Shown in pieces: positions 1-64,000 of a stretch of 64,000 bases of DNA. The notes below the pieces were generated by a model. It searched no databases, was not told the origin of the DNA, and was given only the letters and a program-made list of their open reading frames with translations. Source of the DNA: Branchiostoma lanceolatum (Eukaryota > Chordata > Leptocardii > Amphioxiformes > Branchiostomatidae); the NCBI RefSeq assembly GCF_035083965.1, contig NC_089724.1:26174974-26238973 (forward strand), in the 5' to 3' direction. The first letter of the stretch is position 1; each line of letters opens with the position of its first letter. The position numbers were made by a program, and so were the translations under genes.

Positions 1-1782
1 AATATACTTCTTAGGAAGAAAGAAAGTAATAACGATAATGTATGTCCATTATAGGATATAGGTATATTTTTACAGGTAGATAGAAACTGTTGCAGTCTTT
101 TTTGTGCCTGTAAATTGCCTCGTGAAATTTCGTTTTATTGATCAATGATGTTATCAAAATACTTACGGCTTCTGTACTGTTGAATTCCTCCTGTTATCAC
201 ATGTTTATCATTTAATATATCTTCTCATGTAATATGATAAATAGTGAAACTTCTCACGAAGGAGTATCATACAACTTGTATGCCTACCTGTATGTTTTAC
301 GTTCCCTCGTGATAGAGCAGCTTCTAACATTTCCCAAACTGTGACACGGTTTGCGTGGCCTTGGTGAACATATAACAGCAGTCTTTGCTTACATATCTTA
401 TTGTAAATCTAACTTTTCTGGAAATACCACTATACTTGCTGTACGTGGCCAGACATGTGTGGGTGTGGGATTAGAATGGGTGATTGTGTACATGTAAGTG
501 TACAATGTACCTAATGTCAGTATTACCAACCGATCTTTGGGAGTAATTTCTGTTCAATTGTTAATGTCTTTGTAGTGATGACTCAATGTGTTATAGATAC
601 TACTGAAATAAACACTGTAAATAAACTGACTGACTGACACTGATGTTTATCCTGGTTTGCTTGTAAGAACTACCATTTATTTATTTATTTAAAGGTTTGG
701 ATGTTCAGCACACACAGCCAGGGCTGCCCAGCTAACTACATGTGTACCTTGTATCAATTAGCCAGACCGATTTTACAGGAGCATGCCTTTCGATCAAATA
801 CACTAGTAACAAAATAAGAGCATGTATTAGTGGTAATTCAGCAATCTCGCTGCGTCCTCTTGTAAAATGTACTGTTGGCTCGAGTTTAATGATACATAAC
901 CTATTTCTAGAGTCATAGATTGCGCTTAAGTTTCATCCAAAGCGAGACTAACATCGGAAAAGTACGGTTCGGTTTTCGTACCTCAAAATCAATGTAAACA
1001 AATAGATAATGAGTTCCGCGATCTCATACCTTCGCCAAATGATGGTTTCTCATTGATTATGCAAGTAATCCTCATATGCATAGATAATACTAGTACTACT
1101 TAATGATCTTCTGTACGTAAACAACAAATTGTCCAACCATTGTCTACTGAACTCTCCTTCACCAACCATTCTCAGAACATTTTGAAAGAAAGACTGGCGA
1201 TAGCATTTTGCACATTTCAATGAGAACCATTCAAACACAAGATCGTTGGCTTAGACGAGGTACCTTCTGGTGGGGTATGTAGATTGTAACCTTTTTTATA
1301 TTATCTCCCCACCCGAGAGCCGACAAAAAACGGCGCGTATGATAAAAAGGTCACATTTAATCTTCCCCCACCAACCTCTGCTTGGAGAGTATATACTGTA
1401 ATCCCACGGTACTTTGTGCTCGCTGTGGATCTCTCCCCTTGTTGTGACAACTGCTTGACCTTTGCACCGTGAGATAAAAACCACGGATTCTGTAAGTGGA
1501 CATCAAAGCTCTACTGTCTGACCACAATCCAGTCCTAACCAGTGGCGAAAAGGTACGGTTCCTTTGCTAGTCTGTGACTACAACATTACTGGTGTGATTG
1601 ACGTACGTTAACAGATCTTTGCTGTGTGTGAGTTTGTAAGTTAGAACCGTTGTGATAATCTTCAAACAGGTGTTGCCGAGGAAAGGTGTGGCTGTCTAGT
1701 TATTTGTGTGGGAGGGTGAGTTGTTAACTGATTACGACCTGAAAATGTTACGTCTCTGATGACGAGCAACGGACGATTGGTC
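1..1782. other. Gene-less stretch
   Basis: I see no supportable coding exon or RNA gene here. A retroposon-like tail with short CTGA repeats lies near 585-625. A sequence resembling one arm of the foldback element at 16527-16700 lies near 1376-1392 (CTCTGCTTGGAGAGTA). The short open frames have no recognisable domain or splice context. Confidence 0.5.
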
Positions 1783-1967
1783 TAGCCTCCATAGCAGGCT
1801 CTCTGGGCAATTTTGGGGGCTTACAGTACACTTTTTGCTGATGACTTCTTTTTGTACTGGGTCGTTTGTGCAGTCAGCCCGTAACCATTTGACCCAGTAC
1901 AAAGAAATCATCAGCAAAAACAGCATTATAAGCCTAAAAAGGCCCAGAGGGCCTGGTATGGAGGCTA
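1783..1967. mobile_element. Foldback MITE with 9-bp target duplication
   Basis: The element starts TAGCCTCCAT and ends ATGGAGGCTA, and its two arms stay complementary inward for tens of bases, so it can fold into a long hairpin. CGATTGGTC occurs directly on both sides (1774-1782 and 1968-1976), which is a perfect 9-bp target-site duplication. It has no coding capacity. The termini resemble those of the elements at 5411 and 55342. A 9-bp duplication suits Mutator-like or Merlin-like elements, but the superfamily is inference. Confidence 0.8.
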
Positions 1968-2128
1968 CGATTGGTCAGTCTTAATTGAACAGCACGTTCA
2001 AGTAAATTGTGCATTATTATATACCTGAGTCAACAAAGGCATGTCTTTGTATTCACAAAAGTGCAAACTGACTCACGTGAGTGGAAAGGAACATGCATAG
2101 ATCATATGGCAGCAAATCAAAGTTTAAC

Positions 2129-2267
2129 TAGTCTCTTCCAGACTCCTCGAGTTGCTGAGTCACGAGGAGCCGGCCAAATAGGCCCTAGTAGAAGCATCAG
2201 TAGAATAAATTTACCCGAGGAATTACTCTGACGTAGAGTTGTATATCGGGGAGTCTGGTAGAGACTA
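2129..2267. mobile_element. Short foldback element
   Basis: An 18-bp inverted repeat, TAGTCTCTTCCAGACTCC at the left and its near-complement at the right, encloses about 100 bp of unique sequence. I find no convincing target duplication. Confidence 0.55.
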
Positions 2268-2488
2268 GGATATTACACGGATGACTAATATGTGGCGACA
2301 TTATCGTCATTTCTGAATTTTCATATCTGCGGCCCTCGTGTCATACCGTCAGATAAAAGAATGGAATTGATAGAAAACCTAACATAACATCGATATCTTT
2401 ATCAAACACTAGTTACAATTTAAGAGATAGGTATTAGAAGAATTAGCATTCGATTCATTATATGATAAACTCGATCATAACTGTTACA

Positions 2489-2592
2489 CTATATCAACAT
2501 GTATGCTAGCCCTTATTGTTTTGTATTAGAAATTAGGATGCTATATCAAAATGTATGCTAGCCCTTATTGTATTTAATTATTAATTAGGATG
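2489..2592. repeat. Two-copy 52-bp tandem duplication
   Basis: Two adjacent units begin CTATATCAA(C/A)ATGTATGC at 2489 and 2541 and differ at a few bases. No coding role is apparent. Confidence 0.8.
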
Positions 2593-2644
2593 TTAAGTTT
2601 TTTTTTAATTCTATACTTCTACTTTCTTGTATTATGTTTACGAA

Positions 2645-2700
2645 TTCTTGCCATACTTTGTACCATGTACAATTGTCGTGCAATAAAGTTCTTCTTATGA
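2645..2700 (+). mobile_element. LINE 3' end fragment
   Basis: The segment ends with CATGTACAATTGTCGTGCAA followed by TAAAG. It matches the 3' end of the minus-strand LINE at 49318-49797, so both are likely 5'-truncated copies of one non-LTR family. It lies about 60 bp upstream of the P450 start codon and may overlap its promoter or 5' untranslated region. Confidence 0.55.
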
Positions 2701-2759
2701 TAATTCATTACTTCAAACTGCTGTGAAATGTGGTATTTTTCTGTTCAAGATTCCCCGAA

Positions 2760-10959
<8,200 letters not shown>

Positions 10960-11352
10960 TACATAATGTATGAGACGTACTGCACTATCTTAGGATAGCA
11001 GTTTTCCAACGTATGAAAGTCTTTTCTAAAAGGCTATTCTAGCGTTTTCGCATCAATAACGCAGATGAGGTCGTGACATAACTTTTTCATTTGCTAAGTA
11101 TGCTAATAGCCTTCCCACTAAGTTGGGGATAGCAATTACTTATGTAAATTAAGTAACAAGAATATCGTCATGATACGAAAAAAAACATATCCTTTAATTT
11201 TTTCTCACTTACTGACGAAAATCTACTCTTAATCATTCGTTATTTAATATCATTTTAACCGCAGGTCAACGTACAGTCAGGTCCAACAATGATAGGAATA
11301 TAATGGAGATACTTATAAAAGGAAGGATGTCTTATTAATAGATTCTATAATG

Positions 11353-11358
11353 AATAAA
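11353..11358 (+). promoter_or_regulatory. Candidate poly(A) signal of the CYP4 gene
   Basis: A canonical AATAAA lies about 390 bp after the P450 stop codon, a plausible 3' UTR length. Assignment to this gene is inference. Confidence 0.4.
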
Positions 11359-11626
11359 TTGTTGACGTTGTTGTACTGTAAAACCGGAACTAAGATGGTG
11401 ATCGAAAGTTGTCAGAATCCCAACATGGCTGCGTCCATGGATGGAGGTAGTTACAAAGCAGGATGACTTTATACGTCAAACCTATAAAATAACGTTAGAA
11501 TAGTTTTCTGTGTAATATTATTAACGTTTCAAAATTATTCTTGTAGAAGGGTCACGTCTATTTCATGCATAGCATTCAATGATAGTAGGTGAAAAGTGCC
11601 GTATAGGAAAAGTTTGAATTGTAAAA

Positions 11627-11699
11627 TGATTCCGCCCGGGATCGTACCGGGGACCTTCTGCGTGTTAGGCAGATGTGATAACCGCTACACCACGGAATC
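11627..11699 (-). tRNA. tRNA-Val(AAC) copy with altered T-loop (possible pseudogene)
   Basis: It is a 73-nt cloverleaf nearly identical to the three other Val copies: acceptor GATTCCG/CGGAATC, anticodon loop CTAACAC, discriminator A. The T-loop reads GGTACGATCC where the sisters read GGTTCGATCC, changing the near-invariant position 55 (U to A) and the Pol III B-box at once. A run of four T on the coding strand follows the gene. Loss of U55 should weaken both tertiary folding and transcription, so it may be dead or poorly expressed. Confidence 0.85.
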
Positions 11700-12528
11700 T
11701 GCGTGCACGCCGCTCCTGAAAATATCACCAGCTCAGTTCAGTGTGTATATTTCTGGTTATTGAAAGAAATGAGGTAAAAGTAAAAGTGAGTATCTTCAAT
11801 TGCGACCTCCTTGATGCAGCTGTACTTTCACTTCCGGTGAAATGTATTGGACAGCCATGATGACACGAGGACTTCTATGTTTTTTCATTGAGATATTGAC
11901 AAAGAATTTTTAAAGGAGAAAAGATATAAGTTAACAAAAGCAATGTTTCGATTTTGGCGAGGTCAGATCGTGTCTGAGTAACCCTAAAAGTTTAGTTTTG
12001 TGGTTCAACGAACCCATACCTTTGCCAAACAATACTAATTATAGCTGTGAAAATGACCTGATTTGCAAAATATATGGCTCGAAATTCTTACTTGTGCACA
12101 ACTTCCATATGTCACAAATACATATTTTACCAATGATGGAAAGGCAGTGCAGCTTTTTCTCATTAGATGTACATTTTATTTCAATTCAATATCTCCTATT
12201 TTCATATTACAGATGTTACATTCCGTCTTCACGAAGCTGTTTTAGAATTTACTAATCAATTTTGTAAATGATGTCCACATTTACATAATTAATGTCTGAT
12301 GATATTCACCTTTATCTGAAATACACGTGTATATCTAAATATACAACTGTCTTATCAATTATACCAATTAGTAGTTATTTGAATTATCTATATACCCTTT
12401 CAAACAAAGTTATGCATGTAATGAGTATGAAGTTGATAATAAAGACTTGTTGAGTTATGCTGCCCACAGACAGACGTCAACACACAATAAAACATAACCT
12501 TCTTGACGAAGGTAAATACAAAATAAAA

Positions 12529-12601
12529 TGATTCCGCCCGGGATCGAACCGGGGACCTTCTGCGTGTTAGGCAGATGTGATAACCGCTACACCACGGAAT
12601 C
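12529..12601 (-). tRNA. tRNA-Val(AAC)
   Basis: A 73-nt intronless cloverleaf with anticodon AAC, intact A box, B box GGTTCGATCC, and a T-run terminator just downstream on the minus strand. The flank near 12680-12760 resembles that near 11770-11860, so this gene and the previous copy lie in duplicated units. Confidence 0.95.
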
Positions 12602-12946
12602 TGGTTGCAAATTGCTGGTCACCATGGCCAACTGAATGAGTGTTTTTTTCTTGTTAAACAAATAAATAAATTACAAGTGAGTACTAGCATCTCAGTCCGA
12701 CCTCCTTTACGCAGCTGTACTTTCACTGCCAGTGAAAAGTTGACCAAGCAGTCCGATGATGTCATTAAGTATGCAAATTACGTCATGATTCATGAATTGC
12801 ATTACTAGTATGTATATTCTTAAGGTTCTGTTCAAGCCAAGTTACATATGTTATGATTGCAAAGTTTATCATGATCCATCCACGACTTCTCTCGTGCTGT
12901 TCTTGGCGAAGGTAAATATTGCATATGTCATACTACAAAAGAAAAT

Positions 12947-13019
12947 GATTCCGCCCGGGATCGAACCGGGGACCTTCTGCGTGTTAGGCAGATGTGATAA
13001 CCGCTACACCACGGAATCC
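12947..13019 (-). tRNA. tRNA-Val(AAC)
   Basis: It has the same 73-nt sequence as the 12529 copy, with intact A and B boxes and a T-run terminator on the minus strand. It is the third of four Val copies in 2.4 kb. Confidence 0.95.
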
Positions 13020-13523
13020 GCTTATAACGCTGTCTCAAAAATATTGACATAACGATTTCTGTAACCTTTGCCCGCCGGCACCAGTCTGGCCTGTATGCTG
13101 CACCTGTTCGGCCGCGTGCCAGGCTCCCTGTATGACGGGTCCTAAAATAAACATGCGCAATGGCCGCGATTCTCACGACTATCATGTTCGCATGTTCTGG
13201 CAACAACGATACATTCGTAGGGGAACAGTGAATTTGATAGTAACTTTTAACCACGCTTTATTCTTAAGATATTTAACAAAATTGTTTAGATTTTCTATGA
13301 ACTCCCCCCAAAAGAAACATTTCGTCATACATGTATTGTACTTTGTACCACTGGCCCCTCCCCTCTCCTGTTCTACATTGTCAGCTCCGACCTCTCAACT
13401 CCTGTCGTTGTCAGAGGAGGTTAGCTTCAAATCCGATCGTCATATTTGGAGGGTTGAACTTGATATAGTGGCTTCCCCTGCAGACCGGGAATGGGACATG
13501 TTTTATGGTTTGAACTTCATGAC

Positions 13524-13605
13524 GGTAGCGTGGCCGAGCGGTCTAAGGCGCTGGTTTAAGGCACCAGTCTCTTCGGAGGCGTGGGTTCGAATCCCACCGC
13601 TGCCA
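13524..13605 (+). tRNA. tRNA-Leu(AAG)
   Basis: An 82-nt class II tRNA: acceptor GGTAGCG/CGCTGCC, anticodon loop TTAAGGC (AAG), variable arm TCTCTTCGGAG, T-loop GGTTCGAATCC, then TTTT. It is intronless. The roughly 60 bp upstream resemble the flank of the copy at 21849, suggesting duplication of a larger unit. Confidence 0.96.
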
Positions 13606-13942
13606 ATATATGTTTTATCTTTTGTTCAAATTGCATATTGTAAATATTGCCTTGCTGATATCACATACAATCCATTACCCCGTTATTACCTTTTGTTCTT
13701 TAATTGATGTGCAGTTTAGTTTGGGGTTTAGTGTATTTCACTTAAATCTAAATTTTGTACTAGTATTCCAGATCGTGTATGAACATGGTATCTTCTTGTC
13801 AGTATTGACTTTTCATGATTCTTTTGAATAATGTTTTACATGAGATCCTGAAATGCCGTCCTTCATGTTTGTATAACCATCTTTAGATCTGTATGATTAA
13901 TGACATTTTGAGATTTTTGAACTGATCTCAAAAAGTACAAAA

Positions 13943-14015
13943 TGATTCCGCCCGGGATCGAACCGGGGACCTTCTGCGTGTTAGGCAGATGTGATAACCG
14001 CTACACCACGGAATC
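13943..14015 (-). tRNA. tRNA-Val(AAC)
   Basis: The fourth Val copy: 73 nt, anticodon AAC, intact internal promoter boxes, and a T-run on the coding strand after the gene. Confidence 0.95.
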
Positions 14016-14143
14016 TGGTTAAGAGGGGTTGCCCTAGATATTGATTTGACGTATATGCTATATTTACTTTGCCTTTGTCATTTCGGATTGTGACGTAAAG
14101 CCGGTGGCCCTTTATATAAGGGAGCTTCAGGTGTAAGCCTTAA

Positions 14144-15062
14144 CCCTATCTAGACCGGGCTTTTTTGAGACTTCTTGGACCGGGGGGGGGGGGGGCTCTT
14201 TCGACCCCCCGTCATAACTTCCGAACGGTAAGCTCTATCATCACCAAATTTGCAGGGAGTGATGTTCACGTGAAGTTTTATAATTCCTGTAATTTTGGTG
14301 ACGTTATGACGTAATATGACGTAATTATGACGTCATCGATGTGATTTTATTGCCTAAATAGGGAATTCCCATAATTTCAAAAAATATTAGACAAAATAGT
14401 GCGTATTATTGATTGAAAGGTATGCCAAGACATTTGACGTCAGTTGTGACTAAGTTGACGTCAAAATGACGTCGGAGAATAACGTCATGTGTTGTTAGTG
14501 ACCCCCTGGGATCCGCCATCTTGGATCGGCCATTTTGAAATTTTTAAAAGTATTTTTTCCATGTATGATCCCAAATAACAATCAAAATAGACTAAAAACA
14601 TTAATCTGAATGTTTCTGGTTAAGAAAATTCCAGGTTGTGACGAATTTAAAGGCGAAAAAGGCTGTTTATACCGAAAATAATGATTTTGTCCGCCATCTT
14701 GGATTTTGAGCGATGACGTAATCAAATTAGCATAATTTATGAATATTTAATCATGGCAGTTACATTTAATCACATGTGATGTTATACATGTAGGAAACTA
14801 GTGTGGTTGAGCAAGAAAACATTGGAAACAACTATGTTTTTATCTAAATTAGTGAAATTTGCATAAAATGCCTCTTCAGAAACCCGTTGCCATGGCAACA
14901 CGAAAAATGCTAAACTTATACTTTTATCATAATATTGTTGCCAACTAAATTTTAGGAAAAGTCACCAAGTTTGGTTGTCCTACCATACGTCGTTTGGCAG
15001 TTATACGATGTCAAAGTTGGCGCGGGCACTTACAGCCCCCCCCCCCCCCGGTCTAGATAGGG
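14144..15062. mobile_element. piggyBac-type non-autonomous transposon
   Basis: The termini are CCCTATCTAGACCGG and its exact complement, flanked by TTAA (14140-14143 and 15063-15066), the hallmark of piggyBac insertion. Each end carries a long G or C homopolymer beside the terminal repeat. The 919-bp interior has no transposase-like frame. It abuts the next element across one shared TTAA. Confidence 0.85.
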
Positions 15063-15066
15063 TTAA

Positions 15067-15568
15067 AGGCATCCAGAGCATTTTATAAGGCTTGAAACTT
15101 GAAAAAAAACCCTCCAATTTCTAGTCATCTCTACACATAGTAAGTTTCAATAACGCTGTACCATTACATATCGACAATATGCAATGTCTTTGTGTGGTGA
15201 GAACTGAATAGAAAATCTAAGCCCTAATAGACTGATCCTGACTGTCCATCACAATTAGCGGTTTGACCAATGAGAGAGTGACTGCATGTTCGTCGAATAT
15301 TTGTATTTTTATGTTTTACTTTTGCATTTCTACGTTTTGACGGAGGTGGGTGGGGCTATGGTATCGATCTATTTACACTAGGCGCGTGAAACTAAAAGAT
15401 CACCATGTAGGTTGCTTTTTATTTCATTTTTGTGCTGCTTTTGAGCACTTTTGATAAGAACTCCGCACGCAAATGTGGTAAACAGTGGCATTGAATGTCA
15501 ATTTCATAAAGATTATAGCAACTATAATATTTTCAGTTTTCAAGCATTATAAAATGCTCTGGGTGCCT
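15067..15568. mobile_element. TTAA-flanked foldback transposon
   Basis: The ends AGGCATCCAGAGCATTTTAT and its near-complement before 15568 form terminal inverted repeats of about 30 bp. Both sides carry TTAA (15063-15066 and 15569-15572). The AGG termini and TTAA target fit Kolobok-like or diverged piggyBac-like elements; which one is unresolved. It is non-coding. Confidence 0.8.
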
Positions 15569-15572
15569 TTAA

Positions 15573-16027
15573 GCGTCAAACCTCTGCCAAAACATCGAGA
15601 AGAGTAGGGGTGACCCGGTGTCCTGGACAAAAACGTGAGCCGTAGTAAAGCCGCATTTCACTACTACTAAGGTAGCTACTTGAAAAAGAATATGCTTCAA
15701 TTCCATTGAAGATGACTGCTTTAGCTTTTAGGTACTGTTACATTACTCTCCTCTTCTGTGTCCTCATAATGTATTGGCCATGGCGCCTTTATATAATCAT
15801 ACGCGAACAATGCATGCAATTATCCAATGATACTTAGTTTACTTCGGCTGTACTTGTAAGACTTCTTGAGTGTACTGAACGAGCAGTGCAAGGAAAGGTA
15901 TCCGGACCTTTCACCTTTAGCACATGAATTATACGTTGGGCTAGCACCGCTCTATTTGTTTACGGAGGAGGTTTAAAACGCGTACGCAGACCACCCCAAT
16001 CGTTAACCCCACAGAACATTTATCAAG

Positions 16028-16067
<40 letters not shown>

Positions 16068-16244
16068 AGTTTCAAAACTTTATCCAGTTGCTTGAGTAAT
16101 TATTTTTGGCGATTTATTGATTGCTTTGTCATTCTTTGTTTATTTTGGAACATTTCCCACCTCCTAGCCAGGTCCGATTAAAGTCCGGTCTTGGAATTAG
16201 TTATCGTTTCATGTATTTTGTATGCCAAAGACAGCCAACATGTA
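15573..16244. other. Gene-less stretch between transposon and tRNA-Leu
   Basis: There is no coding signal. A GATT tetranucleotide run lies at 16029-16069, followed by a copy of the dispersed CAAGCAACTGG-type repeat near 16075-16110. Confidence 0.5.
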
Positions 16245-16326
16245 GGTAGCGTGGCCGAGCGGTCTAAGGCGCTGGTTTAAGGCACCAGTCTCTTCGGAGG
16301 CGTGGGTTCGAATCCCACCGCTGCCA
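16245..16326 (+). tRNA. tRNA-Leu(AAG)
   Basis: It has the same 82-nt sequence as the 13524 copy, followed by a T-run. Its upstream flank does not match the other two Leu copies. Confidence 0.96.
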
Positions 16327-16526
16327 TAATAATTTTTGTTGAGTCACATGGATACGGCATTGACAATGGATATTGAAGGATTTTTGATGTAATATTTGAC
16401 ATCGATTCACATCGCAATTGCGCTAGCATTAAAGGTATTTCTATACTGGGCTCACACGCAGTGTATTACATTACATACAAATGTGATTCTGTTATTTGAT
16501 ATGGATATGTGATTTTACTTCGTAGC

Positions 16527-16700
16527 TACTCTCCAAGCAGAGGAGGGGTTTCGTCTGGTCTTCGACGTGTTTGTAGGCGTTTTTGTCGGACTTTCTACTT
16601 TGTCATTTTTAAACCAAAGAGACAGAAAAAAAGACAAAGTAGAAAGCCCGACAAAAACGCGTCAAAAACCAGACTGAACCCTTCCTCTGCTTGGAGAGTA
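16527..16700. mobile_element. Foldback MITE, CTCCAAGCAGA family
   Basis: TACTCTCCAAGCAGAGGA and its complement end a 174-bp near-palindrome whose centre holds GACAAAGTAGAAAG and its inverse. A related terminus occurs at 1376-1392 and a related full element at 57938-58106. Confidence 0.7.
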
Positions 16701-16814
16701 CTGGCTATACTACTACAGAAGAAATCACCAGTGGTCGATTAGTAAGGATGCTTAAGTTTACTTATGGGCATTCGATAGTAATGGTGAAGATGAATCAGAT
16801 TCACCAATGACTCG

Positions 16815-16950
16815 GTATTGTATTGTATTGTTTTGTACTGTATTGTATTGTATTGTATTGCATTGCATTGCATTGCATTTTATTGCATTGCATTCTATTC
16901 TATTGTATTGTATTGTATTGTATTGTATTTTATTGTATTGCATTGCATAG
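16815..16950 (+). repeat. (TATTG)n microsatellite
   Basis: Pentanucleotide repeats TATTG/CATTG run for about 135 bp. Read on the minus strand, interruptions of the form TTTTATT give AATAAA, and these lie about 500 bp beyond the NLR stop codon. Confidence 0.9.
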
Positions 16951-17414
16951 AGAAGAAGAAGAATAGCGAATTTCCTCTTACTTTACAAATTATAATATCT
17001 TTCTTCACATAACCACTGGACAAAGAGTCGACACTGAGTCTAATATCTACTGGATATTTGTCGAAGTTGACATAATCACACAGCTCTACTCTACTACGTA
17101 TAATATCAAACGCAGAGGGATCCTCGATATTGTGTGGACGATGATGTACGATTGTGCCCAAAGAATACATTTCACAGAAAATGTACGATACAAAGCATTG
17201 CTAAAATATGTACGTAGCTTTTTACATCTTCTCAATTTGAAGGCGATACTATTGGAAATACACAAAGAATAGTAACAGTGGACATATGTACACGATATAA
17301 CACAACGTAAGATGATACAAAATTGATGAAATGTCCATACTGAGTATATAGAAACATATAGAGTATATATAAGTATATAGAAAGCGTATTTAGAGTAGTA
17401 TGGGAGGATGATGA

Positions 17415-17481
17415 TTACCAAAGCACCAACAGTCTGGAGTCACTGTAGGCCGATACAGGCGGAAGATTTTCTCTCCTGTAT
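17415..17481 (-). CDS. Terminal exon of the NLR gene
   Basis: Acceptor TTCCTACAG, phase 2, then 22 codons to TAA. It adds a short non-LRR tail. The exon is short and supported only by phase and splice site, so it is less certain than the rest. Confidence 0.6.
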
Positions 17482-18976
17482 CTGTAGGAAAAGATGTGAT
17501 GTCAATAATGCGTCATATAAAATAAAATCTTTATGGAATTTGATTATCGGATACTATTTCATATCTACCTAGTACACAGCAGGCAACCCACTAACTGGAA
17601 GGGCATTACGTAACCACAAACATCTTCCACTGCCGAAATGTAGAAGTGAGAGACTTAAAAGATATTTTCTGTACCAAGCGACCCTGCTCCACAACACATC
17701 TCTTAAAGCCTTAATGTCGAATACCTCCGTATAGATTACACGCACTCTAATCTATGTATTTTGATGACTTATACGGTACGCATTTCAGCATTTAATAAAT
17801 CGTCTTAACTTAGCTTCTCTTAAAAATTATTAATATTTTTAAAATCAATATTGTGTAAATTAGCTGTAACTCAGACTGTTGTCTTGGCTGTCTGCTGAAT
17901 GCTAATAAAGATCTTTTGACTTTTTTTTAAATTTTTAACCTCATCCCTTAGCTTCATTAAGAAGGCATTTGGGACTATTGTACAGAATAATGTACTTACG
18001 ATACAGTTCTCAACTTTCCGTGGTTCTCCGCTTCCTCCATGAAAGTGTCAAACCCATCGGATGTCATGGCAACGCGTCGTAGATGCAACACCTGGAGAGC
18101 AATGATAATTCTAATTTGTAAGAAATGTTATTTTCTGGATGAAAGAATCTGTGTACATTTAAGATAGAAAAGAGAAAACCATTTCTAACAGAACGCCAAA
18201 ATAGTTACTCAAGCAACTGGATAAGATTTTGAAACAGTCAGACGTTTCAGACAAAATCCGCTGTCTTTCGTCAGTGACTAAAGATAGGACTGGAGAACGA
18301 GGTTTTATAATTTAGGATGTCTTGGCGTAGTCTTCAAAAGAAGATTAATTCAAGACAAGGTTTTATGCTAATAGTTCAATTAGCTACTGTTGTTTTAGTA
18401 CAGTAACTAAATGTTGTTCGTCAGGGGGTGGGTGGTGGTGGGCAGTGCATTATCCCAGGTTTATCCCAATTCTAACACAAGTTGGAATTGATCGTAGAAA
18501 GTCGTACCTCTAAGCTGGGTACCCGGGACAACGCTTGTGATAAATGGTTCACGCAGTCGTCAGTCACGGCGAGTTTACCTCCGTACGGCCCGGACAGGTC
18601 CAGCTCCTTAAGCTCCAGCATCTCGGGCAGGTTCTTAAAGAACGCCCTATGAAAAAAATAAGAACATAAAATTTTCGTATACTGACAGATTAATATACCG
18701 ACAGAATAACAGATGATAGTTAAAGCAGAGGAAAACAAGCTATCTGCCACCAAAAAATAAAGACCACAGCACGTCCAGGTCAAAAGATACAAAAACGGAA
18801 GTTCTGCTGCAGTATCAAGGTCACATACCAGGGGCCGAAAATCGACAACACCCGCCCACATACCAAGTATCATCGTAATCCATCTTGAGGTTCTTGAGTT
18901 ATGTTGACTACAATAGTCTGGAAACACAGACACACACACAGACACACACACAGACAAACACACAGACACACACACA

Positions 18977-19039
<63 letters not shown>

Positions 19040-22000
19040 AAAGATCAAAGATCAAAAACAAAGAAAGAATCGCGACTCACCCGACCCCATCGTTCGTCAT
19101 AGGATTGTCACTCAGCTCCAGGTACTGCAGATGCTGCAGGTGGTGGGCGTGCCTCGAAACCGCTTCCAAGCCCTCGTCTCCCACCACGTTGTGAGACAGG
19201 TTGACGCTTGTGAGACTTCCAGCCTTCTCGAAGTTTGCTGCGAACTCTCCCAAGCCCTCGCTCCCGAGAAAGTTGGTGTTCAAGTCGACTGTTTCTAACC
19301 CAGGACAGTGGTGCAGCGACGTGAACAGGCTCTTTGAAGCGCGAAGGTCGAGCCCGTTCCCTTCTAGATTCACGACTCTCAGGCGAGGCAGTGTTTGTAG
19401 ACTTCCTGAGAGAGTCACGGCGCCGTCAGGCCCGATCCGACATCCTTTCAGGTTGAGACTGCGTAGGTTTGTCAGAGATCCCAAACCTTCCAGCAGTATC
19501 TGAACACTTGCTCGGTCATCTACTTGATTTCCTTCCAGATTGCACTCTTCCAAGTTACCTAAAGGACATGTCTTGAAAGCGTCTCCAAGCGCAACGCACG
19601 CTTTCTGTGTCATGCCAGACTCTCGTAAGTTCAGGGTTCGAAGCTCACTCAGATACTTAAGACTGTCACTCAACGTCTCAAGGGTATCTCCCAGATCATT
19701 GACGGATACGTCTATATCTGTCAAGGAAGCAAGTTTTCCAATCGCCGTCAACAGTGACGTCGCTTCTTTAGAAAGGTTATTGTCCGCCACGTGCAGTGTT
19801 TTAAGTGTTCTCTTCGCTCGGTGAATTCGTTTCAGCGCCACAGCTAACGTCTCACCTTCTTCTTTCAGGTCCATGCCACAGAGATACAAGTGCTGGAGCG
19901 ACGGCATTTTCTCAAGTTTCTCGATAATCGGCTTTATCTTGAAATGCGGACTTCTCGAGATTCGGAGTGTCTGCATGGCGTTCAGGCCCAGGAGCGCAGT
20001 CCCAAGGTCGTCGGCGTCTTGGAGCGAGGCGCCCCGCACGTCTCCCAGACTCACCTCGGTGACTGCCTCGACCTGTTTCAAATGCCGCAGGTAGTAGGCG
20101 AGGTATTTCACCACATCAGCGCTAACGTCGTAGAATTCGACCTTCCCCGAGGGAAACAACTCGAAAACGGGTAGCTGTATCTTGTCTTTCGCTCTACTCT
20201 CGTAAAGACATTGCAGGCTGAGTTTGACGAACTCTTGCTGCTTCTGTTTCTTAGTTTCACCGGGAGCGTTCTTCCAGATGCGGAGGAGATGCTCGACCAA
20301 CGCCGTCGCCGCTCGTTCTGAAGTGCCACAGGCAAACAAGATGACGTACTTCAACTCCGACACACGCTGCAATGTCTGAATGCTCGTCAGGTACTTTTTC
20401 GTCTCCCTCTTTGACGTAGTAAGTATGTTGGCAAGGTGACAGCCAGCCATATACTCCTGAATGGTTTTGTGAGAGAACGTTAGGTGGCGACCTCCATTGA
20501 CTCTGCTATGCGGCTGTTTATCATCGTAACTAAAGACGCCGAGCTCTGCCACTCGCCTGTCTTTGGTCATACCGAGTAGATCCGCCTCTCCGAAAGACAC
20601 TTGGTCAGACAGTAGACACTCAAAAGCCACCTTGCTTACTACCTGGAGTAAGCTAGCTATGTCTCCGCTTCCTATAGCTTCGCCATGCTTGGCCTGGTAC
20701 CGCTTGATGATGCAGCTCATGAGCTCCTGGTACAGCCCGGTGATGGTTGCCGGCAGGACAATGTCAGGCTTGTCCTCATACAGAACACTGATGAGCATGG
20801 TAAACATCGGGATGGTTGCGATGCCCCTGTTGGCGATGTGTGGCTCCAGGTGCTGCAGGAGGTCATGAACCTTGCCCTCCTGACCTTGGAAGTGTCGCTT
20901 CAGATATTGCCTCACGTTATCGGGCGAAAATCCGGTGATTTCTACCACCGTGTCTGCCGTGGGCTGGATCTCGTCGACCTTCGATGGGCGTGTCGTCGTC
21001 ATGACGACCGCTCTTGGATACACCCTTCCCTTCAAGAGTTCCGTGATGTCAGGACACCTTGCTGAGTCGAACTCATCGTACCCGTCTAGCAGGATCAGCA
21101 CTTCGCCTTGCTTTTCTTCCAGACACTTTGCTAAGTCTTCCTTCGTGTAGGGAAAACCCGTTGGCATCAGCTGATCAAAGATGGCGTCGATGATGCTCAT
21201 TCCCTGACCAATCAGACGCAGTCTCAGCACGAAAGCGAGGTTGATCCTTTTCAAGGCTTGTACCTTCTCCAGTGACCAATCGACGGCCAGTTTGGTCAGT
21301 GACGTCGTCTTCCCCACGCCTGCCTGGCCTTGCATCACAATCCTCATCGGCCGGCGCCGTCCGAGTTTCTTCCTCGATCTGAAGATGTCTTCCATGGACC
21401 CAAGACTCACACGGTTAACCTAGGTGGGCATCAGGCAACACGGATAAGAATATGAGTATCGACGCCCTGGACATTACACACTACTATCATCAAGCATTTA
21501 GCACCTGCGTTCTCCTACAATATTATTTCATTATCATAGCTCAATAGTTCGCAATTATACCCTGCACAAGAAGTTGCTTGCTTTCTTATCATTCTTTGCA
21601 AGTCAGGCTTTTTAGGCTTATGATATGCTTTTTTATGGATGTAATATCAGTTGCAATTAATTGTACTGCGTTTCTGAGGCGGCGGCCGTCGTGAAACCGG
21701 TTCCAATTAGACCGATGACCCCCAAAAGCCCGACTTACAGAACCTGCTTAGGAGGTTATAATGCTAAACTAAGCTAGAAAGATACACTTTTTATGGTGGC
21801 GGCCCCTGCAATTCGGAATGAGACATGTTGCGGTGTACACGCCATGACGGTAGCGTGGCCGAGCGGTCTAAGGCGCTGGTTTAAGGCACCAGTCTCTTCG
21901 GAGGCGTGGGTTCGAATCCCACCGCTGCCATGACTTATTTTATCTTTCTTAATCAAAGTTAATCTACAAATTTCTGGTCAAGTCCAATTTTTGTGTTGGC

Positions 22001-25000
22001 AATTTGCAGTTTAACTTTAATTAAGAATTGCCTCTACCTACACAGATAAACATTCAAGTTGTTTTATCTTTGTTCACATGAGAAAAAAAATACACTAAAC
22101 TCTGTAGACATACTCTGCTCTATACCCTCGTTATGCTTGGGTCACATTTCCAATCCGGGGCCCGGCCGGGCAGTCTTTGGGAACGTTAAGTACAATATTA
22201 AAGACAACGAAAAGCAGAAAACGTACCAAAATTATCTAAGAGCATAGCTTGTGCATATTTATTGATATACACTTTGATTTCTCGTTTCCGCAAACAGCCC
22301 GGCCAGGTCCCGGCTGGGAAATGTGAGCCCAGCATAAAGTCTTTATGATTCTTTATCATGATAAAAAAAAGCCGCGAGTTTCACAGGACTGACCTTGAAC
22401 CCCTCCATGGTCTCCTCCAGTAAGTCCAGGTTGGTGTAGACGTCATCTATCGGCACACAGAAGCTCTTGTTCCACGGCAGCGGCTGGATGCGACTCAGGT
22501 TCCTCCTGTACTCGTTACGGAGTGCTGACCGGCAGGACGTCATCACGAGCTCCAAGTGGTCCTCTAGAGCAACAAAAAGAACTTATTTTTTTATCAGAAA
22601 ATGGAATCTCACAGAAGATGTAAAGATCCGGCTTTATGCGTGTTTTTGCGGCACATCTTTCTAGTACCACCCAGTATCCAATGGCAACCTATCGAGCTAT
22701 GTCTGTAATAAAAGTAAGCTCGTGTTTGGTACAGTGAGATGAATTGCTTTTGACCACTCTAATTCGAGTCCCAAGGCATCTAGCTTAACTCACACCGCAA
22801 CAAAAATTAAGAAAAAAAAAACATGATTAGTCTATATTTTGTGGGAAATTATTATCCTTCGTAAGGTAAACTAGATCACTTTCATTTCAATCATTTTCCA
22901 GTGCATTTGCTGTAGCAGGTAAATATGTACACTGGAAACCACGTACTAGTGCAAAGATGTTGTCATACCTGCTGCTATCTCCGAAGAAGTTCTGTTTTGC
23001 GAGCCTTCCGATGCGATGCTCATCTGGGTCTGCATGCCGATCTGCACGTTCTGCACGTTGCTCAGGTAGTACTGCTGCACTCCGCCAGGAGCCGCTGCTG
23101 CACTGGCTAAATTTTGAAATGAAAATAAGCGGTTAGAATAGGATATTGTTATATACAGCAATCGGGGTGCCAGGCTGCAACGATATCGGAGTTAGGTGTA
23201 TTTTCCTATTTATAAACGCCCCAACCGATGAGTGGAAGATCTCATGGGATTAACAGCGGTCACTCCACTATATGGGGTCCTTCAAGTATGTAGACAAGCA
23301 CGTGGCTCTTCGCCTTGGTAAACACACACCTGGCTGTGGCTGCTTGGGGTTTGTTGACTCGCTAGGCGGCGGTTCTTCCAGTGAGTACAGCGCGCTGCCT
23401 TCCGAACTTGCGTCCGACTCGCAGCTGAATGACCTTGACATTCCTTGACCTTCAGACGGATAAGGAGCTGACCACTCGCCAGCGCTAGCACCCTCTGGTG
23501 ACCCTGGGTTCGGGTCAGGTTCTCGTTCCCTAGCAGGGAGTTCACTAGCCGGCACATCCTCCTTCCACCTCTCCACCCGGTCCCTCAGCCCGCCAAGTCT
23601 CAGGATCGCAGACGACAGTTCGTCCCACAGGCTGCAGAAGTTCTCTGACGTCACGGTTGTCGTTGCCTTGACGACCAGGTCCTGGTAGATGCCGTGGACG
23701 CGGACGATGTCATGGACGGGAGTTTTCTGGGCGGGAGAGGGGTAGTGCTCCCAGCCCTCCCACGCAATGGACCTGGGAAGGCCAAAGTACACGAGAGAAC
23801 TGTAAGTACATAAACACAGGTAGCACATTCACCGCGCGAAGGGGGGCGATTTCCGGCCAAACTGAATTTTGGCACATCGCTCGGCATGTCGAGTACCCGG
23901 ACCGTTTACATTCTATATTCTAATACAGGAATTGTACATGACATTGCGAATCCGGAAAGATAAGACGGATGGCGGAGTTATCAGATGTTATTAAGATAAT
24001 TACTCAAACAATCTATGATTACCCTATCAAGCACCCTGACCATTCCGTTACAACCCAAATATCCGATATATTGACCTGTAAAAAGGTTGCTTTCAACGCC
24101 AAAGAAAAACCAATACTTCTGATTCTTTCGTATAAAAGGCGTATACGTGTCATGTACGTTTCTGTGGTGCAGATATAAGGACTCAATCGATAGCATGCCT
24201 TTGTAAAAGTTCTTAGGATCCTCTTATTACAGCTTCTGGCTAATTACCAAGACTCTTCTAACACATCCAGTGTTTTTTTCTTGTCGGTGTTTGATACCAG
24301 TTTGATACTAACCTTGTCCGGCACAGGTAGCGAATGAGGAGGAACATAACGGCGATGTCTAGGGATCCCGGGCTCACGTGACCGCTTACAGGAAACAATA
24401 GGTCATATTGTTCCCCGCTAAGTACCTGTGCGTAGGGAGGATAGTCTCTTTTAATGATACATTTTATATAGGTGCATGTTTGTTTTCTTGAAATCACAGA
24501 ACCCACAAATTCTAGAAAAAGGTGGACTTTTCGTCTTCCATTACCTCCAAAAAAAGAAGTCAAACCCAGCTTTAGATGTAGCCAACAGTCGTATTTAGTA
24601 TTAGTGACCTATTAACAAAGTCAGTCACAGTTTACTGACACATGTATGTTTTCCCTATGTTTATACCATGTATTTGCAATTAGCCCACGGGCATGAACTT
24701 GCAATAAAACTTTACTTATTAGTATACCTAAAGTTTTATGATTTTCCGACACAACCCTGCAAGATCCGTCCTGGACCGAACTCTATCTGTTTGGAAATGA
24801 CGCGTAATGTGTTGTCATGCAAAAGGACCTAATATTATCACACATTCACAACGAAATACAGACATACATATATTGTAAATACTGTACGTCCAAGGCGGTG
24901 GAAGACGAAACACATTTTATTTCCAAGTGTATATTTAACAGTGACGAAAGAACCGAATTATTTAAACAAGTTATCACGAAATATCCCCACTTTTGCACAT

Positions 25001-25857
25001 TCACAGATGAACAAAAAGCTACCTATCTCTTGAAATCACAGAACCCACAAATACTAGAAAAAGTGGGACTTTTCGTCTTCCACTGCTTCCAAAAAAGAAA
25101 TCAAACCCAGCTAATTTAGATATAGCCAACAATTGTATATAGTACCAGTAACCTATTGTTACAGCAAAGTCAGACACAGTTTACTGACGCATGTATGTTT
25201 TTCCTATGTTTTTATCATGTATTTGCAATTAGCCCACGGGCATGAACTTGCAATAAACTTCTTCTATATTCATCGACCTCCACCCTAGCTATATTTTGAC
25301 TGACCCCTTACCTCTTTTTTCATGATCTCGTGAATGAAATGCAGCTAGCAGGACGATTTGAGTTTACATGAATAGATAAAGGCTCAAACAAACGAAGCAA
25401 AAAAACAACAAGCAAGCAAGCAAACAAACAACAAATAAACAAACAAGCAAGCAAGCAAACAAACAACAAATAAACAAACAAACAAGCAAGCAAGCAAACA
25501 AACTAACATACAGACTCCAAACTGCCATTCTCCCAGGACCAGAATTTTGCCTCAAAGCAGATGTTACGACGGCATACTGTCTTCCTGACACAAAACTTGG
25601 ACAGCGAAAAAACTTTACGATTTAGCACCTAACATCTGCTTGGAGCTTACCTTGCGGCGTCCGTTAGTGCCGTTCAGAAGGTCGTTCATGACGGACTTGT
25701 TGGTCTCCAGCACGCCGGACAACGTCTGTGACGTGAAGGCACCATGCGCATGCGTGGTGGGGAGGGTCTTCCTCAGGAAGTGTCGCACCCTGTCCTCTCC
25801 CTCAAACTTCAGCAGGTTCGCCAGGCGGCGCTTCAGACGACCCTCTTCGTCTTCCAT
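17415..25857 (-). CDS. NLR receptor: HEPN(DZIP3-like)-RHIM-like-NACHT-LRR (9 exons)
   Basis: Exons in coding order: 25857-25651, 24425-24313, 23772-23330, 23106-22969, 22563-22394, 21419-19081, 18646-18508, 18091-18000, 17481-17415. Phases match and the sum is 3708 nt (1235 aa). It is probably a cytosolic innate-immune sensor. Residues 1 to about 205 resemble the DZIP3-type HEPN fold (EQYDLLFP, DIAVMFLLIRYLC, RLGGLRDRVERWKED). A Ser/Glu/Pro-rich linker follows, then VQNVQIGMQTQMSI (272-285), which matches the RHIM core. NACHT: PIDDVYTNLDLLEE, Walker A GQAGVGKTT (Lys394), Walker B LILLDGYDEF, sensor VMTTTRPSK. About nine or ten ribonuclease-inhibitor-type LRRs follow, the last split over three small exons. 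The ligand is unknown. The start is the first ATG after an acceptor at about 25892. Confidence 0.9.
18197..18310 (-). repeat. Dispersed repeat ('CAAGCAACTGGATAAA' family), copy 2
   Basis: It contains GTTACTCAAGCAACTGGAT and CGCTGTCTTTCGTCAGTGAC, the inverse of the copy at 3245-3395. It lies in an NLR intron. Confidence 0.65.
18924..19035 (+). repeat. (CA)n microsatellite
   Basis: Starts as CACAGACA and becomes pure CA, 112 bp in all, beginning 46 bp past the donor of the large NLR exon on the minus strand. Confidence 0.95.
19081..21419 (-). CDS. Large NACHT-LRR exon of the NLR gene
   Basis: This 2339-nt exon holds the NACHT ATPase and most leucine-rich repeats (units such as LRTLNLRESGMTQKACVALG). 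The acceptor is CACCTAG before GTTAACC and the donor is GTGAGT. There are no internal stops. NACHT and LRR in one exon implies no splicing between sensor and motor parts. Confidence 0.95.
21849..21930 (+). tRNA. tRNA-Leu(AAG)
   Basis: It has the same 82-nt sequence as the other Leu copies, followed by TTTT. It sits inside an NLR intron, transcribed opposite to the host gene. The upstream flank (CCCCTGCA, GACATGTT, CATGACGGTAGCG) matches the 13524 copy. Confidence 0.96.
22131..22337. mobile_element. MITE, ATGCTxGGGTCACA family, copy 1
   Basis: Terminal repeats TTATGCTTGGGTCACATTTCC-like at both ends, with GC-rich subterminal CCCGGCCGGGCAG. It is clearly the same family as 56290-56493 across its full length of about 205 bp. 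It lies in an NLR intron. Confidence 0.8.
22969..23106 (-). CDS. RHIM-like exon of the NLR gene
   Basis: A 138-nt exon of 45 full codons plus split ends. After Ala/Gly-rich residues comes QQYYLSNVQNVQIGMQTQ and then MSI. RHIMs of RIPK1, RIPK3, TRIF and ZBP1 have a (V/I)Q(I/V/L)G core followed by a hydrophobic residue about five on; VQIG with MSI fits that. RHIM assignment is from the short core only and the flanks are low-complexity. Confidence 0.65.
23330..23772 (-). CDS. HEPN second half and linker exon of the NLR gene
   Basis: It begins SIAWEGWEHYPSPAQKTPVH and continues through NFCSLWDELSSAILRLGG, which matches the C-terminal helices of DZIP3-type HEPN domains. The usual RxxxRN...H catalytic pattern reads here as RVHGIYQD, so the RNase motif is degenerate. 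The rest is a Ser/Pro/Glu-rich linker. An Alu-like or transposon origin is not seen. Confidence 0.75.
24313..24425 (-). CDS. HEPN middle exon of the NLR gene
   Basis: It encodes VLSGEQYDLLFPVSGHVS and then LDIAVMFLLIRYLC, the most recognisable block of DZIP3-type HEPN (normally LLYP...DITLLFxLLRNLC). Acceptor CGCACAG, donor GTTAGT. Confidence 0.8.
24485..24713 (+). mobile_element. LINE 3' end, copy 1
   Basis: Closely matches 25020-25260, from TTGAAATCACAGAACCCACA to the terminal GGCATGAACTTGCAATAAA. It is a 5'-truncated non-LTR copy inserted in an NLR intron. Confidence 0.85.
24800..25260 (+). mobile_element. LINE 3' end, copy 2, with ORF2 C-terminus
   Basis: An open frame at 24817-25119 encodes the C-terminus of a non-LTR reverse-transcriptase protein: a CKYC...H...C zinc-type motif (YCKYCTSKAVEDETHF) and a FVFHCFQKR tail. 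The 3' end is GGCATGAACTTGCAATAAA. It lies in tandem with copy 1. The 5' limit is uncertain. CR1/L2/Crack-type clades are candidates. Confidence 0.8.
25381..25506 (+). repeat. AAACAAGC-rich simple repeat
   Basis: Irregular CAAACAAGCAAG units over 125 bp in the NLR intron. Confidence 0.9.
25651..25857 (-). CDS. First coding exon of the NLR gene
   Basis: A 69-codon exon starting MEDEEGRLKRRLANLLKFEG and ending NGRRK, donor GTAAGC. It forms the N-terminal helices of the HEPN region. An acceptor (TTCTGCAG) at about 25892 implies a 34-nt 5' UTR piece and an upstream non-coding exon. Confidence 0.8.
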
Positions 25858-26980
25858 GGCTCTGTGGTTTCTGGTAGTGCAATCTGAAGGCCTGCAGAAC
25901 TGTAATGCATTGTGCGCAAGATAAGAATTACTCAAGCAACTGGATAATACATTGTCTTACATGCTGCTGATTGTCAGCTAAACGTTTAGATGTTTCAAAA
26001 GTTTGGATAATCACAGTGACGAATTATGCGATAAAATGATTGATACTATCAAATGATTGATGTATGTTATTAAATGATTGATAGTCTACATTTGATGATA
26101 AAAATTTATAGTAGTCATTTAGGTCTTCATGATTATCGATAATATTCGTTCCGAATTTTGTCGGTATCATTTTGGGTTACTTTTTCTGTCGGCTTTATCA
26201 CCACTTCGTTGCGACCTCATGCGAAGGCCAAGTTAACTGCAGCCACGCCCAAAACACACGCGTAATTTGTTGCAGAGCATACCAAACGCCTATTCTGATG
26301 TCAAACAAACGAACAAATAACAGACTAACTAAATTTTATATCCTAGCGCCACTACAGGTTTCAAAAGCTTGTGTGACGTGATTTGCGGAGAAAATCCCAG
26401 TGGTATGTGACCCGAACACCCCTGGTTCAACACGTAGAACGCAGGTGGTGGTTGCACGCAATACAACACCTGGCCGCCATTTTGTCTTTGAATCTAAGGT
26501 ATATGACTGCAATAGTTCCATTTATTTGCTGTACTGCTGGTAGGTTACCAAAACGTTGGGTTGGCCCCCATAAAACTGTCGGGACGGCTTCATTGTCACA
26601 GAGGGTGATAGCTGCATAATTTATGTACTCTAGCGCGGTACAAGTACGTGGCAGGTGACTGCTGTATTGTCTCGCTATATTCTGTCATACTCGCTGTGAC
26701 CAATGACCAGAACAAAACGTTAGGTTTACACTATACAACGTTTATATGCACAACACAGGAGAATACATGTATGCAGTGAAGCACGGTATTTTCACAACTC
26801 GGGGTCAATGAACTCAGAGACGTTTGTAAACAAATTAAAATGTTTTGTGAGGAGACATGACTGAAAAGACGAAGGTGACTGTATCGCGATAAAAAGAAAA
26901 TGTAGACCGGCAGTCTTTGTAATGTTGTTAACGAAGTGAATGTTGTGTCACACTTTTCACTTTGCACAATGTTTTTTTAA

Positions 26981-28794
26981 CCCTTGTCCTGCTGGACTTT
27001 TTTTACCCTATAGTAGTCCCTGTGCTGGGCTTTTTTTACCCTATTTAAAGGAGGGGTACTGCTTTAACTTTGCTATTTTTTTGATACTTTGCCCACAAAT
27101 AACTCTATAAAGTTATATATCAATACAAAGCTAAGAGTCTCTACTTTTCAGAAATATATTGCAAATTTTCCCTGCACCTACCTGTATTGATTGATAATGG
27201 CAATAAATCAATAAAAAACCTTTTTTTTTCAAAAACCTTTTGTATTGAAGTATCTGAACCATATAAAAAGTACCAATATCAAAGCTGCAGCATTCCTGAC
27301 ACATCCTGACAACATCAGAGCTATATCTATGATGAAGAAGTTCACCCAGGTATCTCAGCAGGTAGGTTTATGACCATACAATGTCCATGGTGCTGAACTG
27401 GCTTTTCTGTAGAAAAGCTTTGCCATTTAGATTTAGTATACTTCTTTCTTTACCTCTATTACAATCACTTTCCTACACATCACCTGAAAGCTTACAACAG
27501 GTATTATCTTTGGAATTCCAAACAAAGTAATATCATTGAATACAAAGGTAATAAAGATACAAAAGGCAATAAAAAGTACATTATTCCACAAAGTTTCCAT
27601 TTACTGCTGCATAGCACCAACACAGAGGTCTCTACCAAGACTACAATGTTGCTGACCACTCTTGGCAACATCAGAATGATACATGTGAAGAAGTAAAATA
27701 CACAGGTATTGTAACAGGTGAGTACATGTATATGGTTGTAGACTGCCCTTGGTGCTGAACTCACTTTTGAGCAAAATCTACACTCTCATACAGAACAGTA
27801 CACTTCATGCTGTAGCCATAGAACAATTGACACTCTAGCTTTCTATACATGAGTGGAAAGCTTATAGTCTAAACTTTCTTGTCATATCAACATACAGTTG
27901 TTACAATCTTTACTAAAGGCTATATCATAATAAAGACATAGAAAGCAATAAAAAGTACATTATTCCACTATGCTTTCATATGCCTTTGTATAGCATCAAC
28001 ACACAGGTTTCTACGAAGACTACAAAGTTTCTGACCAGTTTTGACAACATCAGAATAATATATCGTATTATATGTAAAGAAATACGAATTGCAGATATTA
28101 TAACAGGTGAGTATATGGCTATCAAAGTCTGAGACTGGTCAGCCCCACAATAGAAATCATGCACCACTTCCCCGCCAGCGACCACGGTCACTACCTCCTC
28201 GGGCACGTCCACGCCGTCCTTGGTAAGTGCCCCGAGCTCTTCGACGGCTAAAAGTAGCGTCAGCGCCGCTTTCAAGTTCATCAGCAACGTGTAAGGGTCC
28301 CTCTCCGCTTGCCCCGACATGTCTTCGAGGCCGATGTTGTGACTCCCCGTCTTCGCCAGAACTGTCACTGATTTCAGCGGAATTTTCGCTTGATAAAGGA
28401 TATTCCACCCCTGAATCGTTCGTGAAAATGTCCTCTAGAACGTCTTCGACCGTGTACCGATCCATTTTGGCGTTTAAATACCGATATTACGGCCAGAAAC
28501 ACGGAAAATATCTCTCCGAAAACATACCAGCAGACGACGCGCCATCATGGCCGCCTCATTAACATATGGCCTCATTAACATATCGCGCATGCGTCGTGAG
28601 ATGAATTGCGTAACAATAATTTTGACCCTTGACCCCGACGATGTTGCAACACTATGTTACTTCCGGGTTTCGGGAGTTACGCGGGGGTGCGACGCGTTCG
28701 TGCCGGAAATACCCCCAGCGCCTATATATAGGCGGTCCGCAGGACCCGCACATTATCCGTAGCGCCTATATATAGGCGGTCCGCAGGACAAGGG
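26981..28794. mobile_element. piggyBac-like transposon, internally deleted
   Basis: The termini are CCCTTGTCCTGC and GCAGGACAAGGG, with TTAA at 26977-26980 and 28795-28798. At 1814 bp it is too short for a complete transposase gene. The right end carries two copies of GCGCCTATATATAGGCGGTC (28710 and 28762), a palindromic subterminal module. A minus-strand frame (28157-28465) looks like the acidic transposase N-terminus. The 209-bp element at 53134-53342 shares the right terminus. Confidence 0.85.
28157..28465 (-). pseudogene. piggyBac transposase N-terminal remnant
   Basis: The frame starts MDRYTVEDVLEDIFTNDSGV and is rich in Asp, Glu and Ser before turning Arg/Gly-rich. An acidic MDxxTxEEVL-type start is typical of piggyBac/PGBD4-like transposases. 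The catalytic DDD core is absent from this element, so it cannot be active alone. Confidence 0.6.
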
Positions 28795-28883
28795 TTAAGC
28801 TGGTGTGTTGCGCCCAAGGTCGGTTGTACCGGCTACAATAGATACAGGAATCGTACAAGTACTTTAACCTACACGTGTATTAT

Positions 28884-29137
28884 TATACACTCGTTCTCAT
28901 TTAGATGTACACATTTTGTAATCTCCGTTACCGATTGAAATAAGACGTTCCTGGCATTAGGAAATGCCACATATAAGATGTCAAACTGTAGTTTTTATGA
29001 CGACTTAAAACTTTCCTAGCTTTTAAAAACGGCAGTTGCGTACCTTATATGTGGCATATCTTAATGTCAGGAACGTCTTACTTCTAACGGTAACGGAGAT
29101 TACAAAATGTGTACATTTGAATGAGAACGAGCGTATA
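28884..29137. mobile_element. Foldback MITE with about 100-bp arms
   Basis: TATACACTCGTTCTCATTT and its complement bound a near-palindrome; the arms also pair through TAATCTCCGTTACCG and GTTCCTG.CATTA. There is no coding frame. Confidence 0.75.
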
Positions 29138-29722
29138 GGGAAAACCCATCCTCATGCCGTCGATGACTAAGCCAATAGCTTCTAGGCTATTCGAAGAGGC
29201 TAGATTGCTGTATTATAGTGTATATCAAATCCAGACATGTACACATTCCACATGCATTTTTTATTTGCCTCGTTACTTCCTCCTCCCAACACAACATAAC
29301 GGTAGAGAAGTTGTAACAAATTTCAGACGGAAAGTATCTCCCGTTTGTGCGTTTGTGCGTTTTGTTTTATTTCCCCTTTTCAGGCAACCAAACCCCCCCC
29401 CCCCCCTCCGTTTCTGGTCAGCCCCTAAGCAAATTATTCCAGCCATGGGGTAGGTCAAGGAACAGAACAGCTAGGAAACGAGATCACTATGCCGGTCATG
29501 TACTACGTATACGATTTATACTGATGCCTTACAGCGGTCTACTGACTTAAAAAAGACCCCGTCAGGTTGACGAACACACTATTATGACTTACAATGACGA
29601 CACTCTCGGCTCAGGACAACCAGACCTCAGTTAATATCCAGTGAGTTCAGGAAATCCCCACAAAACCCCCGTCTGCGTAAGATAGTAGCTCAACTGACAA
29701 GACATAAGAGACCGACTCTTAC

Positions 29723-29940
29723 CTTCCTAGTATCCAGTGAGACGACGATGTCTTGCGACGCCCTTAGATATCCGCTGTCTCCACCCTTAATATGTTTCCG
29801 CGTCAGTAGAAGACAGACCGAAACTGTCCCGGGCCATGTTATAAGTTCACAAAATGTTGCTTCCTTCTGAGAAGTCAGTCCTACAAGCGAACGTGTGGTT
29901 TCGATGCCAAAGACCACCGCCAGACTATGATGCAGAAGAG
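29723..29940 (-). other. Candidate non-coding first exon of the NLR gene
   Basis: A strong donor (CTAGGAAG then GTAAGAG) closes an otherwise unremarkable minus-strand segment, and the NLR first coding exon has an acceptor but no upstream partner. A 17-codon upstream ORF (ATGGCCCGG... to TAA) lies within it. The 5' end is a guess. Assignment rests on position and splice sites only. Confidence 0.35.
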
Positions 29941-30009
29941 TGACTAAGTTTTTCCGGGTTAGGACGCGCTGGGGTCGGGCTTGAGTGGTGAGGTTAAATG
30001 CTGGTAACG

Positions 30010-30017
30010 TGACGTCA
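30010..30017. promoter_or_regulatory. Perfect CRE/ATF site (TGACGTCA)
   Basis: A palindromic TGACGTCA lies about 70-90 bp upstream of the candidate NLR first exon, a typical proximal-promoter distance for CREB/ATF binding. A function is inferred. Confidence 0.4.
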
Positions 30018-33000
30018 TCACTTAAGCTTCTCCGGCGATACCATGCAGTTTGAATGTATGTCGCAAGGGGGCGTTACAAGTGCGCTGATTAAAGCTGGGA
30101 ATGATATATACATACTAGTACTGTACATACATGTGTTAAATCAACTTGAATGGAATGATGAACTTCATCACATGAAACGTCGGCGACAGTATGAATTTGA
30201 ATATGGAATTTCCACTTTTAGACTAGATCTGTGTCAAACTATTCTATTGGTTTTGAATAGTTGTACCCCTCAGTTCTTCAAGTGCACTAAAATCATGGAG
30301 TGATATATACTTATCACGTGCCGTATCAAATGATAAATTACATCATGTTCAATATCCGGGGACAAAATGAACCTGCTTATGAATGTTCCATTTCTGGACC
30401 AGAGCTTTGTCGAAATATATTTTTCCATTTTAAACATAAATCATTATAGGCAATGCTACGTTTATGGGTGCTGTACGGATAGGACGCCAGTGCCCAAAGG
30501 TATGCATTATGAATTTCGAATTTCAATACATGCGTCAGGAATAAAGATTGATACCGCTTTGTCGACGATTAAATGACTGCGCTTAGAATGTTAGAAACCA
30601 TTTTGTTTCAGTGAGTTATGATCATGTTGTATAAAACTTATCTTGTAGTTTGGGCCTCTATCGCAAGAGGTCATGTCCAGGTTTACGTGTTTTTACGACT
30701 TCTATCGTTGGAATGTTACTTGATTTTCACACAAGATTACATTGACGAAAGAAATCAAATTCGTAACCATTTATTGAAAAAAAAAATCTTCTCGGTCGGT
30801 GCATGTCCAACGTACTCAGTTTCGGAAGTGAATGATCAACATGTTTAAAAAGATAACAATATGGAATCGGCATTGATATCGTATCAATATTCATACCACT
30901 TAAGAAGGATTACCACATGGGGATCCTGCAAAAGTTAATCCACATCCGATATCCCTGAAAATATCACGATGTCGACCGAAATGCCACGGCGCCATTAGCA
31001 ACCAGTAGAAAGGTCAGACTCGGGTGTACATCGTTGTTCGCCGGGCGAAAGCGAAGTGGCTATTTGCGTGGTGACGCCGGTTTCCTAGAGCTACTTATCC
31101 AAGCAGCATGACAGGGGCTTTATGTCTTAGTGTGGGGGAGGCTTGGAGGTCAATCATGGTGGAGAGTTTGAGAAGGAGAATTTATAGTCGTGACAAAATC
31201 ACAAAAGTGGTGTACATGTTCAAGTTCCGTATTAAAAATGTCACTTGTTGTCCAGGATAAAACACAAATGTATAATAGACCAATAGCGTCGTGAAAGCGA
31301 AAATTCTGCATACAATACAAAAATGCCACAATACAAACTGACACATCACTTTTTGTTGTAACCTTAATATATATATAACTTTCACTCGTCGAGTACTTGG
31401 ATACTGTCCATCACTGTTATCTTTATCATGTACAAGTGATTAATATTCCAACCACACACATACTTTCCGCTTTCCTAAAACCGATAGCAGCCACCGTTGT
31501 TTATCCAGACGTTTTGGACTTTGTACCATATGGTGTTCGTAACACAACATAACATAACATAACATAACATAACATAACATAGCATACATAACATAACAAA
31601 CAAGATAAAGTTCATTTCCAAATCCCAAACTTACATGCGGAGGGGAAAACACAATGTGTCTCACCCTGTGAATCATGTACAGTATGTTGCATTGCTAAGT
31701 GCATGTACACCATAAATATAACTAAATACATTTGTCATTAACACAACAATTAATATGATATTCTTTGACACAACAAAACAGATAGCATGAGTTGCTACTA
31801 ACGTCTATTAGATCAGCCAATTTAAAACTATTTGATTAGCTATAGGTATGTCAGTACAGTCGAAATCCATACTCAGGAAACCCAGTTTAAAAAGCACTAA
31901 TCATTCTGTTTCGAAAATTTAGAACACTGACGTCATATAATTCAATGAGAAGGCGTCAGCACGGCATAAGTTGCAAACGGTGAAAGATCCCAGAACTATG
32001 ACGGACTTATATGAAACAAGTAAGAATTTGACTTTGGGGGTATATTTAGCAAAGTATAGTAGGATTTTCAATTTTTTGTGTAGCTTTCCTTTAAGTTGAA
32101 AGGTGGGTCTGAACTACACTAGTCGCGGAAAACATACATGACTCTGTGTCAAAACTTGTCCGAACGGAACGCTGTTAGAGATCGCTGTTAAATATAGATG
32201 GACGGCCTAGTTGTGTTTCCACGCACTATGGTCTATTATGCTCGGGAGAGGAAGCTGATATTGCCGCCCATAATCGGGCCATCTGTAGCGCTTGACCCAG
32301 CTTTTGTCGTGAGTCACACCTGTCAGTCACGCAGGAGGGCTCTACCCCAACCAACGCCGTATCCTAGCAACAGATGTGTTGTCAACAAGGCCGGGATGAA
32401 TGCAAGTTCAAGTCCATGAATGGGTGGGAATGGCGTGAACACGACATGCCGTATTGTAGAATGCGGCGAACATTTTTGGCGTTAAGATCTACACAAGGCG
32501 TAAATTAGGCAAAATTGGTTGAGACACTTTTAAAGCTTATCATTCTCTTTAGTATAACAATACGTTAAAGTCCCATTATGTAATATTTGGGCGAAAAATT
32601 TGAAATATTTAAGATATGAAAAAAATCTTGGTGTAATTAGCATTTACTACCACCTTTCAATATATTTGTGCTATTATTTACACTTCTGACGTATGTGGTT
32701 AGCGCCCCAAGATATTGTACAGGACATGTATAAAAGTAACGCGTTATATGCGTTCATGCCATATTTCATAATTTCTATCATTTGTCGTTTTTTGTTATTG
32801 AAACAGTGCATTATTCCTTCATTCAGAAAGACCAAGCGCTGTTAGCGATTAAAAACAAAAATGTTATGTGTTTTATTTTTCTTACAGTATCCTGTTTTTT
32901 GCGAGTGGTAAATACCCTCCCCCCTCCTTGGCACCTACAGATGGTACGTTCCATTTACGTCAGCTAGCCCAACTCGCTCAAAATTCAGGATCAGTGATTG

Positions 33001-33036
33001 TCGCCGTTGACTTGAGGCGTACCTGTGAGAATCAAC
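30018..33036. other. Divergent intergenic region between NLR and lipase
   Basis: About 3 kb separates the two genes, which are transcribed away from each other. It holds an AACAT pentanucleotide run (31541-31600) and AT-rich sequence. I find no exon with credible splice sites or domain. Promoters of both genes should lie at its edges. Confidence 0.5.
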
Positions 33037-34360
33037 ATGTCGACGGTTCTACCTCTATACCTGCTGGTGTCGCTTCTTACCTTCTATCCAGGTGGGTATC
33101 GAGTAATTTCTTATTTTGTCTGTGTGTATGTATTTTCGTCAATATCTACCAGTATTCTACATATTTCATATTTAATCACATGTGAAATACAGGGCTAGAG
33201 TTTGAACACACAGCATGCTAGCAGGCCGCCGTGGATTCAGTACTGACGCCTGACCTGGGAAGGGCGATATGAACGGTTGTAGAGGTGCCCACCCACCCAC
33301 CTACCCATTGATTTTATTCTGTGTGGATGTATGTATAAGGTATATAAGGCCAAAGCCTCGATAGAGAGACGGGAACAGATGCATAGATCCATAGATAGCT
33401 ATTTTGGCCACGAACGCGTGACAGAAATATGGGCGGGCAATTTGATCTGCTCCGTTTACAAGTATGTTATGGTAACCCGACTATTTAATCATACTGTACT
33501 AAGGCTGGATACCAAACTACCAGTATATGTAAACTCCCGCAAGATTTCTCCCGATTGAAGTCAAGAAACGCAGTGAAAACAGGTCCGTATGAATACTGGT
33601 AGTTTTCTCCACTCGCTACGACGCACATATCCGTTGAACCTCGAGCTCAGTGTCGGAACGGAACAAGGAAATGAAAACGCGTGTCTCGGGTGAAACATCC
33701 TGTGTCCTTCCCTAATGTCAGAAGGATAAAGGAAGTCCGTACTTGTCGACAAGCCCCGTTCTACGCCAGGCTCTATTAGTATTATGACCGTGGGACAGGT
33801 ACTCTGTGGCCGCCATGGCATATAAATGATCAACCTAAGCCGGGTTATGTTTCCGTCCAAACCAAAGTAATGATACAGCACCGTGCATACAATGGGCACA
33901 CATACTTGTGTTTGTGTTGTAACACTAACAAAGAACGTGGTTTCTAAAGTCCGCACCTCAAGCTAGTCTCTAACGTTACATACAGGACTAACTTGAGCCT
34001 CCCTGAAGGGAAAAAAAATGTCCAAATGATTATATTACGAGAGCCGGCCGTAGATTTGCACGTAGGCATGTCCTACGGAGTTTGGTAGAGACTTCCTGAA
34101 GCTTCGCTATGTCACTTTCCGAGAAAGCTAGCCAGGCTGATCAAAGATAGATGTATCGATTCTGACTCACAGACTGTCTATAACGTTCCACCAACGAGGC
34201 TAGTGTTGGCAACGCAGCGACCCGTTCGTTGAACCATGCCTCGCCTGAAATGGCCGAATTACAATCATTGAATGACCTGGATTTCACCAATATATCACGT
34301 TACATGTTCATGTCTATGGACCGATGTAGGACGATTTATTTTGTGTGTGTGTGCGCGCGT

Positions 34361-34393
<33 letters not shown>

Positions 34394-35731
34394 TTGGCGA
34401 TAAACGTCGCCGCCGCCAAGAAGGCATGCAGCAAAGGAGTCTACTCTGATAAGCATCTAGACGACGTAGAAATACTGGTCATAGGAAGTATTTAGATACG
34501 GTCTGATAATAGTTAGAAAGCAGAGCTATTCAGAGCATATTGTCAGTTTACACTACGGTATAGGGAATGTTGGGTTGCCCTAGCTACGTATAACTATAAG
34601 ATGATTATCGATATATACTAGTATATATAACGTTACGTCACAAGTGGGAGATCTTTGCCATCTGCCTTGGGTCGCATTATCTGATACTACATGCTGCTAT
34701 GTGTTAGGAACTCGGTGTTAGAGTTCCTACATGTTACAGAACTACAGTGTCGAACAAGGCCTGATATGTGATCCAGCAGACCGGATGTGAAAGGGTTAGT
34801 TCTCGATACTACCGGTTACAAGTACTGGTTCATTGTATAACTCACTTAGCGGGGTATTCAGCTTCAATCCGGCCTGGGTCAGGCTCCACAGAGCACTGGG
34901 CAGTGAGAGTTGTGCTGCAAAGACTAACCAAATTGTGCAATTTACTATGTCTTTATGTCAAAAACATCAAAACGTGCGAGCTAGGCAGAAGTGTAGTTCT
35001 TTGTCAAGTTTTTGTCACGTGAATGTAACGTTATCCAGCAAATGTTGATTGGATTATCCCATGTTACACAATATACCTACACCAGGAGTTAATCTTTGTC
35101 TCCTGTAGTTTTTTTGTCTCAGTAGTAACATGTAAGACGATATTTTCGTCATTCTTTAGGTGCGGAAGGCCTTGAAGTATGTTACAACGGCCTCGGCTGC
35201 TTCTCCAACGCTGCGCCATTCTTTAGTGCACAGCGCCCCCTATCGCTCCTGCCTCAAAGCCCAGCAAATGTGGGTACGACTTTCGGGCTCTTCACCCGAG
35301 AAAACCCGACAACACGGGAGAGGAAGACACTGTTGGCCGAAAGGGACGATCTTCTGGAACAGTCCACCTTTAACGGAGGGAGCAAGACAAAATTCATCAT
35401 ACATGGTTTCCAGAACAACGGGCACCGACCGTGGGTTTACAACTTGACAAATGAACTTCTTTTGGAGGTGAGGACAATCAACATTCTAAACCTTAGAAAT
35501 GGCAGTCACTAAGACAGTTAACGTTATTCAGGCAGTATGAAAGTTGCGTTGAATGTTAGACCTTTATCTGGGAAGACAAATGTTCTACTGAAGCTTTTTA
35601 ATCACAGTCAAACTTGGTTTCAGCAACCACTCAAAGGACTTAGGAAAAGTAGTTGGTGATGAGGAACGTTTGCTCCAGACAAATTTGTTGTTTTTCCGAA
35701 AAAAAATCATTACATTTGCGCGATATACACT

Positions 35732-35768
<37 letters not shown>

Positions 35769-38700
35769 CATTCAGTAAGAAACTCGCGGGTTATGTTGCA
35801 ACATAATCCGAATTCCGTTCTTAGTACAAATGTGTTTCTACATACAAGCTTGATACAATTCCAATAATCACAATATCATTACTCAAGACATTTCGAAAAA
35901 CTTTGCACAGTTAAAATCCATACTTTTTAAAATCAAGTTTCTATCATATTTCTAGTTTTTTGGCACCGAGTTATTGCATCACCAGACCACTTGAACTAGC
36001 AACAATTTATAAGAAATGTTTATTAAGACACAAAATTTGTCACAGATTTGCATTCACCATTCTAGTAATAGGAAACCGAAAGGATGAAAAATGTAGAGAT
36101 TTGACGTAACTTTTTTTCTTTTCAAGAAAATGAATTTATGCCTACCTTCTCGGCCGCCGCTGAAACAGAGCAGGGAGAAAATTTCTTGTTTCTCAGAAAC
36201 TACGGGGGGAAGTCCCTAGCTGAACGCGTGGTTTTTGTCGAACGCTGATTGGCCGTTCCGGCCAAGGGACGCTGTGGTAATTTATTCAACCCCTGCTCTT
36301 CAAAGTGGGAAGCCTCATAGGCCAAACAAATTAATATCCGGGCTTTACGTCCGGCCTAAATTCTTATTTCTGATCAGGGTGACTACAACGTGATCGTTGT
36401 TGACTGGAAGGACGGAGCTAGCCTGCCCTACACACAGGCGGCCGCCAACACCCGCGTCGTGGCCGCCGAGACTGAGAGACTCATCCGGTACCTCAACAAC
36501 CGGGTAAGCACATGGAATACCAGAACTACATAAAACATATTCTATTCTGTCATTCTTATTCTATTCTCTTCTCTTCTCTTCTACTCTACTCTACTCTACT
36601 CTACCCTACTCTACTCTACTCTACTCTACTCTACTCTACTCTACTCTACTCTACTCTACTCTACGCTACTCTACTCTACTCTACTCTACTCCACTCCACT
36701 CCACTCCACTCCACTCCACTCCACTCCACTCCACTCCACCCTACCTATTCTATTCTATTCTATTCTATTTTATTCTTTTCAACTCAGAAAATGTATTCTA
36801 GAAAATCATTATAGTGTCAAAGTTTGTAAAAAAATATCAGCGAATGATTCTAAATTCATTAATACTATATAATATGTAGTGTAGTCACTTTGTACGTACG
36901 GACTGCCTTTTTGCGTCTAGCCATTAGCTCAAAGATTAGCGAAAAACAACAACGCAAAATTGTCACTTTGTGTCTATGATGTGCAGACTCGAGCGGACTG
37001 GACTGAGATGCACATTATCGGGCACAGTCTGGGCGCGCACACCGCGGGATACGTGGGACATGGACTGGGCAGTCTGGGAAGGATCACAGGTAACTTCATG
37101 TCATACATGTGTATACTACATGACAAAGTCTTACACACTATTTTAGGTCCTTTTAAAAAAGACAACACAAAGAAATTTACCGGGACTGACTGATTTGTTT
37201 ATTTCTTGGCTCCTGAGTTGGTTGATTGATCGAAGTCACATAAAGACGTAATTACTTAGTTTGAATCGTGTAAGGACGTAACGATGTATCAAAATTAGTT
37301 CAACTTGTACACCTGCAAGCTATAATTTCTCGGTGCAACTTTTTGCATGCCAAGGGGGTCGCAGAACACAGTATTTCCCAATAGTAGTTCGGGTATAAAG
37401 TAGTGCGTCACATTGCTTGAAAAGGCCATAGTTTTTCTTCTGTGCACGTTAGCGAGGCTGAAACTGCGGTGAATGGTTGAGGTATACGTCAGGTTTGAGT
37501 GTAAATGAGTTGGATTACGATGTTTTTTCGGTCGGCTTGGATTCGCGCCTGAATATTGATACCGCCCGACTACTGTGCGTTGGCTGCAGTATGATGACCT
37601 CCGCTGGGGTTCATATCAAAGTGGCTTTTAAAAGAGAACGAGCCGGCAAATTTAAGCTCATTTTCATATATTTTGTAGCTTGAACCTTGAAGTGGTGAAA
37701 TACTGTGGTCTGCGACCTTGACACCCTTATTCACAAAATTCCCACCAGGTCTGGATCCCGCGGAGCCGCTGTTTGAGCACACGGACCCGCTAGTGAGGAT
37801 CGACCCAGCCGACGCAGCTTTCGTGGACATCATCCACACTGACGGCTCCAGTATTCTCACCCTAGGTGGGTCTGACATTAAAGGCAACCAAAGCAATATT
37901 TGGGCCCAAATTTTTTATGGTGGTGATATTTATTAACATTGTTTATCACATTTGCGTAATGACTTGATCTCGTGAGCCTACAAAAAAGGTCTGACATTAA
38001 AGGCAACCAAAGCAATATTTGGGCCCAAATTTTTTATGGTGGTGACATTTATCAACATTGTTTGTCACATTTGCGTAATAATTTAATTTCACGAGCCTAC
38101 AAAAAAGGTCTGACATTAAAGGCAACCAAAGCAATATTTGGGCCCAAATTTTTTATGGTGGTAACATTTACTAACATTGTTTATCACATTTGCGTAATGA
38201 CTTGATTTCGTGAGCCTACAAAAAAGGTCTGACATTAAAGGCAACCAAAGCAATATTTGGGCCCAAATTTTTTATGGTGGTGACATTCATTTACATTGTT
38301 TATCTCATTTGCGTAATGACTTGATTTCGCGAGCCTACAAAAAAGGTCTGACATTAAAGGCAACCAAAGCCATATTTGGGCCCAATTTTTTTATGGTGGT
38401 AACATTTACTAACATTGTTTATCACATTTGCGTAATAACTTAATTTCGTGAGCCTACAAACAAGGTCTGACATTAAAGGCAACCAAAGCAATATTTGGGC
38501 CCAAATTTTTTATGGTGGTGATATTTATTAACATTGTTTATCACATTTGCGTAATGACTTGATTTCGTGAGCCTACAAAAAAGGTCTGACATTAAAGGCA
38601 ACCAAAGCAATATTTGGGCCCAAATTTTTTATGGTGGTGACATTTATCAACATGGTTTGTCACATTTGCGTAATAACTTAATTTCGTGAGCCTACAAAAA

Positions 38701-41700
38701 GGTCTGACATTAAAGGCAACCAAAGCAATATTTGGGCCCAAATTTTCTATGGTGGTGACATTTACTAACATTGTTTATCACATTTGCGTTATAACTTAAT
38801 TTCGCGTGCCTACAAAAAGGTCTAACACTAAAGGCAACCAAAGCCATATTTGGGCCCAAATTTTTTATGGTAATGACATTTATCAACATTGTTTATCACA
38901 TTTGCGTAATAACTTAATTTCGTGAGCCTACAAAAAAGGTTTGAAATTAAAGGCAACCAAAGCAATATTTGGGCCCAAATTTTTTATGGTAATGACATTT
39001 CGCGAGCCTACAAAACCTCCGGACACAATTTTCAGTCATGAGTTCTCACATCACAACAACGTAGTAGTTTTGCATCATGGACGTTATTATACATTGTGAT
39101 AGTGTTGTTTGAACTAATCATGTATAGAAATGGCTAAATAGATTGACGTTCAAAATCCGGTTTTCGGGCCCTAATATTGGTTGGGTTTCCTTTAAAAGTG
39201 GTAAAAATAGCTTCAGACCTTACATAACTTTATACATAACATCTTACTTGAAAGGATGTCATTAATTCATTATGTTTTGTTGATCAAAAACTGTCTGCTT
39301 GTCAAAACTCAAAACTGTTTATTTGAAATTAAGTCATGAAGCATCACTTTATTTTTAAGTATACGTATCATACTAACGCCGATATCAATATCATGTCGCA
39401 TGAAGATGTAGAATTCCCCCGACAATAAAGATTAGTGTTGAGTTGACGATTCCGTGCCTTTCTTTCCCGGCAGGCCTTGGGCTTGACCAGCCGGTGGGTG
39501 ATGTCGACTTTTACCCAGAAGGCGGTGCGCGGCAGCCCGGATGTGGCGCGGAGAGCATCATCTCTAAGATCGGAGTGATCGCGGAGGGGCTCGTGACAGA
39601 CGGGTTTCAGGGTGAGAGACTGTGATGTGCTCTTGTAATCTTTTAGACGCCAATCTACAATCTCATTACATTGACAGAGTAATTTGATTAGCGCATCGTA
39701 AGAGCTGTATAATTCATTCCTTCGTTTGGAGATTTGAGTCGAAAGGTGATAACGTTGCCTGTGGTGGTTATCATTGATGTTATAATAAATTCTAGCTTTG
39801 TTTCGATAGCTCAGACACATGAAGCGTTATATGTACACGTGGATATAGATAAAGTCCCACACACAGAGTTATAAGAAAATCTTTTTTTACACAACAAAAG
39901 TACAGCGACTTTCGTAAGGTCTATAACATCTGTACATATAAAAAGTCAAGTTGATACAAATGAATTAACGTATACATCAATCTATATGAATAGATCTATG
40001 TGAATCAATATGTTGAGTCCAACGTATCATTTATACAATTGGTTCTAAGGTCTAGACTTTCTTTGATATATTTACCTATTTTACAGAGTAAGGGTTATCT
40101 CCCCCTAGAATGTACATGTAGTTGAATTTTTCTATCGTATGGGATGTATAAATGTATGTTGTAAGGTTTGCATTAGTCTGTAGACACATACAGAACACAG
40201 TGGTCGTAATTAAACCATACATGCCCTTTAAGAAGTTCACATTTCCTTACCTTGTTTCCCCCTGATGTAGCGGCTAAGAACGCCTTCAGCTGCAGCCACA
40301 CCAGAGCCATAGAACTGTTTACCGAGTCCATCAACTCTCCGTGCCAGTTCACGGCGTACCCCTGCTCTAGGTGAGGATGGCACCGCCCTTTTTTCTCACT
40401 ACACATTTGTGATGGTTTGTAAAAAGCAAAAAGCTGGTATTCTCTTTCTGTTCAAGATAATCAACTTAGCATGCGTGCAAGTATTAATCGTAGCAAGGTC
40501 GCGTCCCTTGCCACTCATACGATCATTGTGTAGATTAAAACAAGTTTGTTACTTATGCTTTGTATCGCGGAGAGAATCATTGAATAACGTAGTTATAAAT
40601 CAATTGAATGAATGGTTATTGAAGGAAGACCGTTCGTGTGCAGAACGTTCATTACATGTACAGTTTAGGATTCTTCTCGTTTTATTGTAACGTTAATAAT
40701 GAAAATGTGATATTTTCGAAGGTTTGTCCAAGTGGATAAGAAATCATGAACTCGTCCATATTACTCACTATAGGTCTATGGACAGATACACATCTCATAT
40801 GCGCTTGTACAAACCTTTCTTGACAAAAGATACCTGTTTAAGTTTTGCACAATGAACGCAGTGGAAAATGACATACAGTTTATTTGCCAATGTCCTCTAT
40901 ATGACGCCGAAAGAAGCGAATTATATAAAACAGCTTCCGTCAATTCCCCTAGCTTTCACAATTTGACTAACTTACAAAAATCAATCTTACTACTAAAATC
41001 AACCAACCCACTTACGATACAAAACGTGGGTCTCTTCATTTTCCATTGCCTTCAAAAAAGAAGTAGTCAAACCCAACCATAGTCAACCTTAGTTAACATA
41101 GAACTTTCACAGTAGACTAGAAAACTATGTCGATTCCCATGTATATCCATGTACTTGTTTGTCTGCAATTAGCCTTCGGGCATGAACTTGCAATAAAGTA
41201 TGTTATTTTGTTAATCGTACCATACAAATGTCCGCATGTTCGCACAGCTGGGACGACTACGAGGCGGGAGACTGCAGCGACTGTGACGGCAGTTGTTCCG
41301 TCATGGGGTTCCACGCGGACAAACATGGCGGCGCGGGATTGCTTTACCTCAACACCGACGACAAGGACCCCTTCTGCCGTAAACACCTTTCCGTCGATTT
41401 GTAATAACTTTGATTAAGCATAGGACATAGGAGATTCGTTTTTTCACAGTCAGTAATTCTCACCTGCTAACGTTTCGGTGTCCAGTCTCTGAAGAAGGTG
41501 TCTGACAGACATCGAAACGTTAGCAGGTGAGAATTACTGGTCGTGAAAAAAAAAGAATCTCCTATATCCTATATTCTACCAACCTGATGAAATTACTTTC
41601 GGAAGTTTGATTAAGCATGCTTCTACCAGCCCTCTCACTCCTCATGCCCCTAGAAAGGAGGTCCAATCAGCCACTGACAACACGATTTTTCAACACTAGC

Positions 41701-43940
41701 CTGGACTAAGTCGTCACCAAGGTGCTAGATAAAGTTCTTACCAGGAAACGATAGAATCCTGTTACGACATTGTTGCTCTCAGTGTTGATGACAATTTTCA
41801 AAAATGAATATTGCAACTGTGAATAGTTTCATCAGGTTGGTAAGTCACTGAATAAAAAGACTCTTTTTACACAACCAAGTGATTTATTCCACCGACGTTT
41901 CGGTGACCATCTGTCACCTTCTTCAGGTAACCTGTGCTGTATTACTATGTGAACCAGTCAGAATTACCTTGAAGAAGGTGACAGATGGTCACCGAAACGT
42001 CGGTGGAATAAATCTCTTGGTTGTGTAAAAACTTACTTTACTTAGATCGAGCTCCCGCTCGAACCAATCCTGAGAGCTTCCTCCATAGCACTGGTGTAAA
42101 AAGAGTATTTTTATTCAATGAATATTGTAAGTTCGAAAATGTGTAAAAGTACATAGTTTTATCTGCAAACCACCGGTAACATGCAAACATAATTAGTAGT
42201 GAAGCAAAATACTTCGATGTAACACTCACATGAAATTTTGTCTAGTCTGAAGATCTCTCTTTTTTTATCACAGTGACAGACGTGGCCCTGAAGAACCGGA
42301 GCCGGTACTGTGTGCAGTCTCTCACACGGCAGAATCAGACGGTGATAGAAGGCTGCGTCAGCGCGATGGATACAGTCTACGTCAACTACACCAACAACAT
42401 GAAGGACAACGTCGCAGAGGAGATCTTCTGCAAGTCAGTAACAGGACACCTTAAAACTATTTTTAACTGCAATAGAATATCTTGCACTTGATCTTAAAAT
42501 TTTATCTCATGATATTTTCTTCTGTGTCTCCATAAATTGTCACCGTTGCAATTGTTGTGCAAAATTATTCAAATCATTCATTCATTCTCTCAAAAATCCA
42601 CGCTCACTGGCCTGGTATCACCATGTTTTCAATAAATATCGATGTATTTTAGTGATGAACCTAAGATGCAGTCATTCTCAAAAATTCAATACCTGAATAA
42701 CCATTTAAAAATGTTGACTATTGTGGATTAGACTGTAATTTGATATGTACAACCTACCTTAAGCAATAGGCCTCCTTTGTTTCAATAACAAAACTTACGG
42801 ACTTTTAGCTTGATCGAAAAGACCCAATTGATGCAACAACTAAATTTGGTTGTTTTCTACTTCCCCTGTACAGTGAGTACGAGCAGTTCCTGAAATGCGT
42901 CACGGCAGTTCTGGACACAGTCCAGCCTTGTAAAGACACATCCGTGAAAACCGTCATTGGTAAGTTACATACACATATCTGTTCTTTTATCTCTACACTA
43001 ACTGAAAAGGAGATGTTGAATTTATCTTATAATAGATAGTTTTATTTTGTATTTGTCAGCTGTAACGTTATCTGTTTTTCCTGATGTTCTGTACTTAGCC
43101 CAGTGTGACAAAAATGTGCAACAATGGTCTTCATTCATTCATTATTTGTTTCGCATGGCCTTGAGGCGTAACTCCCCAGTTTTTGTACAGTAGGCACAAG
43201 TTGCATAAGGTAGGGCTGTAAGGTTTAATTCACTCACATAGAGATGGAGTCCCTACTCTTATCGATAAGTGCAATTGGTCCTTCAACGTGCTCGAGGTGT
43301 GGATCTCCTCAAACACGGCCATTTTATTCTACGTCGAGCGTTTCCCAAGCTAAGCCATTATCATTAATCTACTTTACAATTGAAATATGTACTGTCAATT
43401 TCTATTCTCATAGTGATGGAAGTGATTAGCTACTGTAAACGAAAATAAGTATCAAACAGTATCAAGTATAGTATATATGAGATTTTTCTTTATTGTTTTT
43501 TTACCTGTATATACTCGAAATGCCTAAGTCAAGAATTCTGTCCCTACAATTGTTTCAAAGACTTGAAAATGTCGTAAATAAGTATAGTTGATTGTAAATA
43601 TCAGTATAAAGTTAAAAAAACTGCAAATGTGTCAATCAATTGTATTCCCAGTTCGATTCCCGCGCAATGCGAAACTGTGATATTTTCAATGAAATAAAAC
43701 CAATCACTTATACATTTTAGTGGTGATTTTATGACGCTGATGGTGAGATGTTACCGCTGTTCTCTTTTAGGTTCGGCCTACACAAACTACTCTCTCACGG
43801 CGAACTATGAATGTGACGATCGGCACAAGGGGTACCGGGGTGGCCAACCCTCCTCCCTGGGACAGACGTGGCTCAGTCTGTGGGTGAACATGGCTGCTGT
43901 TGTACTATGCTTCTTCTTAGTCATGAGGCAGGGGCATTAG
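33037..43940 (+). CDS. Pancreatic-lipase-type lipase with Cys-rich anchored C-terminus (11 exons)
   Basis: Exons: 33037-33091, 35160-35467, 36378-36503, 36987-37089, 37749-37865, 39474-39611, 40271-40370, 41248-41378, 42274-42433, 42874-42959, 43771-43940. Phases match; 1494 nt, 497 aa. It starts with a signal peptide (MSTVLPLYLLVSLL). The alpha/beta-hydrolase part has VCYNGLGCFSN, FIIHGF, VIVVDWKDGA, the nucleophile elbow GHSLGAH (Ser177), GLDPAEP (Asp200), the lid between two cysteines and CSHTRA (His292): a complete Ser-Asp-His triad. It should hydrolyse triglyceride or phospholipid esters outside the cell. After about residue 355 a cysteine-rich region with NQT and NYT sites replaces the PLAT domain of pancreatic lipase. 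A hydrophobic stretch (VNMAAVVLCFFLVM) ends it, so it is membrane-tethered or GPI-linked. Confidence 0.92.
34341..34391 (+). repeat. (GT)n-(G)n simple repeat
   Basis: Alternating GT/GC followed by about 17 G, in the first lipase intron. Confidence 0.9.
35732..35767 (+). repeat. (GAT)n microsatellite
   Basis: About 12 GAT units in lipase intron 2. Confidence 0.95.
36559..36780 (+). repeat. (CTACT)n/(CCACT)n microsatellite
   Basis: Over 40 pentanucleotides, changing from CTACT to CCACT to CTATT, in lipase intron 3, starting about 55 bp after the donor. The ordered change of unit suggests successive spread of variants. Confidence 0.95.
37870..39015 (+). repeat. 119-bp minisatellite, 10 copies, in a lipase intron
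   Basis: Units begin TCTGACATTAAAGGCAACCA and contain ATTTGGGCCCAAAT, a palindrome. Starts fall near 37870, 37989, 38108, 38228, 38347, 38466, 38586, 38702, 38820 and 38939. The first begins 5 nt after the exon 5 boundary. The middle copies are nearly identical and the last two diverge. The open frames seen across it are a by-product of the period. Confidence 0.95.
40540..41203 (+). mobile_element. LINE 3' end in a lipase intron
   Basis: The frame at 40852-41082 encodes a non-LTR ORF2 C-terminus (FICQCPLYDAERSELY, FIFHCLQKRSSQTQP), akin to the copy at 24800-25260. The 3' end is GGCATGAACTTGCAATAAAG, about 45 bp before lipase exon 8. The 5' limit is uncertain. Confidence 0.75.
41421..41572. 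mobile_element. Foldback MITE
   Basis: AATTCTCACCTGCTAACGTTTCG and its complement, with outer AGGAGATTC arms, form a near-perfect hairpin of about 150 bp. Sequence beside it (CTACCAACCTGATGAAATTA) recurs near 44180. Confidence 0.75.
41863..42031. mobile_element. Foldback MITE
   Basis: ACACAACCAAGTGATTTATT, CCACCGACGTTTCGGTGACC and CATCTGTCACCTTCTTCA pair with the right arm. It is about 170 bp, in lipase intron 8, with the same architecture as the previous element. Confidence 0.75.
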
Positions 43941-44024
43941 TAGACGGCACGTTGTGGCAGTCAGATGAGTCTGTTGCATACAATGTACAGTGTTTGTTTG
44001 TTGGATATTGGAGCTTTCCTTTAC

Positions 44025-44215
44025 ACAGCCAGTAATATATCTCACCTGCTTATCTTACCTTTCGATGTCTATTAGACACCTTCCTCATACGCCAAAAATA
44101 GTTACTAAAGCAACTGGATAAAATTTTGAAACGGTCAGACATTTCTAACTGGAGAAAAACTCCGATATCCTGTGATCTACCAACCTGATGAAATTATTCT
44201 CGGAATTGTTTGTAT
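44025..44215. repeat. Degraded foldback/dispersed repeat
   Basis: It contains GCAACTGGATAAAATTTTGA and CTACCAACCTGATGAAATTA, each shared with other repeats in this window (18197, 41421). Confidence 0.6.
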
Positions 44216-44392
44216 GTGCTGATGTACTAGGTCTAAGAACAATTAGCGAACCTAACATTTGTTTTAGAAACTGAAAATGCTGCTCAAACGTTTTATATAA
44301 TTTATTTGCCATGTCGGTATTTTTCCATACAACATAACCATTCGCACTAAAATGGCTAATTTCATTTTCGGTTTAGCGTCTTGCATGAGAAC

Positions 44393-44398
44393 AATAAA
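44393..44398 (+). promoter_or_regulatory. Candidate poly(A) signal of the lipase gene
   Basis: AATAAA about 450 bp after the lipase stop. A degraded foldback and CAAGCAACTGG repeat (44025-44215) would then lie in the 3' UTR. Confidence 0.4.
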
Positions 44399-44906
44399 GT
44401 AGTTGCGCCAGATGATATTAGAGATTTTGTGTACAAAGAACAAAGTTATATGGTATCAGTGCCTTATTTGTACATTTGTGTTTCCGGTGCCAATTTAAAT
44501 TTGAAATATTAATGTGTGATAGTTTTGAGTGATTATGCAAAGTGTTGGCCTTAAAGGGGACCATACTTTATACCATTTTATACTTATTCACTGGAAATGT
44601 GAAATATGTTTTCAGATCACAGCTGTCTTAACGCTTTTATATTATACAGTTTTAAAGCAATTAATGTTGAAGGAAAAGAAACCTTTGTTGCTAGGCTACA
44701 CGTTGAAAAAATTGATCTGGACGATGACTGATGTTGCTGTTTGTACAAATGTTTGCCATAGATTGTGATGTAAAAATGAGAATGTAAGGAAAGGTATATA
44801 CTTTTAATCCAGAAAAATATGGTTACAAAATGTCACCCATTTTTCACCAAGCTGAATAATACACAATATTAATGTCTTCTCGTGCTCGTATGTGTTCTTG
44901 TTTAAG

Positions 44907-45140
44907 CTCCCCTCTCACTGGACCCGCGGCACGCTGGCGGCGTCGCTCCGTCCTAAACTGGATTTGTGTTACCCTTAACTTTATAATGGGAATATCATTC
45001 AAAACGTACAGGTATGACCAAAAAGACACCAAAGCACAAAAAGCTTAAAAGATTGTCGATGAAATGTCGAGGTTTTTTTTTTTCAATTCGATCGGCCACA
45101 GCGACGCTGCCAGCGTGCCGCGGTTCCAGTTAGAGGGGGG
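44907..45140. mobile_element. Foldback MITE with GC-rich arms
   Basis: CCCCTCTCACTGGACCCGCG and the following GGCACGCTGGCGGCGTCGCT pair with the right end. The interior is AT-rich. Part of it (GTGTTACCCTTAACTT) reappears inverted near 45300. Confidence 0.75.
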
Positions 45141-46386
45141 AGGGGGGCTTTACATCTCGTTTCCACCAGAGGTTGCGACCGCCGAGTGATTAGAATTTGA
45201 AAGATCGCACAACGAACACCATAGATGAAGAATAATCATTTACGTTTGAGTGTTTTTGTTGTCTTTTAAATCATACTTTTACATCTTGCCTCATGTTCTA
45301 ATTATGAAATCAAGGGTTACACAATTCAATTTTGGTCGCTTTAGGGTCACTCGGGGATATGTCTTGTGGAAATGGGCCCAATGGGAATCTAATGTGTTTC
45401 AGTTGCCATATTCCACAGAAACATTCCATTATTCGTAAGAAATGTTCAAACGGTATTTAGATGAACACCATTTCTAACAAGTAATAGATAAGGCCGGGTT
45501 GATTTGATTATAGGGGACATCCGTGCGCGCATCAATTTTCGTCCGTTTCCAAAGAAAAAAGTTTATTGCTATGCTGTTAATCGTAAAAAGCAGCTGCAAA
45601 ATGAGAAAATACATATCATAAAATGATCCAGAAAACAGCTATTGATGTCGTAGAATGCCAAAGTCAATTCCAAAGTCAAAGAAGTTTTTAAAAAACAAAG
45701 AAGAGTCTATATTTCGGTGTAGAATTCTCTGTGTGTTTAGTTTTGTTCATCCTTCCTGACCACGTAGATTTCATAATAAAGGCAACTTTTTTATTCGCAC
45801 GCTCGCATCAGTTTTAGAGTCCCCATAAGATGTCATCCATAAAATCAAAGCAACATGACCTGATGTCGTTATACTTGTAATACATATGGATAGTACGTAG
45901 TTCACAGACATGAGAACATCGTCGTGCATTGGGGCGTCCATTTCTAGAACCACCCCCTAAACATCCCAACAACCATTGGAAGGGAATCAGTTTCTCTAAG
46001 ATCCTTGATAGTATCCACGTGTGTGAAAATTAACAAACATGCAATATTAGAATATCATAAATTGTAATTAAGTGATTATACTTGGTCATACTTCGTCCCA
46101 GTGTCATAACCATACCATCATAGTATAGGCATATCATACGCATACGTAATACATTACTTATAAAGCATGCAATACAGTTCAATGTCTTATATATTGATAC
46201 GAACCATTGGCAGACTACCTTCTCCCTAAACGCATAATTGTTGAAAATAAAATATCACCTTTAGGTTTGAAATTAAATTGGGTATACTATAAATATCATG
46301 AAATGATACCCAACGTGCTAACTGCGGCTGCATAGATCACTATCCATTGCATAGTGAGTTTTTGAGCCTAACGTTACTTATTTCGT
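45141..46386. other. Gene-less stretch between convergent lipase and RhoGEF
   Basis: No exon is recognised. It should hold the RhoGEF 3' UTR; the minus-strand AATAAA at 45790-45795 is about 600 bp past its stop. Confidence 0.5.
45790..45795 (-). promoter_or_regulatory. Candidate poly(A) signal of the RhoGEF gene
   Basis: The plus-strand TTTATT reads AATAAA on the coding strand, about 600 bp after the stop codon. Confidence 0.35.
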
Positions 46387-49300
46387 TTAGGGTGTTCCTC
46401 GCACGCAGGGCTGTAGAACTCGCTCAGGCAGAATCCCCGCCCTTCCGTCACGAACTCTGGACACATAGAGCCATACTCCTGCAAAGGACACAGAGACACA
46501 GGGCGTTAATACACGGTACACACACACACATAATGTGAACTTCGGAGAGCCATTGACACAGGACGCTAGTACATGGCACCAACATAGACGTGAGGGACTC
46601 CAAAATGTTGGATATGGATTTTTGAAACTTATAGCCACACTTTGGCAATACGATTGACGTATACAAGGAAACTATATGGTTCATACATGAAAACCGGTGA
46701 ACCGGTGAAAATAACGGGGTTCTTTTCATACATTGCAAACTATCCGCATTTCCTCATCGGACGTGTACTTTACATGGTTGAAATTATCAGAACCAAAATT
46801 GTCGACTCAAATGTAGAAGGTATGTGGCCCATGTACTTACCGGAACCATCAGTTGTTCCTTCAACTTTCACGACGTCATCCTTAAGAAAGGACATATTTT
46901 CATCCGGTAGCTGATTGTCGCACTCGTGTTGAACGATAGCAAACTTGTCGCCTGAGGCAAAAGAATTATAGTAGAAAAATCGAATAATTTTGTTATTCTA
47001 GTAGGGTTGGAATAGCAACTGTTCATTACACGTGTGTTTATTTGAATTTGTAATGACCAGCTCTGCACAAATGCAGTTCAATGCAAATTCTTTGAACGTC
47101 CATGTCATCGACATCATACTGATTTTTACCTTCGCTGAGAAAGTCTTTTTGATAGGCTAAGTGTTTGTTTGTATGTATTGTTGTTTGTGATTGAGCAGAA
47201 TAAATCAAGAAGCTAAGGAAGGACTGATAGTCATAAAATTTGGTATGCGGTTAGGTCTTTGTCTATGAAAAAACTAATTAGAATTTAGACCAATAGCGGC
47301 TTTTTTTCCCTAGCTATTGCAGCATATGTTCCATTTCTATTCTATCTCGTGTTTGGACAAGATATGGTCGTTATTGCTGAGTTGTAGATATCTCTTGTGC
47401 TCAGGTAGCAATTAAGTGACACAAGTTTAGACCTTTTAGCAAATTCCTTTAGAACTGCAGGGGCGTTCTAGCTGCAAACATCGAAAGAGGGTAAGTTGAC
47501 TTTGAGACATTTTCCCAGATTCAGTCTGTTACCTCTCAGCAAAAGAAATAATTTGGACAAGATAAGTGTTGATCTAACCCTCACCATGAACGCCCGGTAA
47601 CTTTCCCTGGCCTTCTCCATCCAGCTGTTCGACAGGGACGTCCATCAGTAACTCAAGCAGCTTATTGTCCTCCCTGATATAAGAAAGGTTGAAATAGTCA
47701 AATTAGATATCATAACAATCTGGTTAAAAAATTCTGCGGGCATGTTTTACTTAAGTAAAACTACAGATCACAGAGGGGTGTCCCTGTGGTGTAGTGGTCC
47801 GCGCTTCGAATTCTGTCTCTCACCACATCTGGTTCAACTTACTTGGACCAGAAGGACTGGGGTTCAAGCCCCAGGTAGGACACCTCTGGACAAGAGGCGC
47901 ATTGAGTCATACCAAAGACTTTACAAAAATGGTACATACTTCTGAAACAGTATGGAAGTTAAACACACTTCACTGCCAGTGGACTAGCCCCCTGCTACAG
48001 TGATTGCACCACAGTGTGGCCCAGGGCTATGAAACGGAGATGGGCACCGCCCTATACATCAATAATGGTGTGGGAGGATTTTAACTTTAACTAACAGAGC
48101 ACAGAAGTAGTAAGATGGTACTAGGCACGAGTAATCTTGATCTTAAATATCTATTTTCTTACTTGGAGTCCGGGTACAGCACGCGCTCGACAGTTTTACC
48201 CTCGTGGTTGGCGCGGAAGGTTACTTGGTACAACTGCTTGCCCTTCTCGAAGGCGCGACACACGGCAGCCCCTACCGGCTGTACCTCCACGAGCCCCCTT
48301 GCGGCGTAGTCTAAAACTTCAAGCTTCCTCTGCTCTCTGAAATTGATAAATGTTATGTTATAAAACATTAATCGTAGACACTTGCAAGAAAGTCTCAAAA
48401 TATCACTTTGGCTGCTTGGTTTCATTACATCACGACTCGCTTTTATAATACGATAACTTAATTGTACAACAACTGCATAAGATACAAAGTATGTCAACGT
48501 CAAAATTAACAATTTCAGGTTAATAAACTACAATTCAAGACACTTTGTAGTATATACAAGTAGCTTATAGTTATGGCATTTCAAGCAGGCAAGTATGGTT
48601 GATGATGTATCGAGAGTATACTCGGCAGTTTTGTACTATGTATATGTACTGATATATATCGATAGAGTTATTAAGACTAAAATGGTGTAAGTTAATCTTA
48701 TATTCCATCTGACCCCTAATTCACTCATGACCTCAATGAAAAGCGGCCTGCAAGCCGATTTGAGCTTCTCATGAATAAACAAAGGTTCAAACTGTAAGGA
48801 AGTAGGAAGAAAATACTTACTTTTGTGCCAGCAAAACTAGATCGTTGCACACGATGAGCTGCACTGATGATTTGTTTTTTCCCTCCTTCACTTCTGTGAC
48901 GTTCCCGGTTTTCTCCAGCCATCTTTCTGGGGACGCGACCTCAGCTCCCTTGGATGGAAACGTCAACAGTGAAGGGTTGTATTTTTCCAGGAATACAACA
49001 CAAAAAAGTTTCATGTTTGCACCTAACGTAATCATGTACATGTATCCCCCCTCGGGTTCACTTACGAAAGATGCCGGACAAATGTTAATGTTACAACGTT
49101 CCTTACATTTCGCTATCTACTGGTATTTCATTACATAATGTTACATTATGTTTTAGTTCGTTCCATTTCGTTCCATTTCGTTCCATTTCGGACTTTTTGG
49201 GGACCCCAAGAGACACTGGCTATATCCAGAAACTTTTCAGATCTAGGGCTTCCGTACCACCAATCGTACAGGCGATTCAACAATGAGATATAGGTCATGT

Positions 49301-52300
49301 CCAGTAACGGGCTTATGAATGAATGAATTTTATTGCTCGACAATTGTACATGGCACAATGTATGGCAACAATAACAAGGCAATCAATACAATACTAAGCT
49401 AGTCTATTCTATACTGAGAGCTATGATTACAAGAATATGGACATAAATGGCGCACTGATATATCAAATGTTTCTATCTGTTACAATACATTCTCTCTTTT
49501 GTAAAGCGCTACATATGTATTGGCCTAAATACTTAGATATGGTGTCGGGGCATGACATGAGTAGATTAAAAATGTCTGTGTTTGCCTTTGGCAAGGGTTT
49601 GCTGGATTTACATGTGATCGTATCCATCAACTTTTGTCTATCTACAGTATATGATGGGCATTTCATTAGGAAATGATATTCGTCTTCAACGCTATTTTGA
49701 CATGAAGGACATCGTCTCTGGTTGGCTGGTATATTATGATATCGGCCTTTTTCTATTATGTGTGTATACAAATCAGCCATACGGCAGAATTTACCTTAGT
49801 TTTGTTAAATGCCAGTCGACCCTGAACCTCCATGGAATCTGCCATGCAGCGAGCCGCTTCGTTGCACCTCTTGACAGCCTGGAGTGGATTATAATAATAA
49901 TAATGGTTTATTGGTCAGAAATCACCCGTGCAATGGCAGCCAGTGCTGAATTGCTGCAGGGTTTACAATCATATAATACAGAACAGATACATATTTGCTC
50001 CACACTTGCACTTTGTGGAACTGTCGCAAGGGTCTGGGCGGCTGCCATTCGGCGCCAGCAGGTGACCTCAATACGACCTTCCCCAACCGAAGTCAGGTAC
50101 CCATTCACACCTGGGTGGAGTGAGGAAAGTCGTGTAAAGTGCCTTTCCGAAGGGCACAACATCGGGGCATATCGGGGTTTCGAACCCGGGACCTCTCGGT
50201 TCTCGGCGAAACACTCTACCAATTGCGCCACACGATGCCACATTTATGACATGATTCATATGATTTATGATATAATGAAAATGAAGCTCATTGCATGTTC
50301 ATGCCCATGGGAGCTAAATGTTAGATACAAGAGAGTAATAGGGAAACTATGCTATGATTATCTTTATCGATAGTTAATATGCTTCTTCTCTCGTCTTGAA
50401 ACATTCTTGCTTTTTAAAACTTGAATCTACAGAGTTGTTCCATTTTATTATAGTTAACTGATGACGCTATAGATGGGAACGTGTAATCTTTTGTTAGGTG
50501 TACATATTTCTGTTTTATCTGTATGGTATTAGCAATGGTATTACGTAGGAATGAGTATATGGTTATATTTATGATAATAACTTAGTACCAAGATGTCAGA
50601 AAACAGTCTGGATGGAGTTAGAAATGAATTTTCAACGCATGATGAAGTACAAGGATCATTCTGAGACTATACCGAACAGTCTGCTGATTCCACTACAAAA
50701 GGAAATCAAGGTTCTTTAAAAGAAGAATTGGCAAAAAACATAAAGCAGAGTGCGAAATCCTTGCCGAACGTGGTAAAGAGTGTTCTGAGCTCTAACGGGC
50801 AGACTCACCACTTTGCTCGCCTTGAGTGCCTCAGTAGCCCATTTCTCATCGTCTGATCCTGACTTCGCGTACTTCAACACAGTCTGGACATGACATCAAC
50901 AGATGGTATAATGTTAAGGGCATGACCATTACCCAGAGCCCCCCTACTAGCAAAACCCAATCACAAGTATCGCTTGATTAGTTAATGATTGGCAGTAAGC
51001 GTATCTACAGAAACATTACTCTTCTTTTCGTTGCAAAATGCAAAAGAAAATAGTACACAGTGGTGCCAAGTAATTTGCTTATATCAGCGTCGCCACAGGT
51101 CAGATCTGCTGTACAATGAAGAACATACTACTAACAGATATAATCTTTGTAGACGGGAACGGGATAGTACTATCAATAGTCCAGGAGAAGACACCTGGGA
51201 ATCTCCTCCCAGACTAGTGTACCTACATGACGTCATGATCAGATTGACATTCGTGACCAACAAAAGTTGTTTACCTCTAACAACAGAGGAAGGCGGGTCA
51301 CGTGTTGCATGGGCATCACGAGGAACGAGTTGAAGTTGTTGCCACGGCAACACGGATCTCGTTCCAGCTTCTCCATTCGTTCCTTGAACAGTTGGTCAGT
51401 CTGACTGCAATAAACACAACACATATTGTTTTATATGAAAGTTCATCCGTGTTGGTAGAATTAATTATTAACAAGACTAAACTTTTCCTCCAACACTATA
51501 CGAGACACTGGGACTTACCCCAAATTTTCGGTTGACTCCATCAACCCTGTTCACGGATTTCTTTGCAAGAGGAGTAAAGGAGGCAATCTGCATCAGAGCC
51601 CACAGACCCACCTTGAACAGAGACGGGGGTAGGCACAAGTTATCTGGCACATATGAAACACTACTGCGATCACGTGTCGCTGACGTCACGCTGCAGTAGC
51701 CGGGTCATTCCGTGAACAGGGTTGATGGAGTCAACTGAAAATTTGGGGTAAGTCCCAGTTTGTCGTTTAGTGTTGGAGGAAAAGTTAAGTCTTGTTAACA
51801 TGTTGTTTAGTATATATACAGTACGTTTAGTACTTGTATGCAGTATGGTGGTGCTGCTGGCAGTATCACCCGTGTAACATTGATCGTAGGCCGTTGATTT
51901 GATTTTGATGTCGAAGCATTGCCCAGCAGCCTGTGACAGAACCTTTATTAGTTTAGATCCAATCAAAACTTGGTGGTAATTTGACGTCACAAAACTTTAT
52001 TGTGACAAAATTTTGTGAACCTGGCCGAAACGGAAACACATCTCAAAACAGTAGCCTACAACAGAACCTCTTTGGGGGGGGGGGGGGGGGGGGCTGAAAA
52101 CAAATCAAGAAGCTCAAGAAAGAAACATTACAAGGAAACTAGGACAGAATAGATCACAAAATCTTGCACAATCTTGTAACCTGTAACAGAACCAACATTT
52201 GACTTTGACAAGAATGTAAAACACAATACAGCAGACGTTCTTACGACAGATACAAGACTATCACAAGAAGGCCCTCAGCTTGAGTTCGTGCGGCGATCTT

Positions 52301-55300
52301 TCGTAAGTGCAAAATCCTATGGAGTAAGTCATTGATTTTATCTTTCTAACTTACCTGAGCTTCTTCAGCAGGATCTCCTGGTAGCTCATGGAGCGGCAGT
52401 ACTTCTCGTAGTCGTGGAAGTATCGGCTGCAACTTTCCCACAGGATCTTGCAGAAGTTTGTCATCATGACGTCATCGTGGAGGGACTTCTTCATCTCTGT
52501 GAACACGCTGGAAAGTAGTGAAAAATTCAGGCGTTATACTACTGAACAAGTTTTTTAAAGGGGAACAGGGGCGCTACGGCCCCATGCCCTCAGTATATAT
52601 GGACCCTTTGTTCTAGGCCTTGGGAGCAGATCCTCTGAAAATCAGAGATGTCTTCAACGTAACTGTGACCTGTTCGACAGTATTCCCTAGTAGCGCGGCA
52701 CCCGGCATATAACTGGTTGCACCTGCATGATCCCTGTGCGACCCCCGGGATATGCCGGATTGGGTTTTTTTTAGATTGAGCGTGTGGCATCAGGGGACAG
52801 CACATCTGGGTTGCATATCATGCCTGCTAACTTAGGGGGTCAGAGGTCAACCTCGGGGTTATGCAATCCGATTACATCATCCCAGAAGCCTTTGCGAGGC
52901 TAATTTATTCAAGATGGCCGACAATCGTCTGCTAGAACAAGGATAATGTCCAATCATTAACTCACCTGTAGCAGTACCTGCCTGATTTTTTTTGTCACAT
53001 GGGCAAGGTTAATGTTGTCAGCAGTCTTCAGATAGTTTGTAGTCAATAAATACACACTTTTGATGTAGAATATGAAAGTATAATTATAGTTTAATGAAAA
53101 AAGTATGTTTTATTGTTTTATTGCTGCTATTAACCCTTATCATAGACAGAATTGTACATGAGTGCAACATTTCTTGAGAGTATACAATGTTAGCTTTCCA
53201 ATGATATATACCTTTATGGGGTTACTGTAAAGGAAAGTAACTAAAAATGAGCAATATCAAACTAGTACCCCTTGTTTGGAAGGTGTCTGGGAACCCCAGC
53301 AGTGGGGGCGTGTATTGGTATAGAACTCCAGCAGGACAAGGGTTAAGAAGCTATAGAATGCTTCATTTTGAAAATCCTCTAAAACTAAAAAAAAGACTCA
53401 GACCATCTTCCCAAACAGTTGGTAGCTTGCAACGCCCCATGCGTTTTTTTCTAGAAAAGTATCTACTTACCTAGAGTAAAATGGTTAGCATTTTTAAACA
53501 TTTTTTTACAACATTTGCTTGTATCACATGAAATTTTGTTGACAATTTCAAACTATCAATATTGTAGTTTTTCCTCTTCCACATGGTCATAACTCTGGAA
53601 ACGTTGAAAACTGACATGCCAAGAGTATATTTTTCCGGACGATCATTAGTGTGGTTGTGTCTAAGTCCAATAATTAATGGCATAATCAAGTAGTCCACTC
53701 CATGGTTAACTTTGCAAGTGTACTGTTCAAGGAGTGTTATTCTGTGTCAAGTGGTTTTCAGTTTATCATGCAACTAGAAATACAACATCCATCCGCAATA
53801 AGATAGTCTATGTTTTGCAAGTTCCCTCAGTGTCAGACCTACCTGATGGTGATTTTCAGGATGTTCTGGACGTAGGCGAACAGCCTCCTGTGGAAATGCG
53901 GACCGAGGATGAACGTCAGGGTCTCGTCATCCTCGAAATGATCAGCCAGAACCTGGAGGCTCTTCATGTAGGACGACTGCTTACTTAGGATCTCGTACTT
54001 GGCCTAAAAAAAAGAAGGGGAAAATAGCCGTCATATCAAATTTTATAACAGCTATCATATTGTTAGCTGTGTATAGAACATCATCGAGAGAGATGTCTAC
54101 AGCCGCTAGAATCAGCAGTTGCCCGTGCACGATTGATTGATTGATTGATTGACTTTATGTAAGACTGATTTTCATTGATCAATAAAGTTTGAAAGATAAT
54201 CGAAGAAGGCCAATTTGTCAAATCTGAATTAGTGTGTTAGAGTAAACTTAAGTTAAACCATTTTCCTTAAAAAGGGTATGTCATGCTCTAACTAGGATGA
54301 CGCAGATGCAAAATTTATATCTTTTTGTGGCCTTCTGTGGCGATTCATGAAGATATCGAGCCGTTTGCAGAATTTTGGGGTCATTAATTTCTCAAGATCC
54401 GTCCGCGTGGAAATTCCACTTTGGAAGACCATAGCATTACCTGCTACGTACCTCTTGTAGTTTGGTCTTTTTGGCATCCAAATCTTTCGTCGGAACCTTC
54501 CTTTGTACCTGGATAATCGACAACAACCGTCCAATTAGAAGTTAAGTTGGGAGAACAGCTGACATGCTTCTAAAACGTAACATTTAAACCCTCACATTGG
54601 GAAAGAACATGTTCTTTGTTAATTTTGATAAAAGCTACATCAAGATTAACTCAATAACGTTAACGAAACGTTTGATTCGCTGGAAGTCATTATGTAAAAT
54701 TACTATATAGAATTTATTATGTGCATGTTGTTAAATTGTAATACCACCCTATCTGTCCTTTGTGAACATGATACCAACTCCCTGATCTCTTTAAAATGCG
54801 GCTGACTCCATTTCTAGGAATGTAATCTCATCAATGGATTCCTAAAGTTGAAACTACGTATGTGCGCACATTCCAAGAGAAATGCCTATTCAATACCTGG
54901 AATTCTTGCATTTTACACACAATAGGTTCGCTATAAGCCGATTCGTAGATTAGAATACGCATGTGCAGTGTCAAGGTGAAGGCTCCTTGCTTGTTAACAG
55001 TCCTCGTCTCAACATTGCCTCGATTTGCATAACAACGCCAAGACGTGGTTTGTTTACGTCTCAGGGGCCTTCACCTTTGACACTGCACATGCGTACTTCA
55101 ATCTACGAATAAGCTTATTACATATCTAGGCTGGCTCCCTGGATGCGTTGCCAACAATCTTTTGAATCGGAAGGACCTCATCCAGCTTACCACGGAGAGC
55201 TGTCTCCACAAGACCGGTGCCTGGGCGCGGGAGATGGTCATGATTCTCTCCTTCCGCCCTCCCTCCTCCTGTTGCTGCTGCACCAGCAGCTCATAGTTCT

Positions 55301-58300
55301 GATACATGGGGACTGCAGATGGGCAACATCAATGGAGTTTGTACCCTGGAATCCAGAGCAATTGTACCGAGCTTCCCCGGACCTACACCGGTCCGCGCCC
55401 GGAGCTTCCCCGGACCTACCCTCCCGCTGGCCCGACAACGTACCCCGCCCCACTTCCCGCTAGCCAAACAAGCTCCGCTCTAGTACAATAGTGCCTGGCT
55501 GAAGCAGCCGTTTCAGAGCTTTGTACGGCTGCGGAGATTGGGTGGTTAGCGGATAGTGGAGCGGGGTAAATCTTCGGGGGGATCCGGAAGGGTAGGCCAG
55601 TGTAAATCAGAGCGCGGGCCGGTACATATGCTCTGGATTCCAGGGTATGGAGTTTGATACAATTGAGTGCGATCGGAAACCAATCCCTGGATACATGTAT
55701 ATCAGGCTTACGTTTGCATTGAATTTCAAAATGGAACTTTATCAAAGTTCAGACAACGAAAAGCGATATCACCCGTCATTTGAACACTTCCATATTGAAG
55801 TGCAGATTGAAGTGCAGTTATGCAAGCATAGAACTGTTTTGCATTCTATGCTTGCATGCATTTCATTCTATGTTCTCTGAAGAAGAAAGAAACCACCAAA
55901 CAACAAACAGGAAAAGAGAACTATAGAATAGCTCCATTACCATTATTCAAAAGGTCCTCATCCGCCTGATCCGGCAGTTTCTCCACCGTGTGGAAGAAGC
56001 GCAGCTCCCCTATCTTGTCCAGGATGACGTGTTTGTCCTGCGGGTTGTCCACGCCGAAGTCCCTCTCCAGACGTAACATCGTCAGAGACAGCAGCGCCTC
56101 GCCGTTTATCTTCTTACTGAAGAATTTTTTCCGCAAGGGCTGCAGATGCTCGGGCCAAGACGACTGTCGGAACAGCAGTAGCGTTACACACGGTCATGAG
56201 GAAAGCTAAGCCGAAGCCTCAAATTTGTCCCAGGGGACTGCCGGATACCGAGGGGTACATCTAGCTCGGTGTTCTCACGGATCGTAGTAATGCTAGGGTC
56301 ACACTTTCAATCCGGAGCCCGGCCGGGCAGTCTTTGGGAACGAAAATTATGATATAAAAAGACAACCAAAAGACAAAATGTACGCAAAATCATATAAGAG
56401 CATAGCTTGTGCAAATTTATTGACATACACTTTGATTTTTCGTTTCCGCAAACAGCCCGGGCGGGCCCCGGTTAGGAAATGTGACCCTAGCATCATACGT
56501 AGAGTGTTTGTTACCGGGTCCCGGTATAGTTAAAACACATCCCGGGCCCGGTCGTGCCCCACAATATCCCGGTAGCCGTAAGGTGTCCCAATGGGCCACG
56601 TAGGGGTTATGTTCGAAAGTGTCCGGCGGGGCCCCTTTTTGGCGACGCCATAGGGGCGAGCCTAACAGTATTCCAATTGTAACTGAAACATAAGTCTTAA
56701 GTTAGTATTGTTTGTGAGCATTGTTTTGTGGTGACCGGTAGCAAAAATACAGTGATGAGAATTATGATCAAAGAAAGGTCACATGGATCTTTTTCTTTAT
56801 TAGAAATTGCAACAATACAATACACAGTGGAACGCCAGGCAGACAAGCTGATGTTGCGGACCACTCAACATTACAATTACACTGAATAAGTCAATAAGAC
56901 ACTTAGACAATTCATAGCATGATACCATCTAAAACAATGCATGATACAATATAAAACAATGCATTAAGTATGGATGTTTGTCCAGAATCAACAGCTTACC
57001 TTTATCCACTTCTTGACGTCTTTACGGCTCCAGTACCTGACAGTCTCGGGATCGGGACCGTCCCTCGTGTCGCTTGTGGACTGGAGAACAATCGGTCGGA
57101 ACCCCATCGGGCTCACGTCTGTCGGCGGTTTGAGCTTTGTATGGGACAGCTGAAACGTGCGCTGTCGGGGAGGAACCAACACGACACAAACATCAGCAAA
57201 CAATGTGGGCGAGCGGATGGGAATATGACGTTACAGCTATAACATAATCTAGCAGATGAGTTGATGGCTGTGCCAGCATTTTTCTTGAAACAAAAACAAA
57301 AACAATACATATCTATCAAAGTCCTGGGTCAAAGCATTCAAAGCTAGCAGAAAGATATTAGATATCACTTGGCTTACCCCCAATGTCATCGTTCTATCGA
57401 TGACTCTGGGCAGACCCATGGCGGGTTTCGGTGGAAGTGCAGGGGGCTTCGTGCCATCCTCCTGGTGAAATAAAGAACACTTAAAAGTCCTGCCCGACTG
57501 CCATACATGTGACTTAAACTGTTCTTGAATGTCAGTACGTATTGTAGACACGATGAAAAGAATAAACCATACATTGTAAAATGGTGATTCATACAAATAT
57601 GCGTCGCGTGGCATAAGTCATTCAAGATACAAGGATCAGCAAACCGATTAAAAGCTTCAAGCTTTACTTTGTGTATGGAAATATCGTATTGAAATCTTTA
57701 ATCAATATTAATATAAATTGTGCATGGTTCTGGATCGTAGTTTGATAAAGAAATGCTGGATGATATAGAGGAATCAATAAGAAATATAGAGTGGTCACAG
57801 ACCTTGTAACTCACATCTTCAAAGACCGGAGAGTACATGTCCCCTGGTGTGCTTCCTTCTTCAGTCCTTCTGAAGAGGGAAATTATGCAGAAACGCAATA
57901 GCTTCGATAAATAAATAGTTGGATGGACGGCCAAATTCTAGTCTCCAAGCAGATGTTAGTAGGGACACGTTTTCCTAGCTGGCCTTTGCTTTGACAATCC
58001 GCTTCCTACACATCTGTTTTGGTTTGTCAAGGAAGCAGTTTCTCACAGAGCCGGGCATCTAGAAAAACGTAGCAATTTTGCTTCACAACGTCTGCTTGGA
58101 GATTAGGCAAATTTGTCATACACTAGAAATATGCACTAGTATATTACTCAATGTGAACTATTCCCTATTTACCAGAAGAATATAATCCGAGACAATGTTG
58201 TAGCAAAGAACACAAAACTCTTACTCGTCTTTCAGGTGACTGTAGTCGACGGCATAATAGTCGTGCTTGGGTTTTTCCCCCAGGGTTGGAAACAGCGGCA

Positions 58301-59918
58301 TGTACACCTGCTCGTTACTTGCACTTTCAGCTGGAATGACCTCATACGTGTTTGACTGTTGGCGTTGGATGCCCGTGAAGCTCCTTTGGGGCTGTGTGCT
58401 GTCCGTGGTTAGGGTTGGATCTTGGCTTGAAGAAGACAGTTTCTTCTGAAGCTCCACGGCCATAGCTGACACGCTCCCAGCGACAGCGTAATTTCCAGTA
58501 CCCCCACTCTCGCTACCGCTGTGATGGTGTTTTCGTCCGTCACTTTGACCTGTCGATCCTCCGCTGTCTGCGACGTTTAGGAGTATGTTGGGAGAAGACA
58601 TCATCTTCTGAAGATTTTTTGCCCGAGTCATCACACTTCCAGAGGCGTGCTCTTGTCCAGGACTAATGTCTGCCCTGTTTGTGGGTTCCTGCTTCAGTTT
58701 GTCTTCTGTTACATTTCGTGATTCGGGGAAGAGTTTTGTCTGAATCTGTGAGGCTATAGTCGTAACGCTGGGCTTACGTTGCTCACCGTCGTTTTTATCC
58801 TTTGGCTGTAGCTTTGGGGAAGACGGTCCGTGGTCACTACTAGGCGATTTCCCTGGACTGCTAGGTTTATCAGTTTGTGACGCGTGTTGATCCGATGTTG
58901 CGTTTTGCTGAAAAGAATTGATCATGTCCAACACGGATGATCTCTTCCTCATAGGGACAGGAGGAGCTGGAGCCTTCTTCTTCTTGGCTCCTGCAGCAGG
59001 AACCTCGGAATGTCGGCGTTCGCGTTGTCTCGAAAGGCCTTGGGCGCCCTCGACACCATCATTTCCAGTTTGCCGTCTCTGAAACTCTGGCGTCACTGGC
59101 GCACTAGACGGTTGTCCTGGGCTCAGATGCTGTTCCATCATCTTCGCCTTTTCTAAGACAGACTTCTTTTCTTCTTGCTCTGTCGTCTCCTGCGTTGCCT
59201 GAGGAACAGCAGGTGTCTGGAGGCTTCGATCCTTTTCAGCCTCTCGAGGAGGTTCCTGTCCGGTAGCGACACTGGGAAAGACTGGCGGTCCCTTCTTGTC
59301 TTTAGAGCACGGGTCGTTTTCTACCCAATTAGCCACGTCGTCATAGTCACCAGGAGACGCTATGCTCTCGTGTTCTCGTGAAAGTGTAAGAGGGGTTAAT
59401 GCATTTCGTGCTTTCATTTTAAAAGGGGTGCTGTATTCAGGCTTGTTATTGCATGGGGGCACAGTGTTGCTTGTTTTGACTGCGCTCTGGACAGTGCTGT
59501 CCTCTACAGAATCTTTACTCTGTGGCGGAGGAGGCGGTGCCACATTGGGCTTGCTCAGTACCATTGATTTTCGCCGACTTGCAGCTGTTTGTTTGTCTCC
59601 TTGTTGGGGTTTTGAGTCTGTCTTGTCCTGTGCTTTAGGCTTGTCCTTCGGTGAACTTGTGGGGCTTTGGAACTGTCCTATGAGATCGGCTAACTTGTTC
59701 CTTTGCGGGGATGTTTTGGCTTCATCTGGCTTGTTATCCTCTGATGTGACCTTGCTGTGAGGAGGCGTTTTTTCCACGAATTCCTTTAACTGCTTGAATT
59801 CTGTCGAGGTGACGTTAAGGCTACGGTTATGTCTGCCATGTCTTGGTGGATCACTTGGGAGGTCAAACGACTTTGATCCTGTAGAGGGACGAAAAGTTTC
59901 CATAATGGATCCAAACAT
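46387..59918 (-). CDS. Ephexin-type RhoGEF with SAM domain (17 exons)
   Basis: Exons in coding order: 59918-58225, 57869-57803, 57461-57378, 57161-57000, 56163-55941, 55312-55191, 54508-54452, 54003-53843, 52507-52355, 51404-51275, 50883-50809, 49878-49795, 48948-48821, 48336-48163, 47673-47585, 46951-46841, 46478-46387. Phases match; 3606 nt, 1201 aa. It should load GTP on Rho-family GTPases at the cell cortex. Residues 1-600 are Ser/Pro-rich with candidate phosphotyrosines (DYYAVDYS, EQVYMP) and PPKP. SAM about 655-722 (YWSRKDVKKW, INGEALLSLT). MYQNY (746-750) matches the ephexin autoinhibitory YQxY motif. DH about 800-985 (EILSKQSSYMKSLQVL, VMPMQHVTRLPLL). PH about 1010-1120 (RWLEKTGNVTEV). 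SH3 about 1137-1193 (DGRAGILPERVL). Vertebrate ephexins (NGEF, ARHGEF5/15/16/19/26) have DH-PH-SH3 but no SAM that I know of. Confidence 0.92.
47775..48094 (+). mobile_element. tRNA-derived SINE in a RhoGEF intron
   Basis: The head carries an A-box-like TGGTGTAGTGG and B-box-like GGTTCAAGCC, then about 200 bp of non-tRNA body, then a TTAACTTTAACTAA tail. It is transcribed opposite to the host gene. Confidence 0.75.
49318..49797 (-). mobile_element. 5'-truncated LINE abutting a RhoGEF exon
   Basis: The minus-strand frame 49780-49463 encodes a non-LTR ORF2 C-terminus with a CPSCQNSVEDEYHFLMKCP zinc-type motif. The 3' end reads ACAATTGTCGAGCAATAAA and matches 2645-2700. Recognisable LINE coding (GKFCRMADLYTHII) begins at the donor GTAAAT of exon 49878-49795, so the LINE starts at or within a few bases of that splice site. 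Confidence 0.8.
49795..49878 (-). CDS. 84-nt DH exon between SINE and LINE
   Basis: It encodes AVKRCNEAARCMADSMEVQG plus eight more residues, the last DH helix (V..CNE.AR.M in ephexins). Phase 0 on both sides. The acceptor CTCCAG is preceded by the SINE's ATT tail and the donor GTAAAT runs into the LINE. Exon identity is clear from the domain. Confidence 0.85.
49889..50237 (-). mobile_element. tRNA-derived SINE with ATT tail
   Basis: The minus-strand head GTGTGGCGCAATTGGTAGAG (A box) and GGTCCCGGGTTCGAAACC (B box) are tRNA-like. A body of about 250 bp follows, ending AATAAACCATTATTATTATT. It differs from the SINE at 47775. Confidence 0.85.
51467..51800. mobile_element. Foldback element with about 90-bp arms
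   Basis: AACAAGACTAAACTTTTCC, GGGACTTACCCCAAATTTTC and GACTCCATCAACCCTGTTCA pair with the right arm. Related single arms occur near 6190 and 10430. It lies in a RhoGEF intron. Confidence 0.8.
52073..52093 (+). repeat. Poly-G run
   Basis: About 20 consecutive G in a RhoGEF intron. Confidence 0.9.
53134..53342. mobile_element. piggyBac-type MITE (209 bp)
   Basis: CCCTTATCATAG at the left and GCAGGACAAGGG at the right, with TTAA at 53130-53133 and 53343-53346. The right terminus equals that of the 26981-28794 element, which could be its larger relative. Confidence 0.8.
54933..55118. mobile_element. Foldback MITE
   Basis: ATTCGTAGATTAGAATACGC and ATGTGCAGTGTCAAGGTGAA pair with the right arm. 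It lies about 70 bp from RhoGEF exon 55191-55312. Confidence 0.8.
55342..55647. mobile_element. MITE with 9-bp target duplication
   Basis: TACCCTGGAATCCAGAGC and its complement end the element; TGGAGTTTG is repeated exactly on both sides (55333-55341, 55648-55656). It inserted about 30 bp upstream of a RhoGEF acceptor. Confidence 0.85.
56290..56493. mobile_element. MITE, ATGCTxGGGTCACA family, copy 2
   Basis: It matches 22131-22337 end to end (CGGCCGGGCAGTCTTTGGGA, GAGCATAGCTTGTGCA, CGTTTCCGCAAACAGCCCGG). The two copies are in the same orientation. Confidence 0.85.
57938..58106. mobile_element. Foldback MITE, CTCCAAGCAGA family
   Basis: CTAGTCTCCAAGCAGATGTT and its complement bound the element. 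Flanks GCCAAATTC and GGCAAATTT resemble a decayed 9-bp duplication. It is kin to 16527-16700. Confidence 0.65.
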
Positions 59919-59930
59919 GGAATGCGAATT

Positions 59931-62900
59931 CTAGAATATTAGGCTTAGCATGAAAGACGAAGTTCTGACATTCAGGACATGCAGCGTCATTGGACCATAA
60001 CAAGACATTGGACACTGAACGGGAGATTTTTCCGTGAGGGGAGTAAAAAAAGCTATCTACATCCGGACCCATCAACCTTTATTGAAACGGGACGGGGGCT
60101 GCTACAGTCTACTTACCACCTTTGACCCGTTGCTCACGTTACATCTCCCTAAAGCCACGTGTTCTGAACAATCTGTATGGTTATCATAATGGGTTGTTTG
60201 ATCATTTTGATTGTTGAAAGAGTTTTTTTCTCTTTTCAAAGAAATACAGGACAAACTTCCATTCCCCTTTTACTTTGAAGTACATTTCCATGCAAGTGTC
60301 TTCTATGTCTTAGTAGATTTAGAGGACATTTTAAGCAAACTATATATAGCTAGTTCTCATTGTCGTCTCCCATAAACTATATGAACCACGGTATACAAAT
60401 TTATCGATGGTTCATGATCATAGTACATCAACACACACACACACGGCCACGTGTTGAAAAGGCAAGAGAGATACTTTAGATCTAATCTTTTTAGAGAATA
60501 AAAGAGCCTTTCATGAAGGTCTAATTGTGACAGATGCTATCTCTATGGTGACCCGATAGCCCACGGCTATGTGCATTCTTTTACAACAATGGGATGTTAC
60601 GAAGAGGGAATTCACGATATCGAGTATCACTAGTATTTTTTTATTGCTCTAACCCCATGCACCGACTGACTATTTTCATTCAAATTTGCCAGTCGTTGAA
60701 TGAACTGTCTATTACTTTGTTCCCTTTTCGTCCAATACTAGAAGTATGTATTTCTTCCCCTAGAGCTATTCATGTTGGAATGGTCTCGCCTTTATGTCTG
60801 AGGAGGCATGCCCCGTGGGTAGATATTATCCTGACACTTGGTTGTGCATGTTTGAATTTCGGTGATTTTGTTCACGCACTTGTAAATGATCCCAGTTTGA
60901 TGTCGAAATAAATAGATTATTCACGAAGGTAGCTGAAATCTCTATAAGATTTCTTAAGTAAAGTAATATACGGGAAGTTATCTTCCTACTGAAATCAACT
61001 ACCATTGAAGACGTGGGCTTTAAAAAATGTTCCGCTGCTCCTAAAAATGTCAAATCCGCATCAGCAAAGTAGATCCTTGAATTTGACTGCGATCTTCATT
61101 GTCTGTTTCACATGTATATGCATTTAATCTGTGCTTGTACACTTACATTAATTGTTGTTCTCTTGCAATTAGCCTACGGGCACGAATGTGCAAATGACCT
61201 TTCATCATAAGGTAGCAAATTCAAAAGTCTGTAGAAAAAAGACGGGGATCCAACATTACCACGCGGCAAATGGCGAGACTTTGGCCTTCCCTCGCCCCGT
61301 ATGATAGGCTGGACCACACAGGTTGGACTCTTTTCGACACTCCTGGAAGAAAGATCCAGAAGAAAATAGACTTGTGTCAACAACAGGCATTTGGCTTCAA
61401 TCACCAAGATCAATATACATTCATATCCTTCATTATTATCCTTCAAGTGTACAATATTGGTTGAAGTTAAATAGCGGTTACGTACCATACTTTTTATGCA
61501 ATGATAAACACGTCTCACGGGGTACTTTTAAGTTTTATGGTTGATTCACATGTTTTTCTACAGTTTTCGCTCGCGACAAAAAGCAAGAAAACACAGTAAC
61601 GTTATCTGACTTCGGATTGACTAACACACGAGCGATATTACCAGTTTCAAGGTATTTGTGTGTGTCACATGTGCCATCAGGCATATGTGTTAAGATATGT
61701 TTATACGCTGCACATCAAATCGTATCAATCTATCATGCAATCCTTGCACTGTTATGGTAGCATTAATTTTATGAACGCGAGGGGCACATATGTTTGCACC
61801 ATGTAACGTTAGTTAGGTCTAGTCTACTGCCCGGTGTATCTCCTAACACTACGATATTGAATTTGGGAATGTTCAAACTAGCATGTCTTTGCGTCCTAGT
61901 TTAACAGCAGGTGACATCATATCTATGACGTCTATGAAGTGGACTGTAAAAAAGGGTCAAATCCAGTTGGACTAGAATCGGAGCTGTCTACAGACGGGCA
62001 AACTGTGTACGAGCAGTCTTGTCTCTCAAAAATTAAGTCGAATTTGGGGAGGGGGGTTTGAATCAAGCAACTTCCAATCAGATATAAGCCTATCTATATC
62101 TAAGAAGAGAATTGTCATGCGTAACCTCTCAGACAAGGCGAAAATTAAGACCGGTTGCTTTTTAGTCCCTCATTGTACAACTGACAATAGAACCTTCCCT
62201 CGGGCAGAAAAAGACCTCGACGATTGGGGAAAGCTCGACAAGGAAGTAACCGTCAAAATGCGTCATACACGAGGATTAGTCATTATGGGGATTTCCATAG
62301 TGTTATTTACTTCCTGATGCAATTAAGAATATCCAACACACCTGCTGCATGTTTCTGAGAATTTACACTTAAGTTTGCAGTATTTCTGACTGGGGAGGGG
62401 GGTGACCTTGTAAAGGGTCACAGCCCTGTTTATTTGACACGCAGTTGTGTCTAAGCGTTTTCCTTCCTACCCGGTGGACGAAGATTTGGTAACATTGGCG
62501 TTAGGCTTATTGTTTATAAAAGGTAACGGCTTTTTACATTCATGAAAATTGGACATCCATGTAATAATATACGCCCCAAAACAGTTACTCAAGCAACTGA
62601 ATAAAATTTTATCTAGTTGCTCGAGTGACTGTTTTTTAGGGTAATGACTTTCCTTGAAAATAATGATGCAAGAAAAAATAGCACTTTCCAAGTTATTGTC
62701 CTCGATGAGATGTTTTTCAAAGCATGTCAAGGTAGAGTCCATTCCAAGTCACCAAAAGGGTTATCATTGTCATTATTTACAACTGTTTTTGATTATTTGT
62801 AACTATTTGTCTAGGAAATTTCACACTTTGTTAATATTGTGAATGTCATTTCGACTTAATAATCATTTGCCCGGTTGTGTAAAACATTGGAAATATTAAT

Positions 62901-64000
62901 GATGTGGAATATGGTATTTCAATTAGTGTCTAAATAATGGTTACAGCATTCTACCATTTTTTACATTTTTTTTACAATTATTTGTGACATTTTGTAAATG
63001 GGTCAGTGGGCTGTGAAGAAAGCAATTCACACATCTTTGTGAATTATACTTGGGCACCATGCATAGATGGCTTGCAATATAAAAATATACAGAGGCAGAC
63101 AATAGGGCTGGATTAGCACCTACTTTTATGGGGGCAATTACCCAAATCCACTATTTACAAACTTTTCTCTTTATTTCGAATTTTAGAAGAATAACATAGA
63201 TATTTGCAAATTATTCTAAGTATAGATAGTTTTGTGCAGTCCCTTTCAAAATGTTTCTAAAACATCTACTTGGATTCAAATAAATTCAAATTTTCATATT
63301 CAATTAATTTGAAAAATTAAGAATTACTGTGATTTAGATATTCTTTTATTCGAAATAATTCAAACTAATTACAAATATCATTTTAGAACCCTTGTGGTGA
63401 CTTGGAATAGACTCTACACCAAATAAGTTGAAAAACTGTGTTTTGAATGGTCACAAACTAAGCTGGGAAATTTATATTTAATCAGTCATATCTACATCAT
63501 TACCTTACTGAATGGACATAATCATGCATAATTGAAAAGATTATTCACCGCTCGATACAATGATACCAAATAGTTTAATTTGTTATCACCCTAAAATGCC
63601 TACACTCAAAGGTCAAGCATCAGAGGATGACTGTGAGTGACTCACAAAACAAGTGCTGGAATTCCCCTGCGAATGTCATACGCTGCGCGGGGAGGGAAAG
63701 TTCGCCACTTTTATGGGGCAACTCACCCAAGAAATCAATCATGGTGTTCGCTGCACATAACCGTGATTATAACAAATGAGGTATTATCTTAAAGACAAAT
63801 ATACAAGCATTTCAATTGTATAGCACATTATGCTAATCATGATAAAACAGCCGTCACACGAAAGAAAATGTCGGCATTTTTTTTTGCTGGTACTCAACCC
63901 TTGAATGCACGATCATAACAAACAGAAAACCATTGTAAAGAACAATAGATAAGCATTCTAATGACATGTTACAGAATGCATCTGGTGAATATTTACGGAG
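59931..64000. other. Gene-less stretch upstream of the RhoGEF
   Basis: An acceptor-like TATTCTAG at about 59931 suggests an upstream non-coding RhoGEF exon that I could not place. A degraded LINE end (GCAATTAGCCTACGGGCACG) lies at 61165-61195. No coding exon is supported. Confidence 0.45.
62733..63419. repeat. Large imperfect palindrome
   Basis: GTAGAGTCCATTCCAAGTCA at 62733 is the near-complement of the sequence ending at 63419 (CACCAAAAGGGTT pairs with AACCCTTGTGGTG). The AT-rich interior of about 600 bp pairs only patchily. It is probably an old transposon with terminal inverted repeats. Confidence 0.6.

Follow-up and report, generated by a model that had tools for sequence, protein, structure and literature searches.

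Proteins in which a HEPN_DZIP3 domain is fused to NACHT and LRR regions are already known in animals (PMC3710099, PMC9646362, and PMC8260672). It is established that fungal NLRs signal through amyloids, and the same has been proposed for bacterial NLRs; a relay by amyloid templating has been shown or proposed for PNT1/HELLP and for the BASS3 NLRs (PMC7885112 and PMC7889193). Centrally placed RHIM-like motifs are carried by fly and viral proteins (PMC7889193). Amphioxus NLRs are described with CARD, DD, or DED connectors and about 21 NACHT domain combinations; neither HEPN nor RHIM is among the connectors in the portion of that report available (PMC2575513). Among the literature matches listed, which were themselves available in part, none described an animal NLR that carries a RHIM-like motif, and an earlier mention is possible.

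The gene described here lies in the window, i.e., the whole 64-kb stretch of DNA that was analyzed. Its sequence confirmed that HEPN, a RHIM-like motif, NACHT, and LRRs form one chain in a single predicted gene.

Gene Structure and Branchiostoma Orthologues

The predicted gene occupies the minus strand from 25857 to 17415, and its nine exons total 3708 nt including the stop codon, encoding 1235 aa. The phase-consistent model of the initial annotation could be rebuilt: all introns are GT-AG, and every exon junction is in phase, giving one frame. Of the two exon boundaries originally named, 22969-23106 is indeed exon 4, whereas 23330-25857 takes in exons 1-3 rather than a single exon. The exons, in order of transcription, are as follows.

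25651..25857, minus strand: exon 1, aa 1-69, start ATG at 25857; the orthologues share the same first Met
24313..24425, minus strand: exon 2, aa 70-106, mid-HEPN
23330..23772, minus strand: exon 3, end of HEPN, then a Ser/Pro/Glu-rich linker, aa 178-254
22969..23106, minus strand: exon 4 (RHIM-like), aa 255-300, 138 nt or 46 codons, symmetric phase 1-1
22394..22563, minus strand: exon 5, aa 301-357, pre-NACHT segment, likewise well conserved
19081..21419, minus strand: exon 6, aa 358-1136, NACHT, then a helical region and LRRs
18508..18646, minus strand: exon 7, aa 1137-1183, final LRR region
18000..18091, minus strand: exon 8; P0001, a B. lanceolatum model, seems to skip it
17415..17481, minus strand: exon 9, carrying the stop codon

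Codon scores in the model frame were compared with those of equal-length intron windows for exons 1-5 and 7-9, exon 6 being longer than any intron window. Exons 1, 3, 4, 5, and 7 scored above every such window (0/524 for exon 4); the scores were weaker for exon 2, reached by 6/549 windows, and exon 8 (7/573), and that of exon 9 was not distinct from introns (99/604). A tblastn search of the window with the model (E 0.01) found no paralogues, only an LRR self-match. When ten other reading frames in the window were scanned against Pfam, one matched, and it is a P450 exon.

Relatives were taken at E<=1e-10, and the comparison comprises four sequences from one genus: the model and three annotated Branchiostoma proteins (P0001, P0002, and P0003) that are 86-95% identical to it. 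P0002 and P0003, both of 1237 aa, can be aligned with the model over its entire length, the small exons 8 and 9 included, so that all nine exons are matched by two of the three proteins; P0001 (1196 aa) matches through exon 7, after which it terminates as if exon 8 were skipped. All three retain HEPN, motif, NACHT, and LRR in a single chain, which bears out the expected conservation in other Branchiostoma sequences. Their database names are NLRC4, NLRP12-like, and NLRP13-like.

The HEPN and NACHT-LRR Domains

The proposed joining of a DZIP3-type HEPN to NACHT-LRR was upheld by profile search, in which HEPN_DZIP3 (PF18738) matched aa 44-177 of the joined exons 1-3 at 6e-21 and 75.1 bits, against a cut-off of 27. 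The exon-3 reading frame alone had given 33.2 bits, and the three orthologues scored 70.0, 78.0, and 77.2 bits. Within the HEPN region, 145 of 177 columns are invariant among the four sequences. The Rx4-6H RNase signature is absent from the PF18738-matched segment in 4/4 sequences; R29-x6-H, the one string of this type among residues 1-205, lies upstream of that segment. What we take to be the R-N position of the HEPN consensus, placed by eye, reads Y-Q in these lancelet sequences. Because Rx4-6H is missing in all four, the HEPN domain looks catalytically dead. A PDB search with the HEPN half returned two weak matches only (best E 0.25).

The NACHT domain was located in exon 6:

20886..21341, minus strand: NACHT domain (PF05729), Pfam match

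It scored 90.3 bits against a cut-off of 26.7 (2e-25), and the C-terminal LRRs reached 62.8 bits with LRR_6 (cut-off 23.4). Walker A (GQAGVGKT, aa 388-395) and Walker B (VLILLDGYDEFD, aa 464-475) are found in the model and in the orthologues, Q389 of Walker A being replaced by His in P0003. The earlier assignment of Walker motifs, NACHT, and LRRs to one chain is thus correct. In the NACHT part, 163/203 columns are invariant, and the closest solved structure to exon 6 is NLRC4 (E 7.7e-30). No CARD, PYD, or other death-fold Pfam match was detected in the N-terminus of any of the four sequences.

The Exon 4 Motif

Exon 4 is rich in Gln, Ser, and Ala and contains an invariant run:

22997..23083, minus strand: 29-residue run GVQQYYLSNVQNVQIGMQTQMSIASEGSQ, aa 263-291, identical in four sequences

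The VQIG core (aa 275-278, at 23036-23047 on the minus strand) conforms to the tetrad (V/I)Q(V/I/L/C)G in all four. Six other VQIG-type tetrads occur in the six frames of the window, in open frames of 9-78 codons. All 29 columns of the run are invariant, compared with 53/89 in the adjoining linker; when the window sequence or P0001 is paired with P0002 or P0003, identity is 74-79% in the linker and 100% in the motif. Shuffling the columns of region 178-301 yielded an invariant run of this length in 8 of 20,000 trials. Conservation is also high just past the motif, with 59/66 columns invariant, so the run may be part of the N-terminal region of the NACHT itself. Structure prediction from the three orthologues gave a mean pLDDT of 41.9, with higher values confined to the LRR half; at the motif, the pLDDT is about 26 and the prediction, drawn as a helix rather than strands, is unusable.

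The profile match to RHIM expected from the initial annotation did not materialize. PF12721 (cut-off 20 bits) was not reported for exon 4 in several lengths, nor for exon 4 of two orthologues, with a limit of E 10, and no other Pfam model was reported for the exon at that limit, at which HMMER filters discard most matches above about 0.1. The three full-length orthologues likewise gave no match to PF12721 at E 0.1. The controls, human RIPK1, RIPK3, and TRIF RHIMs among them, match PF12721: RIPK1 at 23.0 bits, a second RIPK1 at 31.7, RIPK3 at 41.7, and TRIF at 33.2. The published RHIM pattern [IV]Q[ILV]GxxNx[MLI] fails at one position, the lancelet sequence being VQIGMQTQM with Thr for Asn. A PDB search with exon 4 gave no match, and in an hhalign profile-profile comparison the cores were in register, but with P 0.051 and a probability of 1%.

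Scored on a RIPK1/RIPK3 profile, the 18-residue motif stretch reached 25.3, vs. 25.0 for the human TRIF RHIM; on leave-one-out profiles, the RIPK1/RIPK3 RHIMs scored 35.5-45.3, fitting one another far better than the exon fits them (22.0-25.3). On a RIPK1/RIPK3/TRIF profile, the score of the stretch was attained by one in 200,000 random 18-mers with the composition of the protein. No other position among the 127,894 in the six frames of the window matches the RIPK RHIMs as well as the motif, and equally good matches arose 75 times in 300 residue-shuffled six-frame translations (0.25 per window). Its score was reached in 96/20,000 shuffles within the protein and 12/20,000 within the exon, and the bare tetrad in 434/5000 protein shuffles. 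Besides the core, positions like those of human RIPK1 are the Asn 4 before it and, after the Gly, Met +5 and Ile +7; the pattern of Asn -4 plus Ile +7 (0/5000 shuffles) was chosen post hoc and is not counted as evidence. It is the invariance across four sequences that lifts the motif above chance. What stands of the original RHIM claim is, then, a conserved VQIG core between HEPN and NACHT; because PF12721 does not match while the human controls do, the motif is a candidate RHIM.

Proposed Mechanism and Alternatives

The reading that we favor, with a probability of about 0.4, is that a dead HEPN is combined with a RHIM-like nucleation motif whose cross-beta seed recruits RIPK1 and leads to NF-kB. 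Ligand binding by the LRRs would likely cause the NACHT ring to assemble, and, because Walker A and B are intact, we infer that oligomerization of the receptor is NTP driven. The clustered VQIG motifs would then be likely to stack into a RHIM-type cross-beta (amyloid) seed, which could recruit RHIM-bearing RIPK1 as its presumed partner and thereby turn on NF-kB as the presumed output. HEPN would serve as a helical dimerization or adaptor bundle. As exon 4 is in phase 1 at both ends, its skipping would preserve the frame, and the resulting motif-less receptor is a possible natural off-switch.

RIPK1 to NF-kB is a likelier branch than necroptosis. The necroptosis-like output originally suggested is doubtful, as the available part of one survey speaks against RIPK3 and full MLKL in lancelets, the lanceolatum MLKL being without the N-terminal domain (PMC11507063). 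For the C-terminal RIPK1 proteins of lizard, lamprey, and zebra mussel, full NF-kB activation depends on the RHIM, and the same source, available in part, reports a RHIM tetrad in lancelet RIPK1 (PMC12119088). In the accessible portions of two domain surveys, the RHIM was undetected in lancelet RIPK1 (PMC9573974 and PMC11507063), and in that of another, no RHIM motif was found in lancelet TICAM (PMC9440496).

A serious competitor, nearly as probable, is that the invariant stretch is some other conserved linear segment, such as a site for docking or an arm that packs on NACHT and autoinhibits it, its RHIM likeness being accidental. The negative Pfam RHIM search, the Thr in place of the pattern's Asn, the conservation running past the motif into exon 5, the low-confidence helix, and the frequency of the bare tetrad in protein shuffles are all consistent with such a segment; it sits less easily with a fit to the RIPK RHIMs equal to TRIF's and with a fully invariant run that spans the VQIG stretch, the exon being rich in Gln, Ser, and Ala. 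A classic effector role, in which the activated receptor dimerizes an RNA-cutting HEPN and the motif is a mere spacer, we consider improbable. The strong HEPN match is as that role would have it, but Rx4-6H is absent from that segment in all four lancelet proteins, and Y-Q stands where, as placed by eye, R-N is presumably expected from the family consensus. HEPN_DZIP3-NACHT proteins are, in its favor, expanded in bivalves and cnidarians, and 194/202 pearl-oyster domains keep Rx4-6H in the portions available (PMC9646362 and PMC8260672).

The database names, together with NLRC4 as the nearest solved structure to the NACHT-LRR exon, would suit a conventional inflammasome receptor of the NLRC4 or NLRP type with CARD or PYD output; with a death-fold match in the N-terminus of 0/4 sequences, this is very unlikely, and the CARD/PYD naming was rejected. 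Hardest of all to credit is a gene-model artefact that strings together HEPN, motif, and NACHT exons from separate genes: the three database proteins may be predictions themselves, but the chain recurs in three annotated proteins of other assemblies, and all phases agree.

If the favored reading, a dead HEPN with a RHIM-like seed for RIPK1, is true, chordate NLR sensing feeds directly into RIPK1-type amyloid within one receptor, and an origin of the RHIM amyloid as an NLR output that later moved to kinases and adaptors becomes testable. The gene would also offer a single-gene system with a natural, predicted loss-of-nuclease HEPN.

Comparison with Known Systems

The lancelet gene shares its order of HEPN, NACHT, and repeats, and the Pfam families, with the HEPN_DZIP3 (DZIP3/hRUL138-like)-NACHT(-LRR) proteins of bivalves, cnidarians, and other animals, from which it differs in having a RHIM-like exon between HEPN and NACHT. 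It is also without the RNase signature seen in 194/202 pearl-oyster HEPN_DZIP3 domains in the part of PMC9646362 available. NLRC4 is the closest solved structure to its NACHT exon, yet the gene has no CARD match; an unusual N-terminal part is something that it has in common with other amphioxus NACHT proteins, as far as the available portion of their description goes.

With the RHIMs of RIPK1, RIPK3, and TRIF, the motif shares the VQIG tetrad and the RIPK1-like Asn at -4 and hydrophobic residues after the core; its fit to the RIPKs is at the level of TRIF but far below that of the RIPKs to one another. Unlike them, it goes unmatched by PF12721, has Thr in place of the conserved Asn, and has Asn rather than Gly right before the core; moreover, RHIM carriers are kinases or a TIR adaptor, whereas the carrier here is a NACHT-LRR protein. 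The Pfam PP model likewise gave no match. As in fungal PNT1 (a PP-motif NLR, with HELLP) and the bacterial BASS3 NLRs, a RHIM-like motif precedes the NLR switch; in PNT1, from the text available, it falls within residues 1-31 and the gene for the partner adjoins, whereas the lancelet motif is internal, behind HEPN. We tentatively suggest that this lancelet NLR may have swapped a HEPN nuclease, now dead, for a RHIM exon that splicing could remove and that would seed RIPK1 amyloid, which would make it an animal counterpart of the fungal PP and bacterial BASS3 systems.

Gene model and domain architecture

An independent rebuild on the minus strand bore out the initial annotation of nine phase-consistent exons within 17415-25857, giving 3708 nt and 1235 residues, with introns that are all GT-AG and phases that agree.

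Exons of the NLR gene in the independent rebuild
25857-25651 (-), exon 1
24425-24313 (-), exon 2
23772-23330 (-), exon 3
23106-22969 (-), exon 4, 138 nt, entered and left in phase 1
22563-22394 (-), exon 5
21419-19081 (-), exon 6, contiguous, carrying NACHT and LRR_6
18646-18508 (-), exon 7
18091-18000 (-), exon 8
17481-17415 (-), exon 9

Codon scores were trained on the other exons and referred to intron windows, all of which were too short for exon 6 to be compared. Exon 4 scored above 524/524 intron windows; exons 2 and 8 were slightly less distinct (matched by 6/549 and 7/573, respectively), and exon 9 was not distinct, its score being reached by 99/604. Because exon 4 has phase 1 at both ends, it may have been inserted as a block, and its skipping would leave the reading frame intact; it is present in all three database proteins described below.

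The DZIP3-type HEPN domain was likewise recovered, the HEPN_DZIP3 profile matching aa 44-177 (6.4e-21, 75.1 bits vs a cut-off of 27). The exon 3 frame alone scores 33.2 bits, and thus the joining of exons 1-3 completes the domain. Pfam places NACHT (1.6e-25) and LRR_6 (1.3e-17) matches in exon 6, and NLRC4 is the nearest to the NACHT exon among solved structures (E 7.7e-30).

A protein search with exon 6 (E<=1e-10) returned three proteins among 166 candidates; the gene is not new to public databases but entered there under other names.

Orthologous Branchiostoma proteins (public name, identity to the model)
P0001, B. lanceolatum, NLRC4, 95%
P0002, record named as a B. floridae cross, NLRP12-like, 88%
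P0003, record named as a B. floridae cross, NLRP13-like, 86%

The window is almost certainly of lancelet origin, and these identities put it closest to B. lanceolatum. P0002 and P0003, probably the non-floridae haplotypes of B. floridae crosses, align with the model from first residue to last. P0001 agrees through exon 7, and its ending then looks like a skip of exon 8 (18091-18000): the C-terminus predicted for such a skip is ...IQERKSSACIGLQ and that annotated for P0001 is ...LQEGKSSACIGLQ, so that an alternative C-terminus may exist. PF27087.1 is precomputed for all three orthologues and was absent from our Pfam scans of the same proteins. Pfam scans of the model and the orthologues reported neither CARD nor PYD nor any further death-fold domain, and the public names thus fit only the NACHT-LRR half.

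The Rx4-6H RNase signature is reported as kept in 194/202 HEPN_DZIP3 domains of pearl oyster (PMC9646362); none of the four lancelet sequences has it within the HEPN-matched segment, and the only string of this form noted, R29-x6-H, precedes that segment. Signalling through nuclease activity is accordingly unlikely, and the signal probably passes through another N-terminal segment.

The RHIM-like motif

Exon 4 contains NVQNVQIGMQTQMSI, in which the RHIM tetrad (as given in PMC9444067) is present as VQIG, but Thr occupies the position of Asn in the published pattern (PMC9440496). The RHIM profile (PF12721) did not recover the likeness claimed initially: exon 4 went unreported in the window and in the two orthologue versions given, as did the three full-length orthologues at a limit of E 0.1, above which the search filters discard most matches. 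Human RIPK1, RIPK3, and TRIF, as positive controls, scored 23.0, 41.7, and 33.2 bits. On a RIPK-RHIM profile the motif scored 25.3 vs 25.0 for TRIF, below the 35.5-45.3 of RIPK1 and RIPK3 on their own leave-one-out profiles. On a three-protein profile (RIPK1/RIPK3/TRIF) its score was reached by 1/200,000 random 18-mers of like composition. In separate shuffling tests, 12/20,000 exon shuffles and 96/20,000 protein shuffles gave a match as good. Shuffled windows gave 75 matches in 300, and a window-scale search alone would thus be unconvincing.

Conservation across four sequences of the single genus Branchiostoma changes this picture. Over residues 263-291 the four sequences show no difference, and within region 178-301 an invariant run this long arose in 8/20,000 column shuffles. 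Every pair is 100% identical over the motif vs 73-88% over the linker between it and HEPN; invariant columns number 53/89 in that linker, 145/177 in HEPN, and 163/203 in the NACHT part. Longer invariant runs occur at three other sites: 39 residues in HEPN (aa 76-114), 30 at the exon 5-6 joint (aa 334-363), and 44 after the NACHT match (aa 544-587). Conservation also extends C-terminally past the motif (59/66 columns invariant, aa 292-357), so that the stretch may be part of a folded NACHT arm. Built from three sequences and with a mean pLDDT of 41.9, the structure model is unreliable at the N-terminus; across the motif it shows a helix at pLDDT of about 26.

Other features of the window

Additional features
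21849-21930 (+), tRNA-Leu(AAG), antisense to the NLR gene, within its intron 5
13524 and 16245, two more tRNA-Leu(AAG)
11627, 12529, 12946, and 13943 (minus), four tRNA-Val(AAC)
24486-24708 and 25028-25257, intron 1, two pairs of nearly identical repeats (69 and 93 nt, 91 and 95%)
24808-25116 (+), frame without Pfam match
18930-19035, long CA/GT microsatellite, intron 6, directly downstream of the NACHT-LRR exon
8012-8359 (+), cytochrome P450 gene exon (Pfam p450, 1.2e-9)
28160-28486 (-), frame containing MDRYTVEDVLEDIF, no Pfam match
58224-59930 (-), 569-codon open frame, no Pfam match at E 0.01

The tRNA-Leu(AAG) and tRNA-Val(AAC) genes are clustered locally, and their flanks are similar. 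We take the frame adjoining the intron 1 repeats to resemble a retroelement tail, and that with MDRYTVEDVLEDIF to resemble the start of piggyBac-derived transposases. The 569-codon frame is possibly a real gene.

Proposed signalling and relation to known systems

The NACHT and LRR parts are likely a ligand-gated oligomeriser. Ring formation would cluster the RHIM-like stretches lying in a flexible linker, and these could then seed a cross-beta stack, with lancelet RIPK1 as the candidate partner. Its RHIM tetrad is reported as kept (PMC12119088), yet the RHIM went unseen in two domain surveys (PMC9573974, PMC11507063), a hint that in lancelets the failure of a profile to match counts for little. 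NF-kB activation by lizard, lamprey, and zebra-mussel RIPK1 was attenuated or abolished by RHIM mutation in a 2025 study (PMC12119088), where lancelet RIPK1 entered the alignment. As B. lanceolatum MLKL is described without its N-terminal domain (PMC11507063), NF-kB is a better guess for the output than the necroptosis-like one first proposed.

No animal NLR with a RHIM was found among the RHIM-related literature matches listed, a coverage outside which the 2014 metazoan RHIM survey falls. Animal fusions of HEPN_DZIP3, NACHT, and LRR have already been tabulated (PMC3710099), expanded HEPN_DZIP3-NACHT proteins are reported from bivalves and cnidarians (PMC9646362, PMC8260672), and a 2008 paper described amphioxus NLRs whose connectors are CARD, DD, or DED (PMC2575513). 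Fungi are known to have amyloid NLRs, and such receptors have been proposed for bacteria (PMC7885112, PMC7889193).
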